Below, piece after piece: positions 1 to 64,000 of a DNA stretch of 64,000 nucleotides; positions within the stretch are counted from its first letter, which is position 1; each line of letters opens with the position of its first letter. The notes beneath the pieces are model-generated. The model ran no database searches. It saw only the letters and a list, made by a program, of their open reading frames with translations, and had not been told where the DNA came from. A program made the translations under genes and the position numbers. Origin of the DNA: Methylophilus sp. 13 (GTDB lineage Bacteria; Pseudomonadota; Gammaproteobacteria; Burkholderiales; Methylophilaceae); assembly GCF_015354335.1 (NCBI RefSeq), contig NZ_JADKYR010000006.1:1-64000 (forward strand), written 5' to 3'.

Positions 1-60
1 AGTGCCTCGAAGGCTTTTCGCTCTTCCGTTTTAACTTCCAACGTTTCAAGCGAAGCGCGC

Positions 61-88
61 ATTATACAGAGGTTTTTTACTTCGTCAA
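61..88 (-). promoter_or_regulatory. Leftward sigma70 promoter, rRNA-type (proximal)
   Basis: On the minus strand a TTGACG -35 (83-88) and a perfect TATAAT -10 (61-66) are separated by 16 bp and followed by a GCGCGC discriminator. A consensus -10 with a GC-rich discriminator is typical of stringently controlled rRNA or tRNA promoters. The transcript leaves the left edge of the window, so its gene is not seen. Confidence 0.62.
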
Positions 89-185
89 CAACTTTTATTC
101 CGCTGCCAACTTAACGCTCAAACATACTGCGCTTATTATTTCTTCTCACCCAACTAAACAACCGTTTCGTTGAAGAGAGCCGCGC

Positions 186-213
186 ATTTTACAGCGATAA
201 GCGTTGCGGTCAA
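186..213 (-). promoter_or_regulatory. Leftward sigma70 promoter, rRNA-type (distal)
   Basis: On the minus strand TTGACC (208-213), a 16-bp spacer and TAAAAT (186-191) are followed by GCGCG, the same layout as the promoter 125 bp downstream. A/T-rich sequence lies upstream of the -35. The tandem arrangement resembles P1/P2 of an rRNA operon; the identity of the downstream gene is inference. Confidence 0.55.
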
Positions 214-254
214 CCCTTATTTGCCATTCTTACAATTTTGTTACAAATTGATGA

Positions 255-578
255 TTATTTCTTGAAAGCGGCCTTAATGCGCAACCAGGTTTGCGTCAAG
301 ACATTGCCATCCAGCTGATAATGCTTGTGCAAAGGTTGTTTGACTTCCCAACTCACCTTGAGGCCGGCAGGAAAGACCACAAAGTCTCCTTTACCAAAGC
401 TGACTGGCGCACCACCCACAGGCGTCACTACACATTGACCTTCTAGTATATAAGCCTGCTCTTGTTCGTGAAAAATCCAATCAAAGGTTGATACTTCTTT
501 TTTCCATGTAGGCCACTTGGACACACCCAAGTCCTTTAGTTGTGTTTCGGCAGGATTGTGCTGAACTTGAATTTGCAT
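255..578 (-). CDS. Small cupin-domain protein
   Basis: A 107-residue single-domain cupin of the EutQ/DUF861 type, covering the whole chain. The core reads FDWIFHEQEQAYILEG, then PVSFGKGDFVVFPAG, which are the two cupin half-motifs with a His/Glu/Gln metal-ligand pattern. Its substrate is unknown; relatives are ureidoglycine aminohydrolase-like or sugar/polyamine-linked cupins. The start has a good AAGGAG ribosome site 7 bases upstream. It is monocistronic with its own promoter (607-634) and reads towards the leftward rRNA-type promoters. No signal peptide or membrane segment is seen, so it is probably cytoplasmic. Family assignment is good; function is unassigned. Confidence 0.8.
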   Translation of the reverse strand: MQIQVQHNPAETQLKDLGVSKWPTWKKEVSTFDWIFHEQEQAYILEGQCVVTPVGGAPVSFGKGDFVVFPAGLKVSWEVKQPLHKHYQLDGNVLTQTWLRIKAAFKK

Positions 579-606
579 GTGTCGCTCCTTGAATCAAAGC
601 GGGCAT

Positions 607-634
607 TTTATAGCAAGCCCGCTTTAGCCGTCAG
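607..634 (-). promoter_or_regulatory. Promoter of the cupin gene
   Basis: Minus-strand CTGACG (629-634), 16 bp, TATAAA (607-612), placed 29 bp upstream of the cupin start. Directly seen; use is inferred from position. Confidence 0.5.
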
Positions 635-685
635 GGTTTTACAGAGTAAAATACATTTTTTGATGATTTATATATAGAGTGCGCA

Positions 686-1642
686 ATGCGGATCAACCAG
701 GCAGAGGCGATAGAACGATTGCAACGTGGTGAGGTGGTCGCCATCCCGACCGAGACCGTCTATGGCCTGGCGGCAGATGCACGCAATGACTTAGCTGTTG
801 CCAACATCTACGCCACCAAACAGCGACCTGCCAATAACCCATTGATCGTCCATATTGGACGCACAGAACAAGTGGCCGACTGGGCCAGCAGCTTTCCGCC
901 ATTGGCACAAAGGCTGGCCGCGGCCTTCTGGCCGGGTCCGCTGACATTGGTATTGCCTGCGCGCGCGGAGGTCTCAGCGGCGGTGAGGGCTGGCGAGCCA
1001 ACGGTGGCTTTACGCGTGCCGGCACACCCCGTGGCGCTGGCGCTGCTCAACGAAAGTGGCCTGGGCCTGGCAGCCCCTTCAGCGAATAAGTATACGCAAC
1101 TGAGCCCCACCACGGCAGACCATGTGGAAGCAGGGCTGGGGGCAAACATTCCGGTGCTGGATGGTGGCGATTGCCAGATAGGCATAGAGTCGACCATTGT
1201 CAGCGTGCATGAAGATGGCTGGCGATTGCTCAGACCCGGCATGATAGATGAGGCGGCGATTGCAGCCGTCGCAGGCACGCCGGCGTCTGTAGATGCATCG
1301 GCGCAGATTCCCAAGGCCCCCGGGCAGCATTTGCTGCATTATTCGCCACGAACACCCTGCCTGCTGTTTTCTTCCAGGCAAGCGATGACAGACTATGCAC
1401 AGCAGCACCCTCATGCTGTCGCCTTGCTGTTTGGCGCCGGGGCGGCGGTCACGGCCAAAGATACACATTTGCCAGCCACGCCTGCACAAGCCGCCGAGCA
1501 ACTCTATGCGGCGCTGCACATATTGGATGCCGCACATGCTGACGTGATCTTAATAGAATCGCCGCCTAACACCGCGGCCTGGGACGCCGTGCGAGACCGG
1601 CTGCAACGGGCAGCCTACCAACCCAAGCGCCAAAACGATTGA
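686..1642 (+). CDS. tsaC: L-threonylcarbamoyladenylate synthase, Sua5 type
   Basis: Makes threonylcarbamoyl-AMP from threonine, bicarbonate and ATP, the first step of the t6A37 modification of ANN-decoding tRNAs; cytoplasmic. Residues ~5-190 form the YrdC/TsaC domain, with PTETVYGL near the N-terminus, a K-R-P-x-x-N-P-L segment binding substrate, and the APSANKYTQLSPTTADHV loop. Residues ~205-315 form the extra C-terminal Sua5 domain, including the linker motif APGQHLLHYSPRTP, so this is the long (318 aa) Sua5 form rather than the short TsaC. The start ATG follows a TATATA -10-like element only about 12 bases upstream and has a poor ribosome site, so a short-leader mRNA is possible. It stands alone. 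Confidence 0.93.
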   Translation: MRINQAEAIERLQRGEVVAIPTETVYGLAADARNDLAVANIYATKQRPANNPLIVHIGRTEQVADWASSFPPLAQRLAAAFWPGPLTLVLPARAEVSAAVRAGEPTVALRVPAHPVALALLNESGLGLAAPSANKYTQLSPTTADHVEAGLGANIPVLDGGDCQIGIESTIVSVHEDGWRLLRPGMIDEAAIAAVAGTPASVDASAQIPKAPGQHLLHYSPRTPCLLFSSRQAMTDYAQQHPHAVALLFGAGAAVTAKDTHLPATPAQAAEQLYAALHILDAAHADVILIESPPNTAAWDAVRDRLQRAAYQPKRQND

Positions 1643-1716
1643 GTCTGGCAAGCATGGCTGGCACAATAGCGTGCATCGTCGATTCCCTTATCTTAAATAA
1701 AGCCCAGATTTAAATC

Positions 1717-2079
1717 ATGAAAAACATCCACTCCTTCATCCTATTGGTTGGCGCCAGCAGTCTATTGTTTGGCTGCAAAAGCGTTGAACTGCCGAGCGTG
1801 TTCGACAAAGGGACCAAGGAAGTTCCACGCTATGGCAAAGAAGCTTTGCATTACCAATGCGAAAATTATCAGTCGTTTGGCCTCAAACTCTCTGCCACTG
1901 GCGATGAAGCATGGGTCATGCTGCCTGACCATGAGGTGGGGCTGTTACGTGATGCCGACGATAAGCAACACTACCATTATGGCACCATGGATTTGCGCCT
2001 GAATGGCGACCAAACCACGCTGGATGACAGTGACCACTTGCACCTCAAAGGTTGCAAGACCGCCGATACGTCCAAATAA
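1717..2079 (+). CDS. Small lipoprotein, MliC-like
   Basis: 120 residues with an N-terminal hydrophobic stretch and lipobox LLFGC, so a predicted lipoprotein with acylation at Cys20. The mature part has YQCENYQSFGLKLSATGDEAW, a later YHYGTMDLRLNGDQ and a C-terminal C-K, a layout like the MliC/PliC lysozyme-inhibitor fold (two conserved Cys, a central Y, a small beta-barrel). The diagnostic SGxxY/YxxxxxxFW features are only partly present, so the family call is tentative. Gap to tsaC is 74 bp; it may be cotranscribed. No clear Shine-Dalgarno is seen. Confidence 0.6.
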   Translation: MKNIHSFILLVGASSLLFGCKSVELPSVFDKGTKEVPRYGKEALHYQCENYQSFGLKLSATGDEAWVMLPDHEVGLLRDADDKQHYHYGTMDLRLNGDQTTLDDSDHLHLKGCKTADTSK

Positions 2080-2432
2080 ACACTGATTCTCATCTATCCA
2101 TGGCCACTGTTTACGGTGGTCATGTCCCCTGTTTGCCGAGTCCATTGGGTATCGCACCCGCTTCTGCGCATGCCGCGCGTGTTTTGTCATCGTACGTCAT
2201 TCCACCCAATCACATGCTGCGTTCACCCTTTGCTGATTAAAAGACAGGCGAACAGCAGCTTGCGCCATCGCCAGCAAGCACACCCAGTTAAATAAAACAT
2301 AAGCCATTGATTTTTATAAAATAATTTTCTGGCACAGATTCTGCAAAAGCTCACTCTGGAAAGCAACCATTTCATCGTCATCCGGTTGCCTGATCTCCAT
2401 TTATTGATAACTGATTATCACAGAGTGAACAC
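2080..2432. other. Intergenic region before the sigma54 porin
   Basis: 353 bp without a convincing gene. It holds four TGCTG/CAGCA half-sites (2215-2219, 2231-2235 forward; 2253-2257, 2272-2276 reverse) and then a -24/-12 promoter. The half-sites resemble those of the palindromes between the sulfur genes at 11.8 and 21.9 kb but are more widely spaced, so a shared activator is only a suggestion. Confidence 0.5.
2330..2345 (+). promoter_or_regulatory. Sigma54 promoter of the porin gene
   Basis: TGGCAC-AGATT-CTGCA with GG and GC separated by exactly 10 bases, 88 bp upstream of the porin ATG. It matches the -24/-12 consensus TGGCAC-N5-TTGCA closely. Confidence 0.75.
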
Positions 2433-3536
2433 ATGAATATACAAACCATTAATCCTAAACTACGACAAATTTCTCTCTACACCAGCTTGGCCCTGCTGAG
2501 TACACAAGCTTTTGCCGAGGCCACGCTGCAACGCAACGAAAACCAATTTATCAATATCGGCATTGCCTCTCGCGTCAGCTTTAGCTCGATTAAAGATGCC
2601 GCGCCGAATGGCAAAGACCGCTCGAATGACTTTGAGGTTGAAGAGGCACGTTTATATACCAACGGTAAGGTGCATGAGAACGTCTCCTTTGAGTTCAACT
2701 TCGCACGCAATTCAGCAGACAACAGAGTTGAGTTGCTGGATGGTCATCTGGGCTTGGAGTTTAACAACTACGCGCATGTTTGGGTGGGTCGCTTCTTACC
2801 GGCAGCGAGCCGCGCCTCCGCTGCTGCACCGATGTATTCCACCACGTTTGACTTCCCGATTGCCGAGTTAGGCTCTTACCAGTTTGCTGGTCGGGATAAT
2901 GGTGCAGTCTTCTTCGGTACAGACAAGAGCGAGGCCTTCAAATACTACGTTTCAGCCACTAACGGTCGCCAGGGCGGCTCCAATCAGGCTGATAACTTGT
3001 CTTATGCCACCCGTCTGCAATATAACTTCTGGGATACCGAGCCAGGCTTTTATAACCTGGCCAGCTATGATGGCAAGAAATCGATTTTGTCTGTGGGCGG
3101 CTCTTACCGTTATCAAAAAGATGGCGCAGGGACGATCCTGAATAAAGGCGATTCCAAATACTGGAACCTGGATGCACGCCTGGAAAAACCATTGAGTGAT
3201 GGCGCCGTGCTGGGGGCAGAAGCCTCCTATTACAACTATGACAATGACAATACCGGCGATACCGTCTTGCCAGAAGCCAAAGGCTTTTTTGTGAATGGCA
3301 GCTATACCTTTGCCGAAAAAGTGGGCATAGGCAAATTCCAGCCCAAAGTGATTTACCAGGAATTTAACAATGACACCACCGGCTTGGACCGCAAGCGCGT
3401 AGACATTGGTGTAGGGTATTTAATTGACGGTGACAGCAACAAGCGAATTGATGTGTTTTACTTTAGAGAAACCCGTAATACGCTACCTGATATTGATGGC
3501 ATTAAAGCCATTTTCCATGTGGCACACTTTTTCTAA
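2433..3536 (+). CDS. Outer-membrane porin, OprO/OprP-like
   Basis: 367 residues with a signal peptide ending near AFA (residue ~28), followed by a beta-rich chain with alternating hydrophobic strands and a terminal aromatic (HVAHFF), typical of outer-membrane barrels. The FDFPIAELGSYQFAGRDNGAVFFG region and the VEEARLYTNGKVHENVSFEFNF segment resemble the phosphate-selective porin O/P family. Transcription is probably sigma54-dependent (2330-2345), and a bidirectional terminator follows. It converges on the ABC transporter operon of the sulfur cluster. Substrate is unknown; a role in uptake of sulfur or nitrogen compounds is inference from the promoter and location. Confidence 0.8.
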   Translation: MNIQTINPKLRQISLYTSLALLSTQAFAEATLQRNENQFINIGIASRVSFSSIKDAAPNGKDRSNDFEVEEARLYTNGKVHENVSFEFNFARNSADNRVELLDGHLGLEFNNYAHVWVGRFLPAASRASAAAPMYSTTFDFPIAELGSYQFAGRDNGAVFFGTDKSEAFKYYVSATNGRQGGSNQADNLSYATRLQYNFWDTEPGFYNLASYDGKKSILSVGGSYRYQKDGAGTILNKGDSKYWNLDARLEKPLSDGAVLGAEASYYNYDNDNTGDTVLPEAKGFFVNGSYTFAEKVGIGKFQPKVIYQEFNNDTTGLDRKRVDIGVGYLIDGDSNKRIDVFYFRETRNTLPDIDGIKAIFHVAHFF

Positions 3537-3550
3537 AAGTATCCTGTAAT

Positions 3551-3577
3551 AAAAAACGGCCATGATGGCCGTTTTTT
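3551..3577. terminator. Bidirectional terminator
   Basis: AAAAAACGGCC-ATGAT-GGCCGTTTTTT, a symmetric stem with A and T runs on both sides, serving the porin (+) and the ABC transporter operon (-), whose genes converge here. Confidence 0.88.
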
Positions 3578-3594
3578 ATTAGCCGCCATTTTAA

Positions 3595-4383
3595 TTAGCG
3601 GCTCCCCAGATAAGAGTCACTCAAGGCCTGGCTATTGGCAATGGTCTGTGCATCGCCTTGTTGCTTGATATGGCCACTTTCGAGTACATAAGCATGGTTG
3701 GCGTAACGCAAGGCCACGGTGGCGTTCTGCTCCGCCAGCAAAAAGCTCAAGCCTTGCGTTTGCTGTAACTGGTGCACGATTTCAAAAATCTCTTCCACAA
3801 TTTGCGGCGCCAGCCCCATGGAAGGCTCGTCGAGCAGAATCAGTTGGGGATTCGCCATCAACGCACGGCCGATCGCCACCATTTGCTGCTCGCCCCCGGA
3901 GGTATACCCGGCATAGTTTTTACGCAATAACTTCAGGCGTGGGAAAAAGGCATAGACCTTTTCCAGGTCTTGCGCCAGCCCTTTGCTCGACGGTCTGCGA
4001 ATAAAGGCCCCGGTCAGGAGGTTTTCCTCAACCGTTAAATGGCCAAAGCAATGCCGACCTTCAAGCACCTGAACCAGACCCTGTGCCACCAGTTGGCCCG
4101 GTGTGGCCTTGGTCACGTCTTTACCGGCATAGACAATCCGACCTTGTACAATCTCACCGCGTTGTGCCGGGGCCAGGCCAGAAATCGCTTTCAGGATGGT
4201 ACTTTTGCCCGCGCCATTCGCACCGAGCAAAGCCACAATAGACTGTGGTTTAACCTCTAAAGAAATATGCTTGATAGCAAAAATGACCTTTTCATAGATC
4301 ACCTCAACATTGTCCAGCTGCAACAAGGGCTCAGCCGCAGTGAGCGCTTGCACTGGGATCGTATTTAACTGTGCTTGTGTCAT
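3595..4383 (-). CDS. ABC transporter ATPase, LivF-type
   Basis: 262-residue ATP-binding subunit of a hydrophobic amino-acid-type (HAAT) importer. Walker A GANGAGKST near residue 54, signature YTSGGEQQMVAIGRAL, Walker B LILLDEPSMGL, followed by the H-loop region LLAEQN. The LivF-type AEQN replaces the EHD seen in LivG proteins. It is the last gene of the leftward operon headed by msuE, and a good GAGGAG site precedes the ATG. A long hairpin (4450-4472) separates it from the binding-protein gene. The substrate is not known; position suggests an organosulfur compound. Confidence 0.92.
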   Translation of the reverse strand: MTQAQLNTIPVQALTAAEPLLQLDNVEVIYEKVIFAIKHISLEVKPQSIVALLGANGAGKSTILKAISGLAPAQRGEIVQGRIVYAGKDVTKATPGQLVAQGLVQVLEGRHCFGHLTVEENLLTGAFIRRPSSKGLAQDLEKVYAFFPRLKLLRKNYAGYTSGGEQQMVAIGRALMANPQLILLDEPSMGLAPQIVEEIFEIVHQLQQTQGLSFLLAEQNATVALRYANHAYVLESGHIKQQGDAQTIANSQALSDSYLGSR

Positions 4384-4449
4384 GTTTGACTCCTCAATTG
4401 ACTGTCGTCGGCAAGGTGCAGGGCCTTGCCCACGGCAGCAAACTGTAAA

Positions 4450-4472
4450 GGCACACCGCCATGCGGTGTGCC
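4450..4472 (-). other. Intercistronic hairpin after the binding-protein gene
   Basis: A perfect 10-bp stem GGCACACCGC / GCGGTGTGCC with a 3-base loop, between the binding-protein stop and the downstream ATPase gene. There is no T-run, so it is more likely an mRNA-stabilising or partial-attenuation element than a full terminator. This is common after binding-protein genes, which need higher expression. Confidence 0.6.
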
Positions 4473-4497
4473 CTGTGTATCGTTGTGCAACGAGTTT

Positions 4498-5844
4498 TTA
4501 GTTGGCAGCAACAACTTCTTTACTGCAATCCCGTGGCGTGATGCCTTTTTCCTTGGCATACTCATGGGAAGATTTTTCAATAATCGGACGCAACAACTGG
4601 CGGTCTGCCTGCACCCAGTCAGAAATCACTTTCCATTTGCTGCCATCCCACTGCTGGAAGCGGACGGCACCGCCGCCCTCATGGTCAGCGCAACTCAGTT
4701 TGAGCGGCTGTACCAGACCCAGAGCGCCCAACTCTTTAAGGCGCGCATCATCCAGTTTGAGGTTCTCAAAGCCCCAGCGTACTTCTTCGCCGGTCAATGG
4801 ACGTTTGCCGAATTTGGCTTGCGCCACACGCACGGCTTCCACGTTGAGGATGCCATTGACCACACCCAGGTTGTAATACACATTGCCAAAGCGTTTAGCG
4901 TCTTGCAGGTTGCCTTTACCAGCCTTGATCACATATTTGTCTATGCCTTGCAATACCGGGAAGCTGGTGCCGGAGGGATGGGTAGTGATTGAGATAAAAC
5001 CCTTGGCTGCGTTGCCCGCAGGCGCCGCATCATCTTCAGAGTTGCTCCAGATATTGCCGATGATATGGTCGGCCGGAAAACCGGTTTTTTGAGCGGTTTT
5101 TAAGGCCACCGGGTTCATCACGCCCCAACCACGTAAAATCACCCAGTCCGGCTTGATGCGGCGTATTGTCAGCCATTGTGACTGTTGCTCGTTGCCAGGA
5201 TGCGGCACTTCGAGCAAGGTCAGTTCAAAGCCGTATTTCTTAGCCAGCAGTTCCAGAATCGGGCTGGTTTCCTTGCCGTAAGGCGAACCGTGATACAAGG
5301 TGACAATTTTTTTGCCTTTGAGCTTGTCCAGTCCGCCAGATTGCTGGGCGATATAGTTCACAATCGCAGACACTTCGCTGTACGGGTTCAACTGCAAGGG
5401 GAAGGCATATGGGAACACGCTACCATCGGTCGAATCGGTGCGGCCGTGGTTAATCGTGATCAGCGGCAATTTGTCTGTGGTCGAGCGCTCCAGGGTCGCG
5501 TAGGCAATACCCACGGACAGCGGATTGGTCGCCGCAGCAGGCGCGCCGTTCAGGCCTTTTTTCAGGCGCTCGTAGCACTCTACGCCCTTCTCCACCACGT
5601 ATTCGGTTTCGCACTCACTCCAGGTCAGCTTGACGCCATTGACGCCGCCCTCTTTGGCATTGATGTATTGCAAATAGTCGATAAAGCCACCAAAAAAGCC
5701 GGAGCCGCCTGCCGCATAAGGGCCAATCCGGTAACTCTGCAGCGGGAAATACTGCTCATTGGCGGCTTGCACTTGCGTAGACAAGCTGGCAACCCCCAAG
5801 CCCAATGCCAGCCACAGCCAGCGATGTTTACTTAAAAAGTTCAC
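4498..5844 (-). CDS. ABC transporter periplasmic substrate-binding protein
   Basis: 448 residues. Signal peptide ends at VQA-AN (residue ~28). The mature protein is a Peripla_BP_6 (LivJ/K-like) two-lobe binding protein: PYAAGGSGFFGGFIDYLQYIN, later TINHGRTDSTDG and VTLYHGSPYGKE mark the family that travels with HAAT transporters and acyl-adenylating proteins. The start is GTG, preceded by AAGGAG at a good distance. Two Cys pairs are possible (SECETEYVVEKGVECYE). It delivers the ligand to the LivHM-type permeases encoded just upstream. The ligand is unknown; linkage to sfnG/msuE suggests a sulfur compound. Confidence 0.9.
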   Translation of the reverse strand: MNFLSKHRWLWLALGLGVASLSTQVQAANEQYFPLQSYRIGPYAAGGSGFFGGFIDYLQYINAKEGGVNGVKLTWSECETEYVVEKGVECYERLKKGLNGAPAAATNPLSVGIAYATLERSTTDKLPLITINHGRTDSTDGSVFPYAFPLQLNPYSEVSAIVNYIAQQSGGLDKLKGKKIVTLYHGSPYGKETSPILELLAKKYGFELTLLEVPHPGNEQQSQWLTIRRIKPDWVILRGWGVMNPVALKTAQKTGFPADHIIGNIWSNSEDDAAPAGNAAKGFISITTHPSGTSFPVLQGIDKYVIKAGKGNLQDAKRFGNVYYNLGVVNGILNVEAVRVAQAKFGKRPLTGEEVRWGFENLKLDDARLKELGALGLVQPLKLSCADHEGGGAVRFQQWDGSKWKVISDWVQADRQLLRPIIEKSSHEYAKEKGITPRDCSKEVVAAN

Positions 5845-5961
5845 TTAAATACTCCTTATAAAAATATAGAAATCTCTCTTAATCGTTCTTGGTTATATAA
5901 AAGACCGTGTGAGGCTGTTTAACACATGGAAGTCTCCTTCAATCAATTCGTATGGAACGGC

Positions 5962-7029
5962 CTAGAAACGTAGCGGCCAGACCCGCAGCCGTTGCTTGAG
6001 GGTTTGCCAGACCTTGGCCAAGCCATGGGGCTCTTTGATCAGGAAAAAGATGATCAAGGCGCCAAAAATCATTTTCTGAAAATTCTCCAGCTGGCCAGGA
6101 TCAATCGCTCCGGCCAACAGGCTGCTGGTCAGGTTGGAAAGCAAAATGGGGAACAGCACAATAAAAGCCGCGCCCAGAAAGTTGCCGAGGATACTACCCA
6201 TACCGCCGATGATAATAATGAACAGAATCTGGAAGGAGCGTGACAAATCAAAGCCATGTGGTTCGACGGTGCCCAGGTAAGTGAATGCCCACAGCGCACC
6301 GGCAATCCCCAGGTAAAACGAGCTGATGGCAAAGGCCAGTAATTTGGTTTTTGGCACAGAGATCCCGATCACGGCGGCAGCGGTATCCATGTCGCGTACC
6401 GCCATCCACTTGCGTCCGAGCTCACCACTGACAATGGTTTTTGCCAGCCACCCCAGCGCCACGACGACGGTTAAGGTCAGCAGGTAGCGGCCCGCCGGTG
6501 TACTCAAATCCGTGCCTAATATCTGCAAGGGCGGCGCTGTAATGACGCCAGAAGAGGAGTTGTTGGAAAACCAGGAGAATGTGGTGAACACCCATTGCAC
6601 AAAAAACTGTGCAGCCAGTGTTGCCACAATCAGGTAAAAGCCCTTGATGCGCAAACTCGGCAGCCCAAACACCAGGCCGACGCCACCTGCCGTCAACCCG
6701 CCCAATATCAGGCTGGCAATCAATGGCAAGCCCTCTATCCTCAGGTGAAAGTTGTAGGTGGCAAACGCGCCTACCGCCATAAAGGCCGCAGAGCCCAAGG
6801 AGAGCTGGCCCGCATACCCGGTGAGCAAATTCAAGCCCAGCCCGGCTAGCGACAGCACTAGCACCGGGATGAGGATGGCGCTAAACCAGTAATCATTGCC
6901 AATGGCGGGGACCACCAGAAAGGCAAATGCCAGTAAGGCCGCAAACGCCCAGCGCTCCTGCTTGAGCCGGAAAAACCGTTTATCCAGCCTATACTCGGTA
7001 ATAAATTGTCCTGTTTCTTGATACCACAT
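5962..7029 (-). CDS. ABC transporter permease, LivM-type
   Basis: 355 residues with about ten hydrophobic segments. The family hallmark LLTGYAGQLSLGSAAFMAVGA lies near residue 70, and the EAA-like cytoplasmic loop (RDMDTAAAVIGISVPKTKLLAFAISSFYLGIAGAL) near residue 215. It has an N-terminal cytoplasmic extension (about 28 residues, charged). It pairs with the LivH-type permease 25 bp upstream in the same operon to form the membrane channel. Confidence 0.92.
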   Translation of the reverse strand: MWYQETGQFITEYRLDKRFFRLKQERWAFAALLAFAFLVVPAIGNDYWFSAILIPVLVLSLAGLGLNLLTGYAGQLSLGSAAFMAVGAFATYNFHLRIEGLPLIASLILGGLTAGGVGLVFGLPSLRIKGFYLIVATLAAQFFVQWVFTTFSWFSNNSSSGVITAPPLQILGTDLSTPAGRYLLTLTVVVALGWLAKTIVSGELGRKWMAVRDMDTAAAVIGISVPKTKLLAFAISSFYLGIAGALWAFTYLGTVEPHGFDLSRSFQILFIIIIGGMGSILGNFLGAAFIVLFPILLSNLTSSLLAGAIDPGQLENFQKMIFGALIIFFLIKEPHGLAKVWQTLKQRLRVWPLRF

Positions 7030-7054
7030 GCTAAGCCCGCCTGCTCTCTATTTT

Positions 7055-7936
7055 CTAAACACGCTCAATCGCTTTGTCGCCAAATAATCCATAGGGCCGG
7101 ACCAGCAGAAACAACATCGCCAACACATAAGGGAACCAGTTTTCAATGCCACCGCCTATCAAGGGGCCAATGAAGACCTCCGCCAGTTTTTCGGTGGCGC
7201 CGACGATCAAGCCGCCAACAATCGCACCTTCAATCGAGGTAAAGCCGCCAATAATCAGCACCGGCAACGCCTTGAGCACAATCAGCGACAGCGAGAACTG
7301 CACGCCGACGCGTGCACCCCACAACATGCCGGCAACCAGTCCGACAAAGCCGGCTACCGCCCAAACGATGAGCCACAAGCGTTGCAGATTAATCCCAACC
7401 GCCAGCGCCGCCAGCTGGTCGTCTGCCACGGCGCGTAAGGCAATGCCAATGCGGGTTTTATTGAAGAGGACACCGAGCAGCGCGACCAGGCCACCGGCAA
7501 TGGCCGCCGCAAACAAATCAAATTGCGACAGCAAAATACCGAACACCTCATACGGCTCATCATTGATGCCAATCTCCAGCGCATGCACTTGTGCGCCCCA
7601 CACCGCTTGCGCCAGCCCTTCGACGATATAACTCAGGCCCAGGGTCGCCATGAACAAGGTAATCGGTGAACGGTTCACCAGCGGCCGCAACACCAGCCAT
7701 TCAATCAGCCAGGCGAGCACCGCCATGGTCAGCAAGGTCAGCACAAAGGCGCCCCAGAAAGGTACGCCGCGTTCGACCAGGCTGACAAAGGTCAATGCCG
7801 CGAATAGCACCATAGACCCCTGGGCAAAATTAAACACGCCAGAGGCCTTATAGATCAGCACAAAGCCGATCGCGACCAGCGAATACATGACACCCGCCAG
7901 CAAGCCACCGGTCAGGACTTCGAAAAAGAAACTCAT
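7055..7936 (-). CDS. ABC transporter permease, LivH-type
   Basis: 293 residues from the ATG at 7936, which has AAGGA upstream; an in-frame upstream start inside the preceding ATPase gene is less likely. Multiple membrane helices, KASGVFNFAQGSMVLFAA near the N-terminus (the LivH hallmark N-F-A-Q/H-G), and the cytoplasmic EAA-like loop GIALRAVADDQLAALAVGIN. It forms the heterodimeric channel with the LivM-type protein. Starts 22 bp after the LivG-type gene stops. Confidence 0.92.
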   Translation of the reverse strand: MSFFFEVLTGGLLAGVMYSLVAIGFVLIYKASGVFNFAQGSMVLFAALTFVSLVERGVPFWGAFVLTLLTMAVLAWLIEWLVLRPLVNRSPITLFMATLGLSYIVEGLAQAVWGAQVHALEIGINDEPYEVFGILLSQFDLFAAAIAGGLVALLGVLFNKTRIGIALRAVADDQLAALAVGINLQRLWLIVWAVAGFVGLVAGMLWGARVGVQFSLSLIVLKALPVLIIGGFTSIEGAIVGGLIVGATEKLAEVFIGPLIGGGIENWFPYVLAMLFLLVRPYGLFGDKAIERV

Positions 7937-7958
7937 CTCAATTGATCCTTGTATTGCC

Positions 7959-8747
7959 TCAGTGTTTGGTGCCCAGATAGGCGGCAATCACCTCCGCGTT
8001 GGCGCGCACTTCATCCGGCGTGCCATCGCCGATTTTCTTGCCATAATCCAGCACCACTACATGGTCTGACAGCGTCATCACCACGCCAATATCATGCTCA
8101 ATCAGCACAATCGTGGTGCCAAACTCGCGATTGGTTTCACGGATAAACCGGCTCATCTCTGCCTTTTCATCGGCGTTCATGCCCGCCATCGGTTCATCTA
8201 GCAGCAGCAGATGAGGCTCGGCGGCCAGCGCACGGGCAAGCTCGACGCGCTTTTGCAAGCCATAGGGCAAACTGCCCACAATGCTGTTACGCCAGGGTTG
8301 CAGCTTGAGAAAGGCAATCACACGCTCTGCTTTCTGCCGTTGCGCCAAGGCATCCGCAGGCGCGCGGCCCACATTAAATACCTGCTCCAGCCAACTGCTT
8401 TTCACCTTGAGGTTGGTGCCGGTCAGTACGTTGTCGAGCACCGACATGCCTTTAAACAGGGCTATATTCTGAAACGTGCGCGCCACGCCGCGTCTGGCAG
8501 CCCATTGCGGATGCATGGCGCGACGCACCACATCCTGGTAGCGGATACTGCCTTCATCAGGCTTGTAGACGCCATTAATCACGTTAAGCAATGAGCTTTT
8601 GCCGGCGCCATTGGGGCCGATCAAGGCACAAATTTCGCCCTCATTGACGGCAAAACTGATATTGGTAATGGCTTTCACGCCCTTAAACGACAATGAAATC
8701 CCGTCTAATGCCAGTAATGGCTGAGGTGCAGCAAGGGTGGTACTCAT
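7959..8747 (-). CDS. ABC transporter ATPase, LivG-type
   Basis: 262 residues. Walker A GPNGAGKSS near residue 43, the LivG-type variant signature LPYGLQKRVELARAL in place of LSGGQ, Walker B LLLLDEPMAG, and the H-loop EHD. The start at 8747 overlaps the stop of the preceding acyl-adenylate-like gene by four bases (ATGA), with GGAAGG upstream, so the two are probably translationally coupled. Second ATPase of the importer. Confidence 0.93.
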   Translation of the reverse strand: MSTTLAAPQPLLALDGISLSFKGVKAITNISFAVNEGEICALIGPNGAGKSSLLNVINGVYKPDEGSIRYQDVVRRAMHPQWAARRGVARTFQNIALFKGMSVLDNVLTGTNLKVKSSWLEQVFNVGRAPADALAQRQKAERVIAFLKLQPWRNSIVGSLPYGLQKRVELARALAAEPHLLLLDEPMAGMNADEKAEMSRFIRETNREFGTTIVLIEHDIGVVMTLSDHVVVLDYGKKIGDGTPDEVRANAEVIAAYLGTKH

Positions 8748-9898
8748 ATCGCGGCCTTCCATGTCGCTAATCCCAAATAACTGTGCAAGTCATTGGACTG
8801 ATGTGGAATCACTTGCAGCTGGCTGGTCTGCCAGGCAGAAGCTTCTGGCCAGGCACGCACATCAATGCCAATGTCACTGAAAAACTGTGTGGCCTCGGGC
8901 GACAAGGGCTCGCCTACCAGTAATGGCACGCGCGTACGCCGCAGACCCAGCACATCCTGCAAGGGCAAAATCACCAGCCAGCGCGCCAGCGTTGCGACCA
9001 GCGGCAACCGGGCACGGGCTGCACGCAGTGCCCAACCCACCAGCCTATGCTGCCAACTGCCGGGTAAGGGCCAACGGGATTGTGTCAGCGCATACAGGCG
9101 CTGATAAGTGGTTGCCGTGCCAGCGACCAGCGTGGGGCCGAGTTCGCGCCTGTCGGTATCCCGAGTCGCCAGATTTTCTGGAAAATTCAGCGTAAAGCCT
9201 GCCAATAGCCACGGCGAAAGCAGGTATTTCGCATGACCGCTGGCGGCAAATGCACGCGCCGCCAATGCCTCTTCATGCGCAGTGAGCGCCTCTTGGCTGA
9301 TCAATTGGCGGCCATTTCTAAGCAGCTCGGCATGGCTTAATTCGCTGTACTCCAGCGCATAGGCGTCACTTAAGCGGTAAAAGCGAAAGGCGATTTCCGC
9401 AGTCTCAGCCACCGGTGAAATGTTCTGGGTCTCAGGCGTGTCCACAATCTGCGCATAAGCAACCAGCGCAGGATGCTGATAGCCCGCTAGCCCGCGCGCA
9501 TCGGCATAAATCACCAGTGTGCTATCAAGCTTCGCTGCCAGGACTTGATCCACCTGCGCCTGCGCCTCGGCAAACACAAATTTTGGCCGCAAGGTATGCA
9601 ATAAATCCAGTAACTGCGGCTGCGCAAAGGCCGGATCCAGTGGCGCCGCCACGCCGCCCAGCCAATGGGCAGCTAGCGACAACAGCAAGGCTTCTGGCCG
9701 TGGTTCACTGAGCAAGAACAAGGTATCGCCCTGGCGAAAGCCGTGTTGCTGCAAATAGTGCGCTGTGCGGGTGACGTCCTCTTGCACCGCAAGCCAGGAG
9801 GCCTGCTGCCAGAGGCCCAGCTGTTTATGCCGAATTGCAACACGATGCGGGCGCTCCAAGGCCTGCAAAGCGAGCAAGTGAGGTAAAGTCTCTGCCAT
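8744..9898 (-). CDS. Degenerate acyl-adenylate (AMP-binding) protein, probably catalytically inactive
   Basis: 384 residues that align by eye with the N-terminal part of the long (about 600+ aa) AMP-binding proteins often encoded beside HAAT transporters. N-terminal fold motifs are present (LGLWQQASWLAVQEDV, then FRQGDTLFLLSEPRPEALLLSLA). The P-loop YTSGTTGxPKG is absent, replaced by FRFYRLSDAYALEYSELSH. The YGxTE motif is absent: RAWPEAS follows GEPLSPEATQFFSDIGIDV. The whole C-terminal domain with the catalytic Lys is missing. The frame is open, and stop and start are coupled to the next ATPase gene, so it looks maintained rather than a recent pseudogene. A transporter-associated ligand-binding role is inference. 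The ATG at 9898 has AGGAAA upstream; a TTG two codons earlier is an alternative. Confidence 0.72.
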   Translation of the reverse strand: MAETLPHLLALQALERPHRVAIRHKQLGLWQQASWLAVQEDVTRTAHYLQQHGFRQGDTLFLLSEPRPEALLLSLAAHWLGGVAAPLDPAFAQPQLLDLLHTLRPKFVFAEAQAQVDQVLAAKLDSTLVIYADARGLAGYQHPALVAYAQIVDTPETQNISPVAETAEIAFRFYRLSDAYALEYSELSHAELLRNGRQLISQEALTAHEEALAARAFAASGHAKYLLSPWLLAGFTLNFPENLATRDTDRRELGPTLVAGTATTYQRLYALTQSRWPLPGSWQHRLVGWALRAARARLPLVATLARWLVILPLQDVLGLRRTRVPLLVGEPLSPEATQFFSDIGIDVRAWPEASAWQTSQLQVIPHQSNDLHSYLGLATWKAAI

Positions 9899-9921
9899 TG
9901 CCAATTTCCTGCCGGGTTGAA

Positions 9922-11010
9922 TTAAGCCGCTTTGGCCAAGGTTTTAGCTTCCAGCTCACGCACCAGTGGCAGTACTTTTTCACCAAAATAAGCGACCTCT
10001 TCCTGAAAGTGCAAAAAGCCCGCTAACACTAAATCTACGCCCACCGCCTTCAAAGCCACAATGCGCTCGGCAATTTGCTGTGGTGTACCAATCAGATTGG
10101 TTTTAAAGCCATCGTTATATTGCACCAGGTCTTCAAAGCTCGATTTCGCCCAGTTACCTTCACGCTCCGGGCTGGCAGCGCCGGCATTTTTCACTTCATG
10201 GCCAAAGGCATTTACCGCCTCAGGGTTGGCTTTATCAATGATTTCCTTCAATACCGCTTTGGCTTCTTCTTCGGTATCGCGGGCAATCACAAAGGCATTG
10301 ACCCCAATCTTGACCTGATGCTTATTGGCCGCCGCCTTGGCGCGAATATCGTCCACCTGTGCCTTGATCCCTTCCACGGTATTACCGTTGGTGAAGTACC
10401 AGTCTGAGACCGCGGCCGCATTATCACGTGCAGCACGAGAGCTGCCGCCCTGAAAAATTTCAGGATGTGGCTGCTGCAAGGGTTTAGGCTTGAGTGAGTA
10501 GTTACTAAAGCGGTAAAAATCCCCGCGGTAGGTAAAGTTATCCTGGGTCCAGATGCCCTTGAGCGCTTCAATAAACTCGCGCGAACGGCGGTAGCGCTCG
10601 TCGTGATCCAGCCAATGCTCGCCAATCGCCGTAAACTCCCCGCGGAACCAGCCGGAGACGATATTCACCGCAATCCGTCCCTGGGTGAGAATATCAATGG
10701 TCGCCAATTGTTTGGCAGCCAGCACCGGATTCCAGGGGCCAGGCAAAATGGCCGCAATCACTTTGAGTTTGGTGGTCGCCGCCAGCAAAGCATGTGAAAA
10801 AGACACCGACTCATGCTGGAACTCGGCCCCATACCCCGCTGTAAAACGGATTTGGCTCAATGCATATTCAAATCCGGCTTTTTCTGCAATTTGTGCCAGC
10901 TTGCGGTTGTAATCGATATCCCAACTGGTGCGCTGCTCAATGTTACTGACCACCAGGCCACCACTGACGTTAGGCACCCAATAGGCAAATTTAATGTTTT
11001 CTGTACTCAT
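9922..11010 (-). CDS. sfnG: FMNH2-dependent dimethyl sulfone monooxygenase
   Basis: 362-residue bacterial-luciferase-like flavin monooxygenase. SfnG converts dimethyl sulfone with FMNH2 and O2 to methanesulfinate and formaldehyde in the cytoplasm. The family pattern is clear: KFAYWVPNVSGGLV at the N-terminus, VAAKQLATIDILTQGRIAVNIVSGWF-type TIM-barrel core (split: LATIDILTQGRIAVN, SGWFRGEF), HDERYRRSREFIEAL, and the late GTPQQIAERI...GVDLVLAGFLHF. The ATG at 11010 with GGAGAG upstream is preferred to an upstream alternative. It follows msuE (28 bp), which supplies reduced flavin, and precedes the ABC transporter genes. Confidence 0.93.
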   Translation of the reverse strand: MSTENIKFAYWVPNVSGGLVVSNIEQRTSWDIDYNRKLAQIAEKAGFEYALSQIRFTAGYGAEFQHESVSFSHALLAATTKLKVIAAILPGPWNPVLAAKQLATIDILTQGRIAVNIVSGWFRGEFTAIGEHWLDHDERYRRSREFIEALKGIWTQDNFTYRGDFYRFSNYSLKPKPLQQPHPEIFQGGSSRAARDNAAAVSDWYFTNGNTVEGIKAQVDDIRAKAAANKHQVKIGVNAFVIARDTEEEAKAVLKEIIDKANPEAVNAFGHEVKNAGAASPEREGNWAKSSFEDLVQYNDGFKTNLIGTPQQIAERIVALKAVGVDLVLAGFLHFQEEVAYFGEKVLPLVRELEAKTLAKAA

Positions 11011-11037
11011 CTTTAATCTCTCCAAAAATCACTGAAT

Positions 11038-11613
11038 TTAAATGGCTAATAACTTTTCCTGGCTCAGAAGTTCGCGATGTTTGAGCAAAGGCAGGGCACG
11101 CTCTACCGCTAGATCAATGCGCGCTTTCACCGCCTCACTCTTGATTTGATAGTTTTCAAAATCCGCTTCAACCGCATATACGCCGATCGGTAAAGTGACT
11201 GCCTGGAAGAAGCTGAATAATGGGCGCAGCTCATGATCAATGATCAAGGCATGGCGCTCAGTCCCGCCGGTTGCTGCCAGCAGCACGGGCACATCAATCA
11301 ATGCTTCGAGATTGACCAGATCAAACAAATGCTTGAACAACCCTCCATAAGAGGCGCGATACACAGGCGTAGCCACCACCAGTAAATCGGCGGTTTCAAT
11401 CGCCTGGATATCTTGCTGTACGTTGACTGGTAAGGCTTTGGGATCGTAGGAAGCGACCAAGCTGCCCGCAATTTCGCTTAATTCCACCACGTGCAGATCA
11501 ATAGGGATTTGCTGTCCCAACTTCTGTGTGATCGCCTGCACCAGTGCAGCGGTTCTGGAAGGTAATTTATAGCTGCCGGAAACGGCAGTGACTTTTAATG
11601 GACGGCTCATCAT
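11038..11613 (-). CDS. msuE: NAD(P)H-dependent FMN reductase, MsuE
   Basis: 191-residue flavodoxin-fold reductase that supplies FMNH2 to the two-component sulfone/sulfonate monooxygenases. Motifs: GSYKLPSRTAAL (phosphate-binding loop, residues ~12-23), ADLLVVATPVYRASYGGLFKHLFD, and VLLAATGGTERHALIIDHELRPLFSFF, all typical of MsuE/SsuE. Two tandem ATGs are possible (11613 and 11610); the second is better spaced from AGGAG. First gene of the leftward operon and 74 bp downstream of a sigma54 promoter. Confidence 0.93.
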   Translation of the reverse strand: MMSRPLKVTAVSGSYKLPSRTAALVQAITQKLGQQIPIDLHVVELSEIAGSLVASYDPKALPVNVQQDIQAIETADLLVVATPVYRASYGGLFKHLFDLVNLEALIDVPVLLAATGGTERHALIIDHELRPLFSFFQAVTLPIGVYAVEADFENYQIKSEAVKARIDLAVERALPLLKHRELLSQEKLLAI

Positions 11614-11686
11614 GACTCCTGAAATAACAATGACGGAGGTCGTTGCTTACGATGCTTCGCAGACGACCTTGCTTGCCAGTAGTATT

Positions 11687-11702
11687 AGCAGCATCCATGC
11701 CA
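11687..11702 (-). promoter_or_regulatory. Sigma54 promoter of the msuE-sfnG-ABC operon
   Basis: Minus-strand TGGCATGGATGCTGCT, GG-N10-GC spacing exact, 74 bp before the msuE start. It matches the -24 half well and the -12 GC. Confidence 0.75.
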
Positions 11703-11785
11703 GGCAATAATATTTATACTTTTCAATAACTTAATATAAAACCTGCTTTTTAAATGGTGTTAGATTCCAGCGCTAGTTGCTGATC

Positions 11786-11807
11786 AACTGCTGCAAAAGC
11801 AGCAGTT
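11786..11807. promoter_or_regulatory. Palindromic enhancer site 1 (probable SfnR site)
   Basis: Nine-base perfect arms AACTGCTGC / GCAGCAGTT around AAAA. It lies about 85 bp upstream of the leftward -24/-12 element and about 150 bp upstream of the rightward one, a normal distance for a sigma54 enhancer. Assignment to SfnR is inference from linkage and from a similar site beside msuD. Confidence 0.65.
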
Positions 11808-11855
11808 TTGCGCGATCACGCTGCAGTTCGCTCCCACCCCACCCTCCAGTGGCTG

Positions 11856-11870
11856 CTGCTTTTAAAGCAG
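11856..11870. promoter_or_regulatory. Palindromic enhancer site 2
   Basis: CTGCTTT-T-AAAGCAG, a perfect 7-base inverted repeat preceded by another GCTGCTG and followed by a CAGCAGC half-site (11877-11883). It shares the CTGC/GCAG half-site with site 1. Confidence 0.55.
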
Positions 11871-11953
11871 TCATTCAGCAGCAAACTGTTTCTATAGAGG
11901 CGGCAGCAGAGATGGATTTTTACATTTTCTTTTAAATTCAATGCTTTATTGAT

Positions 11954-11969
11954 TGGCACACTAAATGCA
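11954..11969 (+). promoter_or_regulatory. Sigma54 promoter of sfnB
   Basis: TGGCACACTAAATGCA with exact GG-N10-GC spacing, 71 bp upstream of the sfnB ATG. Confidence 0.8.
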
Positions 11970-12039
11970 ACAGTGACTGCAGACGCATGGTGCCTGCTCG
12001 CCATGCCTTTATTGATCTCTTTTTGAATAAGGACTGACT

Positions 12040-13272
12040 ATGACTGCACAAGCAAATAAAATTGCGCATTTGCCTGTAAACCTGCCGCGACAAGCGGCAC
12101 ATTTGATTAAAAGTGACGCAGAAGCCCTGACCGTCGCCAAACAAGTGGCCAGCGAAATTGCCAAAGAAGCCGCCCTGCGCGACCAGGAACGCCGATTGCC
12201 ACGTAAAGAGCTAGACCTGTTTTCAAGCAGCGGACTGTGGGGCATTACCGTGCCGAAAGAATACGGTGGTGCCTTCGTCTCCAACAAAACCCTGGCAGAA
12301 GTGGTAGCCACCGTGGCCGAGGCGGACCCCAGTGTCGGGCAGATTCCACAGAATCATTTATATATGGTGGAAGGCTTGCGCCTGGATGGCTCAGACTTTC
12401 AGAAAAAATACTTTTTTGAGCTGGTGCTGCAAGGGGTGCGGTTTGGCAATGCGTTCTCCGAGATTGGCACCAAGAGCGTCAATGACGTGAAAACCAAGCT
12501 CACGCCCACCAATAGCGGCTACTTTTTAAACGGCAAAAAATTCTATTCGTCTGGCGCTTTGCTGGCGGACTGGGTGCCTGTAGTGGCCAAGGATGAGCAC
12601 GATAATACCGTGGTGGCATTTGTACCCGCTGGTGCAGAAGGCCTGACCATTATTGATGACTGGTCCAGCTTTGGCCAGCGCACCACGGCCAGCGGGACGA
12701 CCATCCTGGAAAATATTTTTGTGCCTAGCGAATACGTATTGCCGCACCATCTGGCGTTTGACCGCCCGACCACCATGGGGCCGATTGCGCAGATTATCCA
12801 GGCGGCGGTGGATACCGGCATCGCCCGCGCAGCGTTTAAAGATACCCTGCACTTTGTACGCAACTACACACGGCCATGGATAGACACCGATCTGGAACAC
12901 GGCTATGAAGACCCACATACCATCAAGGATATCGGTGACTTGCAGATTCGCCTGCACGCCACCGAGGCCTTGTTGGCACGCGCAGGTGAATACATAGACG
13001 AAGCGCAGCGTAACCCGAATGAGGACACCGTGGCAGAAGCCTCAATTGCGGTGGCTGAAGCCAAAGTGCTGAGTACCGAAACCGCCTTGCTGGCGGGTAG
13101 CAAGTTGTTTGAACTGGCCGGCACACGCTCAACCCTGGGCGAATACAACCTGGACCGCCACTGGCGCAATGCGCGTACCCATACGCTGCACGATCCGGTG
13201 CGCTGGAAATACCATGCCGTCGGCAACTACAGCCTGAACAAGGTCAAACCGCCGCGCCATCCTTGGATTTAA
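12040..13272 (+). CDS. sfnB: SfnB-family acyl-CoA dehydrogenase-like oxidoreductase
   Basis: 410 residues, acyl-CoA dehydrogenase fold. N-terminal helical domain to about residue 130, beta domain with GNAFSEIGTKSVNDVKTKL and SGALLADWVPVVAKDE, C-terminal helical domain ending RHWRNARTHTLHDPVRWKYHAVGNY, the end typical of the SfnB/MsuC/DszC flavin monooxygenases. SfnB is associated with sulfur acquisition from dimethyl sulfone; its exact reaction is not settled. Good AAGGA site. Divergent from msuE with shared enhancer palindromes and its own -24/-12 promoter. Followed by a terminator region shared with the convergent TonB-receptor gene. Confidence 0.88.
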   Translation: MTAQANKIAHLPVNLPRQAAHLIKSDAEALTVAKQVASEIAKEAALRDQERRLPRKELDLFSSSGLWGITVPKEYGGAFVSNKTLAEVVATVAEADPSVGQIPQNHLYMVEGLRLDGSDFQKKYFFELVLQGVRFGNAFSEIGTKSVNDVKTKLTPTNSGYFLNGKKFYSSGALLADWVPVVAKDEHDNTVVAFVPAGAEGLTIIDDWSSFGQRTTASGTTILENIFVPSEYVLPHHLAFDRPTTMGPIAQIIQAAVDTGIARAAFKDTLHFVRNYTRPWIDTDLEHGYEDPHTIKDIGDLQIRLHATEALLARAGEYIDEAQRNPNEDTVAEASIAVAEAKVLSTETALLAGSKLFELAGTRSTLGEYNLDRHWRNARTHTLHDPVRWKYHAVGNYSLNKVKPPRHPWI

Positions 13273-13334
13273 ATGGCAAGGCCATGAAGGCGCCATAAGC
13301 GATGGCGCTTTCTGCAAGTCATGCAGCATTGATT

Positions 13335-13370
13335 GAAAAAAAACAGCCTGACATGATGTCGGGCTGTTTG
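13335..13370. terminator. Terminator between sfnB and the TonB receptor gene
   Basis: On the minus strand AACAGCCCGACAT / ATGTCAGGCTGTT forms a stem with one mismatch, followed by a run of eight T. It ends the receptor transcript and may also act on sfnB, which converges. Confidence 0.8.
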
Positions 13371-13409
13371 CATTGGCTCAGGCCGTTAACCGCGCCGAAG
13401 GCGACAGGT

Positions 13410-15836
13410 TTACCAGCGGTAAGTCGCCGTTAGCATGGCACGCCGTGGTTCCCCATAGTAGCAACTGCCAGAGGCGCAATTGGCGACATATTCTTTGTTG
13501 GTCAGGTTGCGTGCATTCAATGCCAGCGTCCAGTGCGGCAGGTCATACCCGACCAAGGCATCCCATAAGGTAAATGCCGGAATCCGCTCGGATGCAGAAT
13601 CAAAATTGCCACGGGTCGAGCCGTTATAGCGCGCACCCAAGCCCACCTTGAACCCATTGTTAAAGCGGTAATCACTCCACACGGCGAGCGAGTTTTCCGG
13701 CGTGGCCAGCAAAGGCGTACCAATCAACGCAGGATTGCTGCTGGCAGTGACTTCAACCTTGGGCGTATACGTATAGGCCGTAATCAGATTCATATTTTCT
13801 ATTGGCTGCGCTTGTATTTCGATCTCCAGGCCACGCACCTGAATCTGCCCGGTCTGGCTCGGACTGCCGCTGTTGGGGTCATAACTGATAAAGTTGTTAC
13901 GCTCCAGATTAAACCAGGCAGCGGTGTAACGGTTCTTGCTACCTGGCGGCTGATAGCGTACGCCAAACTCATACTGCTTGCCGGTTTCGGGTTTAAAGCC
14001 TTTGCCTGTTTGCGTGTTGACCGTGACCGTCGGTATAAAAGACTCTGAGTAGCTGAAATAAGGGGCAATGCCATTGTCTGCCAAATAGAGCAAGCCTGCA
14101 CGGCTGGTAAACTTGTGGTCATTAAAGCGATCATTGGTGCCTGCCACACGCTCCGCGTTCTGGGTGGTGGCATCGTCGTAGCGGCCACCGAGGGTCGCAA
14201 TCCAATGCGAACCCCATTTGATCTGGTCTTGCAGATAAAAACCTGTTTGCGCCAGTTTGATGCTGCTATCCTGCACAGGGTCACCCCTCACTATGGTTTG
14301 TGCCGTATCCGGGGCCAACAAATCCAGATCTGGCGCACTGCCAGAATAGAATTGATTGCGGTCCCTGACCTTTTGGTAATCCAGACCCGCCAGCAAGGTA
14401 TGTTGCCAATCCCCCGCCTGAATCCGCCATTGCAGCTGATTATCGATGGTGAACGCTTTGATGTGATCCGGGCTACCGTTCATATCGCGGGTGATATAGC
14501 GGAAGTTGCTAGGATCCTCAGGATTAGCCAGGTTGACCTTCGTGTACCTCTTGCCGAACACCTGCCAGTAAGCCAAATCTACCTCGCTGTAGCGTGCATT
14601 CTGCCTGAAGGTCCACTGGTCGTTGAAGCTATGCTCAAACAGATAGCCGACATACCATTGCTTTTGCTCAAACCGGTTAAACTTTCTATCGCCGACAAAG
14701 GTCTTGTAAGGCAATTTTTCTCCCGATGGCGTGCGCAGCAAGGTGCCTTGCTCAGGCAAGGCACCAGCCACGATCCCGGCATCCGAGTTCATATACTGCG
14801 ACATGACCGTCAAACTGGTTTTGTCAGAAGGCAGAAAAGTGATTGACGGCGCAATAAACACCCGGTCATCCTTCATGCCTTGACGCGGCAAATCGGCGTC
14901 ACGCACCAGGCCGGTAATGCGGTACAACACGGTGCCGTCTTCATTGAGCGGCCCCGAAAAATCACCGGCGAGCTGCTCACGCGAGTAATTCCCCAATTGC
15001 ATCTGGATTTCTTTAAGCGGGGTTGCTGTTGGACGTTTGCTAACCACATTGATCAAGCCGCCTGCAGTACTTTGTCCATACAGCACCGAGGCTGGCCCGC
15101 GCAGGATTTCGAGACGCTCAATGCCATAATTTTCAATTCTGCCGGTCGCAAACGTGCCGGCATTGCGCCACGGCAAGCCATCTTGATAAAAACCGGGTGA
15201 ATACGCATCAATGCCACGCAAGGCAATCCAGTCATAGCGGGAATCCGGGCCGTAAGGCGCCACATTCACACCCGGTGTATAGGCCATGCCTTCACGCAGG
15301 CTTTGTGCGCCAATGGCCTGAATAAAATCTTTCGTCACCACCGAGACCGACTGCGGCGTTTCCATCACCGACGTATCGGTTTTGGTCCCCGTGGCTGATT
15401 GCTCGGCAATATAGCCTTTAATTGGGCTCCAGGCCGTTTCCTTATTGGCCGCGGCTGTCACTTGCACCTCGGGCAAAGTACTCGCCTTGGCCGACTGCGG
15501 GAGAATGGCATAACGGTGATCCCCGCGATGCTCAACTTCCAGACCCGAGCCTTTGAGCAAGGTGTCCAGCGCCTGCTGCACAGTAAACTTGCCATGCAAC
15601 CCTGTGCTAGTTTTACCATCTGCCAGCGCAGCATTGGCTGACAGCAGAATGCCGGCTTCAGCGGCAAATCGGCTTAATACCTGACTCAATGGTCCGGCAG
15701 GAATCTGGTATTCCTGTGCCACCGCCTCTTTTTCAGCAGCATGCAATACCGGTATGGGTGTGAGGCTGCTGATCATCAGTGTCAGTAACGCCGCCCGGAC
15801 ATGCCGCGCAAGCGGCAAAGTGTGATGCGATTTCAT
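13410..15836 (-). CDS. TonB-dependent ferric-siderophore receptor with signalling (STN) domain
   Basis: 808 residues. Signal peptide to about residue 33 (VLHA-A), an N-terminal STN/secretin-like signalling domain (~42-110: YQIPAGPLSQVLSRFAAEAGI), a plug domain (~140-260: ETPQSVSVVTKDFI, LRGIDAYSPGFYQDGLP), and a 22-stranded barrel with a terminal Trp. The STN domain identifies a transducer that signals to FecR across the outer membrane. It lies directly downstream of fecR-fecI in the same orientation, so it is the FecA/FpvA-like partner. The siderophore is not predictable from sequence. It sits between sulfur genes without obvious functional connection. Confidence 0.93.
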   Translation of the reverse strand: MKSHHTLPLARHVRAALLTLMISSLTPIPVLHAAEKEAVAQEYQIPAGPLSQVLSRFAAEAGILLSANAALADGKTSTGLHGKFTVQQALDTLLKGSGLEVEHRGDHRYAILPQSAKASTLPEVQVTAAANKETAWSPIKGYIAEQSATGTKTDTSVMETPQSVSVVTKDFIQAIGAQSLREGMAYTPGVNVAPYGPDSRYDWIALRGIDAYSPGFYQDGLPWRNAGTFATGRIENYGIERLEILRGPASVLYGQSTAGGLINVVSKRPTATPLKEIQMQLGNYSREQLAGDFSGPLNEDGTVLYRITGLVRDADLPRQGMKDDRVFIAPSITFLPSDKTSLTVMSQYMNSDAGIVAGALPEQGTLLRTPSGEKLPYKTFVGDRKFNRFEQKQWYVGYLFEHSFNDQWTFRQNARYSEVDLAYWQVFGKRYTKVNLANPEDPSNFRYITRDMNGSPDHIKAFTIDNQLQWRIQAGDWQHTLLAGLDYQKVRDRNQFYSGSAPDLDLLAPDTAQTIVRGDPVQDSSIKLAQTGFYLQDQIKWGSHWIATLGGRYDDATTQNAERVAGTNDRFNDHKFTSRAGLLYLADNGIAPYFSYSESFIPTVTVNTQTGKGFKPETGKQYEFGVRYQPPGSKNRYTAAWFNLERNNFISYDPNSGSPSQTGQIQVRGLEIEIQAQPIENMNLITAYTYTPKVEVTASSNPALIGTPLLATPENSLAVWSDYRFNNGFKVGLGARYNGSTRGNFDSASERIPAFTLWDALVGYDLPHWTLALNARNLTNKEYVANCASGSCYYGEPRRAMLTATYRW

Positions 15837-15969
15837 TCAAGCTCCCTGTTAGGTTAAAAATAACGTGTTGTTATCTCTAAACCGAAACAGCCCGTTAAAA
15901 AGGGAACCTCCAGCGCAAAAAAATACAAGACCTTCACTCGCGCCTGATATCAAGCACAATCACAGGCGC

Positions 15970-16968
15970 TCAAGAAGCAGGGAGCAATTGAATATTGCCT
16001 TGCGCGTCGGTGTGCTGGCGAATGCCCAAACTATGGGTAATTTCCTGCAGCACCAGCGGCACGTTGGCAAACGGGTATGCGCCCATCAAGCGTAAATGGG
16101 CAATATCGGGGGCCACCGATAGCCTGGTTGAATGATAGCGTGCCAGCTCGGCAATAAAGTCTTTGAGCGATTGATTGTCCGCAATCAGGATGCCACGGGT
16201 CCAGGCTTCACGGGCAGGAAGCGCGGCCTGTATTGCACCGACGCTATACTGGTCAAAGTAGGCCTGCTGACCGGCACTCAACGTGATGGCGGTGCCTTGT
16301 GATGGCGTAATCGCCACCCGCCCCTCATACACGGCGAGCAAGCTACGCGTGTCCTCCTGGCAGACGGTAAAACGCGTCCCCAGGGCAGTCAAGCGCCCAT
16401 GCTGCGTATCAACGACCAAGGGCCGCGCTTGCGGGTCATGGCCAGATTGCAGCAGTATCTCGCCGTATTCCAGCGTGATGCGCCGCAACATCCAGCCAAA
16501 GGCGACGCGCACCTGGGTGTCGGTATTGAGCCAGAGTTTGCCTTGGTCCGCCAATAGCACGCGATGCGTTCTGCCGGCTGGCGTACGGTAGGTGATGGCG
16601 CTGGCAGTGAGCGTCGTCAGCCAATCTTGCCAGGGGCTGTAGCGATGCAACAGGCTCACGCCCAAGTAAGTGACGCCCGCCAGGCCGAGCATTTTTAACG
16701 CCTGCCTGCGCCCACTAGAATGCAACAAGGCCTGATGCGAGGCCGACTTGCTTGCCACAGCATTGAGATTGGAGAAGGCGGCATTAATCGCCTCCACCTC
16801 GGCCCAGGCCCGTTGGTGGGCTGGGTGTGCAGTTAGCCACGCTTGCCAGGCCTGCCGCTCAGACGCCTCGGGGGCGTCATCACTGAGTACGGCAAACCAT
16901 TCTGCCGCTTGCTGCAGCGCCAACTGTTCTACCGGCGACATCGCCACCTTAACGGCTGATGACTTCAT
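15970..16968 (-). CDS. fecR: FecR-family anti-sigma/sigma regulator
   Basis: 332 residues. Cytoplasmic N-terminal domain with the W-x-x-W-L pattern (AAEWFAVLSDDAPEASERQAWQAWLTAHPAHQRAW), one membrane segment near residue ~95 (MLGLAGVTYLGVSLL), a periplasmic FecR domain (YRTPAGRTHRVLLADQGKLWLNTDTQ), and a C-terminal STN-like part. Relays receptor occupancy to the FecI-type sigma factor. Five bases after the fecI stop; operon with it. Confidence 0.93.
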   Translation of the reverse strand: MKSSAVKVAMSPVEQLALQQAAEWFAVLSDDAPEASERQAWQAWLTAHPAHQRAWAEVEAINAAFSNLNAVASKSASHQALLHSSGRRQALKMLGLAGVTYLGVSLLHRYSPWQDWLTTLTASAITYRTPAGRTHRVLLADQGKLWLNTDTQVRVAFGWMLRRITLEYGEILLQSGHDPQARPLVVDTQHGRLTALGTRFTVCQEDTRSLLAVYEGRVAITPSQGTAITLSAGQQAYFDQYSVGAIQAALPAREAWTRGILIADNQSLKDFIAELARYHSTRLSVAPDIAHLRLMGAYPFANVPLVLQEITHSLGIRQHTDAQGNIQLLPAS

Positions 16969-16973
16969 GAGGT

Positions 16974-17489
16974 CTATCTTTCATCTTGCCATTGCCGGCG
17001 CAACAACAAGCAATGCATCATGGCGGTTGCCATATATTTTTTGACCATGCGCTCAGAGACCGCCAGCCTGTCTGCAATTTCCTGATATTGAAAGCCGTGG
17101 ATCTGCGCCAGCAAAAATGCGGCTTTGGCCTTGGGGTTTAACCGGCTCAGCATCGCATCCACTTCCAGCAGGGCTTCGGTAATCATGGCCTGCTGTTCCT
17201 GGGAGATGCAGGCAGGCTCCTCCTGACTCAGCGCATTGAGGTAACTTTGCTCCAGGGCCTGACGTCGCCATTGGTCTATCATCAAGCCTTTGGCAATCTG
17301 CAACAGATAGATACGTGGCGTATAGACATGCTGTAACGCCTCCTGTTTTAGCAACAGTTTGACAAAGGTATCCTGGGCCAGGTCTGCAGCGTGGTGTGTA
17401 CAACCGACTTTTTTGTTCAGCCAGCAACACAACCAATGATGATGCGCCTGATACCAATGCGTGACCGGTAAATGCGAAGAGTCTGCCAT
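16974..17489 (-). CDS. fecI: ECF sigma factor, FecI family
   Basis: 171 residues with sigma region 2 (DLAQDTFVKLLL, YLLQIAKGLMIDQWRR) and region 4 (LNPKAKAAFLLAQIHGFQYQEIADRLAVSERMVKKYMATAMMHC). This matches FecI-type iron-starvation sigma factors that work with FecR and a TonB transducer. A Fur box lies 17 bp upstream of the start. Probably transcribes the receptor gene downstream. Confidence 0.94.
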   Translation of the reverse strand: MADSSHLPVTHWYQAHHHWLCCWLNKKVGCTHHAADLAQDTFVKLLLKQEALQHVYTPRIYLLQIAKGLMIDQWRRQALEQSYLNALSQEEPACISQEQQAMITEALLEVDAMLSRLNPKAKAAFLLAQIHGFQYQEIADRLAVSERMVKKYMATAMMHCLLLRRQWQDER

Positions 17490-17505
17490 GACTGCTTAAT
17501 ACATA

Positions 17506-17524
17506 AATGATAATAATTCTCATT
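17506..17524. promoter_or_regulatory. Fur box upstream of fecI
   Basis: AATGATAATAATTCTCATT matches the 19-bp Fur consensus GATAATGATAATCATTATC at most positions in the standard overlapping-hexamer reading. Location just before an iron-starvation sigma gene supports it. Confidence 0.8.
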
Positions 17525-17629
17525 TTAATATTAAGCCAGACAATCGACAAGCCTAAAACGCGTCTGCGGCGCTCACAAACAATGCGGCCACCTGATCTCC
17601 GGTCAAGCCATACCCCCGGCCAGGCCATG

Positions 17630-17653
17630 AAAAAGCCCAACACAAGGTTGGGC
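17630..17653 (-). terminator. Terminator of the msuD-ribB operon
   Basis: Minus-strand GCCCAAC-CTTGT-GTTGGGC followed by TTTTT, 24 bp after the ribB stop. Confidence 0.82.
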
Positions 17654-17676
17654 GCAAGGCTAGCCGGTATCCGCAG

Positions 17677-18381
17677 TTAACCGCTGTAGACCATGGCCGC
17701 ATCCAGCAATCGGCTTTGCTGGCGTGGAATCGACTGCAAGCCCGGCCACGCGTAGTTGAGGTCGCGCGCACGATAGGCTTTCATATCGGCAATGGTAATG
17801 ATTTTGAGCCCGTGGGCTTGGGAAAACTTGAATAAATCAGGGCGTCTTGCCATGCTGCCATCGTCATTGACGATTTCGCATAACACGCCGACTGGCTGCA
17901 GGCCAGCCATGGCGGCGAGGTCATGCGCGGCTTCGGTATGGCCGGGTCGCTCGAGCACGCCACCACGGCGGGCGCGTAGCGGGAAGATATGGCCGGGGCG
18001 GTGAAAATCATCGGCCTGAGTGGTGGGATCCGCCAGCTTGCGCAGGGTTAGGGCACGATCTGCCGCCGAGATGCCGCTGGTCGTGCCATATTTGTAATCG
18101 ACGCTGACCGTAAACGCAGTACGGAACGGGTCGGCGTTGTGTGTCACCATTTGTGGCAAGTCCAGTGCTTGCAAACGTTGTGCGGGCATACCGACGCAGA
18201 CCAGACCACTGCTGTGTTTGACCAGGAAGGCCATTTTTTCGGTGGTGATTTTTTCGGCGGCGATAATCAGGTCACCTTCGTTTTCGCGGTCGGTATCATC
18301 GACCACAATCACGAATTCGCCGTTGGCGATGGCTTGAATGGCGCTAGCGACCGAATCAAATGGTTGGTTTTTTTCTAACAT
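17677..18381 (-). CDS. ribB: 3,4-dihydroxy-2-butanone 4-phosphate synthase
   Basis: 234 residues, RibB only, without a fused RibA domain. Converts ribulose 5-phosphate to the four-carbon precursor of riboflavin. Motifs: DDTDRENEGDLIIAAE near residue 28 (acidic metal site), VKHSSGLVC, HRPGHIFPLRARRGGVLERPGHTEA. Last gene of the leftward msuD operon, while the GTP cyclohydrolase II gene lies beside sfnR. Presumably an extra copy that raises FMN supply when flavin-dependent sulfur oxygenases are induced; whether the chromosome has another copy cannot be seen here. Confidence 0.94.
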   Translation of the reverse strand: MLEKNQPFDSVASAIQAIANGEFVIVVDDTDRENEGDLIIAAEKITTEKMAFLVKHSSGLVCVGMPAQRLQALDLPQMVTHNADPFRTAFTVSVDYKYGTTSGISAADRALTLRKLADPTTQADDFHRPGHIFPLRARRGGVLERPGHTEAAHDLAAMAGLQPVGVLCEIVNDDGSMARRPDLFKFSQAHGLKIITIADMKAYRARDLNYAWPGLQSIPRQQSRLLDAAMVYSG

Positions 18382-18396
18382 ACACAGTCCTTTTAC

Positions 18397-19257
18397 TCAC
18401 GCGGCCAGGCTGAGATTCAGTACCCTGGCCGCATTTTGATAAAACACCTTTTCGAGCACGGCATCCTTGAAGCCCAGTGCCGCAAAATCAGCGATGGTTT
18501 GTTTCATGGGGCGGAACGGATAAGAGGTGCCAAACAGTAACTGGTCGCCCAGAAACTGGTTGGCGGCCTGCACATACAGCTCGGCGCCGGGCTGGAAAAT
18601 GTACATATCCGGCACCAGGTACAGATTGGGGTAGCGGAAGGCGGCGCCGACAATCTCGTTAACAAACGGGTAATAGCCGTGAAAACAAATAATGTTTAAT
18701 TGGGGATATTTACGCGCCAGCCGTGCCACCGCATTCGGGTGCGCATAGTCGAGATCCGGTGTGGTCGGGCCCGACATCACGCACACCGGCACGCCATACT
18801 GCTGGCACGCGTCATACACCGGATCAAACAGCGGATCATCCACCTGCCGCGCAGGCTTGCCAAACCCCGGCTCGATATTGATGGCTTTAAAGCCATAATG
18901 GTGTATGGCTTTTTCAATCGCGGCCAAGGTGCTGTCCACGCCGCGACTTTCAATATCCACCGAGCCCAGCCCAACCAGCTTGGCGCTGTGTTTGACCAGG
19001 TCGGCAATTCGCTGATCATCAATGGTTAGGTCTGGCGTTTCACGGCCGACCACTACTGCAATATCAATACCGGCGTCGTCAATTTCTTGCAAATAGCCCT
19101 CAACGGTGTACGAACGTCGAAAATGCTCGGTCTCCAGCGAACCCACGCGCTGATTAAGCCATTTGGCCGCCTCATAGGCAGGCGTGTTGGGCGTGGCGCC
19201 AAAAAAGTCATGCAAAAATGCAGGACGGTTACGTAAATCAATAATTTTTTGTTTCAT
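18397..19257 (-). CDS. Amidohydrolase (Amidohydro_2 family) of unknown substrate
   Basis: 286-residue TIM-barrel protein related to the amidohydrolase-2/ACMSD group. Segments GFKAINIEPGFGKPARQVDDPLFDPVYDACQ, ICFHGYYPFVNEIVGAA and LLFGTSYPFRPMKQ correspond to the barrel strands carrying His and Asp/Ser ligands. The N-terminal H-x-H metal pair is missing (IDLRNRP instead), and the usual GSD is GTS, so metal use and activity are uncertain. Position between msuC and ribB suggests a role in organosulfur or flavin metabolism; no reaction can be assigned. Confidence 0.7.
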   Translation of the reverse strand: MKQKIIDLRNRPAFLHDFFGATPNTPAYEAAKWLNQRVGSLETEHFRRSYTVEGYLQEIDDAGIDIAVVVGRETPDLTIDDQRIADLVKHSAKLVGLGSVDIESRGVDSTLAAIEKAIHHYGFKAINIEPGFGKPARQVDDPLFDPVYDACQQYGVPVCVMSGPTTPDLDYAHPNAVARLARKYPQLNIICFHGYYPFVNEIVGAAFRYPNLYLVPDMYIFQPGAELYVQAANQFLGDQLLFGTSYPFRPMKQTIADFAALGFKDAVLEKVFYQNAARVLNLSLAA

Positions 19258-19282
19258 ATCTATTCTTTAGTGATGGAAACAC

Positions 19283-19400
19283 TTAAGCGATGCGCGAGCG
19301 GGATGAAGAACAAGGCGCACGGCACGCAAAAACCGGAATGTACAAGGCGTACATGAGGATTTTGAGTGCCGCGCAACGCAATTATTCGCCCGCGCAGCCA
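19283..19400. repeat. Imperfect inverted-repeat element between the amidohydrolase and msuC
   Basis: Nested arms: GGCACGCAAAAACC (19321-19334) against GGATTTTGAGTGCC (19357-19370), 12 of 14 paired, with an inner perfect ATGTAC / GTACAT pair. Outer flanks GCGCGAGCGGG and CGCCCGCGC also partly pair. The gap is 158 bp and contains no gene. The structure looks like a dispersed intergenic repeat (REP/MITE-like); copy number cannot be judged here. Confidence 0.6.
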
Positions 19401-19415
19401 TTGATCATGTGTTTT

Positions 19416-20636
19416 CTATGAGTAAAAGCTAGGGGTAGGATACTGCCCATTCAGCGCCCACTCGCCTAACTCCTTGAATTTGTAATCCACCGGGTCATGC
19501 AAGGTATACACACGCAAATTCCGCCAGAAACGGTCCATGCGCAGCTTGGCTGTGGTCGCACGGGCGCCTGCCACCTCAAAAATACGCGTGGTCACATCCA
19601 GCCCGGCACGGGTCGCCTGCACTTTGGCCGAAAACACCGCCAGCGCCACTTCTCCGCGTTGTGCGTCATCGAGTGACAGTCCTTGCTGCCAGGCCGCATC
19701 GAGCAATTCGGCAGCATGGTCGGCCAGCACCGATGATGCATGTAATCCTGCCCAAAACTCGCCGTAATGCAGCAAGGTATAAGGATCCTCATACACGCTG
19801 TTTGCCAACGAAGCAGACCAGACCCGGCTGCTGCCACGGGTATATTTGGCACCCTCGGCCAGCGCCCCTTCGGCAATACCCAGGTAGATATTGGTAAAGA
19901 TCAGCTGGGCCACCAACGAACGCAGACTGGCAAACGACGAACTGAGCGGGCCAGGCTGCATGAGTAACTCATGATCTTCCACCTTGAGCTGGTTAAATTC
20001 TGCACTGCCACTGTCGGTCTGGCGCTGGCCGATGTTGTCCCAGTCGCCCTTGAGCGTAATCCCTGCGCGACTGGTCGGCACCGCAGCCACCAGAAATTTG
20101 CCGCTGCCTTCTTCTATGGCAGACACGATCAGGAAGTCAGAATCCATGGAGCCGGAGCAAAAACTTTTTTGCCCGTGAAACACATAGCCACCGTCTACCT
20201 TACGTGCCACCGTACGCTGGTCTAGCGGATTGAGGGCATTGCCCCACCACAGGTTCTGGTGCGCAGTGAGCTTGAAATAATGCTGCCACTGCGTCTCGCT
20301 GCCATATAAACGGATAGACGCCAGCATCAAAAACTGGAACGCAAACACCTGTGCAATCGAACTGTCGACGCGGGCAATCTGGCGGATGATGCGGTAGGTC
20401 TGCGCCCAGCTGGCGCCCAAGCCCCCGGCCTGTTGCGGTAGCCACAAACTGAGCAAGCCGCTGTCCCTTACCGCCTGCCGCTGCGGATAGGGCGTCCCTC
20501 CTGCGACATCGCGTTCAACCGCGGTGAGTGCCAGATAGTCGCAAAGTTGATCGGCGCGCTGTTGCGGTGTGCCGTGAAACAAAATGCCATGCTCCGCTTC
20601 AGCGGCGGGCGGGCGTAAATTCAGAGCCAATGTCAT
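19416..20636 (-). CDS. msuC: FMNH2-dependent methanesulfinate monooxygenase, MsuC-like
   Basis: 406 residues, acyl-CoA dehydrogenase fold without the catalytic Glu context of true dehydrogenases. Motifs: LSLWLPQQAGGLGASWAQTYRIIRQIA, GYVFHGQKSFCSGSMDSDFLIVSA, TTAKLRMDRFWRNLRVYTLHDPVDYK at the C-terminus, the pattern shared by MsuC, SfnB and DszC. MsuC oxidises methanesulfinate to methanesulfonate. Placed 8 bp after msuD in the same operon. Distinguished from SfnB by sequence and by this pairing; the substrate is by analogy. Confidence 0.82.
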   Translation of the reverse strand: MTLALNLRPPAAEAEHGILFHGTPQQRADQLCDYLALTAVERDVAGGTPYPQRQAVRDSGLLSLWLPQQAGGLGASWAQTYRIIRQIARVDSSIAQVFAFQFLMLASIRLYGSETQWQHYFKLTAHQNLWWGNALNPLDQRTVARKVDGGYVFHGQKSFCSGSMDSDFLIVSAIEEGSGKFLVAAVPTSRAGITLKGDWDNIGQRQTDSGSAEFNQLKVEDHELLMQPGPLSSSFASLRSLVAQLIFTNIYLGIAEGALAEGAKYTRGSSRVWSASLANSVYEDPYTLLHYGEFWAGLHASSVLADHAAELLDAAWQQGLSLDDAQRGEVALAVFSAKVQATRAGLDVTTRIFEVAGARATTAKLRMDRFWRNLRVYTLHDPVDYKFKELGEWALNGQYPTPSFYS

Positions 20637-20644
20637 CTTCCCCC

Positions 20645-21778
20645 CTACGCAGCATGCTTAACAGATTGGGCTGCGCCAAACGGGCCGGTGAGATTGGTCG
20701 TAATGCTAACCTCATGTGGGGCCTGTTGCTGGAGCGGCAAAAGCGGGAACAATAATTCAGCGACACGGTAAGCCTCCTCCAGATGTGGGTAGCCTGAGAA
20801 AATAAAATAATCAATGCCCAGCGCCTGATACTCTTTAATGCGGTCAGCCACTTCTTGCGGATTGCCCACCAGCGCAGTGCCGGCACCACCGCGCACCAGG
20901 CCGACTCCAGCCCACAGATTAGGCGAGACTTCGAGCTGGTCACGACGGCCATGATGCAAAGCCGTCATGCGTTTTTGTGCCACAGAATCAAAATTGGCCA
21001 CTGCGGCCTGTGCTGCTGCGATCGTGTCATCGGTGACCTGCGAAATCAGCGTGTCGGCGGCCTGCCAGGCTTGCTCGCTGGTCTCACGCACAATCACATG
21101 CAAGCGGATACCAAACCGGATATGGCGGCCTTTGGCTGCCGCCGCCGCGCGGATCACCTTGATTTTTTCGGCCACCGCTGCGGGCGGTTCACCCCAGGTT
21201 AAATGCACATCAATATGCTCACTGCTGAGTTTGATGGCGGCCTCGGAAGCGCCGCCGATAAACAGTGGCGGATAAGGTTTCTGCAAGCTACCGGTTGGCA
21301 GGCTGGCGCCTTTGACGCGTAAATAATCGCCTTCAAAATCCACGCGCTGCTCGCTCAGTACCGAGCGCCAGATAGACAAGAACTCCTCAGCCTCCGCATA
21401 CCGCGCATCATGATCGAGAAAGCTACCCTCGGCTTGCTGTTCGGCCGGATCACCGCCCGCCACCACATTAATCAGCAGCCGCCCGCCCGAGATACGGTCC
21501 AGCGTCGAGGCCATGCGCGCTGACACCACCGGTGAAATAAACCCAGGCCGTGTGGCGACTAAAAACTTGAGCTGGCTGGTTTCATTGATCAGTGCCGAAG
21601 AAATGACCCAGGCATCTTCGCAAGAGCGGCCAGACGGCACCAGCACACCGCCATAGCCCAGCCGGTCAGCCGCCTGGGCAATCTGTTTCAGATAAGAAAA
21701 CGTGGCCGGTCTGGCGCCCTGGCTGCTGCCAAGATACCGTTGATCGCCATGCGTGGGTAAAAACCAGAATATTTGCAT
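20645..21778 (-). CDS. msuD: FMNH2-dependent alkanesulfonate monooxygenase (MsuD/SsuD)
   Basis: 377-residue luciferase-like enzyme. Cleaves the C-S bond of methanesulfonate or other alkanesulfonates to sulfite and an aldehyde. Family motifs: [69 protein letters not shown], and [20 protein letters not shown]. First gene of the operon msuD-msuC-amidohydrolase-ribB, 46 bp downstream of a sigma54 promoter. The neighbours (msuC, sfnG, msuE) favour MsuD over SsuD, though specificity cannot be read from sequence. Confidence 0.92.
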
Positions 21779-21824
21779 CGACTACCCTTTACAACCCATT
21801 CAAAAGAAATAACAGCTTGAAAAG

Positions 21825-21840
21825 TGCAAAGTCCATGCCA
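21825..21840 (-). promoter_or_regulatory. Sigma54 promoter of the msuD operon
   Basis: Minus-strand TGGCATGGACTTTGCA with exact GG-N10-GC spacing, 46 bp before the msuD start. Confidence 0.8.
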
Positions 21841-21888
21841 CAAATAAAAGACTTTTAATTCAATCACTTAAAAAAATTATTTTTTTGA

Positions 21889-21906
21889 TTGCTGCAAAAT
21901 CAGCAA
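21889..21906. promoter_or_regulatory. Palindrome upstream of msuD
   Basis: TTGCTG-CAAAAT-CAGCAA, perfect 6-base arms, about 50 bp upstream of the -24/-12 element. Confidence 0.55.
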
Positions 21907-21921
21907 CTTGTTCAGCAGTGC

Positions 21922-21937
21922 TGCTGCGTTTGCAGCA
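21922..21937. promoter_or_regulatory. Palindromic enhancer site beside msuD (same form as at 11786)
   Basis: TGCTGC-GTTT-GCAGCA, perfect arms and 4-base centre, the same half-sites and spacing as the site between msuE and sfnB. An overlapping CAGCAG-TG-CTGCTG lies immediately left. Together these suggest a common sigma54 activator, most simply the adjacent SfnR. Confidence 0.65.
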
Positions 21938-22099
21938 CCCTGCATCGATTTCAGCAGGCGGATGTAGAGCAGTGCCATTTGCATACCTCACGCAGCAATA
22001 AGCAACCACAAGTCCTCCTTTTCTTAACCCCATGATTTGATGGCATTTATTGTTTTAACCCGTCATCTCATGCCTGCGGTAGCACGACCTCGGCCTGAT

Positions 22100-22115
22100 T
22101 GGCATGCATTCTGCT
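22100..22115 (+). promoter_or_regulatory. Possible sigma54 promoter of sfnR-ribA
   Basis: TGGCATGCATTCTGCT, exact GG-N10-GC spacing, 153 bp upstream of the preferred sfnR start. The long leader makes it less certain than the other three. Confidence 0.45.
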
Positions 22116-22268
22116 AATTCAGACGGGTAATTAAATCATTATTTCTAATTAGAGATTTATTTATAACTTTAAAGAATATGAATAGCGCCATTACTTATTG
22201 GCACGAAATTGCAGCCTGGATTACTGTATCTGGGCTTAACTCTATGGAAAGACAGTGAGATCCTCACG

Positions 22269-23384
22269 ATGGCAAATCTATTAGCAAACGATTTTTATAC
22301 GACTGAACACGACACGCAGTTTGAGCAACAGCGTCTGTTAACCATGCCGAACTCGCGGGCCATGTCGACATCGATTCGAGCGACCGCGCAGGTGTTTGAA
22401 GATCCGAAGTCGATCGCCTTGCTTAATCGCATCAAGCAAATTGCCCCCAGTGACGCCAATGTCTTGATCATCGGCGAAACTGGCACGGGCAAGGAGCTGA
22501 TTGCCCGCCATGTGCATGCCTTGAGCTACCGTAAATCTAAACCATTTGTCGCGGTGAATTGCGGGGCGTTCTCGGAAACCCTGGTCGAAAGTGAATTGTT
22601 CGGCCATGAAAAAGGCGCGTTTACCGGGGCGGTCACTGCCAAAGCCGGCTGGTTTGAAGAGGCCAATGGCGGCACGCTGTTTCTGGATGAGATTGGTGAT
22701 TTGCCGCTGAGTCTCCAGGTGAAGCTGTTACGTGTACTACAAGAGCGGGAAGTGGTACGGCTAGGCGCGCGCAAACCAACCCCGATTGATGTGCGGCTGA
22801 TTGCAGCGACCAATGTACGCCTGGAAGAGGCCGTGCTGGCTGGTAACTTCAGGGAGGATTTATTCTACCGTTTACGCGTTGCGCACCTGGAGCTGCCAAC
22901 CCTGCGCAACCGGCCCGGCGATATTTTGCCACTGGCAGATTATTTTGTTGGCGAATATACACGGCGGTTGGGCTACGCCACCATCCGCCTCGATGACTCG
23001 GCCAAGCAAAAATTACTGCAGCATAGTTGGCCAGGGAATATCCGCGAACTCGAAAATGTAATTCATCACTCCTTGCTGATTTGCCGCAACAATGTGGTGC
23101 GCAGTGAGGATTTACATTTGTCCTCGATCTCGCTACACCGACCCAAAGCGACACTGCAGGCCTTGCCCAGCGAAGCAGATACTGACTCGCTGGAGGCGTC
23201 GCTGCAGCAGTTGTTTGAAACGGGCAAAGCGCAGCTTTATGACTATGTGGAAGACACGCTGGTACGTGCCGCCTATCAGCATTGCCACCATAATCAGGTG
23301 CAAACCGCCAAGCTGCTGGGCTTGAGCCGCAATGTGTTGCGCGCCAAGCTGATTAAAATGGGAGCGATCAATGCGCTTAAATAA
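22269..23384 (+). CDS. sfnR: Sigma54-dependent activator, SfnR-like
   Basis: 371 residues from ATG 22269. After a short N-terminal segment (~40 aa) with no receiver or sensor domain comes an AAA+ domain: Walker A GETGTGKE, the sigma54-contact loop GAFTGA, Walker [12 protein letters not shown], arginine-finger region. A Fis-type helix-turn-helix follows at the C-terminus ([24 protein letters not shown]). Lack of an input domain is characteristic of SfnR, whose activity is set by its synthesis. Probably activates the -24/-12 promoters at 11.7, 11.95 and 21.8 kb. A TTG at 22209 would add 20 residues. Its end overlaps ribA by 14 bases. Confidence 0.88.
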
Positions 23385-24018
23385 GCTTGCCTCTTTGCAA
23401 ACAGCGGCCATCGAAAGCGGCAGCCTGCGCTGGAAAGCCAGTGCTCACTTACCGACAGAATATGGGCAGTACCGTTTACACGCGTTTGTTGATATGCACA
23501 GCGGGCAGGAGCAGATCGCACTGGTGCTCGGAAAGGTCAGCGGTCAAGCCAGAGTGCTGACCCGCGTGCACTCTGAATGCCTGACCGGGGATGTATTTGG
23601 CTCACAGCGCTGCGATTGCGGCGAACAGTTCAAACGCTCGCAGCAACTGATTCAGGCGCGTGGCAATGGCATTATTCTGTATCTGCGCGGACATGAAGGG
23701 CGCGGCATCGGCATCAGCAACAAGGTGCAGGCCTATGATTTGCAAGACACCGGCTTGGATACGGTGGCGGCAAACCTCGCCCTGGGCCTGCCTGTAGACC
23801 AGCGAGCATATGATGATGCCGCCAGTATGTTGCAGCATTTTGAGGTGAAGTCGATTGAGTTACTGAGTAACAACCCGGATAAGTCGCGCGCCCTCACCCG
23901 GCTGGGCATCATGGTGGAGGCCGTGACGCCGTTAGAGATCGCAAGTAATCCAGCCAATGCCGACTATCTGGCGACCAAAAAGCACAGACTGGGGCATCAC
24001 CTGAGTTTGGTGCCTTAG
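23371..24018 (+). CDS. ribA: GTP cyclohydrolase II
   Basis: 215 residues. Opens GTP to the first riboflavin intermediate. Motifs: [21 protein letters not shown] (zinc Cys cluster), [12 protein letters not shown], and the catalytic [11 protein letters not shown]. Stand-alone RibA, not fused to RibB. The ATG lies inside the last codons of sfnR behind GGGAG, so translation is probably coupled to the regulator. This places flavin synthesis in the sulfur regulon together with ribB 5 kb away. Confidence 0.94.
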
Positions 24019-24019
24019 G

Positions 24020-24634
24020 CTAGACGCTCAAGCGTTGCAACAGCTGCTTGAGTGTGGCCTCGATGGGCTGGCGCACGGCGGGTTGTTCTAGCAAAGACGG
24101 CAGCGGTGCCCGCTGCAGGCGTGCCTGCAAATCCTTAAGCTGTTGCTGCAACTGCTGCAGTTTTTGGCGATCGCGTTGTGGCGGGATTTCAAACTCATTT
24201 TGGCTGCCATAGCCTTCAAACAGCAAGGTTTCTATCCCCACCACCAAAGCCAGAATACGGTCACCACCAAACGCTTCGTCGAATGCCAGGTCTATCGCGG
24301 TCATGCCCTGCAAACGGCGGATCGCCTCAAACTTCCAGTTGGCCTTGCCATCAAATACCCATTCCGTCATTTCGCGCGGCCCGACCTGCGTGCTTTTCGC
24401 CAATTCCTCTGGATGTTCGGTATAGAGCTGCAACATCAATGCCCGCAAGTCATCGGTATGCTCACTCATGGCTTGCTTGGGGCTGAGCTCTGCGCGCTGC
24501 GCCGAAGAGGGCGCCACCTTTTTTGCGGTGCGCGCTTCCGCCTGTGGCAGAGACAGCATTGCCCACAGGCCGATCACCCATACGCAAACCCTGAAACAAG
24601 CACACCCCCTGAAGACTGCAGAATTCACCAACAT
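24020..24634 (-). CDS. Exported protein of unknown function
   Basis: 204 residues from ATG 24634 (AAAGG upstream). N-terminal hydrophobic signal with several Cys (VFRGCACFRVCVWVIGLWAMLSLPQAEA), cleavage likely after AEA, so periplasmic. The middle has PREMTEWVFDGKANWKFEAIRRLQGMTAIDLAFDEAFGGDRILALVVGIETLLFEGYGS, a conserved-looking block; the C-terminal ~60 residues are Gln/Leu-rich and probably coiled coil. Convergent with ribA with only one base between stops. I do not recognise the family. Confidence 0.65.
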   Translation of the reverse strand: MLVNSAVFRGCACFRVCVWVIGLWAMLSLPQAEARTAKKVAPSSAQRAELSPKQAMSEHTDDLRALMLQLYTEHPEELAKSTQVGPREMTEWVFDGKANWKFEAIRRLQGMTAIDLAFDEAFGGDRILALVVGIETLLFEGYGSQNEFEIPPQRDRQKLQQLQQQLKDLQARLQRAPLPSLLEQPAVRQPIEATLKQLLQRLSV

Positions 24635-24748
24635 GCACGCCCTTTCACCGTCAATCAAAGGTCACAGTGTAATCAGCCGCAGTTGCGTGGGTCTTGGGAG
24701 ATTTTCCTTTTTACAGTCACCGCCAGGCTAGGGTTGGGAATATGCTCG

Positions 24749-26158
24749 TCAGAACAGGCCCGAGGTTGAATGCGCAACTGGCGAAAGCAGCGGCGAAGGC
24801 AATTGTTCAAAGGCCTGTACAGTTAAAGGTTTGCTAAAAAAATATCCCTGGTATTTCATACAGCCCTTGCTATGCAGGTATTCGAGCTGCTCTATCGTTT
24901 CCACCCCCTCAGCAATCAGGGTCATTTTGAGATGCTTACCCAGATTCACCAGCGTATCGACAATCGCCTGGTCACTTTCATTATTCAGCAAGTCGCGCAC
25001 AAAGGATTGATCAATTTTTAATTGCTCAAATGGCAGGTGCTTCAAGTAGTTTAATGAAGAGTATCCGGTGCCAAAATCATCCAGCGACCAACTCATGCCA
25101 AATGCCTGCAATGCGCGCATTTTCTGGATCGTATCGTCTACTTCGTTTGCCAGCATGCTCTCTGTGAGCTCCAGTTTAATCTGGCCGGGATTGGCGCCGC
25201 TGCGCGTGACAATCTCCTGCACCTCTTGCACAAAATCGGGCTGGCGCAGCTGCGAAGTGCTCACATTCACCGCAACACTCAAGTGGGACAAATGCGGATG
25301 ATCAGACCATTTCACCAACTGCGCACAGGCTTCTTTTAATACCCAATTACCAATCGGCAAAATCAGGCCGGTTTCTTCCGCGGCAGTGATGAAAACACCA
25401 GGCGGGATCAAGCCCCGTTCAGGATGCTGCCAGCGTAGCAACGCTTCAGCGCCAAAAATATGACCCTGGGCATCGACCTGCGGCTGGTAATGCAAACAGA
25501 AATGCCCTTTGGCGAGCGCTTCGCGCATATCCGCGTAAAGCCCGCTACGCAAGGTAATATCAGACTGCATCACAATCAAGGCAATCCCCAAAACACCTAA
25601 GGCGGCCAGATTATTCATCCATGCCCCAACCGCCCGAATTTCAGGATTCGCAATCAAAGATGCCTGGGTAATGCCAATGTCAGACGAACCAAAAATCAAA
25701 CACCCCAACAGCATGAGCAACGGAAAAATCACGCGCAGATAAATGCCCTCTTTACGGAACACCAGCGATGATCCTGCGGCAATCGGCAGATAGTACATAT
25801 GCACCGAGCGGACCACCCCGGGCAACGGCACATCAAACACAGAAATCGCAGAAATAATCAGCGCCAAGCCATGCGCCATAAAAATGGCTGCCAGGCGATC
25901 CCGGCCCGCATTGATCATGGTCACCACAAGCATGCTCAATATCACCAGGGAAAAGTTAAAGGCCATTAACAGCCATTTGGCCTGCCATAAATAGTAAATA
26001 CTCCAAGCACCGCCCAGAATAATTGAGGCACAGGCAGCAATCGCCAGTAACAGTTTCACCCGCAATTGATGCGGGTCTTGGGCAAACTGAAAAAGCTCGC
26101 CTTTAAAAAGTTTGGCAACCAGTCTCAGTTGTAGAGGAGTGTTTTTAAAGTGTGGCAT
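24749..26158 (-). CDS. Membrane-anchored EAL c-di-GMP phosphodiesterase
   Basis: 469 residues. Residues ~35-200 form about six membrane helices with short loops. Residues ~210-455 form an EAL domain with the catalytic set: EALLRW, NVSTSQLRQPDF, ELTESML, DDFGTGYSSLNYLK, KIDQSFV and AEGVET. There is no GGDEF domain. It should hydrolyse c-di-GMP to pGpG at the inner membrane. A c-di-GMP-I riboswitch lies about 215 bp upstream on the same strand (26375-26466), suggesting feedback control of the turnover enzyme by its own substrate. Weak ribosome site, which fits control of initiation. Confidence 0.9.
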   Translation of the reverse strand: MPHFKNTPLQLRLVAKLFKGELFQFAQDPHQLRVKLLLAIAACASIILGGAWSIYYLWQAKWLLMAFNFSLVILSMLVVTMINAGRDRLAAIFMAHGLALIISAISVFDVPLPGVVRSVHMYYLPIAAGSSLVFRKEGIYLRVIFPLLMLLGCLIFGSSDIGITQASLIANPEIRAVGAWMNNLAALGVLGIALIVMQSDITLRSGLYADMREALAKGHFCLHYQPQVDAQGHIFGAEALLRWQHPERGLIPPGVFITAAEETGLILPIGNWVLKEACAQLVKWSDHPHLSHLSVAVNVSTSQLRQPDFVQEVQEIVTRSGANPGQIKLELTESMLANEVDDTIQKMRALQAFGMSWSLDDFGTGYSSLNYLKHLPFEQLKIDQSFVRDLLNNESDQAIVDTLVNLGKHLKMTLIAEGVETIEQLEYLHSKGCMKYQGYFFSKPLTVQAFEQLPSPLLSPVAHSTSGLF

Positions 26159-26374
26159 TAGGCGCGCCTGTCATCCAATTGACCATTGCCAATCCACCAC
26201 AAACGACTGCGACAGCGCAGTGCAAGCAAGTCATTTCTCTTTAGTAAGTGGTCGATCATAAAGCCCTCAGCGGCGGATACCCTCAATGGGCGAAACAGCA
26301 CTCAGGCTTTGCCGAGACGGCATAAGCCCAGCCCACACAACACACTACTTGAAAGAACTTGATACATTAACCCT

Positions 26375-26466
26375 TGCGGTAAATGGTAGCCCCGCTGTCA
26401 TCAGCAACTGCTTTTAGACCGGAAGCTTTGCGTCCCTGCTTTTCAGCAGGTTTGCCTTTTATAATG
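26375..26466 (-). ncRNA. c-di-GMP-I (GEMM) riboswitch
   Basis: Read on the minus strand: GGCAAACC, stem CCTGCT-GAAA-AGCAGG with a GNRA tetraloop, then GGGACGCAAAGC, TTCCGG, CTAA, and after a variable stem AGCGGGGCTACC. These are the conserved blocks of the Vibrio Vc2 aptamer, in order, including the tetraloop and the GGACGCAAAGC core. No obvious U-tract terminator follows, but GGCTTATGCCG / CGGCAAAGCC forms a strong hairpin at 26307-26331. Downstream gene is the EAL phosphodiesterase. Confidence 0.9.
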
Positions 26467-26644
26467 GTACTTAACAATAGGTGACAAGTTCATCAAACTT
26501 TGTAACGGTTGTCAATCCTCTCGACATTCAATACTGTATGTTTGTCATTAAAAAACCGCACACACATTTTTCTCAGCAACAATCCTGCCTTTTATCTCTG
26601 GCAAAAGGCGCTATTGGCAATCCACTGATGGATAGATTTCACTG
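26467..26644 (-). promoter_or_regulatory. Leader upstream of the riboswitch, with a TTGACA -35
   Basis: A perfect TTGACA is seen on the minus strand (26510-26515); 17 bp later the -10 would be TGAACT, which is weak. Otherwise no gene or terminator is seen between the cytochrome gene stop and the aptamer. Confidence 0.35.
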
Positions 26645-27925
26645 TCACTCATATGCCGAAGCGGGCAGTTTTCGAATGTCTGCAACGGCCTTCGCACTCG
26701 TCGGTTTAAGATTATGATTCCAGGCGGACTGCATAAAACTGACTAACTGCGCCACCTCAGTATCATTCAAGGTATGTCTGAACTTTGGCATATTGAAGGG
26801 TGCCGCCACCCCTTGCGGTTTGAGTTGAGGCGAGCCATTCAAAATGACATTAATGAGCGAGGACGGATCTGGATCCATCACAGCCGGGTTGCCCGCAAGC
26901 GGTGATAAATAAGGGGCAACCCCTTTACCCTCTTGTCCATGACAAGCTGCACAATATTGCTGATAAAGCCGGGCGCCAGGATAGGTTGTCAATGATTTGA
27001 ACTGAGCCAATGTCGCACCAGAATTGTATTTATACGTCGTTTGACCTTTATCGTTTGTCCCTTTGATTGTTTTCAAGTAGCTAGCGATGCCCGTTAAATC
27101 CTGGATAGTCATGCCTTCAGTACTGTTATTAATGACCGTAGTCATGGTGCCAAAAGCGGAGCTATGCTGATTGGCGCCTGATTTCAGATACACAAGAATA
27201 TCCGCCTCAGACCATCTGCCTAACCCGGTATTATGGTCCCCACGCAAGTTGGTGGCAGACCATCCTTCCAGGGTTTCTCCGCTTAAAAATTGATCCGATG
27301 CATGCGTCAGCCCTTTTTCCTGATAGGCAAATCCGCGTGGCGTGTGGCAAGCACCACAATGCCCAAGCCCCTGAACCAAATAAGCGCCACGATTCCAGCT
27401 GGCATCTTTTGATGCATCCGCTTGGTAACCATGCTTATCTAAAAACAGGCTATTCCAGATGGCCAAAGGGAACCTGTAATTCAGTGGCCAAGGAATCTCA
27501 TTCGCCCGGTTTGCTTGGCGCACCGGTTTCACGCCGTGCATGAAATATACATAGAGGGTGTGAATGTCGGCATCACTGACTTTGGCATAAGAAGGATATG
27601 GCATGGCCGGATAAAGATGATGACCATCTTTTGCCACCCCTCGCCGTAGTGCTTTGGCAAAGTCGGACTCGGTATATTTGCCGATGCCTGTCTCAGCATC
27701 AGGCGTAATGTTCGTCGTATAAATCGCGCCCACTGGCGTCAGCATGGGCAGCCCGCCGGCAAAGGCTTTGCCATGGGGCGCGGTGTGACAAGAGATGCAA
27801 TCGCCTACTCGCGCAAGATACTCCCCTTTTTTGATCTCTGCCGGATTGACGGCAAACACACTCAACGAAAATGTAAAGGTAAAGGCTGCGAAACCTATTT
27901 TCATCAAACCTGAGGCCATGTTCAT
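26645..27925 (-). CDS. Triheme membrane-linked cytochrome c, dehydrogenase subunit
   Basis: 426 residues with a signal peptide (to ~AVN, residue 27) and three CxxCH heme sites: CISCH (~44), CGACH (~190) and CAACH (~330). This is the architecture of the cytochrome subunit of membrane alcohol and aldehyde dehydrogenases (AdhB/IorB-associated). Receives electrons from the molybdenum hydroxylase encoded immediately upstream and passes them to ubiquinone or cytochrome c at the periplasmic face. Nine bases after the large-subunit stop; good AAGGAG site. Confidence 0.9.
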   Translation of the reverse strand: MNMASGLMKIGFAAFTFTFSLSVFAVNPAEIKKGEYLARVGDCISCHTAPHGKAFAGGLPMLTPVGAIYTTNITPDAETGIGKYTESDFAKALRRGVAKDGHHLYPAMPYPSYAKVSDADIHTLYVYFMHGVKPVRQANRANEIPWPLNYRFPLAIWNSLFLDKHGYQADASKDASWNRGAYLVQGLGHCGACHTPRGFAYQEKGLTHASDQFLSGETLEGWSATNLRGDHNTGLGRWSEADILVYLKSGANQHSSAFGTMTTVINNSTEGMTIQDLTGIASYLKTIKGTNDKGQTTYKYNSGATLAQFKSLTTYPGARLYQQYCAACHGQEGKGVAPYLSPLAGNPAVMDPDPSSLINVILNGSPQLKPQGVAAPFNMPKFRHTLNDTEVAQLVSFMQSAWNHNLKPTSAKAVADIRKLPASAYE

Positions 27926-27934
27926 GGTGACTCC

Positions 27935-30151
27935 TTATGCTTTTAGTTGATGTCCGATAGGTAGCTTGCGAATACGTTTGCCAGTCGCTGAGAACACGGC
28001 ATTTGCCAACGCAGCGCCAATCGCTGCAGTACCAGGTTCACCAATCCCCCCCGGCGCCTCAGCGCTTTTAATCAGGTGGACGTCAATAGCCGGTGCTTCA
28101 TTAATACGCAGCATACGGTAATCATTAAAGTTAGTTTGCTGTACACGACCATGCTCAATGGTAATTTCGTTGTATAGCACGGCCGTCAGGCCAAAAATAA
28201 CGCCCCCTTGAATTTGCGCAATCACGGTATCTGGATTCACGGTCATGCCACAATCGACAGCAGACACGACGCGGTCGACTTTAACCTCTCCCTGATCATT
28301 CACGGTGACATCGACCACCATGGCCAAGAAACTGCCAAAAGCATGCATCACAGAGACGCCGCGCCCTTGGCCTTTTGCTAATGGCTTGCCCCAATCACTC
28401 TTGCTCACCGCAAGTTGCAAGGCATTTTTCAATCTAGGCGTTTTACCGAGCAGATCCAAACGGTATTTCACCGGATCCACTTTCGCCAAATGCGCCAGTT
28501 CATCGATAAAACTCTCGACGACAAAAGTACCGCGTGTGGGACCAACCCCCCGCCAAAACGCGGTGGGTACATCCCGCGGCTCTACCCTAACGTAATCCAC
28601 ATACAGATTCGGCAAATCATATGGCGGCTCTGCCGACACTTCCACTGCATCCGGGTCTACCCCGTTTTTGACTAATGGGGGCGCAAAGCGGGCCATGATG
28701 GAGGAGCCAACAATACGGTGTGACCAAGCGACCGGCTTGCCGTTAGCATCCAATCCAGCTGAGATACGGTCAAAGTAATAGGGGCGGAACATGTCATGTT
28801 GAATATCTTCTTCCCGCGTCCAAATGACCTTGACCGGGCCCTTTACCAGCTTGGCAATTTTGACCGCCTGCACGACCCCATCAAACTCTAGTCGTCTGCC
28901 GAAACCACCGCCGATGAGGAAGTTATGCAACCTGACCTTTTCAACCGGAATGTTGAGCGTTTTGGCGGCCATGCCTTGGGCAAACGTCGGAATTTGCGTC
29001 CCTACCCAGAGATCGCAGCCAGAAGCGCTCACCTCCACAGTGCAATTCATGGGCTCCATCGTCGCATGTGCTAAAAAGGGTTGCTCATACTCCACACTCA
29101 GCGTTTTATCCGCTTTTTTGTAGGCACTGGTGGCATTGCCTTGCTTTTTAGCCACAGCCCCCGGTTTCTTGGACGCCTCACGCAGATCATTCACCAAATC
29201 ACTGGTTTTTACCGCAGTGCTGTTACCTTCATTCCATTGAATATCCAGTGCGCCCAAGCCGCGCTTGGCGGCCCAAGTATTCCTGGCTATCACGGCAACC
29301 GCATTATCTACCTTGACCACTTGCAGCACACCGGGCATTTTCAAGGCGCGGCTATCATCTACACTTGCCAGCGTCCCGCCGAACACAGGGCTGGTAGCGA
29401 TCACAGCAAACTTCACATTGTCAGGGTGGGCATCAATGCCAAACTTCGCCAGGCCATTTACTTTATCGGGCGTATCTAATCGCTTGGCAGCGGTGCCAAT
29501 GAGTTTGAAGTCTTTAGGGTCTTTGAGAGCGACTTGCTTGGGCACGGGCAGGGTGCTGGCCACTTTGACCAACTCCCCGTAACCCAGTTCTCGTCCAGAG
29601 GCATCGTGGTAAACCACGCCAGATTTTGCATAACAGGAAGATTCGGCTACTTTCCATTGCTGTGCAGCCGCGGCAATCAGCAATGACCGGCACACAGCAC
29701 CGGCCTGGCGCATGGGCTCCCACAAGGCACGGATGGAAGTTGAACCGCCCGTCACCTGCGCTCCGAGCAACGCATCTGCATACAGCTTTTCATTCGGGGG
29801 GGCATGTTCCAGTTTCACAGATGGGAGATCAACCTCCAACTCTTCTGCTAACAACATGGGAATAGACGTATAAACCCCCTGCCCCATTTCCACCTTGGGC
29901 ATGATCATGGTGACCTCGCCCTTAGTATCAATCTTGATGAATCCATTCGGGGCGAGCACATCCTTACCGGTTTCCAGCTCGCTATAAGGTTGGGTTTGCT
30001 TGCTTTGACCCAATGCAGGCAAACTGATACTCAGCAGCATCCCGCCAGCAGTGGTCGCACTTACCGTCGCGGCAATTTTAAGAAAATCACGTCGCGGAGG
30101 ATTGGAAACCGTATATTTGTCGGCCAAGCCCTGGATAAGCCCTTGTGACAT
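27935..30151 (-). CDS. Molybdenum hydroxylase large subunit (aldehyde dehydrogenase / IorB-like)
   Basis: 738 residues. A twin-arginine signal (RRDFLKIAATVSATTAGG) directs export of the folded protein. Xanthine-dehydrogenase-family molybdopterin-cytosine-dinucleotide domains follow: VEMGQGVYTSIPMLLAEELEV, GGGFGRRLEFDG, and the active-site region APGGIGEPGTAAIGAALANA with the catalytic Glu. The IorB/aldehyde-dehydrogenase branch has no fused FAD or Fe-S domain. With the 2Fe-2S subunit and the cytochrome it forms a periplasmic aldehyde or N-heterocycle oxidase; in a methylotroph, aldehyde oxidation is the likelier use, but the substrate is not readable. Confidence 0.9.
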   Translation of the reverse strand: MSQGLIQGLADKYTVSNPPRRDFLKIAATVSATTAGGMLLSISLPALGQSKQTQPYSELETGKDVLAPNGFIKIDTKGEVTMIMPKVEMGQGVYTSIPMLLAEELEVDLPSVKLEHAPPNEKLYADALLGAQVTGGSTSIRALWEPMRQAGAVCRSLLIAAAAQQWKVAESSCYAKSGVVYHDASGRELGYGELVKVASTLPVPKQVALKDPKDFKLIGTAAKRLDTPDKVNGLAKFGIDAHPDNVKFAVIATSPVFGGTLASVDDSRALKMPGVLQVVKVDNAVAVIARNTWAAKRGLGALDIQWNEGNSTAVKTSDLVNDLREASKKPGAVAKKQGNATSAYKKADKTLSVEYEQPFLAHATMEPMNCTVEVSASGCDLWVGTQIPTFAQGMAAKTLNIPVEKVRLHNFLIGGGFGRRLEFDGVVQAVKIAKLVKGPVKVIWTREEDIQHDMFRPYYFDRISAGLDANGKPVAWSHRIVGSSIMARFAPPLVKNGVDPDAVEVSAEPPYDLPNLYVDYVRVEPRDVPTAFWRGVGPTRGTFVVESFIDELAHLAKVDPVKYRLDLLGKTPRLKNALQLAVSKSDWGKPLAKGQGRGVSVMHAFGSFLAMVVDVTVNDQGEVKVDRVVSAVDCGMTVNPDTVIAQIQGGVIFGLTAVLYNEITIEHGRVQQTNFNDYRMLRINEAPAIDVHLIKSAEAPGGIGEPGTAAIGAALANAVFSATGKRIRKLPIGHQLKA

Positions 30152-30153
30152 AA

Positions 30154-30612
30154 CTAGACCCCTTCCTTAGCAGCCACCTTGATAGCGGCGCGTATACGTG
30201 GATAAGTGCCGCAGCGGCAAATATTACCGGCCATGGCGGCATCAATTTGCGCGTCATTCGGGTGAGGGTGCTGGTCAAGCAGCGCACAGGCAGACATGAT
30301 CTGGCCCGACTGACAATAACCACACTGCATCACCTCCAGATCTAGCCAGGCCTTTTGCACAGCCTGACCTGCGGAGGTTTCCCCAATCGCTTCTATGGTC
30401 GTAATCTTCTTGCCGCCAACAGCCGAAATGGGCAATACGCAGGAACGCGTTGCCTGACCATCCACATGAACTGTACACGCGCCGCACTGCGCGATGCCAC
30501 ATCCGAACTTGGTTCCGGTCAAGCCGATGATGTCTCTGATCACCCAAAGAAGAGGCATATCAGCGGGTGCATCCACTTGGTGGGTGGTGCCATTAATATT
30601 CAGGGTTGCCAT
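30154..30612 (-). CDS. 2Fe-2S subunit of the molybdenum hydroxylase
   Basis: 152 residues with the plant-type cluster [15 protein letters not shown] and the second cluster [12 protein letters not shown] ... NICRCGTY, the CoxS/IorA pattern. Transfers electrons from the Mo centre to the cytochrome. First gene of the three-gene operon, two bases before the large-subunit start, with AAGGAAGGAG upstream. No signal peptide; exported presumably by hitchhiking with the Tat-targeted large subunit. Confidence 0.93.
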
Positions 30613-31004
30613 CTATGGCTCCTTCCTTGAAAACGTACGAATACTTGTGATTTTTATTATGAAATACGATTATTCATTGAAATAAATTAATTCACGAATA
30701 ACTCAAGAGTGAATTAATTTAAACCCCGAATCAAGTATAAATTTATGAAATTCTTGCCTAAAACAATTTTACCTTTTGCTTGTAAAGCGCCATTACGGAG
30801 TGTTGTTGATGGCACTCCTATTTTTTCGTCCCAACCTCTTAATTCATCTTTTTCATTAGACGATTTTTGTAATGCAAATAGTAAGTTTGGCTCAAGCCTA
30901 ATAAAGACGGTATTAGCGTTTTCATCTGGTTGGCTTAAAATCGATGTTGGCAATACTGCCCATAGTCGCATGCCTTGAGCCGGGTTCGATCCCCGCTGTA
31001 GTGG
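30613..31004. other. A+T-rich region at the start of the island
   Basis: No convincing gene. An inverted repeat with 12-base perfect arms AAATTAATTCAC / GTGAATTAATTT (30684-30720). Open frames on both strands between 30714 and 30978 overlap each other and neither resembles a known protein. A tRNA T-arm-like GGGTTCGATCCCC (30982-30994) lies next to the IS remnant. Confidence 0.5.
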
Positions 31005-31148
31005 TCAACCCATCCCGGACACCACGTTAAGTTTTTCTTCGGTGACGGCTGGTGCCAATCTCTCATTAAACTGATGTGGCCGTATCCAGTTATACCGGTG
31101 CATCAGATAGTGGCTGATATGCCGCCGTGCTTCTGACTTGCACCCCAT
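31005..31148 (-). pseudogene. IS3-family transposase, C-terminal remnant
   Basis: The minus strand encodes a 47-residue fragment containing EARRHISHYLMHRYN, WIRPHQFNERLAPA and EEKLNVVSGMG before a stop. This is the typical C-terminal end of an IS3-family integrase-core transposase (Y-N-x-x-R-P-H-Q-F-N). An in-frame TAG lies four codons upstream of the first Met, and nothing of the rest of the transposase or of terminal repeats is recognisable, so it is a decayed relic. Confidence 0.82.
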
Positions 31149-31292
31149 TTGCCATACCTATTAAAAGTCATGGCAGCAGGCTTTCCACTAAAGTTTGAAG
31201 AATCTTTCTAATACATCTTGATCACCAAATAACAGAGAGACGTTATCCTGGAATTTTTTAGTGAATAGATAGAAATAAGAGAGGCATGTAGA
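31149..31292. other. Non-coding A+T-rich spacer
   Basis: Between the IS remnant and the J-like gene; I see no gene, repeat or clear terminator here. Confidence 0.4.
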
Positions 31293-32660
31293 TCACAACC
31301 CCATTCTATTAAGCTGACTGTCCAACCGATAATCAATCGGCACAACCCCATAAGCCTCTTGTTCAGGAGGACTGAAGCACCATCTCTTCACGATTCTCAA
31401 AGACTCATTATCTAACCGTTCAAATCCGCTAGTCTTTTGAATTTCTGCACTGACAACTGCACCATTGGTACCCACTAAAAACTTTACTTCCGCTCGCCCC
31501 TCTTCTCCGAGCTCGCGAGATTCCTTAGGGTAAACAGGATTTTCCCTCTTGTCTGTTCCATTGCAAATTACTGGCATCTCGCTTAAAACAACCTCCTTTT
31601 GCATATTGGCTCGTTCAGATAATTCATGTGAAATGTAACCTGCTCCCTGGAAAAACATGACCACTAAAAAGGTATAAATAAAGTATCTGAACTGATAGAT
31701 AAATTTATTTTGTTTGGTAAGCAGATTTAAAAGAGGCCAAACAAACGTGCGGAAGGCAAGAGTAGCGAAAAACGCCCCGCCGGCTAATACAAATGAAATA
31801 GCATCTACCTTAACAGCAGAACTTATTAGCAATAGAAAACCAGCAGCAAGAGACGAGAAAATCATATCCTCTCTGGTAATAGGAAACTTTGATTCTGATG
31901 GTGACTTATAGTAACTTTTTAGCAAAGGAACATTGAGCTCATCACAAGTTATTTGCCATCTTTTTCGCGCAAGCAGATCCGACTTCGACAATAAGAAAAC
32001 AGGTAATCGAGTCTTTGTTTGCGCAAGATTTATGTTTTTCTGAGTGATTGCGGCTTGATAGTCGTCAGCAAGCTTTCTGAATCCTTCCAACCAGACTATC
32101 TCATTCTCTTGAAACTCCCGCAACGAGAATGCACGGCTGGTTGTCCAAGAGTAATAATTATCTAATGTAATAAATGTTAATAGCAGTGGATGATTAAAAG
32201 TGAAAATCCAGTTTAATATCTCAAGTTCGATTGCAGAGGATTCATCTAAAGAGTGAAACTGTAACTGATCTAGAAACCTCTGAGTCAATTGCTTTGCTGC
32301 CTGCTCATCACCTCTTCCAGCCAAATCAGTCAATTTAATCAAATACTTAAAAACCGGTAACTTTTCTTCATGTGAATGCGCTTTATCTGGCGCATCATCA
32401 GGATGCGACAATAGTGAATCTTCATTGTTTAGTGTCTGATTGGTAAATTGATCGGCCTCTAACGGATGGACATTTTTTTGCTCATGGTTCAAACGAAAAG
32501 TCTCATATTGGGCGAGAGCAATTTCGTACGCCTGTCTTATATTGCCGAATTCGACAGGATGCGTATCGGGACGAAAATGCTTAATCTGCTTGGCGTAAGC
32601 TTGCTTAATCTGCCTGATATCAGCATCACTCTCTATTCCTAATATTTGGTAAATATTCAT
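31293..32660 (-). CDS. J-like domain / membrane / TonB-C domain protein
   Basis: 455 residues from ATG 32660 (TAGGA upstream). Residues 1-~60 form a J-like domain (YQILGIESDADIRQIKQAYA...FGNIRQAYEIAL), but the HPD motif is RPD (HFRPDTHP), so stimulation of Hsp70 by the standard mechanism is doubtful. A middle soluble helical region of about 200 residues follows, then several membrane helices (~275-365: SLAAGFLLLISSAV, ISFVLAGGAFFATLAF, YFIYTFLVVMFFQGAGY). The last ~85 residues are a TonB C-terminal domain (NPVYPKESRELGEEGRAEVKFLVGTNGAVV...SGFERLDNESLRIVKRWCFSPP). It lies seven bases after hscC. Function unknown; a chaperone-linked envelope protein is inference. Confidence 0.82.
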   Translation of the reverse strand: MNIYQILGIESDADIRQIKQAYAKQIKHFRPDTHPVEFGNIRQAYEIALAQYETFRLNHEQKNVHPLEADQFTNQTLNNEDSLLSHPDDAPDKAHSHEEKLPVFKYLIKLTDLAGRGDEQAAKQLTQRFLDQLQFHSLDESSAIELEILNWIFTFNHPLLLTFITLDNYYSWTTSRAFSLREFQENEIVWLEGFRKLADDYQAAITQKNINLAQTKTRLPVFLLSKSDLLARKRWQITCDELNVPLLKSYYKSPSESKFPITREDMIFSSLAAGFLLLISSAVKVDAISFVLAGGAFFATLAFRTFVWPLLNLLTKQNKFIYQFRYFIYTFLVVMFFQGAGYISHELSERANMQKEVVLSEMPVICNGTDKRENPVYPKESRELGEEGRAEVKFLVGTNGAVVSAEIQKTSGFERLDNESLRIVKRWCFSPPEQEAYGVVPIDYRLDSQLNRMGL

Positions 32661-32667
32661 GATGGTC

Positions 32668-34368
32668 CTACCAAATTCCTTCACTTTCCAATGAGTTCAA
32701 AGCCATATTAAAAGCATCTCTTGCTTTTTTTATTTCCAAGAGATCTTGCTTTTCCAGCACTGAAATAAATTGAGTCAGCACCAAACGAACAGTGTTACGG
32801 CGCTCACCAAGGGACTGCTCATACAGTCGCTCCGCTCGTTCTACAAGGTAGCGATTTTCTTCTTGATCTCTGGGGTGAATTTTCAAAGCAGCCAACACTT
32901 TACGACGCTCCTCAAGCTCTTCTGGATCAACATGAGCGCCCAATTTGCTAATGATGAGACTTTTGTGAATGTTCGCTTTCTCAACATCAACATCCACCTC
33001 AAGCATTCCATTGATATCATATGTAAATCTTATGTCAGCCGAAATCTCACCTTTAGGCTTGGATGGAATATCTATTTCAATAGTGTCAAGTAAGACGTTT
33101 TTGCTACAGTCACGAGACTCCCCTTGAAAAACACGAATACTTAGCTGAGTCTGCCCGTCATGCGCAGTAAGGACAGATTGAACGCGACTGGCCGGTACGA
33201 CAATATTACGTTCAATAATGGGTAAAAACGTTAACCCCACCGGATTGTTCTGATAGTCATAATCAATGACTTCCGTCCCTAAAGTGTGAGGGCAAACATC
33301 AGTCAAAACAACTTCATCAAATACAATATTCCGGTCAATCAGTCCGGCACAGACTGCAGCCCCTAAAGCTATCGTTTGGTCAGGATCAATATACCTCGCA
33401 GGCAGGCGTCCAAACAATTGAGTCACCAACTTTCGAATGATCGCCATTCGCGTTGCACCACCTACCATCACCAACTCATCCAAATCACTCACGCGCAACC
33501 TTGCATCACGCAGAGCTCTCTCAATCGGAGTTCTCAATCGATCTAATAACCCTTTGCATGCTGCCTCGTACTCATCCAAATGTATCAATGCTGACTTCTG
33601 CACACCGTCTATAATCACGTCCAAAGTAATCTGTGGCTGTTCACTAAAACTACGTTTAGCATTTTCTGCAACAAATCGTATGGCGGATAGAGTGGATGGA
33701 TTTTGTTTTTGTGCATAACTCAGAGAGGCTTTTTCAGCAAATAAGCTCACTAGAACTTGAGTAAAATCATCTCCGCCTAAAAAGCTATCTCCTCCGGTAG
33801 CTCGAACCTCCATAATTCCATCAAATTTTTCGAGAATTGAGACGTCAAAAGTACCTCCTCCCAAATCAAAAATTAAAAACTTGGCTGCAGCCTCATAATC
33901 CTGAATGCCATGAAAAAGCGCAGCAGCAGTAGGCTCATTGATAAGTCGAAGTACATTTAAACCTGCCAATTGCCCTGCTAGCTTTGTTGCTTTTCGCTGG
34001 TTATCATTAAAATAAGCTGGTACTGAAATTACTACATCTTTAACTTCCACTCCAAGATAAGCTTCAGCATCTGATTTTAAGGCACGTAAGACCAGCGCGG
34101 ATAAGTCTTCTGGCTTGTATTCCCTTGCACCCAATTTTATTGATTGTTTGGTTCCCATGAGGCGTTTAAATGAATGTGCAGTCAAATTGGGAAATTTATA
34201 TAGTCTCTCACGAGCAGCGGCACCAATAAAAACAGTCCCAGTATCATCGACGCCTACAACTGAAGGTGTTAAAACTTTTCCCATAGCATTAGGAATCGCT
34301 TCTGGCTTTCCATCTTTCAAGTAACAAATGAGGCTGTTAGTAGTACCTAAATCAATCCCAAAAATCAT
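32668..34368 (-). CDS. hscC: Hsp70-family chaperone, HscC-like
   Basis: 566 residues starting MIFGIDLGTTNSLICYLKDG; the ATG at 34368 is chosen because the ATPase domain begins there, although the frame is open 66 bases further. Nucleotide-binding motifs: DLGTTNS, VISVPAYFNDNQRKATKLAGQLAGLNVLRLINEPTAAA-type (seen as VPAYFNDNQRKAT and INEPTAAAL), FDLGGGTFDVSIL, MVGGATRM. The substrate-binding domain is present but shorter than DnaK (about 640 aa), as in HscC (about 556 aa). A+T-rich compared with neighbours. Operon with the J-like protein gene. Confidence 0.9.
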   Translation of the reverse strand: MIFGIDLGTTNSLICYLKDGKPEAIPNAMGKVLTPSVVGVDDTGTVFIGAAARERLYKFPNLTAHSFKRLMGTKQSIKLGAREYKPEDLSALVLRALKSDAEAYLGVEVKDVVISVPAYFNDNQRKATKLAGQLAGLNVLRLINEPTAAALFHGIQDYEAAAKFLIFDLGGGTFDVSILEKFDGIMEVRATGGDSFLGGDDFTQVLVSLFAEKASLSYAQKQNPSTLSAIRFVAENAKRSFSEQPQITLDVIIDGVQKSALIHLDEYEAACKGLLDRLRTPIERALRDARLRVSDLDELVMVGGATRMAIIRKLVTQLFGRLPARYIDPDQTIALGAAVCAGLIDRNIVFDEVVLTDVCPHTLGTEVIDYDYQNNPVGLTFLPIIERNIVVPASRVQSVLTAHDGQTQLSIRVFQGESRDCSKNVLLDTIEIDIPSKPKGEISADIRFTYDINGMLEVDVDVEKANIHKSLIISKLGAHVDPEELEERRKVLAALKIHPRDQEENRYLVERAERLYEQSLGERRNTVRLVLTQFISVLEKQDLLEIKKARDAFNMALNSLESEGIW

Positions 34369-34548
34369 AATCGCGAACCTTAAACCAATTGTTGGTGACT
34401 CTCTAATATACGTTGATGCCCTTGCAATCAACACACTCTAAAATTCAGACTTTGCCAAAATAGATTGCTATTCAATAAGACTCTCATACTTTGCCAACAC
34501 CCTAAATCCTATTCTAGCCATCCAGTTTGTACTTTTTATATTTGTTAT

Positions 34549-34579
34549 AAAAAAATGGAGCCAATTCAATTGGCTCCAT
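34549..34579 (-). terminator. Terminator of ssb
   Basis: Minus-strand ATGGAGCCAATT-GA-ATTGGCTCCAT followed by TTTTTTT, about 33 bp after the ssb stop. Confidence 0.88.
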
Positions 34580-34611
34580 ATCCTTATTTACATAATAGCT
34601 TTTAGTCGACT

Positions 34612-35139
34612 CTAAAACGGAATATCGTCATCAAAATCGTCAAAATTGCCAGCAGGTTTGCTAGCAGGCTGGAAGGCATTGCGGTTTGCGCCGCCAGCGG
34701 CGTTACCGCCCATAGCAGGTTGCTGTTGGCGTGGTGGGGCCTGGTTGTAGTCGTCCATGCCGCCGCCTTGATCCATCTCACCGCCGTCATAGGAGGCGCT
34801 GCCGCCTTCACGGCCAGTGCCTAACATTTGCATCTGGTCGGCGACGATTTCGGTGCTGTAGCGGGTGACGCCATCTTTTTCCCATTTACGGGTTTGCAGG
34901 CGGCCCTCAATATATACCGGACGGCCTTTTTTCAGGTACTCGCCGGCGATTTCGGCCAAACGGCGGTACATGACGATGTTGTGCCATTCGGTTTTTTCCT
35001 GGCGTACGCCGGATTTGTCTTTCCAGTTTTCGGTGGTGGCAATACTGAAGTTAGCCACTGCCTCACCGTTTGGCATGTAGCGCACTTCAGGATCGCGCCC
35101 GAGATTGCCCATCAAAATCACTTTGTTGACTGATGCCAT
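34612..35139 (-). CDS. ssb: Single-stranded DNA-binding protein
   Basis: 175 residues. N-terminal OB fold ([55 protein letters not shown]), a Gly/Gln-rich linker (~115-160) and the conserved acidic tail [10 protein letters not shown] that recruits repair and replication proteins. Four bases after the MFS gene stop, so cotranscribed with it. Separated from divergent uvrA only by the MFS gene, the common proteobacterial layout. Confidence 0.97.
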
Positions 35140-35143
35140 GGTG

Positions 35144-36541
35144 TTACGACTCCCCTATTCGATTCATGATTGCTTGCGACAATGCCGCCTGAAATGCTTT
35201 GCTGCGCTGATTTTCCAACTTTACCATGAGCATGGTTTCTGAGGGAATGGCGACGACTTCATAGACGCCTTCCATCGCGCGGATATCTTGCACCAGTTTG
35301 GCGGCCTGGGCGTCATTATACCCTGCTTGCAAATGGAACATTTTGGTTTTGACGCTGGGCGGTGCCTGCATGCCGAGTGCGAGCCCAAACCAGATCAGCA
35401 TGAGGACAGCGCAGAAGACAAACACCGTGCTGCTGCCATAGGCGTGCGAGAGCCAGCCACCGAGGGCGGCGCCTAAAAACATGCCAAAGGACTGCGCGGT
35501 GTTGTGCACGCCCATGGCGGTACCTTTGGCGGCAACCGGCGCCATTTTTGAGATGAGTGAAGGCAGCGAGGCCTCAAGGATATTAAACGCTACAAAATAG
35601 GAGAACAGGGTGGCGACAATGCCCCACAGGCTGTTGAGGCTGAACATGAAGGCGATTTGCGTGAACAGCATGAGGCCGACAGCGCTGATAAACACCGGTT
35701 TAAGCTTGGCTTTTTTCTCGGCATAAATAATGGCGGGCACCATTAAGACGAATGAAATCAGCAGCACTGGTAAATAAATTTTCCAGTGGGTATTTTCGTT
35801 CATGCCGGTGCTGTGCTTGATGGCAAACGGCACCACCATGAACATGGCCATTTGCGCCCCATGTAAGCAAAACGTGCCAAAGTTCAAGCGCAGCAATTGC
35901 TTATCGCGTAATACCTCGCCGATTTTGGCGGGCACCGCCTGGGCATCGGAGTGAAAGTGCGCATGCAAGGGCTCTGGCACGGCAAACTTAACCACGCCGA
36001 TGGCGAGAATGGCCAGCACGGCGGTGAGCCAGAAAATGCCTGGCACGCCTATCCATTGGTTGAGGATGGGGCCCGCCACCAGTGACACGGCAAAGGTCAC
36101 GCCTATCGTCGCGCCTATCATGGCCATGGCTTGGGTACGGTGCTCTTCGCGGGTGGAATCGGCCACCAGCGCAGTGACCACGGCAGAAATGGCACCCGCC
36201 CCCTGAATCGCCCGCCCGACAATCACCATGTAAATATCCTGCGCCATCGCGGCGCAGACACTGCCCAGCGCAAACATGACCAAACCAAGATAAATCAGCT
36301 TTTTACGGCCGAAACGGTCAGACGCCATGCCAAACGGCAACTGGAAAATGACTTGCATGAAGCCATAGGCGCCCAGGGCGAGACCAATCAGGGTATGGTT
36401 ATTGCCGCCGCGCAGGGTTTCGGCATAAATGGCAAAAATAGGCAGAATTAAAAACATGCCCAACATTCGTAGCCCGTAGATGGAGGCCAATGCCGCAGTG
36501 GCACGGGTTTCCAGCTGGGTCATTTTTTCGGAGAACTGCAT
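35144..36541 (-). CDS. MFS transporter (drug-resistance type)
   Basis: 465 residues, 12 predicted membrane helices. The MFS loop motif [17 protein letters not shown] lies between helices 2 and 3, and the antiporter-motif-C-like [15 protein letters not shown] in helix 5. The C-terminal ~70 residues form a soluble domain ([35 protein letters not shown]), a ferredoxin-like tail found in the YajR-like uvrA-ssb-linked family. Substrate unknown. Operon with ssb; divergent from uvrA with 78 bp between. Confidence 0.9.
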
Positions 36542-36619
36542 GAATCCTTTAAGAAAACTTGGCTTAATTTCAAATAATTGCGTATATTATCAGGTTGGCT
36601 GTCTGTTCGTGAAAGTATC

Positions 36620-39448
36620 ATGGAATTTATCAAAATTCGCGGGGCGCGCACCCATAACCTCAAGAACATCAATCTGGATATTCCGCGCAACCAACTGGTT
36701 GTGGTCACCGGCCTGTCAGGCTCAGGAAAGTCTTCGCTTGCTTTTGATACCTTGTATGCAGAAGGACAGCGCCGCTACGTCGAAAGTTTATCTGCGTATG
36801 CCCGCCAGTTTTTGGCGCGCATGGACAAACCGGATGTGGACCTGATTGAAGGCTTGTCACCGGCCATCTCCATCGAACAAAAATCGACCTCACACAACCC
36901 GCGTTCCACCGTCGGCACCGTCACTGAAATCCACGACTATCTGCGTTTGCTGTATGCACGTGCCGGGGACCCGGAGTGCCCAGAGCATGGCATCAAGCTT
37001 GAGGCACAAACCGTGAGCCAGATGGTGGACAGTGTGCTCAAGTTGCCGGAAGACACCAAACTGATGATTTTGGCGCCGGTCGTCTCTAACCGTAAAGGCG
37101 AGCAGCTGGATTTGTTTGACACGCTCAAGGCCCAAGGTTTTGTGCGCTTGCGCATTGATGGCAAGATCTACGAAATGGATAGCCTGCCGCAACTGGCGAA
37201 AACCACCAAGCATAGTGTAGACGTGGTCGTCGACCGCCTTAAAGTGCGCGAAGACATGAAGCAACGGATTGCTGAATCCTTTGAAACCGCATTGCGACTG
37301 GCAGATGGCAAAGCGGTCGCGCTGGAGATGGATAGCGAAAAAGAACACCTGTTCTCTGCCAAGTTCTCCTGCCCGGTGTGTGACTACTCACTGGCCGAAC
37401 TCGAGCCGCGTTTATTCAGCTTTAACAACCCGATGGGCGCTTGCCCAAAATGCGATGGCCTGGGTCAGGTCACGTTTTTTGATCCCAAGCGCGTGGTGGC
37501 TTTTCCGCATTTATCACTGGCCAGTGGTGCGATTAAAGGCTGGGACAAGCGCAACCAGTTTTACTTTCAGATGCTGGCCAGCCTGAGCCAGCATTATGAC
37601 TTTGACCTGGAAGCACCGTTTGAGACGCTGCCGGAAGAGACCCAGCAAATTCTGCTGTATGGTTCTGGCCGCGAACAAATCGCCTTTAAATACCTCAATG
37701 AGCGTGGCACCTTCTTTAGCAAGTCGCATACCTTTGAGGGCATTATCAATAACCTGCAACGCCGTTATCGCGAGAGTGACTCGACTGCGGTGCGCGATGA
37801 GCTGGCAAAATATATCAATGCCACTGCCTGCCCGGATTGTGGCGGCACGCGTTTGCGCAAAGAGGCTCGCCACGTCAAGGTCGGCGAAAGAAACATTCAC
37901 CAGATTTGCGAAGTGCCGCTCAAACAGGCGCTCAATTTCTTTGAAACACTGCAACTGAGCGGGCAAAAGCTGGCCATTGCCGACAAGATCGTCAAGGAGA
38001 TCGAAAGCCGCCTCAAGTTTTTAACCAATGTCGGTCTGGACTACTTGTCGCTGTCGCGCTCGGCAGAAACCCTGTCTGGCGGCGAAGCGCAGCGTATCCG
38101 CCTGGCCTCGCAAATCGGCAGCGGCCTGACTGGCGTCATGTATGTGCTGGATGAGCCTTCCATCGGCTTGCACCAGCGCGACAATGACCGCCTGCTGGAA
38201 ACCCTCAAGCGCCTGCGCGACATTGGCAATAGCGTGATTGTGGTCGAACATGACCAGGATGCCATCCAACTGGCAGATTTTATTGTCGACATTGGCCCCG
38301 GTGCGGGCGAGCATGGCGGCAATATTGTGTCGTTTGGCACCCCGGCCCAGATTGAAGCCGACCCCAACTCATTGACCGGGCAATACATCAGCGGCAAAAA
38401 ACAGATTACCTTCAAGCTGCCGCGCACACAGCCAGACCCCAAGCGCATGATCAAACTCAATGGCGCCAGCGGGAACAACCTCAAAGACGTCAGTATTGAG
38501 ATTCCGGTCGGCCTGCTGACTTGCGTCACGGGCGTTTCCGGCAGCGGCAAATCGACGCTGATCAACGACACGCTTTACCGCGTGGTCGCCGCGCACCTGT
38601 ACGGCAGCAGCACCGAACCTGCCGCGCACCAGAGCATTGAAGGCCTGGAGTTTTTTGACAAGGTGGTCGATGTTGACCAAAGCCCGATTGGCCGCACACC
38701 GCGCTCCAACCCGGCGACGTATACCGGCTTGTTTACGCCAATCCGTGACTTGTTTGCCAGCGTGCCGGAAAGCCGCGCGCGCGGCTATGGTCCGGGCCGC
38801 TACTCGTTTAACGTCAAGGGCGGCCGTTGCGAAGCCTGCCAGGGCGATGGCGTGATCCGTGTGGAAATGCACTTTTTGCCAGATGTGTATGTGCCTTGCG
38901 ACGTCTGCAAAGGCCAGCGCTATAACCGCGAAACGCTGGAAATCCAGTTCAAGGGCAAAAACATCCACGAAGTGCTGGCCATGACGGTGGAACAAGCGCA
39001 CCAGTTCTTTAATGCACAGCCGGTGATTGAACGCAAACTGAAAACCTTGCTGGACGTGGGCCTGGGCTATATCACGCTGGGGCAATCAGCCACCACGCTG
39101 TCTGGCGGTGAAGCACAACGGGTCAAACTGGCGCTGGAACTCAGCAAACGCGACACCGGCCGCACGCTGTATATCCTCGATGAACCCACCACCGGTTTGC
39201 ACTTTGCGGATATCCAGTTATTGCTGGACGTGATTCACCGTTTGCGTGACGCGGGCAATACCGTGGTCATCATTGAACACAATCTGGACGTGATCAAAAC
39301 CGCCGACTGGCTGATCGACATGGGCCCTGAAGGCGGTGATGGCGGGGGCGTGGTGGTCGGTGTCGGTACGCCGGAAACACTGGCAGAAAACAGCGCCAGC
39401 TACACGGGCCGCTACCTGATTCCGCTGTTAAAACAGCTGAAACCCTGA
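36620..39448 (+). CDS. uvrA: Excinuclease ABC subunit A
   Basis: 942 residues from ATG 36620; an upstream in-frame start lacks homology. Two ABC modules: Walker [10 protein letters not shown] (~31) and GVSGSGKST, zinc fingers CPVCDYS...CPKC and CEACQGDG...CDVC, signature LSGGEAQRI and LSGGEAQRV, Walker [11 protein letters not shown] and [10 protein letters not shown]. Damage recognition in nucleotide-excision repair. A -35/-10 pair TTGGCT/TATATT lies upstream; no LexA-like CTGT-N8-ACAG is seen. A strong terminator follows. Confidence 0.98.
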
Positions 39449-39468
39449 TTTTATCCTCGTGCTTAACC

Positions 39469-39500
39469 AGCCAGGCCTGCAATTGCACGCCTGGCTTTTT
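39469..39500 (+). terminator. Terminator of uvrA
   Basis: GCCAGGC-N12-GCCTGGC followed by TTTTTT, 20 bp after the stop. Confidence 0.9.
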
Positions 39501-39596
39501 TCTATGCCTCGGCGTCTTTGGGGTGGTATGCATCTTGCTATCTTTAAGACACATAACAGTAAAAAATTCTTTTTAATCCAGATAGATAGCTGAGGT

Positions 39597-39631
39597 TATC
39601 CAAAAAGTGCAGCCACTATCCGGATACTGCA
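39597..39631 (-). promoter_or_regulatory. Paired XylS-type boxes upstream of the AraC-family gene
   Basis: Two perfect TGCA-N6-GGATA boxes on the minus strand: 39597-39611 (TATCC-AAAAAG-TGCA as read on plus) and 39617-39631 (TATCC-GGATAC-TGCA), starts exactly 20 bp apart. They end 34 bp before the regulator's ATG and point away from it, which suits autorepression or control of a leftward transcript; that role is inference. Confidence 0.68.
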
Positions 39632-39665
39632 GATCCTCAGGCCAGAGGGAAGAGAGAGGCGCACC

Positions 39666-40742
39666 ATGACTGTGTTAGGCAGCACTATATTGGAGCAAAG
39701 CAGACTGGATCAATCCAGCCGGACGGACCACCGTGTGTCGTCCCTGATTGCTCAGCTGGAAACGACATTATTTAATGACGATAATCGGCTGTTTTGTTCG
39801 TCGGACATGGACGAAGTACAACAGACCGTAGGCGATATTTTCAAGCCTCACCGCCTGAAAATCCGCGACCGCCGTGAGCATGGCATTGCCAGCATGCATC
39901 ATGTGCGTCAGGGCGCCTTGTCGTTAAACCGCTTGCAGTACCAGCATGAAGTGGTGATAGACCCTGACCGCCTCAATGATTTTTTTCTAGTGCATATCCC
40001 GATGAATGGCAGTTCCACCATCCGCTGTGGCAATCACCGCTTTGTGTCTACCCCCGAGAATGCCTCGCTGGTGTCACCGACCTTGCCGCTCGAAATTGAA
40101 TGGGAAGCCGGCAGTGCAGACATCATTTTGCGCATTGAACGCGCCCGCCTTGACAAGCACTGTGCGCAGCATCTGGGCATGCCGCAGCTGGAAAAACCGC
40201 TGGAGTTTCATCCTGACTTGCAACTGCAAACGCCAGCCGGACAATATTTTTTAAGGCTGGTGAGCATGCTGGCCGACAACATGCAGAGCCCGTATCCGCA
40301 GTTAAATGAACCCATCGTATTTGAGCAGTTCGAATCCACCCTGTTTAATGCCCTGCTGTATGGCCAACCCCACAATCTGTGTATGAAAGCCCCAATTACC
40401 AATATTGCGCCGTTCTACATCAAGCGGGTTGAAGACTATATTCATGCCCATACTGCCGACAGCATGACCATAGAATCCCTGGCGGCGATTGCCGGGGTCA
40501 GCGCCCGCACCTTGTTCGCGGGCTTTCAGCGTTATCGTGGCTTGAGCCCGATGGATTACCTGCGGCAAGTGCGGCTGGACCGCGTGCGCGAGATGCTGTT
40601 ATCGGAAAAAACGGCACACCTGTCAGTGACTGAAATCGCCATGCAATGGGGCTTTAACCACATGGGCAGGTTTGCGATTGATTATAAAAAACGCTTTGGC
40701 GAATCGCCTTCTGCCAGCCGCCGGTTTGGGCAGGGGCATTGA
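39666..40742 (+). CDS. AraC/XylS-family regulator of the aromatic cluster
   Basis: 358 residues. The N-terminal ~240 residues form an AraC-binding-like ligand domain (ESASLVSPTLPLEIEW-like segment, seen as ENASLVSPTLPLEIEW). The C-terminal ~105 residues hold two helix-turn-helices: MTIESLAAIAGVSARTLFAGFQRYRG and LSVTEIAMQWGFNHMGRFAIDYKKRFGESPSASRR, the XylS/AndR signature. Regulators of this type activate aromatic dioxygenase operons on binding the substrate. TGCA-N6-GGATA boxes occur before its own gene and in the 46.9-47.0 kb divergent promoter. Convergent with the dioxygenase operon it likely controls. Confidence 0.9.
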   Translation: MTVLGSTILEQSRLDQSSRTDHRVSSLIAQLETTLFNDDNRLFCSSDMDEVQQTVGDIFKPHRLKIRDRREHGIASMHHVRQGALSLNRLQYQHEVVIDPDRLNDFFLVHIPMNGSSTIRCGNHRFVSTPENASLVSPTLPLEIEWEAGSADIILRIERARLDKHCAQHLGMPQLEKPLEFHPDLQLQTPAGQYFLRLVSMLADNMQSPYPQLNEPIVFEQFESTLFNALLYGQPHNLCMKAPITNIAPFYIKRVEDYIHAHTADSMTIESLAAIAGVSARTLFAGFQRYRGLSPMDYLRQVRLDRVREMLLSEKTAHLSVTEIAMQWGFNHMGRFAIDYKKRFGESPSASRRFGQGH

Positions 40743-40869
40743 TGCTCAGTGAGCAGTAGCCATCATCAGACCTTATGGCTAGCCCTAAGTCCAACGATGG
40801 CTCAACGGATGGCTTAAGTCATACGATGGCGCATCACAGCATAATGTGTTGAAGCCTTGCGGATGGCAC

Positions 40870-40922
40870 CGTGTGTCGCGCTTTTTGCCAGCGTAATGGC
40901 TGGTTAACCAGCGCGACACACG
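40870..40922. repeat. 13-base inverted repeat between the regulator and the dioxygenase operon
   Basis: Perfect arms CGTGTGTCGCGCT / AGCGCGACACACG with a 27-base loop that itself contains GCCAGC and GCTGG elements. Lies between the convergent ends of the regulator and reductase genes; it may terminate both transcripts, although a strong T-run is lacking. Confidence 0.65.
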
Positions 40923-40925
40923 TGG

Positions 40926-41993
40926 TTATGCGGCCTGTCGACGGTCGGCCTGCGAATAGAAGGCATCGGCAAAAAATGCCGTAGGTGCCAGGCCTTGTGC
41001 GACAAAGCGCTGGTTGGCAGTGGCCACCATCGCTGGCGAGCCGCAGGCATAGACCTCAAATGGCTGTAAGTCTGGCCAGTCTTGCAATACCGCATCCGTG
41101 ACATAGCCTTGCCGCCCCTGCCAGGACGTCGCGGTGGCTGCCGATAATACCGGCACGTAATGAAACCAGGGGTAGCGGGTGGCCAGATCCAGGCATTGGC
41201 TATGCTGGTACAAGTCCGGCAAGGTGCGGCCGCCCCAATACAAGGTGACGGGGACCCCGTTGCCTGCAGCAATCAGCGCCTCCAGCATGGCCTTGACCGG
41301 GGCAAAGCCGGTGCCGGTCGCGACCATGATTTTTGGCTTCTGTGTTGCCTGCAGCGTGAATTGCCCATGCGGACCATCAATCGACAGCGGCGTGCCCGGT
41401 GCGAGTTGATGAAACAGCTGATCGGTAAACAAGCCACCAGGCAGATGACGGATATGCAACTCCAGCGCATTGGCCGTGACTTGGGCCAAAGAATAACTGC
41501 GGCGCTGGTCGCCGAGCAGGATATCGATATATTGACCGGGCTGGTAAGCAAAACGGTGCGCAGCTGGCAGTTGCATCCGCACCAGCGCCACATCCGGCGC
41601 CACCTTGTCCAGGCTGGTCAACACCACCTCCACCGCCGTAGGTTTGGCAGTGGCTGGCGCGGCATCCGCCTCTACAGCCACCTGCACCCTGCCCTCATGT
41701 ATCCTAAGTGGGAAGCTGCGCACCGCCTCGGTTACTGGCGCGCATTTGGCGGCCCCGGTACGGATATCAAACAAGCCCTGATGCAAAGGACACTCGACAC
41801 AGCCACCTTCCACATAGCCTTCAGATAGCCGCGCCACACCATGGGTACACAAATCATGCAAAGCGAATAACTGATCCTCAAGCCGGAAAATGGCAAGCTG
41901 CATGCCACCTGCCTCCACGGCAACTGGTTCATCATCGCTAAAGTCTTCGACGGCGCCAATGTCTGTCCAGCGGTGTAAATGAACGGTACTCAT
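40926..41993 (-). CDS. Fused Rieske ferredoxin - flavin reductase of the dioxygenase
   Basis: 355 residues. Residues ~5-105 are a Rieske domain with C-T-H...C-P-L-H ligands (DLCTHGVARLSEGYVEGGCVECPLHQG). Residues ~120-345 are a ferredoxin-NADP reductase-type module: FAD motif RRSYSLAQ (RxYS), NAD site MVATGTGFAPVKAMLEAL, and a C-terminal CGSPAMV. There is no plant-type 2Fe-2S domain. It therefore combines the two electron carriers that three-component dioxygenases usually encode separately. Overlaps the beta-subunit stop by four bases. Confidence 0.9.
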   Translation of the reverse strand: MSTVHLHRWTDIGAVEDFSDDEPVAVEAGGMQLAIFRLEDQLFALHDLCTHGVARLSEGYVEGGCVECPLHQGLFDIRTGAAKCAPVTEAVRSFPLRIHEGRVQVAVEADAAPATAKPTAVEVVLTSLDKVAPDVALVRMQLPAAHRFAYQPGQYIDILLGDQRRSYSLAQVTANALELHIRHLPGGLFTDQLFHQLAPGTPLSIDGPHGQFTLQATQKPKIMVATGTGFAPVKAMLEALIAAGNGVPVTLYWGGRTLPDLYQHSQCLDLATRYPWFHYVPVLSAATATSWQGRQGYVTDAVLQDWPDLQPFEVYACGSPAMVATANQRFVAQGLAPTAFFADAFYSQADRRQAA

Positions 41994-42463
41994 ATCGGCG
42001 TCGCCAGCAAGGTTTGTACACGTGAGGTGTCATACACCACCTGCCGCCGCTTGAAGCGCCAGCCCTGGTCGGTGCGCACAATCTGGTCGATGTAGCGACC
42101 CGTCTGGTAGACATGCGATTCGCCATTTTGCAGCGTTTGCACCACCACATAGCTGGATTCTGCCTGTACCTCATCGGCACTGCTGGCTTGCAACACCAGG
42201 CCAGAGGTCATGTGGCGGTAAGTATGGCTCTCAAAAATATTGGCATGGCGCAATGAGGTGACGCGGTCTTCGAGCATATTGCGGTTATCAAAATAAATCA
42301 TGCCTATGGGCAAGCCCGCATCAAAATTTTCTTTGGGCACAATGCTGTAGTGGCAGTCTTCGGTAAAAAACTGTGGCCAGCGCTCCAGCTGATCGTTATC
42401 CAGCGCCGCAATATAGGCCTGCTGTAACTGTTGCACTTCAAACCAGGTTTGTAATTCTTGCAT
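41990..42463 (-). CDS. Aromatic-ring dioxygenase, beta subunit
   Basis: 157 residues of the ring-hydroxylating beta family (cystatin/SnoaL-like fold): LQQAYIAALDNDQLERWPQFFTEDCHYSIVPKENF, DRVTSLRHANIFESHTYRHM, DQIVRTDQGWRFKRRQVVYDTSR. Structural partner of the alpha subunit, 10 bp downstream of it. Confidence 0.93.
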   Translation of the reverse strand: MQELQTWFEVQQLQQAYIAALDNDQLERWPQFFTEDCHYSIVPKENFDAGLPIGMIYFDNRNMLEDRVTSLRHANIFESHTYRHMTSGLVLQASSADEVQAESSYVVVQTLQNGESHVYQTGRYIDQIVRTDQGWRFKRRQVVYDTSRVQTLLATPI

Positions 42464-42473
42464 GCTGTCCTCC

Positions 42474-43757
42474 TTAAAAACCCATGAGCTGCTGATAGCC
42501 GACCCAGAAGCGTCTGATCAGGCTTTCGGTGATCAGCGTGTCTTGCTGGTCTGGCTGGTCTTTGCTCATTTCAATCACCGAGCAGGCATCGCCATCACGC
42601 ACGGTGCCACGTTGCACCAGCTCGGTCGCCTCGGTGTCTTCCATCGAGATATACCCTGCCGGGCCAACCAGATTGGCCTGTTTGAGCCGCATGGCGCGCA
42701 ATTCCGGCGTGTCATCCACATAGCCAAAAAAGTGGAAAATCAGCTCGAAATTGTTGGGGCCTTTGGCCAGCAACTGCCGCGCCACCAGCGTATTGTGGAT
42801 TTGCTGTACGACCAATTGCGGGAAAATCGGCTGGATATGGTTGGTGGTCAGCTCTTCATACTCCTGTATCTGTCCGAGCAGGCTGTCATCCTTGAGCTGA
42901 AAGCCTTCATCAAACGAACGGATGGCCTGCGCTTTATACGCCTCGGCGGTTTGCACCTCGTTTTTGGTTGCGGTGATGATGCTATGCAAGCCATGGGTGG
43001 CATCCGGGATCGAACGCGCCTTCATGCCGACACGGAAAATATTGAAGGTGGTATGAAACAGGTGCAGCAAACTGGCGTGATAAGGATCTTTGACGTTTTC
43101 CAGATACAGTTTCCAGTTAGATTTGGAGTATTGGCGGGTGCAGCCCAGATACTCGATCGGCTTGTGGAAAATACGGTCTATCCACGGCAGCATTTCAGGA
43201 CCAATATAGTCAGGCAAAGGCACCACCGTGTCGCTAAAGGTGGCAAACACCAGGCCTTTATAGCTGTCTACCCGCAGCTGCTTGAGACCGTGCTCTTTCG
43301 GGTTAAAGTCTTTGGGCATGCCAGACATGCCTTTTTGCCCACGGCGAAACGGCACACCCTGCAAATTGCCCTCACAGTCAAAACTCCACTGGTGATACAC
43401 ACAGGTATGCTCACTGGCATTGCCGCGCGCCTGACGGCAGACTTGTGCGCCGCGGTGCGCACAGCGGTTCACCCAGGCGGCCAGTCCGCCTTCTTTGGTG
43501 CGGGTCATCACCACCGGCGTATCCCCAACAAACGTGCTTTTAAAGTCGCCGGGGTTGGGGATTTCGGCTTCCAGCCCGAGAAAACTCCAGGTCGGCCCGC
43601 GAAAGATGCGTTCTTGCTCCAGCTCATACACTGCTTGCGAGCTGAACACGGCGTAGGGAATACGTGAACCGTCATCGGTGGGAAACTTGAGCAAGGGCTC
43701 ACCAGACTGGGACTTGCCAGCATGGAACTGGACGGCTTGTGCTTGAATAGCGTTCAT
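42474..43757 (-). CDS. Aromatic-ring dioxygenase, Rieske alpha subunit (AndAc-like)
   Basis: 427 residues. Rieske cluster ligands NRCAHRGAQVC...CVYHQWSF (~88-112). Mononuclear-iron site in the ENVKDPYHASLLHLFH segment (~218-233, Asp-His-His). Overall it resembles the anthranilate/salicylate branch (AndAc, DBO-type) rather than the biphenyl branch. Adds O2 to an aromatic acid; the substrate is unknown. Followed by the beta subunit and the fused reductase, preceded by an outer-membrane SphA-like gene. Confidence 0.92.
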   Translation of the reverse strand: MNAIQAQAVQFHAGKSQSGEPLLKFPTDDGSRIPYAVFSSQAVYELEQERIFRGPTWSFLGLEAEIPNPGDFKSTFVGDTPVVMTRTKEGGLAAWVNRCAHRGAQVCRQARGNASEHTCVYHQWSFDCEGNLQGVPFRRGQKGMSGMPKDFNPKEHGLKQLRVDSYKGLVFATFSDTVVPLPDYIGPEMLPWIDRIFHKPIEYLGCTRQYSKSNWKLYLENVKDPYHASLLHLFHTTFNIFRVGMKARSIPDATHGLHSIITATKNEVQTAEAYKAQAIRSFDEGFQLKDDSLLGQIQEYEELTTNHIQPIFPQLVVQQIHNTLVARQLLAKGPNNFELIFHFFGYVDDTPELRAMRLKQANLVGPAGYISMEDTEATELVQRGTVRDGDACSVIEMSKDQPDQQDTLITESLIRRFWVGYQQLMGF

Positions 43758-43772
43758 ATTGACCTCGAATCC

Positions 43773-44741
43773 TTAAAAGTGATGCACAAAACGCAGGTTG
43801 TAACGTTCACCTTCGGTACGGTTTTTCACCGCCATTTCATCGTAGAAGTTAAACATCAGATGATCCTGCTTGGAAAAGCTGTACATGCCCCCCACGCCCA
43901 GTGCCAATACCTGCTCGCGACGCCCAGACACGTCATGACCGTTCATTTGAGTATCGGTCGTTTGCTTGAGGTAGTAACCGTTAACGCCCAAGCGCAATTG
44001 CGGCGTAAAGGCATACTCCATGGCAAAGTTGGTATGAAACGCCTGCCCTGCACGCGTGCTGCTGGCGCCCAGTGCCTGAAACCCTCGGTTGGGATCATCA
44101 TTTTTGCCGTTCCACAAATAGTGGGCACGCACAGAGGCGGTCCATTCTGGCGTGAAAAAATAAGTGCCTGACCAGTAAGGGTTGAACGACCAGGCATTGC
44201 TGCCCGGGTTGATTTCGCGGTTAGCACTGTATTCGCCCGTGGGCAAAATAAACTGTAATTCAACGCGCTGCATGAATTTGGGCCCTTTTTCGCCCATGAC
44301 AATAGGCCACTGCAGGAAGGGGCCGACCAGTAAATCGCCTACGCCACTGTCACCCGCTTTGGGGAACGCATTGGAGGCGGCGCCATAACTGGTATGCGGA
44401 CTGACCACGGGCACAATCACATCCATGCCCAGATTAGCCCCGGCGACTTCGATATCCGAGATATACAGTACTTGCGACAGACTGACGGTGACATCCACTT
44501 TGGGGTTAGGCAAGCCTAGACTATTGCCCGCGTTATCCTTGAACTTGTCGGCATGGTATTGCTGCACGTATTGGCTGAAATACCAGCCATTGCCTGCGGG
44601 CGGGGCACCATCCAGAAAGCTGGTGAACCCAAGGTTGATTGGGGGCAAATCGTAGGCGTGGGCAAGCATGGGTAAGCTGGTGGTGGCCAGTGCCAGCCCC
44701 AGTGTGGCAAGGGGTTTACTGCCAGAGGAGAGGAGGTTCAT
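43773..44741 (-). CDS. Outer-membrane protein of the SphA/phenol-MetA family
   Basis: 322 residues with a signal peptide (AHA-YDLPP, ~30) and a beta-barrel ending in RFVHHF. Motifs ISDIEVAGANLGMDVIVPVV and LQFILPTGEY...NREINPGSNAWSFNPYWSGTYFF are characteristic of the Phenol_MetA_deg/SphA group encoded in aromatic-degradation operons, thought to help hydrophobic aromatics enter. Sixteen bases before the alpha-subunit start. Confidence 0.87.
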   Translation of the reverse strand: MNLLSSGSKPLATLGLALATTSLPMLAHAYDLPPINLGFTSFLDGAPPAGNGWYFSQYVQQYHADKFKDNAGNSLGLPNPKVDVTVSLSQVLYISDIEVAGANLGMDVIVPVVSPHTSYGAASNAFPKAGDSGVGDLLVGPFLQWPIVMGEKGPKFMQRVELQFILPTGEYSANREINPGSNAWSFNPYWSGTYFFTPEWTASVRAHYLWNGKNDDPNRGFQALGASSTRAGQAFHTNFAMEYAFTPQLRLGVNGYYLKQTTDTQMNGHDVSGRREQVLALGVGGMYSFSKQDHLMFNFYDEMAVKNRTEGERYNLRFVHHF

Positions 44742-44796
44742 CGAGGGGTTCCTTTCAGAGTGAGATTCAATCGTTTAAAAAATCTGGGTATAAATA

Positions 44797-45582
44797 TCAA
44801 TCCGCCAGCTTGGGAATGGCGGGCTCTGCCTGCTCGGGACCCATCGCGCTGTAGCCGCCATCGACGGCATACACGGCGCCCGTGACAAACGAAGCATGGT
44901 CAGAACATAAAAACAGCACCACATCGGCGACTTCCTGCGGGTCACCTACGCGTTTCAGGGCATGGAAAGGCGCTGCTACGGCATCGGTTTTGGCGCGGTT
45001 GCCGCCCGTCAGCTCGTCCATGACGCGTGACCAGATCCAGCCGGGGGCCACTGCATTGACCCGGATATGGTCACTGGCCAGATCAATCGCCATACTGCGC
45101 GTCAGTTGTTCGGTTGCAGCTTTGCTGGCCGGATATAGCCAGCGGCCGGTTTGCGCAGCGCTGGCTGAGATGCTGGAAAAATGCACGATGGCACCACCGC
45201 CACGCTGACACATGGCCGCATAGCAAGCCTTGGCCAGCATGACACTGCTCACCAGGTTGACGTTGTAACTGAGCAACCAATCCTCGCGGCTGGCAGCAAA
45301 GCCGTTGTCCACATAGCTACAGGCCAGGTTGACCAGAAAATCTACACCGCCAAAGGTGTGTTGCGTGGTCGCCACCAGCTGTTGCAAGGCGGCATCATCG
45401 GTAATGTCTGTTTGTAAAAACACAATGTCCGGGCTGATGCCAGCCGCCACCGCCGCCCCACGTGCATCAATATCCACCGCCACCACTTTTGCGCCCGCGG
45501 CGTGGAAGGCTTCGACCACGGCCGCACCGATCAGCGTGGCACTGCCGGTGACGATGACGACTTTGTTTGCGATCCCTTTCAT
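44797..45582 (-). CDS. SDR-family dehydrogenase (probable dihydrodiol dehydrogenase)
   Basis: 261 residues from ATG 45582, which has AGGTG upstream; an ATG four codons earlier lacks one. The N-terminal nucleotide loop is atypical: VTGSATLIGAAV instead of TGxxxGIG. Catalytic Ser-Tyr-Lys: HFSSISASAAQTGRWLYPASKAA (YxxxK). NAD(H) preference is suggested by VVAVDID. A role in re-aromatising the cis-dihydrodiol formed by the dioxygenase is inferred from the operon. Follows the hydrolase gene by 8 bp. Confidence 0.85.
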   Translation of the reverse strand: MKGIANKVVIVTGSATLIGAAVVEAFHAAGAKVVAVDIDARGAAVAAGISPDIVFLQTDITDDAALQQLVATTQHTFGGVDFLVNLACSYVDNGFAASREDWLLSYNVNLVSSVMLAKACYAAMCQRGGGAIVHFSSISASAAQTGRWLYPASKAATEQLTRSMAIDLASDHIRVNAVAPGWIWSRVMDELTGGNRAKTDAVAAPFHALKRVGDPQEVADVVLFLCSDHASFVTGAVYAVDGGYSAMGPEQAEPAIPKLAD

Positions 45583-45590
45583 GGCACACC

Positions 45591-46820
45591 TCATGCATTG
45601 GCGCTGAGTGACCAGTTGGCCATCAGCGTGTTGGAAGGAAGGTTGGGGTCCAGCAGTTTGCGTGCTTGCTCGACCCCGCAGATGGCTGGAATCAGGGCGG
45701 GATCAAGTAGTCCCGCTTGCACCAGCACGCTGGCCTGATCCCAGTAAATATGTTCGTTAAACAGCTTGTCACCACGGAAAGTCACCACCACCAGCATGGG
45801 GATTTCAATCCGACGCCCGGTCGGCGGTACATTCGGCAGCAACCAGTCAATCTCGCAGTCGTGCGTAAAACTGAGCACAAACTCATCCACCATGCGGTCT
45901 GCACCGACCACGCGTGAAATTGGCGTCATTTGCATGTCTGCCGGGTTATTGTGAATAAAGTGATGCTGATAAAAGCGACGCAGCATGGTGTAGCCGACCC
46001 CGCCCGTCATGGTGGGCACATGATTCACATACGGCTGGGCGACCATGGTGGTCATGGTGGCATCGGCATCGCGGGTGGCAAATTCGAGCGCAAAGTGATG
46101 ATCTGCAATCGCACTTAGGTCATAATCCGGCCCCATGGCTTTACGCAAGGCGCCCAGGGTGCGGCTATATGCCATTTGTGCCGAGGGGGCGTGGTAATGC
46201 GCACCACCCAGGCGGGCAAACGCATGATCTACGCCGGCATACACATAGGTCTTCGCCAGCGGCTGTGTGCTGGCTGCAGACAGAATCTCGGCTTGGGCCG
46301 CAGGTGGGCAGAAAGCATCCTGCTCGGCGATATGCAGGGTTAACGGGCAACGTAGCGCAGCCATCTGTGGCAAGGCCTGCTCTATGCCTACCCCGTAGTA
46401 GCCCACCGCCACATCGGCATCGGTCTGACTGGCCGCCAGATAAGCCAGCTTGCCTCCCAGGCAATAGCCCAGCACACCCACCTTGCCATTGGCCCCTGCC
46501 ATGCCACGCAGACAGCTGATGGCCAATTGGACATCCTGCATGCCGGTCGCTTCATCAAACTGCTGGTAATAGCCCAACGCGGCCGGCATATCCTCGGCTG
46601 CATCGGTCAGGGTAATGCCAGGCTGCAGGCGCCAGTACAAATCTGGCACCAGCACCATATAACCCTCTTCGGCATACAGGTCGGCAATGGCCTGCATATT
46701 GGCATTCACGCCAAAAATTTCCTGGCACAACACCAGGCCCGGCCCGCTGCCGGTGGCTGGCAGGGCCAGATAGCCTTTAAAGGCCGGGAATTGCGCGCTG
46801 ATTTCTATCATTTGTCCCAT
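45591..46820 (-). CDS. Dienelactone hydrolase fused to a SnoaL-like domain
   Basis: 409 residues from ATG 46820; the open frame extends upstream but through the promoter boxes. Residues ~1-230 are a dienelactone hydrolase alpha/beta fold: LVLCQEIFGVN, nucleophile motif GYCLGGKLAYLA (Cys), catalytic Asp in AEQDAFCPP, His in VDHAFARLGG. Residues ~255-400 are a SnoaL/NTF2-like domain (LRRFYQHHFIHNNPADMQMTPISRVVG, TFRGDKLFNEHIYWDQASVLVQAGLL). The fusion may couple lactone opening with a second step, or the extra domain may bind substrate. First gene of the operon. Confidence 0.87.
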   Translation of the reverse strand: MGQMIEISAQFPAFKGYLALPATGSGPGLVLCQEIFGVNANMQAIADLYAEEGYMVLVPDLYWRLQPGITLTDAAEDMPAALGYYQQFDEATGMQDVQLAISCLRGMAGANGKVGVLGYCLGGKLAYLAASQTDADVAVGYYGVGIEQALPQMAALRCPLTLHIAEQDAFCPPAAQAEILSAASTQPLAKTYVYAGVDHAFARLGGAHYHAPSAQMAYSRTLGALRKAMGPDYDLSAIADHHFALEFATRDADATMTTMVAQPYVNHVPTMTGGVGYTMLRRFYQHHFIHNNPADMQMTPISRVVGADRMVDEFVLSFTHDCEIDWLLPNVPPTGRRIEIPMLVVVTFRGDKLFNEHIYWDQASVLVQAGLLDPALIPAICGVEQARKLLDPNLPSNTLMANWSLSANA

Positions 46821-46910
46821 TTTTCGTCTCGCTTGCTCGGTTGAAGGGTGGGAAGGCAAGTGATCACCTTCGTTGTGGTTGCTACTTTCTCGCAGCGCAG
46901 ACGGCGGGGC

Positions 46911-46945
46911 TATCCGCTCCGTGCAGCCACTATCCGCATTGCGCA
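46911..46945 (-). promoter_or_regulatory. Paired XylS-type boxes of the dioxygenase operon
   Basis: Minus-strand direct repeats TGCA-CGGAGC-GGATA (46911-46925, perfect) and TGCG-CAATGC-GGATA (46931-46945, one mismatch), 20 bp apart. The geometry resembles the tandem boxes of XylS at Pm. The proximal box is 91 bp before the hydrolase start; the corresponding -10 is weak, as expected of an activated promoter. Confidence 0.7.
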
Positions 46946-46972
46946 GCCAAATGCAGTGCGCATGCAGGTTGT

Positions 46973-47007
46973 TGCCGAACGCGGATAGTGCAGGCAGTTT
47001 CTGGATA
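46973..47007 (+). promoter_or_regulatory. Paired XylS-type boxes of the flavin monooxygenase gene
   Basis: Plus-strand TGCC-GAACGC-GGATA (46973-46987) and GGCA-GTTTCT-GGATA (46993-47007), 20 bp apart, one mismatch each. If GGATA overlaps the -35 by two bases as at Pm, a 17-bp spacer leads exactly to AATACT (47029-47034), a plausible -10. Confidence 0.65.
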
Positions 47008-47091
47008 GTCGGCAAACTTTGCTCGCTCAATACTGCACCCGACGATACAGGGATAGGCCCTGTATGATTTTTTCAGCGCAAAGGAAACCGT

Positions 47092-48606
47092 ATGAATATT
47101 GCGATTGTGGGTGCCGGGTTTGCCGGTTTGAGTACAGCAAAAGTGCTGACTGCATTTGGTCACCAGGTCACGGTGTTTGAGAAGGAGGCTGATGTCGGCG
47201 GGGTGTGGAGTGCCTCCAGACGCTACCCTAACCTGACCACACAAAATGTGAAGTCCACTTATGCCTTTTCAGATTTCCCCTATCCCAAGCATTACCCTGA
47301 GTGGCCGAGTGGCGAGCAGGTGCAGCACTATCTGGATGCCTATACCAAGCAGTTCAATTTTGCACACCTGATCAGCTTGAATACCGAAGTGAAATTGGCC
47401 ACACCGATTGGTCAAGGCTGGCAACTCACCGTCAAGACCGAAGGCAAAGCAGAGGAAACGCGACATTTTGATTTTTTAATTGTCTGTAACGGAATTTTTT
47501 CGCAGCCCATGATCCCGGACTATCCGGGTGCAGCCGTATTTACCGCCGCAGGTGGCCGTATTTGCCACACCAGCGAGTTCAAGGAGCTTGCAGATGCCAA
47601 AGGCAAACATGTGCTGATTGTCGGCTACGGAAAATCTTCTACCGATGTGGCACAAGCGGTTTGCCAGCAAGCGGCGAGTACTACGGTGGTGGCCAGACAT
47701 TTGATCTGGAAAGTGCCCAAACGACTCATGAATGTGCTCAATTACAAATACCTGTTTTTGACGCGCATGGGCGAAGGCTTGTTTAAATATATCCGCCTTA
47801 AAGGCATAGAGCGCTTTTTGCACGGCATCGGCAAACCGATCCGTAACAGCATGCTGAATCAGGTGCAGTGGGTCATCAACCGCCAATGCCGCCTCGAAAA
47901 ACTGGGCCTCAAGCCTGACCAACCACTAGAATCGATTGCGCGCAGTACCGTCAGCCTGGTCACCGAAGGTTTCTTTGAAAGCGTGGAAGCGGGTCATATT
48001 GACGTTGCCAAACAAAACAGCATCACAGGATTTAGCATTGAGCATGGCGTGCGTTATGCACATTTAACCGATGGCCGCCGTTTGCCAGCCGACATTGTGA
48101 TTTGCGGGACAGGCTGGCATCAGCGTGTGCCTTTTTTGAACGATGACGTGATGAAACATGTGACCGATGCAGAAGGTAATTTTGTGCTGTACCGGTCGAT
48201 GGCACCGGTTGGCATGCCAGGTCTGGCGTTTAATGGTTATAACTCTTCATTCTTTAGCCAGCTCAATGCCGAAGTAGGCGCTTACTGGCTGGCCGACTGG
48301 ATTGGTGGAAAGATGAAGTTGCCGACCGCAGAAGCACAACGCAGCACAATCAAGGAACGTCTGGCATGGATGGAAGCGCGTACAGAAGGCAAACACTCTA
48401 AAGGCACCAATATCATTCCGTTCTCACTGCATCATATTGACGAGTTGTTATCGGACATGCGCCTGCCGCTGGGCGTCGCGACCCGCTTCAAGCAGTGGTT
48501 TTTACCGATTGATCCGGCGGATTTTCAGTATTTGCACAAGGCCCTGCTGCAACGCCATCAGCCTCATGCTGCACAGAAGATGCCGGTACAGACCAAAACC
48601 GTTTGA
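47092..48606 (+). CDS. Flavin-containing monooxygenase
   Basis: 504 residues, two-dinucleotide-fold FMO/Baeyer-Villiger-like enzyme. FAD site IAIVGAGFAGLSTAKVL at the N-terminus, NADPH site VLIVGYGKSSTDVAQ (~180; GxGxSS/TD, close to the FMO GxSxxA pattern), and the middle segment DIVICGTGWHQRVPF. Probably oxidises a heteroatom or ring intermediate of the aromatic pathway. Divergent from the dioxygenase operon with paired XylS boxes upstream and AAAGGA ribosome site. Cotranscribed with the small Lrp-like gene. Confidence 0.88.
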   Translation: MNIAIVGAGFAGLSTAKVLTAFGHQVTVFEKEADVGGVWSASRRYPNLTTQNVKSTYAFSDFPYPKHYPEWPSGEQVQHYLDAYTKQFNFAHLISLNTEVKLATPIGQGWQLTVKTEGKAEETRHFDFLIVCNGIFSQPMIPDYPGAAVFTAAGGRICHTSEFKELADAKGKHVLIVGYGKSSTDVAQAVCQQAASTTVVARHLIWKVPKRLMNVLNYKYLFLTRMGEGLFKYIRLKGIERFLHGIGKPIRNSMLNQVQWVINRQCRLEKLGLKPDQPLESIARSTVSLVTEGFFESVEAGHIDVAKQNSITGFSIEHGVRYAHLTDGRRLPADIVICGTGWHQRVPFLNDDVMKHVTDAEGNFVLYRSMAPVGMPGLAFNGYNSSFFSQLNAEVGAYWLADWIGGKMKLPTAEAQRSTIKERLAWMEARTEGKHSKGTNIIPFSLHHIDELLSDMRLPLGVATRFKQWFLPIDPADFQYLHKALLQRHQPHAAQKMPVQTKTV

Positions 48607-48615
48607 AGGGCGTAG

Positions 48616-48638
48616 CCTCCGCCGCGCACAGGCGGAGG
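48616..48638 (+). other. Intercistronic hairpin
   Basis: CCTCCGCC-N7-GGCGGAGG between the monooxygenase stop and the ribosome site of the Lrp-like gene. No T-run, so probably an mRNA-stability or partial-attenuation element. Confidence 0.5.
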
Positions 48639-48657
48639 TCTTGAAAAGGAGTGTCTT

Positions 48658-48936
48658 ATGATGACGTGTATTATGCTGGTGAACGCTGAGCGCCAACAAA
48701 TGGCCACGGTGGCGGAAACCCTGGCATCATTAGCGCAAGTGACAGAAGTCTATTCAGTGAGTGGTCAATATGACCTGGTGGCCGTCATACAAGTCACCGG
48801 GCCCGAGGCACTCTCGGCACTGGTGAACCACCAACTGGCTGCCATCAACGGCATTGTGAGAACCGAAACCATGCTATCACTGCGCACGTACCGCAAACAG
48901 GATCTGGACGCCATGTTTGATATCGGGTCCAGTTAA
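48658..48936 (+). CDS. Stand-alone Lrp/AsnC ligand-binding (RAM) domain protein
   Basis: 92 residues covering only the alpha/beta RAM domain of Lrp/AsnC proteins (MLVNAERQQMATVAETLASLAQVTEVYSVSGQYDLVAVIQV); the DNA-binding helix-turn-helix is absent. Such SARP-like single domains bind small amino-acid-like ligands as oligomers. 51 bp after the monooxygenase gene, AAAGGAG upstream. Role unknown. Confidence 0.85.
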   Translation: MMTCIMLVNAERQQMATVAETLASLAQVTEVYSVSGQYDLVAVIQVTGPEALSALVNHQLAAINGIVRTETMLSLRTYRKQDLDAMFDIGSS

Positions 48937-48982
48937 TACCGGCCACCTACTGAAGTTTGGTGAGGTAAGCGTGGATGCGTTC

Positions 48983-49010
48983 AAAAAAATACGGCCAGTT
49001 ACCTGGCCGT
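48983..49010 (-). terminator. Terminator of the aroE-mtgA transcript
   Basis: Minus-strand ACGGCCAG-GTAA-CTGGCCGT followed by ATTTTTTT. Flanking GTGAGGTAA / TACCTCAC repeats (48959-49018) could extend the fold. Confidence 0.8.
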
Positions 49011-49180
49011 TACCTCACACCCTTGTAAAACATCTCGCTGTCAAAGGCTAAGGTCAACATGCAACCTGCCTGACGGTGCATCTGCATACACCGCCGATGG
49101 AAATGATGTATCAAATCCATTGATAGCAAACATTGTATGCAGGCGTGTTTCACGTTCATGCCTAAATCAGGCCCGTAAAA

Positions 49181-49867
49181 TCAGGGTATTTTGACCAATC
49201 GCATGCGCGCCTGAATGGTAGCGGTGTGGCGATTTAAATAGCGGGTACTGCGGTGCAGATCATAAAAACGCGGGTTAGGAATCATGGCCGCCAAGCGCGC
49301 CGCTTGGGCGGGTGCCAGACTGGCGGCCGAAGCGTGAAAGTAATGCTTGGCCGCCGCTTGTGCACCGAACACGCCCTCGCCCCACTCAATCACGTTCAGG
49401 TAGATTTCCAGAATCCGGCGCTTGGTCATGAGCTTTTCCAGCATAAAGGTAATCACCGCTTCTTGTGCTTTGCGCCAGGGCGTGCGATGCCCGGATAAAA
49501 ACAAATTCTTGGCCAGTTGCTGGCTAATGGTGGAGCCGCCAGCGACGATTTTGCCCTTCTTGAGGTTTTTCTCAAAAGCGGTTTCGATCCCGACCCAGTC
49601 AAAGCCTTCATGGTCAACGAATTTGCTATCCTCCGCCGCAATCACTGCGCGTTTTAAATGGTTGCTAATCTTGGCGTAAGGCACCCACTGCTGCTGTATG
49701 GTGGCTTCGGGATGGCTTTCTTGCATCAGTTCCAGCCGCGCCTGCATGAAGGCAGTGGCGTCCGGATTGTGATCTACCCACCACAAAATATGGCCGAGTA
49801 TCCAAACCTGATATAACAAGGCCCAGAGTAAAAACAGGGCAAAAAACAGCTTGATGCTTTGTTTCAT
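49181..49867 (-). CDS. mtgA: Monofunctional peptidoglycan glycosyltransferase
   Basis: 228 residues. N-terminal membrane anchor (FFALFLLWALLYQVWIL) and GT51 domain with the catalytic Glu motif EDSKFVDHEGFDW, then GGSTISQQLAKNLFL and KRRILEIYLNVIEWGEGVFG. Polymerises lipid II glycan strands. Twelve bases after the aroE stop; same operon. Confidence 0.96.
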   Translation of the reverse strand: MKQSIKLFFALFLLWALLYQVWILGHILWWVDHNPDATAFMQARLELMQESHPEATIQQQWVPYAKISNHLKRAVIAAEDSKFVDHEGFDWVGIETAFEKNLKKGKIVAGGSTISQQLAKNLFLSGHRTPWRKAQEAVITFMLEKLMTKRRILEIYLNVIEWGEGVFGAQAAAKHYFHASAASLAPAQAARLAAMIPNPRFYDLHRSTRYLNRHTATIQARMRLVKIP

Positions 49868-49880
49868 GACTGAAAGAAGA

Positions 49881-50699
49881 TTAGCGGAATGTCTGAATCA
49901 CTGGGGCCGTGTCAGGACGCAATCCATGCCAGATAAAAAACGCTTCTGCCGCCTGCTCGATGAGCATACCCAAGCCATCTGCCACCTGTGCACCTGCGGT
50001 ACGCGCCTGCTGCATAAACGGCGTCTCCCGGCCGTACATCATGTCGTAAGCCAGGGTATGCGTGCCAAAGACATCCGATGGAAGCTGTAACGGTGTCTCA
50101 GACAATCCCGCAGAAGTGGCATTAATGACCACATCATAGGTCTCGGTGAGTGCTGCAAACGTGGTCACGGCCAGCAAGACGCCACATTGCCCCCCCGCGT
50201 CCGCAAACTTATCCAGCATGGCTTGCGCCTTGTCCTGTGTGCGGTTAGCAATGGTCAATTGCGCCGGGCCTTGTGCAATCAACGGCAGCATCACACCTTG
50301 CGCAGCGCCGCCTGCGCCCAGCAACAAGATTTTTTTTGCGGCCAGAGCCGTCTGGTGATGTTTGAGAATGTCATTGACCAGCCCACAGCCATCAGTATTG
50401 TCGCCCTGAATCTGCGTTTGGCCAAAACTGAGGGTGTTCACTGCCCCAGCCGCCTGCGCGCGTTCAGATAAAGTCTGGCTTAAGTCATAGGCTTCAAATT
50501 TGAATGGTACCGTGACATTTGCACCCACATACCCTTGTTGCTGCAATTGCTGCACCGTGGACGCAAAGCCATCCAGAGGTGCCAACACCTTTTCGTAAAC
50601 AATCGTCTTGCCAAATTGCTGCGCAAATGCCTGGTGAATCAACGGCGATTTGCTGTGCGCAATCGGGTGTCCAATGACTGCGTATTTTTCAACCGACAT
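49881..50699 (-). CDS. aroE: Shikimate dehydrogenase
   Basis: 272 residues. Reduces 3-dehydroshikimate with NADPH in aromatic amino-acid synthesis. GHPIAHSKSPLIHQ near the N-terminus, GANVTVPFK with the catalytic Lys, DNTDGCGL with the Asp, nucleotide loop GAGGAAQGV, NRTQDKA (NADP phosphate clamp). Precedes mtgA. Confidence 0.97.
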   Translation of the reverse strand: MSVEKYAVIGHPIAHSKSPLIHQAFAQQFGKTIVYEKVLAPLDGFASTVQQLQQQGYVGANVTVPFKFEAYDLSQTLSERAQAAGAVNTLSFGQTQIQGDNTDGCGLVNDILKHHQTALAAKKILLLGAGGAAQGVMLPLIAQGPAQLTIANRTQDKAQAMLDKFADAGGQCGVLLAVTTFAALTETYDVVINATSAGLSETPLQLPSDVFGTHTLAYDMMYGRETPFMQQARTAGAQVADGLGMLIEQAAEAFFIWHGLRPDTAPVIQTFR

Positions 50700-50710
50700 A
50701 GCAAGATCAC

Positions 50711-51160
50711 CTAGTTGGACCAGGGCAAGCCTGCATGTTTCCAGCCATTGATCAGGGTTCTTTGCTTGGCCTCATTCGCTTCGCCTTCAAAGCCTTCGAG
50801 CATATTGTAAGCGTTGGGATATCCGAGTTTTTGCGCCAGCAAGGCAGCATTATGGCTGCGGCCACCCGTGCGGCACATAAATACAACGGTGCGCGCAGGA
50901 TCAACCAGCGCCTGTAGCTGATCGGCAAACTCAGGATTGGCAATCATGCCTGGATAAAACGCCCATTCCAGATGGGCTGCCATCGGCACGCGCCCAACCA
51001 ACTCCAACTCGGCACGTGAGCGCACATCCACCAACACCGCATTTTGATATTGGCTAATCAGCGCATACGCCTCCTGGGGCGTCATCGCGCCGGCATACGG
51101 CAAACCATTTTGCTGAGCACGCTGAGCGGCTTGTTGCAAGATTTTCTCAACACTTTCCAA
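50711..51160 (-). CDS. Rhodanese-like domain protein
   Basis: 149 residues from a TTG at 51160 (AAGG seven bases upstream); an upstream in-frame ATG at 51229 gives a poorly conserved 23-residue extension without a ribosome site. Rhodanese fold: AVLVDVRSRAELELVGRVPMAAHLEW, and the active loop FMCRTGGRSHNAA with the persulfide Cys. Possible sulfur-transfer role; partner unknown. Eleven bases upstream of aroE. Confidence 0.85.
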   Translation of the reverse strand: MESVEKILQQAAQRAQQNGLPYAGAMTPQEAYALISQYQNAVLVDVRSRAELELVGRVPMAAHLEWAFYPGMIANPEFADQLQALVDPARTVVFMCRTGGRSHNAALLAQKLGYPNAYNMLEGFEGEANEAKQRTLINGWKHAGLPWSN

Positions 51161-51232
51161 AGGACACCTTCGTTCTTTTAATAAGCTAGTCAAACCGCGA
51201 GTATACCTGTGAAAGTCACGCAAGCGCATGAA

Positions 51233-51247
51233 GCACCATTTTTGTGC
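51233..51247. promoter_or_regulatory. NtrC site 1 upstream of glnA
   Basis: GCAC-CATTTTT-GTGC, matching the NtrC core GCAC-N7-GTGC, 107 bp upstream of the -24/-12 element. Confidence 0.8.
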
Positions 51248-51262
51248 TCAATTTGTTGTTGA

Positions 51263-51277
51263 GCACATTTTTGGTGC
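51263..51277. promoter_or_regulatory. NtrC site 2 upstream of glnA
   Basis: GCAC-ATTTTTG-GTGC, exactly 30 bp (about three helical turns) from site 1, so the two dimers lie on one face of the DNA. An intervening TGTGCTCAA-N7-TTGAGCACA palindrome results from the two sites together. Confidence 0.8.
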
Positions 51278-51338
51278 GCATTGATTTTGCTTTTTTATGT
51301 CAGATATCTCATATCCATGCAAAATGCCTGTTTTTGGG

Positions 51339-51354
51339 TGGCATGCTTCCTGCT
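51339..51354 (+). promoter_or_regulatory. Sigma54 promoter of glnA
   Basis: TGGCATGCTTCCTGCT with exact GG-N10-GC spacing, downstream of two NtrC sites and 173 bp before the glnA ATG. Confidence 0.85.
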
Positions 51355-51526
51355 ACTATTACATCCTAAGATTCAATGGAATTCGTAAACCAAAAATTCC
51401 ACATATCTATTTGTTTTGCTAGTTTGTGTTTTTATATTTGCTCACGTTCCGGGACATCCGCAACATGTCCCTTTTTTGCGTGCGCAAGTTGAATCATTTT
51501 AGATCTTGATCACTGAGGAGAATGTA

Positions 51527-52936
51527 ATGTCCGTTGCAAACGTAATGAAACTGGTTGCGGAAAACGACATCAAATTTGTTGATTTCCGTTTTACCGACAC
51601 CAGAGGTAAAGAGCAGCACGTGACCGTGCCAGTGTCTGCCTTCGACGAAGATAAATTTACCGAAGGTCACGCCTTTGATGGTTCTTCCATTGCTGGCTGG
51701 AAAGGCATTCAAGCCTCTGACATGCAATTGATGCCTGATGCAAGCACCGCATTCATCGATCCATTTTTTGACGAACCAACCTTGGTTCTGACCTGCGACG
51801 TAGTAGACCCTACTGATGGTAAAGGCTATGACCGTGACCCACGCTCCCTGGCAAAACGCGCTGAAGCCTACCTGAAATCCAGCGGCCTGGGTGACACTGC
51901 TTATTTTGGTCCAGAGCCAGAGTTCTTCATTTTTGACAGCGTACAATGGGATGCCACCATGGGTGGTAGCTTTGTGAAAATCAACTCCGAAGAGGCCGCT
52001 TGGTCCTCAGGTGAAAAATTCGAGGGCGGCAACACTGGCCACCGTCCAGGCGTTAAAGGCGGCTACTTCCCAGTGCCTCCTGTCGATTCATTGCACGACA
52101 TCCGCTCTGCCATGGTCATGACTTTGGAAGAACTGGGTGTGCCTGTTGAAGTGCACCACCACGAAGTGGCAACAGCCGGTCAATGTGAAATCGGTACTAA
52201 GTTTGCGACCTTGGTACAACGTGCTGACTGGACACAAATCCTGAAATACGTAGTGACTAACACAGCCCATGCTTATGGTAAAACAGCCACATTTATGCCA
52301 AAACCAATGTTTGGCGATAACGGCTCTGGTATGCACGTTCACCAATCCGTTTGGAAAGATGGTAAAAACCTGTTTGCAGGCAATGGTTATGCTGGCCTGA
52401 GCGATTTCGCTCTGTACTACATCGGCGGCATCATCAAGCATGCGCGCGCACTGAATGCGATTACCAACCCAGGTACTAACTCCTACAAGCGCTTGGTACC
52501 GCATTACGAAGCACCAGTCAAACTGGCTTACTCCGCTAAAAACCGTTCTGCTGCGATTCGTATTCCGTTCGTGCATTCTGATAAAGCCCGTCGTGTTGAA
52601 GCGCGCTTCCCAGACCCGATTGCTAACCCATACTTGGCTTTCTCAGCCCTGTTAATGGCTGGTCTGGATGGCGTTCAGAACAAGATTCACCCAGGTGAAC
52701 CAGCGACTAAAGACTTGTACCATCTGCCACCAGAAGAAGATGCATTGATCCCAACGGTATGTTCATCTCTGGAACAAGCATTGGAGTATCTGGATAAAGA
52801 CCGCGAGTTCTTAACACGCGGCGGCGTTTTCTCAGACGACTGGATTGATGCATACATTGCATTGAAAATGGAAGAAGTCACTAAACTGCGCCAAACACCA
52901 CACCCAGTGGAATTTGGTCTGTACTACTCTTGCTAA
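51527..52936 (+). CDS. glnA: Glutamine synthetase, type I
   Basis: 469 residues from ATG 51527 (GAGGAG upstream). Ammonia assimilation: glutamate + NH4 + ATP to glutamine. Motifs: [24 protein letters not shown], the ATP/metal region [16 protein letters not shown], and the adenylylation loop [10 protein letters not shown] with its Tyr. Codon use is that of a highly expressed gene. Followed by a strong terminator, then glnLG 0.7 kb on. Confidence 0.98.
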
Positions 52937-52955
52937 TCACAAGAGCACGCACTAA

Positions 52956-52987
52956 AACAGGGCAGCCCAGGCTGCCCTGTTTTTTTA
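52956..52987 (+). terminator. Terminator of glnA
   Basis: AACAGGGCAGCC-CA-GGCTGCCCTGTT followed by TTTTT, 20 bp after the stop. Confidence 0.93.
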
Positions 52988-53062
52988 TGTGCGCGCTGTT
53001 CCGTCAACGTTTTTAGGCGAGCAGACGTTGATACCCTCAACGATCTACTCTAAACTATTGCC

Positions 53063-53554
53063 ATGAAAAGACTTTTTTACATTTGCACCTTCGCGCTCAT
53101 GTGCAACCAAAGCTGGGCAGATATTTACAAATATACCGACAGTAACGGCGTCACCACCTATACCAATATCAAACCCGAAGGCAAAAGCAAGGCAGAGCTC
53201 ATTATTAGTGGGCCCAGAACCGCAGAGCCTCCACCCCCTGCCAGAGAGAAAAAAGCCAATGTCAAAACACCCTCTCCGGCCGATTTTCCCAAAGTCGATA
53301 ATCAGACACAAAATCAACGCGACCAAAAGCGGCGAGAGCTATTAATGAACGAGCTTTCTCAAGAAAAACAAGCACTTGAGAATGCTCGCCTGTTATATGA
53401 AGAAGCCCAGAACACGCCAGAAGTCTACAGAGGCGCGAATGGAAAAACGTTTAGAAACGTCGCCAAATATGAGGAAAAGCTGCGCGTCATTGAGGCCGAA
53501 ATTCAGGCGCATGAGCGTAATATCGAGCTGTTAAATAAAGAGCTCAATCTTTAA
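53063..53554 (+). CDS. DUF4124-domain exported protein
   Basis: 163 residues. Signal peptide ending SWA (residue ~19), then the DUF4124 signature DIYKYTDSNGVTTYTNIKPEGKSKA. The C-terminal half (~75-163) is highly charged and probably coiled coil (RRELLMNELSQEKQALENARLLYEEAQNTPE). Periplasmic; function unknown. DUF4124 proteins commonly sit between glnA and glnL in betaproteobacteria. Confidence 0.85.
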   Translation: MKRLFYICTFALMCNQSWADIYKYTDSNGVTTYTNIKPEGKSKAELIISGPRTAEPPPPAREKKANVKTPSPADFPKVDNQTQNQRDQKRRELLMNELSQEKQALENARLLYEEAQNTPEVYRGANGKTFRNVAKYEEKLRVIEAEIQAHERNIELLNKELNL

Positions 53555-53663
53555 ATGCACCATTTTGGGAGTTTTCTCAATCATTTTTGCGTTGTGCACA
53601 AGAATTGGCTTGGGTTTTGCTTTAAAACAGGGCGTGATTCACTCTTTTTAACAAGCTCAGGAC

Positions 53664-54767
53664 ATGGTACAGAAATCTCCCAACGGCTTTAGTGGTTTAG
53701 AGCATATTGCCACGGCAGTCATTTTGCTTAATAACCAACTAGAAGTTACTTACGCCAACTCCAGCGCCGAGATTCTGTTTGCATTTAGTGCCAACCAGAT
53801 TCAAGGGGCGCATATCCATGACGTGTTTGTGAATTGCGAAATTTTGCAAATGGCCGTGACCAACGCCATTGAAACACAGAGCCCATATCGTGAGCATGAG
53901 TTTGCACTGACCACCCAACGCGGCCATACAACGGCCGTGACCTGCACAGCCACCCCTATTTCAGCCGCGTTCAACCAAACGCCGGAAGACATGCTGATTC
54001 TGGAGTTTGTGCAAATGGATCAGCAATTGCGTATTGCGCGTGAAGAGCGCATGCTGATACAGCAGCAAGCCAATTCTGAACTGCTGCGAAATCTGGCACA
54101 TGAAATCCGCAACCCGCTAGGCGGCTTGCGTGGTGCGGCACAATTGCTTGAGTTTGAGTTGCCGCAACCCAGCCTAAAAGAATATACCCAGGTGATTATC
54201 AAAGAGGCTGACAGACTACATAGCCTCATGGACAGACTGCTGGCACCTCACCGCGTGCCAAAATATGAGCCCACCAATATTCATGAAGTGCTGGAGCGCG
54301 TACGCAGCCTGTTACTGGCAGAATCGCCTAACCATATCCGCGTGATCCGCGACTACGATACCAGCTTGCCGGAGCTCATTGGCGATCGCGAGAAACTGAT
54401 CCAAGCCGTGCTCAATATTGCGCGTAATGCGGCACAAGCGATGCAACAGCATCAGACCGAAGGCGCGAGCATTACTTTCCGCACGCGTGCTGAGCGCCAA
54501 ATTACGCTAGCCAGAAAACGTTACCGTGTCGGGATTCATTTAGAGATTATTGATAACGGCCCAGGCATCCCTGCCGGCATCAAAGAACGCATTTTCTACC
54601 CGCTGGTATCTGGTCGCGAAGGCGGCACAGGCTTGGGCCTTGCGCTGGCGCAAACCTTTATCACCCAACACCATGGCATGATCGACTGTGATTCACAGCC
54701 GGGTAAAACCATCTTCCATATATTGCTACCTATTGAAAGTACGCAATTAAAATCATCAGTACAATAA
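53664..54767 (+). CDS. glnL: Nitrogen-regulation sensor kinase NtrB
   Basis: 367 residues. PAS domain (~15-130), HisKA with HEIRNPLGGLRGAAQLLE (phospho-His), HATPase with NIARNAAQAM (N-box), DNGPGIP and GREGGTGLGLALAQ. No membrane segment, so soluble. Phosphorylates NtrC under nitrogen limitation, with PII control. 16 bp before glnG. Confidence 0.97.
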   Translation: MVQKSPNGFSGLEHIATAVILLNNQLEVTYANSSAEILFAFSANQIQGAHIHDVFVNCEILQMAVTNAIETQSPYREHEFALTTQRGHTTAVTCTATPISAAFNQTPEDMLILEFVQMDQQLRIAREERMLIQQQANSELLRNLAHEIRNPLGGLRGAAQLLEFELPQPSLKEYTQVIIKEADRLHSLMDRLLAPHRVPKYEPTNIHEVLERVRSLLLAESPNHIRVIRDYDTSLPELIGDREKLIQAVLNIARNAAQAMQQHQTEGASITFRTRAERQITLARKRYRVGIHLEIIDNGPGIPAGIKERIFYPLVSGREGGTGLGLALAQTFITQHHGMIDCDSQPGKTIFHILLPIESTQLKSSVQ

Positions 54768-54783
54768 TTCACGAGAAACAGCT

Positions 54784-56175
54784 ATGAAGCCAATCTGGAT
54801 CCTAGACGACGACAAATCCATCCGCTGGGTGTTTGAAAAAGCACTCGCCCGCACGGACTTTGATTTCAAAACATTTTCATCCCCGGCAGAAGCCCTCAAC
54901 GCTTTAAATCGTGAACAACCCCAAGTCATTGTCAGTGACATCCGCATGCCGAATGGCTCGGGCCTGGACTTTTTATCCGAGGTAAAGCAGCGCTTTCCCG
55001 AGATTCCCGTCATTATCATGACCGCCTACTCAGACCTCGAAAGTGCTGTCGCCGCCTTTCAGGGTGGCGCGTTTGAGTATCTGGCCAAACCGTTTGATGT
55101 AGACCAAGCCATCGAAATTATCAAACGTGCCGTTGAAGAAAGCATGCGTCAATCTGTCGAGGCTGTAGAAGACACCGGCCCCTCGCCAGAAATTATCGGC
55201 CAGGCCCCCGCCATGCAAGAGGTTTTCCGTGCCATTGGCCGCCTGAGCCGCTCGCACTCCACCGTGCTCATTAACGGCGAATCCGGCAGCGGTAAAGAAC
55301 TGGTCGCGAGCGCCCTACATAGACACAGTCCACGGGCTGACAAGCCATTTATCGCCATTAATACCGCAGCCATTCCCAAAGACTTATTAGAATCCGAATT
55401 GTTTGGTCATGAACGCGGAGCGTTTACAGGGGCCGCCGCCGCCAGACGGGGCCGCTTTGAACAAGCAGATAACGGCACTTTGTTTCTGGATGAAATCGGC
55501 GACATGCCTGCTGACTTGCAAACCAGATTGTTGCGCGTCTTGTCCGACGGCCAGTTTTATCGCGTGGGCGGACATCAACCAATCAAAGTCAATGTACGCG
55601 TGATTGCCGCCACTCACCAGGACCTCGAAGAGCGCGTCAAACAAGGTCTGTTCCGTGAAGACTTGTTTCACCGCCTGAACGTCATTCGTCTGCGCTTGCC
55701 GCCCTTGCGTGAGCGCAGGGAAGACATACCCTTGCTGACCAAACATTTTCTCGCCCACAGCGCACAGCAATTAGGGGTTGAACCTAAACAGTTATCACAA
55801 GCAGCCATTAAATATCTCATGTCAGTTAACTGGAGCGGTAACGTTCGCCAGCTTGAGAACGTCTGCCACTGGCTCACCGTCATGGCGCCAGGTCAAAACG
55901 TGGATGTTAATGACTTACCCCCAGAGCTTAAAGAAGATACTGGCAAACATAGTAGCGGAGGCTCCTGGCAAGAAGCGCTAGCCCAAGAAGTCACCGACGC
56001 GCTTAATCGCGGAGAAACCAATATCCTGGATGCCAAAACCAAAGAGTTTGAGCGCATCCTGATCACCCGTGCCCTCGCCCACACCGATGGCCGCCGGATT
56101 GAAGCCGCCAATCAGTTGGGCATGGGGAGAAATACACTTACTCGCAAGATACAGGAGTTGGGGATTGATGATTAG
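54784..56175 (+). CDS. glnG: Nitrogen-regulation response regulator NtrC
   Basis: 463 residues. Receiver (DDDKSIRW, phospho-Asp in [13 protein letters not shown]), AAA+ with [21 protein letters not shown], and a Fis-type helix-turn-helix ([25 protein letters not shown]). Activates sigma54 promoters such as that of glnA, whose two GCAC-N7-GTGC sites are in this window. Confidence 0.97.
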
Positions 56176-56179
56176 CAAA

Positions 56180-56854
56180 TTAAATGTGTACTTGCTGACT
56201 GCGCCAAAGCGGGAACGAGCTGTGCCGTTGTGCATCAATACTACTGACAAAAAAGACTTGCGCCAGTCGTGAGTCTTTTAATGTCTTCCCAAAAAAGTTA
56301 TTTGCGGCATGAAAATGTCTGCCTTCATAGAGTATCAAGGTGTTATAAACGTTATTGATTCTCACAATCTCATCAAACATGCTGTGATAAGCGGTATCCA
56401 TCTTTACAGTACCATCTGCAAAGCGCTTATCATTCACCTTAAGTGCTTTTTCGTATAAAGCCTGATCAAAGCTTTTATTAGGCCTAAATAAAGAAGTCCC
56501 GGAATCCAAAGGCGCATCAGGACTTAAATATAACACCGCTGCAAAAACAGCATTCCCATCCGTGTGAATTACACCACGGCCGTATTCTTCACTGACACTC
56601 TGAAAGTTGGTCGAAATGGCCCAACGCATATGCTCATATTCCGAGTTATGGAATAACGAGATAATCTTAGTGCTTACCTTCTCAAATAATGGCTTATTGA
56701 TCACAGATAAGTCTTTGGTTCTTGCGCCAGGAAATACATATGGCACATCCTTTAACTGATGTCGAAATTGATATTTCTGATTAAGTGCAAAAGTGCGCAC
56801 TGCATCCGGATCTTCGTAGAAATTTTCAACGATTGTTACAGGGTACAAATTCAT
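56180..56854 (-). CDS. DUF6445-type protein, possible 2OG-Fe(II) oxygenase fold
   Basis: 224 residues. Segments PYVFPGARTKDLS, then HTDGNAVFAAVLYLSPDAPLDSGTSLF with an H-x-D, and GRHFHAANNFFG...RLAQVFFV with a later His and Arg, form the iron/2OG ligand layout of dioxygenases. The family is otherwise known mostly as uncharacterised (DUF6445). Weak ribosome site. Convergent with glnG (four bases between stops) and downstream of the porin. Substrate unknown. Confidence 0.7.
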   Translation of the reverse strand: MNLYPVTIVENFYEDPDAVRTFALNQKYQFRHQLKDVPYVFPGARTKDLSVINKPLFEKVSTKIISLFHNSEYEHMRWAISTNFQSVSEEYGRGVIHTDGNAVFAAVLYLSPDAPLDSGTSLFRPNKSFDQALYEKALKVNDKRFADGTVKMDTAYHSMFDEIVRINNVYNTLILYEGRHFHAANNFFGKTLKDSRLAQVFFVSSIDAQRHSSFPLWRSQQVHI

Positions 56855-56892
56855 AATTCACCAACAAGTCTAATCAGCAAAGTTTATAGATA

Positions 56893-56922
56893 AAAAAACG
56901 GCAACCGAAGTTGCCGTTTTTT
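56893..56922. terminator. Terminator of the major porin gene
   Basis: AAAAAACGGCAA-CCGAAG-TTGCCGTTTTTT, symmetric; ends the minus-strand porin transcript 36 bp after its stop, before the DUF6445 gene. Confidence 0.9.
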
Positions 56923-56957
56923 CTGACTCTAATTTAAGCAGTTAAACTGCAATTAAA

Positions 56958-58220
56958 TTAGAAGAACAGGATAGCACCCAAAGAAACGGTTTTTGCTTTC
57001 AAGTCAGTGTCAGCCGCTGTGCGGTTGTTAACTTCATCTTTAGCTTGAGAGTACTCTGCTACCAAGTTCAGGTGTTTTGTCAATGGGTGGTAAGCACCAA
57101 CTACCCACATATTAGCTTTGATGTCGCTGAATGAATCAACACCGTTGCCATCCAATGTGGACTCACCGTAAGAGGCAGCCAATTTAGTACCTACACCTGG
57201 AATAGTGTAAGAACCTTGAACATACCACTGATCGGAATCACGACGTTTACCGTTACGATCGAAACCGTTCAAGAATTGAACTGTCTGACCGATACCCTTA
57301 CCTTGACCGTAGTAACCAACTAAGCCGAAATCAGCAATTTTCAGGCTTGTACCCAAGTCCCATGCGTAAGCGCGCTCGTTACCAAAGTTTTGTGCAGCAA
57401 CAGCTGGAACAGCAGTAACAACACCGTTAACGTTAGATACAGTTGCAGCAACTGCAGCAGTGCCTAAGCCGTCAACTTTTTGGCTGATTGCAGAAACCCA
57501 AACTTTACCAGCTACGTCACCTGTCCACTCGTAAGAAGCTTTACCTTCGTACGCAGTTTGTGAACCAGCACGGTCAGTTGAACCAACGCTGTTGGTACCT
57601 GTACCTGCCAAAGCATTCCAGCCTTGTGTCAAACCTGCAGTAAATTGGAAACCGTTCCAGTTTGGTGATGTGTAAGCAACTTGTGCTTTCCAGTCAGCAT
57701 ACATGTAACCACGACCAATACGACCCAAAGTAGTTGTATTGCCAGCCAAAGAACCAGCAGCAGAGCCAACGCCCAGCAGTGTTTGGTCATTCAAGATAGC
57801 GTCTGAAGCGTAGATGCCCAGATCTTTACCCAGCTTGATAGAACCCCATGAAGCATCACCGAATGTCAAGAATGCTTGACGGTTTTCTTGTTGGGAAGAT
57901 TGTTTACCAGCAGCTGTTGTAGAAGCACCTGGGTTAATGCTGATTGTGAAACCAACATCCAGATCGTTCTGACGTGTTTTACCAGAAACGCTCAGATAGT
58001 TTGGCAGCAAACCTGTAGTAATGTTTGCTACGCTATCGCCATTCTGATATTCACCAGCAGCAGAATCATCACCGCTGAAGCTAGTGTGTGTGTAGTAAGC
58101 GTTAACAACGCCACCGATGTCCAGAGTCCAGTCACCAGCTGGGATAGTGATGCCAGCTTGTGCGCCAGTAGCGGCAGCGAACAGAGCTGCTGCAACTGCA
58201 ACGTTCAATTTTGTATTCAT
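56958..58220 (-). CDS. Major Gram-negative porin
   Basis: 420 residues from ATG 58220, which starts the signal peptide MNTKLNVAVAAALFAAATGAQA and has GGAGA upstream; a longer frame to 58319 is not used. Porin_4-type barrel: GDWTLDIGGVVNAYYTHTSF, RQAFLTFGDASWGSIKLGKDLGIYASD, ending TVSLGAILFF with a terminal Phe. Codon use is strongly biased, consistent with an abundant protein. Own terminator and a long upstream regulatory region with a 20-base palindrome. Confidence 0.92.
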   Translation of the reverse strand: MNTKLNVAVAAALFAAATGAQAGITIPAGDWTLDIGGVVNAYYTHTSFSGDDSAAGEYQNGDSVANITTGLLPNYLSVSGKTRQNDLDVGFTISINPGASTTAAGKQSSQQENRQAFLTFGDASWGSIKLGKDLGIYASDAILNDQTLLGVGSAAGSLAGNTTTLGRIGRGYMYADWKAQVAYTSPNWNGFQFTAGLTQGWNALAGTGTNSVGSTDRAGSQTAYEGKASYEWTGDVAGKVWVSAISQKVDGLGTAAVAATVSNVNGVVTAVPAVAAQNFGNERAYAWDLGTSLKIADFGLVGYYGQGKGIGQTVQFLNGFDRNGKRRDSDQWYVQGSYTIPGVGTKLAASYGESTLDGNGVDSFSDIKANMWVVGAYHPLTKHLNLVAEYSQAKDEVNNRTAADTDLKAKTVSLGAILFF

Positions 58221-58596
58221 ACGAATCTCCAAAAATGTTGTTTTCACAACTTGTGTAAGGATATTGCTTTCCAGTAAAGAGCCATTGAATGCTCTTTCTA
58301 ATAACTCCTGCGGAATCACTTAAAGCATTTCCTGCAAGGTCAGAGCAATTTTTGCAAAAGCGGCCTAGGTGGCGCAAGTGAATACGTCAAATTGCTTAGT
58401 CCTAGTTAACGTTGTTGCAGATTTGCAACAATCTAACACCTGCCGGACTAGGGTGTTTTTTTGAATTGCTACCGTTTTTTAGGTGATTTCCCATCAACAT
58501 CAATATATCTTTCTGCTAGCATAGGAACAATTTGCAGCTTATTTAAATTTACACGTGCGCCTTTATTTAAGTGAAGCGCATCCGCAGGGGAAGAGA
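58221..58596. other. Divergent regulatory region of the porin and the GGDEF-like gene
   Basis: No gene. Contains a perfect inverted repeat TTGTTGCA-GATT-TGCAACAA (58412-58431) flanked by CCTAGT (58401-58406) and ACTAGG (58447-58452), themselves mutually inverted. Minus-strand TTGACG (58385-58390) may be the porin -35, but the expected -10 is poor, so control by an activator is possible. Confidence 0.55.
58412..58431. promoter_or_regulatory. 20-base palindrome upstream of the porin
   Basis: Eight-base perfect arms TTGTTGCA / TGCAACAA with a 4-base centre, the size of a dimer-binding operator. The regulator is not identifiable. Confidence 0.55.
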
Positions 58597-59079
58597 ATGA
58601 TTTCGGACATTCAGTTATGTAGTCGCTTTGTAGAGACCTTGGACTGGATATGCCAAGTGCTGATCAGGCATTCTGAGGATTTCAATATTGCCCTGGTTAA
58701 AATTGCTTATGGCGATGACAATAGCTTGGGTGAGGCCTACGGCGCGCCTGAGGCCTTGCGTCAACTCTCATCATTAACCCATGATCTGCAAAACTCTTTT
58801 AGAAGATCTGACCTGGTAGGCCGGGAAGGGACAGACTTCTGGATTTTGTTTCCTTATACGCGTGTGCAAGATGACGTGTATGAAAAACTGCTTGATGTGC
58901 TTGAAAGCTCCAAGCATCAAACATTGAACATCGTAGAGCGTGAAATCGCTATTTTTGAATTGCCGCTGATTTACCAAAAAGCGTTGGTTAAGCCTGACAG
59001 AGGGCACGCCTTGTTACAACATCTCAAAAACAATCAGCGGGAATTGGCCAGCCATGTTTTCCGTCTAGCCAATCTCTAA
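58597..59079 (+). CDS. Degenerate GGDEF-domain protein
   Basis: 160 residues from ATG 58597 (AGGGGAAGAG upstream); a GTG 14 codons earlier lacks a ribosome site. The chain follows a GGDEF fold: RRSDLVGREGTDFWILFP aligns with RxxDxxxRxGGDEFxxLLP, but GGDEF reads EGTDF, so diguanylate cyclase activity is not expected. No membrane segment or EAL domain. It may be a c-di-GMP- or protein-binding relic. Stands alone between the porin promoter region and mutY. Confidence 0.75.
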   Translation: MISDIQLCSRFVETLDWICQVLIRHSEDFNIALVKIAYGDDNSLGEAYGAPEALRQLSSLTHDLQNSFRRSDLVGREGTDFWILFPYTRVQDDVYEKLLDVLESSKHQTLNIVEREIAIFELPLIYQKALVKPDRGHALLQHLKNNQRELASHVFRLANL

Positions 59080-59096
59080 GCTGCAGGCCTACGCAT

Positions 59097-60140
59097 TTAA
59101 AAGCGTAATTGTTGAAGCCCTTTGATCAGCGTGCGTATTGGCGTTGGCAAGGCTGCGGCAACAGCATCCGCCAAGGCGAGCCATTGCTGATTGGGCGCTG
59201 GTGGCGGGCGTTTCCCCTGTAATAGCAGTGGCTGTGGTGTTATTTCAAGCTTGAAATGTGTAAAGGTATGCCAGAGCACGGGCAATGTTTCCAGTGGCTC
59301 CACATCCATGTCGAAGGTAGTTTTTACATGGGGGACGGCAAGCGCACTGGGGGACAACTCAGGCAAACTCCACAAACCGCCCCATATACCATGGTTCGGC
59401 CGTCGCTCCAGCAAAATCTCCCCGGCATCTAAAATCATCAATACCGTGGTCTGTTTTTCTGGCAAGGCTTTACGAGGCTTGGGGGCAGGCAGCACATAGA
59501 CCATTTGTTGCTGATACGCCAGACAACTCGCCTGCATCGGGCAACGATGACAATTTGGTTTGCTACGCGTACACAAGGTCGCACCAAAGTCCATCAACCC
59601 TTGCACATAGGCGGGCAAGCCTTGGCTAGGCAACACACTTTCGGCGATTTGCCACAATTTCTTCTCTACTTCTGGTAACCCTGGCCAACCCTCAATAGCA
59701 TACAGCCTTGCCAATACACGTTTCACATTACCATCAAGAATCGTTTGCCGCTGGTTAAATGCAAACACGCTGATCGCTGCGGCGGTAGAGCGCCCGATGC
59801 CTTTTAAAGTTTGGATGGTCTCGAAATCTGTTGGAAAAATACCACAATGCTCACGCATAATGGTTTGGGCGGCATGATGCAGGTTGCGCGCGCGTGAATA
59901 GTAGCCAAGCCCGCTCCAATAGCGCATGACTTCATCTTGTTCGGCTTCGGCTAGGCTGGCAATGGTAGGAAAGCGCTGCATGAACCGATCATAATAAGCA
60001 ATGACCGCCGACACCTGCGTTTGCTGCAACATGATTTCTGAGACCCAAATAGCGTAAGGGTCACGCGTCTGCTGCCATGGCAAATCATGGCGGCCATGCG
60101 CCTGCTGCCAGGCGATCAGTTTTTCTGCAAAATCACTCAC
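59097..60140 (-). CDS. mutY: A/G-specific adenine DNA glycosylase
   Basis: 347 residues, GTG start. Removes A opposite 8-oxoG. WVSEIMLQQTQVSAV and the catalytic-Asp region TILDGNVKRVLARL, the 4Fe-4S loop C-TRSKPN-C-HR-C-PMQAS-C, and a C-terminal NUDIX-like domain recognising 8-oxoG. Follows the AsmA gene by 23 bp in the same direction. Confidence 0.96.
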   Translation of the reverse strand: MSDFAEKLIAWQQAHGRHDLPWQQTRDPYAIWVSEIMLQQTQVSAVIAYYDRFMQRFPTIASLAEAEQDEVMRYWSGLGYYSRARNLHHAAQTIMREHCGIFPTDFETIQTLKGIGRSTAAAISVFAFNQRQTILDGNVKRVLARLYAIEGWPGLPEVEKKLWQIAESVLPSQGLPAYVQGLMDFGATLCTRSKPNCHRCPMQASCLAYQQQMVYVLPAPKPRKALPEKQTTVLMILDAGEILLERRPNHGIWGGLWSLPELSPSALAVPHVKTTFDMDVEPLETLPVLWHTFTHFKLEITPQPLLLQGKRPPPAPNQQWLALADAVAAALPTPIRTLIKGLQQLRF

Positions 60141-60163
60141 ACTTAAAAGCTTGTCTGCTGGCC

Positions 60164-62854
60164 CTAAAAATTCAGCAGCTTTTTGAGTGCTTTTTGTTTG
60201 AGCTGGTCCACGGGCTTGGCAGGCTCAGTGCTATTACCACCTTCAGGATTGGCAGCCTCGCTACCGCTATTCCCCGGCGTTTTTCCATTCAGCAACCCTT
60301 TAAGAGCTTCGGCCTTGTCTCCGCCGATTTTCTCAGTCAAGGCGTCCATAGCCACCGATTTGGCCAGTGCCTGACCTAAAGCCGCCATATCAACACCGAA
60401 TTTTGGCGCACTAAAACTACCGGTGACCTTCACCGGAATGCCAAGACTGCCTAATTGCTCAGCCTCTTTACCGCCCTGCCCCTTGAGCGAATTCACCAAA
60501 GTAGGCTTGGCGAGATAGTTGATCTGTTCTTTGCCTATATCAATATCGCCTTTGCTTTCGCCTTTAGTCAACCGAAAAACCGGTGCCTTCATGGCCAGAT
60601 CATCATTGTGAGCCACGCCATTCTTGATATTAAAACTGGCGGTCAGCTCACTAAAGTCAGTTTTTTTACTTTTATCTGCGTCTGCGCTGGATTGACCCTT
60701 GAGCAAGTTGAGCTTGCTTTTCGCCTCGCGGATAGTCCCGGCCAGATCAAACCCTTTAACGGCGCCATCGGCCATGCGTAATTCAACCGAGCCGCCCAGT
60801 GACTTTTTTAGTGCAGTCACCGTATTTCCTTGCGCGGTCACGTTCACATTCAAATTGCCGTTACCAGATAGCATGTCATTGTTGATGGTATCGACTAACA
60901 ACGGACCGACAGCGATGTTTTGCAGGCTTTGCTGTATGGTGACTGCAGGCGTGGCACGTGCATCCAGCTTGACGGCACCGCGCACCGTGCCTTGATAGAC
61001 ATCGGCATTGAGTGGATTCAGGCTAGCCAAGCCCTCCTGCGCTTTCAGTCCAATATTGAGGTTTTTGGCTTCGGTTTTGCCATATTTCAACCAGCCAATG
61101 CGGATGTTGCCCTGCGCATTGAGCGCCTTCAAGGCAGACAAATCCAGCGGCTGCTCCGCTTGCGCGGTTTTCTCGGCAGGCTTGGCCGTCGCTTCGCTCG
61201 CCTTGGCTTCTGCAGCAGGCAGATAACGGTTCAAATCCAGCTTGTCGATGTTGATATCAAAGGTATATAGCGGCTTGCTAAACTGGCTAATGCCAACATT
61301 GCCCTGGATACGGCTGTCGTCCAATTTGACATCCAGGCCCTGTAAGGCCAGTTTCTGGCCATCGGCTTTAATGCCCACGTTCAAGCCAGTCAGGGTATAG
61401 GGGCTGTATAAAATCTTGCCAATATTGATACTGCCATCAAGGAATAAGATTTTTAAAGCGCTCAAATCGGCAGGCTTGTCTGCTTGTGCGCGATTGGCAT
61501 TGGGGCTGGCAACGGTTTCTTTTTTAGGCTTGGCCTTGCCCAGCAACGCATTCAGGTTCAAGGTGTCGGCGTGCACTTTAAAACCGATATGCGGCGTCGC
61601 AAACCCTGCCACGCGCACATCGCCATTGAGCTTGGTTTCCGCCAGGCTCAAATCAAAGGTGGAGTTAACTTGCTCTTGCTTTACGTTGGCGTTGAGGGCC
61701 AACTTGAACTGCCCTTGCATGTCTCCATTCGGCAAGGCGGGGTCTTTAATATCAAATTTGCCTGCCAGCGCAGGCACTTCAAACATCAAGTCGGCCAGAT
61801 TGGCGGTCACAGGCGAAGCAAAATGCCCTTCAACCTTGCGTGCACCGGCATTCAGACTAACATCCGCGGTCAACCCTTTGCTTTCGACGGTTTGCTGGTT
61901 GCCTTTTAATTCGGCCAAGACCACGGCCAGATCGAGATCGCCGTTGCCATCTTTTTGCTTGAGTGACAAGGTAACCTTGTCACTGCTGATGAGTTGCGGA
62001 TTGACGGCAAGCGCAGGCGCCTGCAGGCTGACTGCGCGCTCGGCACCTTTAAAAGTACCTTGCATCGCCAACTTGAGATCAGAAACATCCAGGGCAGTGT
62101 TAGCGGCATCCACATCAATGCCCCCTTGCGCCGTAACCGTCACCGCCTGGCCATCTAGCAAGGCGCCTTTGAGCTGCGCATCCAGACCCTTGATCGCAAA
62201 GTGCTTGGCTTCCGGATCGGCCATGACATTGGCTTTAATCAACGCCTTGGCATCCACGACGGGCTGGTTTGCCGTCAGATGAAAATCGGTCGCAATATCA
62301 AACGGCTTTTTCAGTGCCACCTGGCCGGTGGTGAGGTTTAGCTGGTCAACTGAATACTTGGCACCGCTTTTCTCGTTCGTAAAACTGGCCTCAGTATTGG
62401 TGATTTTAATGCCTTGCACATCAAAGTTGATCTGCTGGGACTCTTCTTCCTCTTTACTCAGCAGATCATCAAAGTTGAAACTGCCATCGGCATGCTGGAT
62501 GACGTTCACTTGCGCGCCGTCGAGATAAACCGTATCCACCACAATTTCTTTTTTGAGCAAGGGCAGCACGGCCAATGCCACTTTTGCGCTTTTAATCGCG
62601 GCAAACTGTTGTTCTGACTGATGCTCGGACAAGCTGATTGCACCTAAATCGGCGCCGATTTTTGGCCAGAAACTCAGCTTGATGTCACCTTTGATGTCTA
62701 GCGTACGCTGTTTCTTGTCTTTGACCAGTTGAATGATAGTCGACTTGTAATCGTTGGGATTAAACGTCGCAGCCAGATAAACCACCAGCAACAGCAACAC
62801 CGCCAGGATGGCGGCAAGCACATAAGCTATCTTTTTAAACAGCGCACGGTTCAT
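60164..62854 (-). CDS. AsmA-family envelope protein
   Basis: 896 residues. An N-terminal membrane anchor (KKIAYVLAAILAVLLLLVVYLAATF), AsmA N-domain (NPNDYKSTIIQLVKDKKQRTLDIKGDIKLSFWPKIGADLGAISLSEH), repeats of beta-rich AsmA/TamB-like structure (LDGAQVNVIQHADGSFNFDDLL, LQGLDVKLDDSRIQGNVGIS), and AsmA-2-type C-terminal region (GSVELRMADGAVKGFDLAGTIREAKSKL). The last ~60 residues are Gly/Asn/Pro-rich and positively charged. AsmA-like proteins are thought to carry lipids between membranes. Operon with mutY. Confidence 0.9.
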   Translation of the reverse strand: MNRALFKKIAYVLAAILAVLLLLVVYLAATFNPNDYKSTIIQLVKDKKQRTLDIKGDIKLSFWPKIGADLGAISLSEHQSEQQFAAIKSAKVALAVLPLLKKEIVVDTVYLDGAQVNVIQHADGSFNFDDLLSKEEEESQQINFDVQGIKITNTEASFTNEKSGAKYSVDQLNLTTGQVALKKPFDIATDFHLTANQPVVDAKALIKANVMADPEAKHFAIKGLDAQLKGALLDGQAVTVTAQGGIDVDAANTALDVSDLKLAMQGTFKGAERAVSLQAPALAVNPQLISSDKVTLSLKQKDGNGDLDLAVVLAELKGNQQTVESKGLTADVSLNAGARKVEGHFASPVTANLADLMFEVPALAGKFDIKDPALPNGDMQGQFKLALNANVKQEQVNSTFDLSLAETKLNGDVRVAGFATPHIGFKVHADTLNLNALLGKAKPKKETVASPNANRAQADKPADLSALKILFLDGSINIGKILYSPYTLTGLNVGIKADGQKLALQGLDVKLDDSRIQGNVGISQFSKPLYTFDINIDKLDLNRYLPAAEAKASEATAKPAEKTAQAEQPLDLSALKALNAQGNIRIGWLKYGKTEAKNLNIGLKAQEGLASLNPLNADVYQGTVRGAVKLDARATPAVTIQQSLQNIAVGPLLVDTINNDMLSGNGNLNVNVTAQGNTVTALKKSLGGSVELRMADGAVKGFDLAGTIREAKSKLNLLKGQSSADADKSKKTDFSELTASFNIKNGVAHNDDLAMKAPVFRLTKGESKGDIDIGKEQINYLAKPTLVNSLKGQGGKEAEQLGSLGIPVKVTGSFSAPKFGVDMAALGQALAKSVAMDALTEKIGGDKAEALKGLLNGKTPGNSGSEAANPEGGNSTEPAKPVDQLKQKALKKLLNF

Positions 62855-62873
62855 GCATACACCTTAAAACAAA

Positions 62874-63677
62874 TTAATGTGCAAAGAAAACCAGCACCAG
62901 AATGCCAAACACGATACGGTACCAGGCAAACACGGCAAACGAATGCTGGGCGACAAATCGGATCAGGGCGCGAATCACCACCAAGGCTGACAAAAATGAG
63001 ACCACAAAACCGATCAAAAAGATCAATGCATCGTCCACAGACAGTAAGTCACGGGCTTGATAGAGGTCGAGCCCGGTGGCTGCGAACATGATGGGCAAGG
63101 CTAAAAAGAATGAAAACTCAGTCGCCGTCTGACGGCTCAGGCCAAAAAACATGCCGCCCAGAATGGTCGCGCCTGAACGTGACATGCCCGGAAACAATGC
63201 CAGCGATTGCGCAAAGCCAATCTGCAAGGCTTGCTTGGCTGAAATCTGGTCGATATCACGCGTATTGCCTGCTGGCACAAACTTTTCAATCAGCAAAATT
63301 AATACCCCCCCCACGACCAGTGCGATGCCAACGGTGAAGGAGGAAAATAAATATTCTTTAATCTGGTGATGAAATGCCAGGCCAATCAACGCGGCAGGTA
63401 AAAAAGCAATGATGAGGTTGCGCACAAAGTGCTGGGCGTTGGTATCCGTTTGAATGCGCTGCACGGTATGCCAGAGCCGTTGCCGGTATTCGACACAGAC
63501 CGCCAGAATCGCGCCCAGCTGAATGATGATCTCAAACACATCACGTTTATCTTTAGAGAGAAAGTCCAGCCACTCCCCGGTAATGATCAGATGCCCTGTA
63601 CTACTCACAGGAATAAACTCGGTCGCGCCTTCGACCAGGCCCATGATCACGGCCTTCAGCATCAAATAGATATCCAT
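62874..63677 (-). CDS. uppP: Undecaprenyl-diphosphate phosphatase
   Basis: 267 residues, eight membrane helices. LVEGATEFIPVSSTGHLII with catalytic Glu and Ser/Thr/Gly-His, and FPGMSRSGATILGGMFFGLSR with the essential Arg. Recycles the lipid carrier of peptidoglycan and O-antigen synthesis. Monocistronic; no gene in the 208 bp between it and katG except the katG terminator. Confidence 0.97.
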   Translation of the reverse strand: MDIYLMLKAVIMGLVEGATEFIPVSSTGHLIITGEWLDFLSKDKRDVFEIIIQLGAILAVCVEYRQRLWHTVQRIQTDTNAQHFVRNLIIAFLPAALIGLAFHHQIKEYLFSSFTVGIALVVGGVLILLIEKFVPAGNTRDIDQISAKQALQIGFAQSLALFPGMSRSGATILGGMFFGLSRQTATEFSFFLALPIMFAATGLDLYQARDLLSVDDALIFLIGFVVSFLSALVVIRALIRFVAQHSFAVFAWYRIVFGILVLVFFAH

Positions 63678-63824
63678 ACAGTTATTCTAACAGACAGTTT
63701 TGCAGACTTGCCGTGGCCATAGAAATTTCACGATTGAAAATGCATGGGCGCACGTTGCTTACGCCTGGCAAATGTCAGTGATACACATCATGACCAATGT
63801 CTGCATACATACTAATCCATCAAT

Positions 63825-63854
63825 AAAAAAGCGCCTTGATCCCTCAAGGCGCTT
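63825..63854 (-). terminator. Terminator of katG
   Basis: Minus-strand AAGCGCCTTGA-GGGA-TCAAGGCGCTT followed by TTTTATT, about 32 bp after the katG stop. Confidence 0.92.
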
Positions 63855-63885
63855 GGCATGACGACCGAGTCACAGAAATTTTTAA

Positions 63886-64000
<115 letters not shown>

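Follow-up and report, generated by a model that had tools for sequence, protein, structure and literature searches.

Sequence comparison confirms that a genuine class I c-di-GMP riboswitch (c-di-GMP-I, RF01051), a known kind of switch, precedes an EAL-only phosphodiesterase-type gene in the window, the whole 64,000-nt stretch analysed here (NZ_JADKYR010000006.1, positions 1 to 64,000). The riboswitch of this stretch is called the window copy below. A short hairpin right after the aptamer, H1, is the conserved candidate switching element, and not the hairpin at 26307-26331. We infer that the RNA binds its ligand, that the response is in the ON direction and that H1 acts as the switch; together these would make an ON switch giving negative feedback, a reading to which a probability of roughly 0.55 is assigned. 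The features concerned are the following.

26487..26515, minus strand: promoter-like element, TTGACA (26515-26510), 17 nt and TGAACT (26492-26487), with the same element before relatives' aptamers
26382..26466, minus strand: c-di-GMP-I riboswitch aptamer (RF01051), a full-model match with compensatory changes in relatives
26365..26385, minus strand: H1 hairpin CATTTACCGCAAGGGTTAATG, candidate switching element, 5′ arm beginning at aptamer C93
26302..26367, minus strand: leader ORF of 21 codons, ATG in the H1 3′ arm, TGA stop
26305..26328, minus strand: strong hairpin GGCTTATGCCGTCTCGGCAAAGCC, then TGAGTGCTGTTTCG; -15.0 kcal/mol for the stretch 26331-26303
26158..26259, minus strand: upstream ORF of 33 codons with GAGGG before it, stop TAA overlapping the EAL ATG (TAATG)
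24749..26158, minus strand: EAL-only membrane protein (469 aa) with five hydrophobic segments between residues 36 and 197 and an EAL domain at 210-444

Aptamer, promoter and EAL gene

The RF01051 match found by cmscan runs from 26466 to 26382 on the minus strand, covers model positions 1-87 of 87 and scores 83.9 bits (E 4.4e-15) against a gathering score of 35. It is the sole gathering-level RNA match in the window. No second RF01051 match was found in the window's own genome (99.99% complete, 14 contigs searched), and 14 control genomes gave 0 matches. The alignment contains P2 with its GNRA tetraloop, P3 and the conserved joining strand, and 0 non-standard pairs were flagged; GGACGCAAAGC, the P3 strands and, on P2, a GAAA loop can all be read. 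When six related sites are compared, pairing holds in 97.7% of cells, with two-sided changes at five of 29 pairs, all five inside the aptamer. The ligand contacts in Vc2, which we take to be G20, A47 and C92, map to G 26455, A 26428 and C 26386, and the letters at these positions were checked. A G at the G20 position presumably favours c-di-GMP, while an A would be of the cGAMP type.

The promoter-like element recurs in the same form, TTGACA-17-TGAACT, upstream of the aptamer in three species that belong to another genus (G174, G175 and G176), and TTGAC[ATC] lies within 75 nt upstream at 38 of 69 family sites, with 4.0 expected from mononucleotide shuffles. It is therefore most likely that the riboswitch has its own promoter and stands first in its transcript, with a start expected about 14 nt before the aptamer. 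TGAACT agrees with the consensus at three of six positions and lacks the A at position 2, and the promoter scan did not report TTGACA-17-TGAACT.

The EAL gene is the next ORF on the same strand, and its ATG lies 223 nt 3′ of the aptamer end. A single Pfam domain, PF00563 (EAL), is matched at residues 210-444 (4.2e-74), and no GGDEF domain was matched in the 469-aa protein. The motifs EALLRW, NVSTSQL, ELTES, DDFGTG, KIDQSF, AEGVE and QGYFFSKP are present and align with those of the best solved relative, the MorA EAL domain (4rni, 2.9e-64); the assignment of catalytic residues among them is our assumption. The protein likely hydrolyses c-di-GMP, as judged from these motifs. Its upstream neighbour is a cytochrome c gene, itself behind genes for a molybdopterin-binding subunit and a 2Fe-2S subunit.

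An earlier note on this DNA, made from the letters alone, had named a c-di-GMP riboswitch with a clear aptamer core and GAAA tetraloop in front of an EAL-only membrane phosphodiesterase, and had proposed an RF01051 covariance-model search as a check. The search returned the clear full-length match given above, the core and tetraloop are there, and the EAL-only membrane assignment holds, with its five hydrophobic segments and no GGDEF match. The note had the right site, but its interval of 26375-26466 runs 7 nt past the 3′ end of the match at 26382, and its 200-base leader measures 223 nt from aptamer end to ATG.

Elsewhere in the window, two minus-strand ORFs (31293-32684 and 32668-34434) comprise a protein with an N-terminal DnaJ domain (PF00226) and a C-terminal TonB domain (PF03544), and an HSP70-like gene upstream of it. 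DnaJ-TonB is an unusual domain pair, and the ORF as called overlaps the end of the HSP70-like gene. In a sulfur-acquisition-like cluster at 19416-24018, an alkanesulfonate monooxygenase passes its cut-off and a DszC/SfnB-like oxidoreductase does not; a sigma-54 activator lies on the opposite strand, followed by GTP cyclohydrolase II.

H1 and the remainder of the leader

H1 alone folds with -4.6 kcal/mol. Its sequence, with up to three mismatches, occurs in five of 187 family genomes (four species, two of the five genomes belonging to the window species) and always at the riboswitch; diverged variants are found in G127 and G059. The H1 pairs hold in 95.7% of cells with no two-sided covariation, so that the hairpin is supported by conservation and not by covariation. 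In G175 and G176 H1 grows to CGCCG...CGGCG followed by TTTTTC (-12.0 kcal/mol) and covers both C92 and C93, while the tract after H1 in G174 is poorer. The window H1 takes in C93 only and has neither the basal GC stem nor a U-tract, which agrees with the earlier note's remark that the copy has no textbook terminator. A terminator with the ligand-pairing C in its hairpin and a U-tract behind it, as in pilM (discussed below), is thus found in G175 and G176 and not in the window. In folding runs the window H1 coexists with P2 and P3, and a forced proximal P1, which excludes H1, costs 5.0-10.9 kcal/mol.

Terminator-like hairpins were also surveyed across the family. A strict scan marked four of 69 sites, one of them overlapping the aptamer; it missed G175 and G176 and was run with no control. 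The U-tract rule was relaxed once, after this miss, and the enrichment that follows is accordingly post hoc. The relaxed scan marked 17 of 69 sites, 10 with hairpins overlapping the aptamer 3′ strand and seven with non-overlapping ones. When the downstream sequence alone was shuffled, two controls of 20 shuffles each gave 6.0 sites in all with 2.0 overlapping, and 8.6 with 3.1 (maxima of 5 and 6 overlapping, against 10 observed); with the last 10 nt of the aptamer shuffled as well, five shuffles gave 6.0 in all and 1.0 overlapping. Some of the 10 overlapping sites come from related genomes, and the window copy is not among them. The seven non-overlapping hairpins are near chance across the family; in the window leader the relaxed scan marks one such candidate at +90..+119 (-9.5 kcal/mol). 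Over 94 sites, hairpin excess is greatest right after the aptamer (mean z -0.90, compared with -0.28, -0.30 and -0.03 further downstream); these are the 69 family sites and 25 of 28 order loci with a script-placed aptamer end, visibly misplaced in at least L181 and L182. The survey gives a post hoc hint that aptamer-overlapping terminators are enriched in the family.

The promoter, aptamer and H1 can be aligned to their counterparts in the other genus; the remaining leader cannot. The hairpin that the earlier note had singled out at 26307-26331 is indeed strong (-15.0 kcal/mol). It was seen in the two genomes of the window species only: the same bases at 26328-26305 are found in G002, the second genome of the species, and do not align in the other genera. 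The TGAGTGCTGTTTCG after it does not seem to be a proper U-tract. A loose consensus terminator scan yielded three sites in 801 bases, with 1.0 expected, and two of these are minus-strand terminator-like sites in the leader, at 26316-26301 and 26221-26206. The former is a 5-pair stem with the tail TGCTGTTTCG that overlaps the strong hairpin. The full-leader fold has a z of -1.00, and an equal or better fold is reached by 12 of 100 shuffles.

A distal closing helix, or elaborated P1, was considered as well. MFE folds pair the aptamer 5′ strand with post-H1 sequence in the window, G174, G175 and G176. This candidate was rejected: duplex p values are 0.59 in the window, 0.04, 0.08 and 0.07 in G174, G175 and G176, 0.02 in G127 and 1.0 in G059, the pairings differ, and two of 69 sites have p <= 0.05.

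Direction of the switch

In the preferred reading, a stand-alone promoter just upstream would start a transcript whose first ~100 nt form the class I aptamer. At high c-di-GMP, binding would lock the aptamer 3′ strand (C92, C93) and thereby block the competing hairpin that starts there, H1, which is terminator-like in two relatives. With H1 blocked, the EAL phosphodiesterase would be made and c-di-GMP lowered. The ON direction is suggested by the relatives, since H1 in G175 and G176 is terminator-like and covers the ligand-binding strand, as in pilM. The aptamer-overlapping hairpins of the family survey and the hairpin excess right after the aptamer fit the same logic. In the window copy, where H1 has no basal GC stem and no U-tract, switching may be weak, Rho-dependent or translational. 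Several results count against the ON reading: the window copy is not one of the 10 overlapping sites, H1 shows no two-sided covariation and coexists with P2 and P3 in the folds, the aptamer 3′ strand of the window pairs with downstream sequence no better than chance, the leader offers other terminator-like candidates, and no riboswitch was found in 20 of 22 genus genomes, two of which carry an EAL ortholog.

Known systems provide partial parallels. Vc2 and Cd1 (c-di-GMP-I, also GEMM-I) match the window copy in aptamer sequence, in secondary structure and in the contact residues assumed above; the window copy differs in its target, an EAL-only membrane phosphodiesterase-type gene, and in having no textbook platform. 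According to PMC9262584, the GEMM-type ON switch of pilM in Geobacter metallireducens has a terminator that sequesters C75, thus using the aptamer's own 3′ strand; the same logic is suggested here for G175 and G176. pilM senses cGAMP, whereas the window copy has a G at the mapped G20 and is without the terminator's basal stem and U-tract. A precedent for the window leader is Vc1, before gbpA of Vibrio cholerae: PMC4744006 describes a class I riboswitch with a leader of 225-244 nt and reduced expression at lowered c-di-GMP, for which the authors report no apparent terminator or anti-SD. It thus combines a long leader and an ON response with no visible platform, although gbpA encodes no c-di-GMP enzyme.

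The opposite direction is rather unlikely. As an OFF switch, the RNA would let c-di-GMP lower phosphodiesterase expression, a positive feedback that sharpens or locks a high c-di-GMP state. Class I OFF switches are documented, with Cd1 as the case given in PMC9262584, and the window leader has no H1-type terminator while its other hairpins, two of them consensus-marked, could serve as an OFF platform. These hairpins have poor T-tracts, however, and across the family their non-overlapping kind is near chance. Anti-aptamer pairing, measured between the aptamer 3′ strand and the 110 nt that follow, does not exceed chance in the window either (p 0.64); across the family such long-range pairing reaches p <= 0.05 at eight of 69 sites, with about 3.5 expected. 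The ON-type overlap also argues for the ON direction, being present in G175 and G176, and so in two of the three nearest relatives beyond the species.

Control through translation or Rho is improbable as a reading of its own. Here the ligand would open H1, whose 3′ arm holds AAGGG and the ATG, allowing translation of the leader ORF and, through coupling (the TAATG overlap) or protection from Rho, expression of the EAL gene. Several observations would suit it: the ATG lies in the H1 3′ arm at all six aligned sites, no clear SD stands right before the EAL ATG, and in G002 the frame runs for 69 codons and its stop overlaps the EAL start as TAATG. From aptamer to EAL ATG (311 nt) the window and G002 differ in one base, and that base makes the TGA ending the window frame after 21 codons. 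The frame is not kept between genera, however, with 17, 30, 45, 29 and 18 codons in G174, G175, G176, G127 and G059, and G127 and G059 lack the SD-like bases. Pairing with the H1 5′ arm also explains the conserved ATG. The 33-codon ORF occurs in both genomes of the species and is absent from G174 and G175, and leader coupling is therefore kept as a minor reading. A combined history, in which an ancestral terminator-type ON switch turned translational in the window species, has the slimmest chance of the readings given here; H1 would then hide the leader-ORF start, and c-di-GMP would open H1 so that ribosomes reach TAATG.

It is very doubtful that the window copy is a relic, an aptamer that still matches the family and no longer controls the gene because its platform has decayed. 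The window species has no H1 basal stem or U-tract, and the EAL orthologs of G009 and G021 manage without a riboswitch. With 83.9 bits the aptamer nevertheless ranks near the top of the 69 family sites, the contact residues assumed above are present, and it is precisely the promoter, aptamer and H1 that can be aligned to the other genus.

Relatives, family targets and significance

Within the genus RF01051 is found in two of 22 genomes, both of the window species; four of the 22 are less than 90% complete. Small-genome genera in the family and two hexulose-phosphate synthase matches above cut-off point to Methylophilaceae, although two of 14 control genomes pass that cut-off as well. G009 and G021, also of the genus, have EAL orthologs 70.7% and 69.0% identical to the window protein, without a riboswitch and in other neighbourhoods; no c-di-GMP family match marks a riboswitch remnant there, and the two upstream regions resemble each other. 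In the other genus, two species (G174 and G175) have the riboswitch together with an EAL ortholog (66.8% and 71.7% identical), and the cassette of TTGACA-17-TGAACT, aptamer, H1 at C93 and EAL gene recurs in a neighbourhood that differs from the window's. The adjoining gene there, recognised by its sequence, we take to be groEL. G176 carries the same promoter-aptamer-H1 cassette (L154 aptamer, 6827-6911, minus strand) before a two-partner-secretion transporter gene (ShlB), and the cassette target thus differs within one genus; a search with the N-terminal 216 residues found only a 28% identical paralog in G176. The four genus proteins cluster together in the protein tree (97/99), which carries a caution about long outgroup branches. 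One old riboswitch-EAL association, later lost in G009 and G021, fits this pattern, and gain or transfer of the association is possible.

In the order, an extended model (R1) matches 140 of 399 genomes at E <= 1e-6 with strict filters. No H1 sequence was seen at the 28 order loci outside the family that were selected from these matches (L160-L187), of which L160 and L162 have other hairpins right after the aptamer. The 22-base H1 core has no exact match in viral contigs, and no similar leader was found in phage records.

Across the family, 69 sites occur in 39 of 187 genomes, 68 above cut-off and L137 just below. The target of each was taken mechanically as the longest ORF starting within 480 nt. 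With 11 near-duplicates set aside, 50 of the 58 others were scanned against Pfam, where 12 had no family at 1e-5; the window protein was scanned separately, L007 and L010 were assigned by identity, and L005, L024, L027, L103 and L103b were left out. EAL-only targets account for four of 69 sites, two of them of the same species, and DUF3391-HD proteins, which we take to be of HD-GYP type, for seven (L003, L009, L016, L101, L106, L109, L116). Proteins of these two types follow 11 of 69 sites; phosphodiesterase-type genes are a recurrent but minority target in the family. The DUF3391-HD genes place the same sensor class before a phosphodiesterase-type gene with an unrelated enzyme domain, and the H1 sequence was not found at these sites. 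Other targets are GGDEF-EAL (one), GGDEF (one, cut by the locus end), EAL-HDOD (two) and HDOD alone (one), and further targets include MotA, protoglobin kinases and secreted-type proteins.

A protoglobin-PAS histidine kinase often follows the aptamer, mainly within a single genus (L020-L023, L025-L027, L113, L119, L127), and was identified by scanning in L020, L113, L119 and L127 and by likeness to L020 in the others. G177 has 13 c-di-GMP-I matches (L004, L101-L105, L108, L110, L112, L118-L120); the other 186 family genomes have at most four, and 148 have none. In the aptamers L122, L123, L124 and L133, GCC or GCT replaces the usual GGC, and GACGGAAAG or GACAGAAAG replaces GACGCAAAG, possibly as an aptamer variant. 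The L122 target is a long ORF with a TPS secretion domain, those of L123 and L124 are alike, and the long ORF after L133 gave no Pfam match.

Early GEMM papers reportedly list GGDEF and EAL genes among the targets. Among the papers listed by a literature search, none dealt with c-di-GMP riboswitches of Methylophilus or Methylotenera. In the available part of PMC12530212, seven c-di-GMP riboswitches are named for the methylotroph strain GP59, none of them before a phosphodiesterase. The accessible portions of PMC9286219, PMC6200980, PMC6366702 and PMC11477304 likewise contain no c-di-GMP riboswitch before a c-di-GMP phosphodiesterase.

The known picture of the riboswitch class is unchanged by these results. 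If the switch had turned translational in the window species, c-di-GMP feedback would be stronger in some strains of that species than in others, the 69-codon ORF in one being cut by a one-base stop in the other. If the preferred ON reading is true, the organism would have a clean loop of one sensor and one enzyme, in which the single c-di-GMP-I match found in the genome precedes a phosphodiesterase-type gene. Related species keep, lack or retarget the cassette, which makes it well suited to studying whether c-di-GMP is stabilised by riboswitch feedback.
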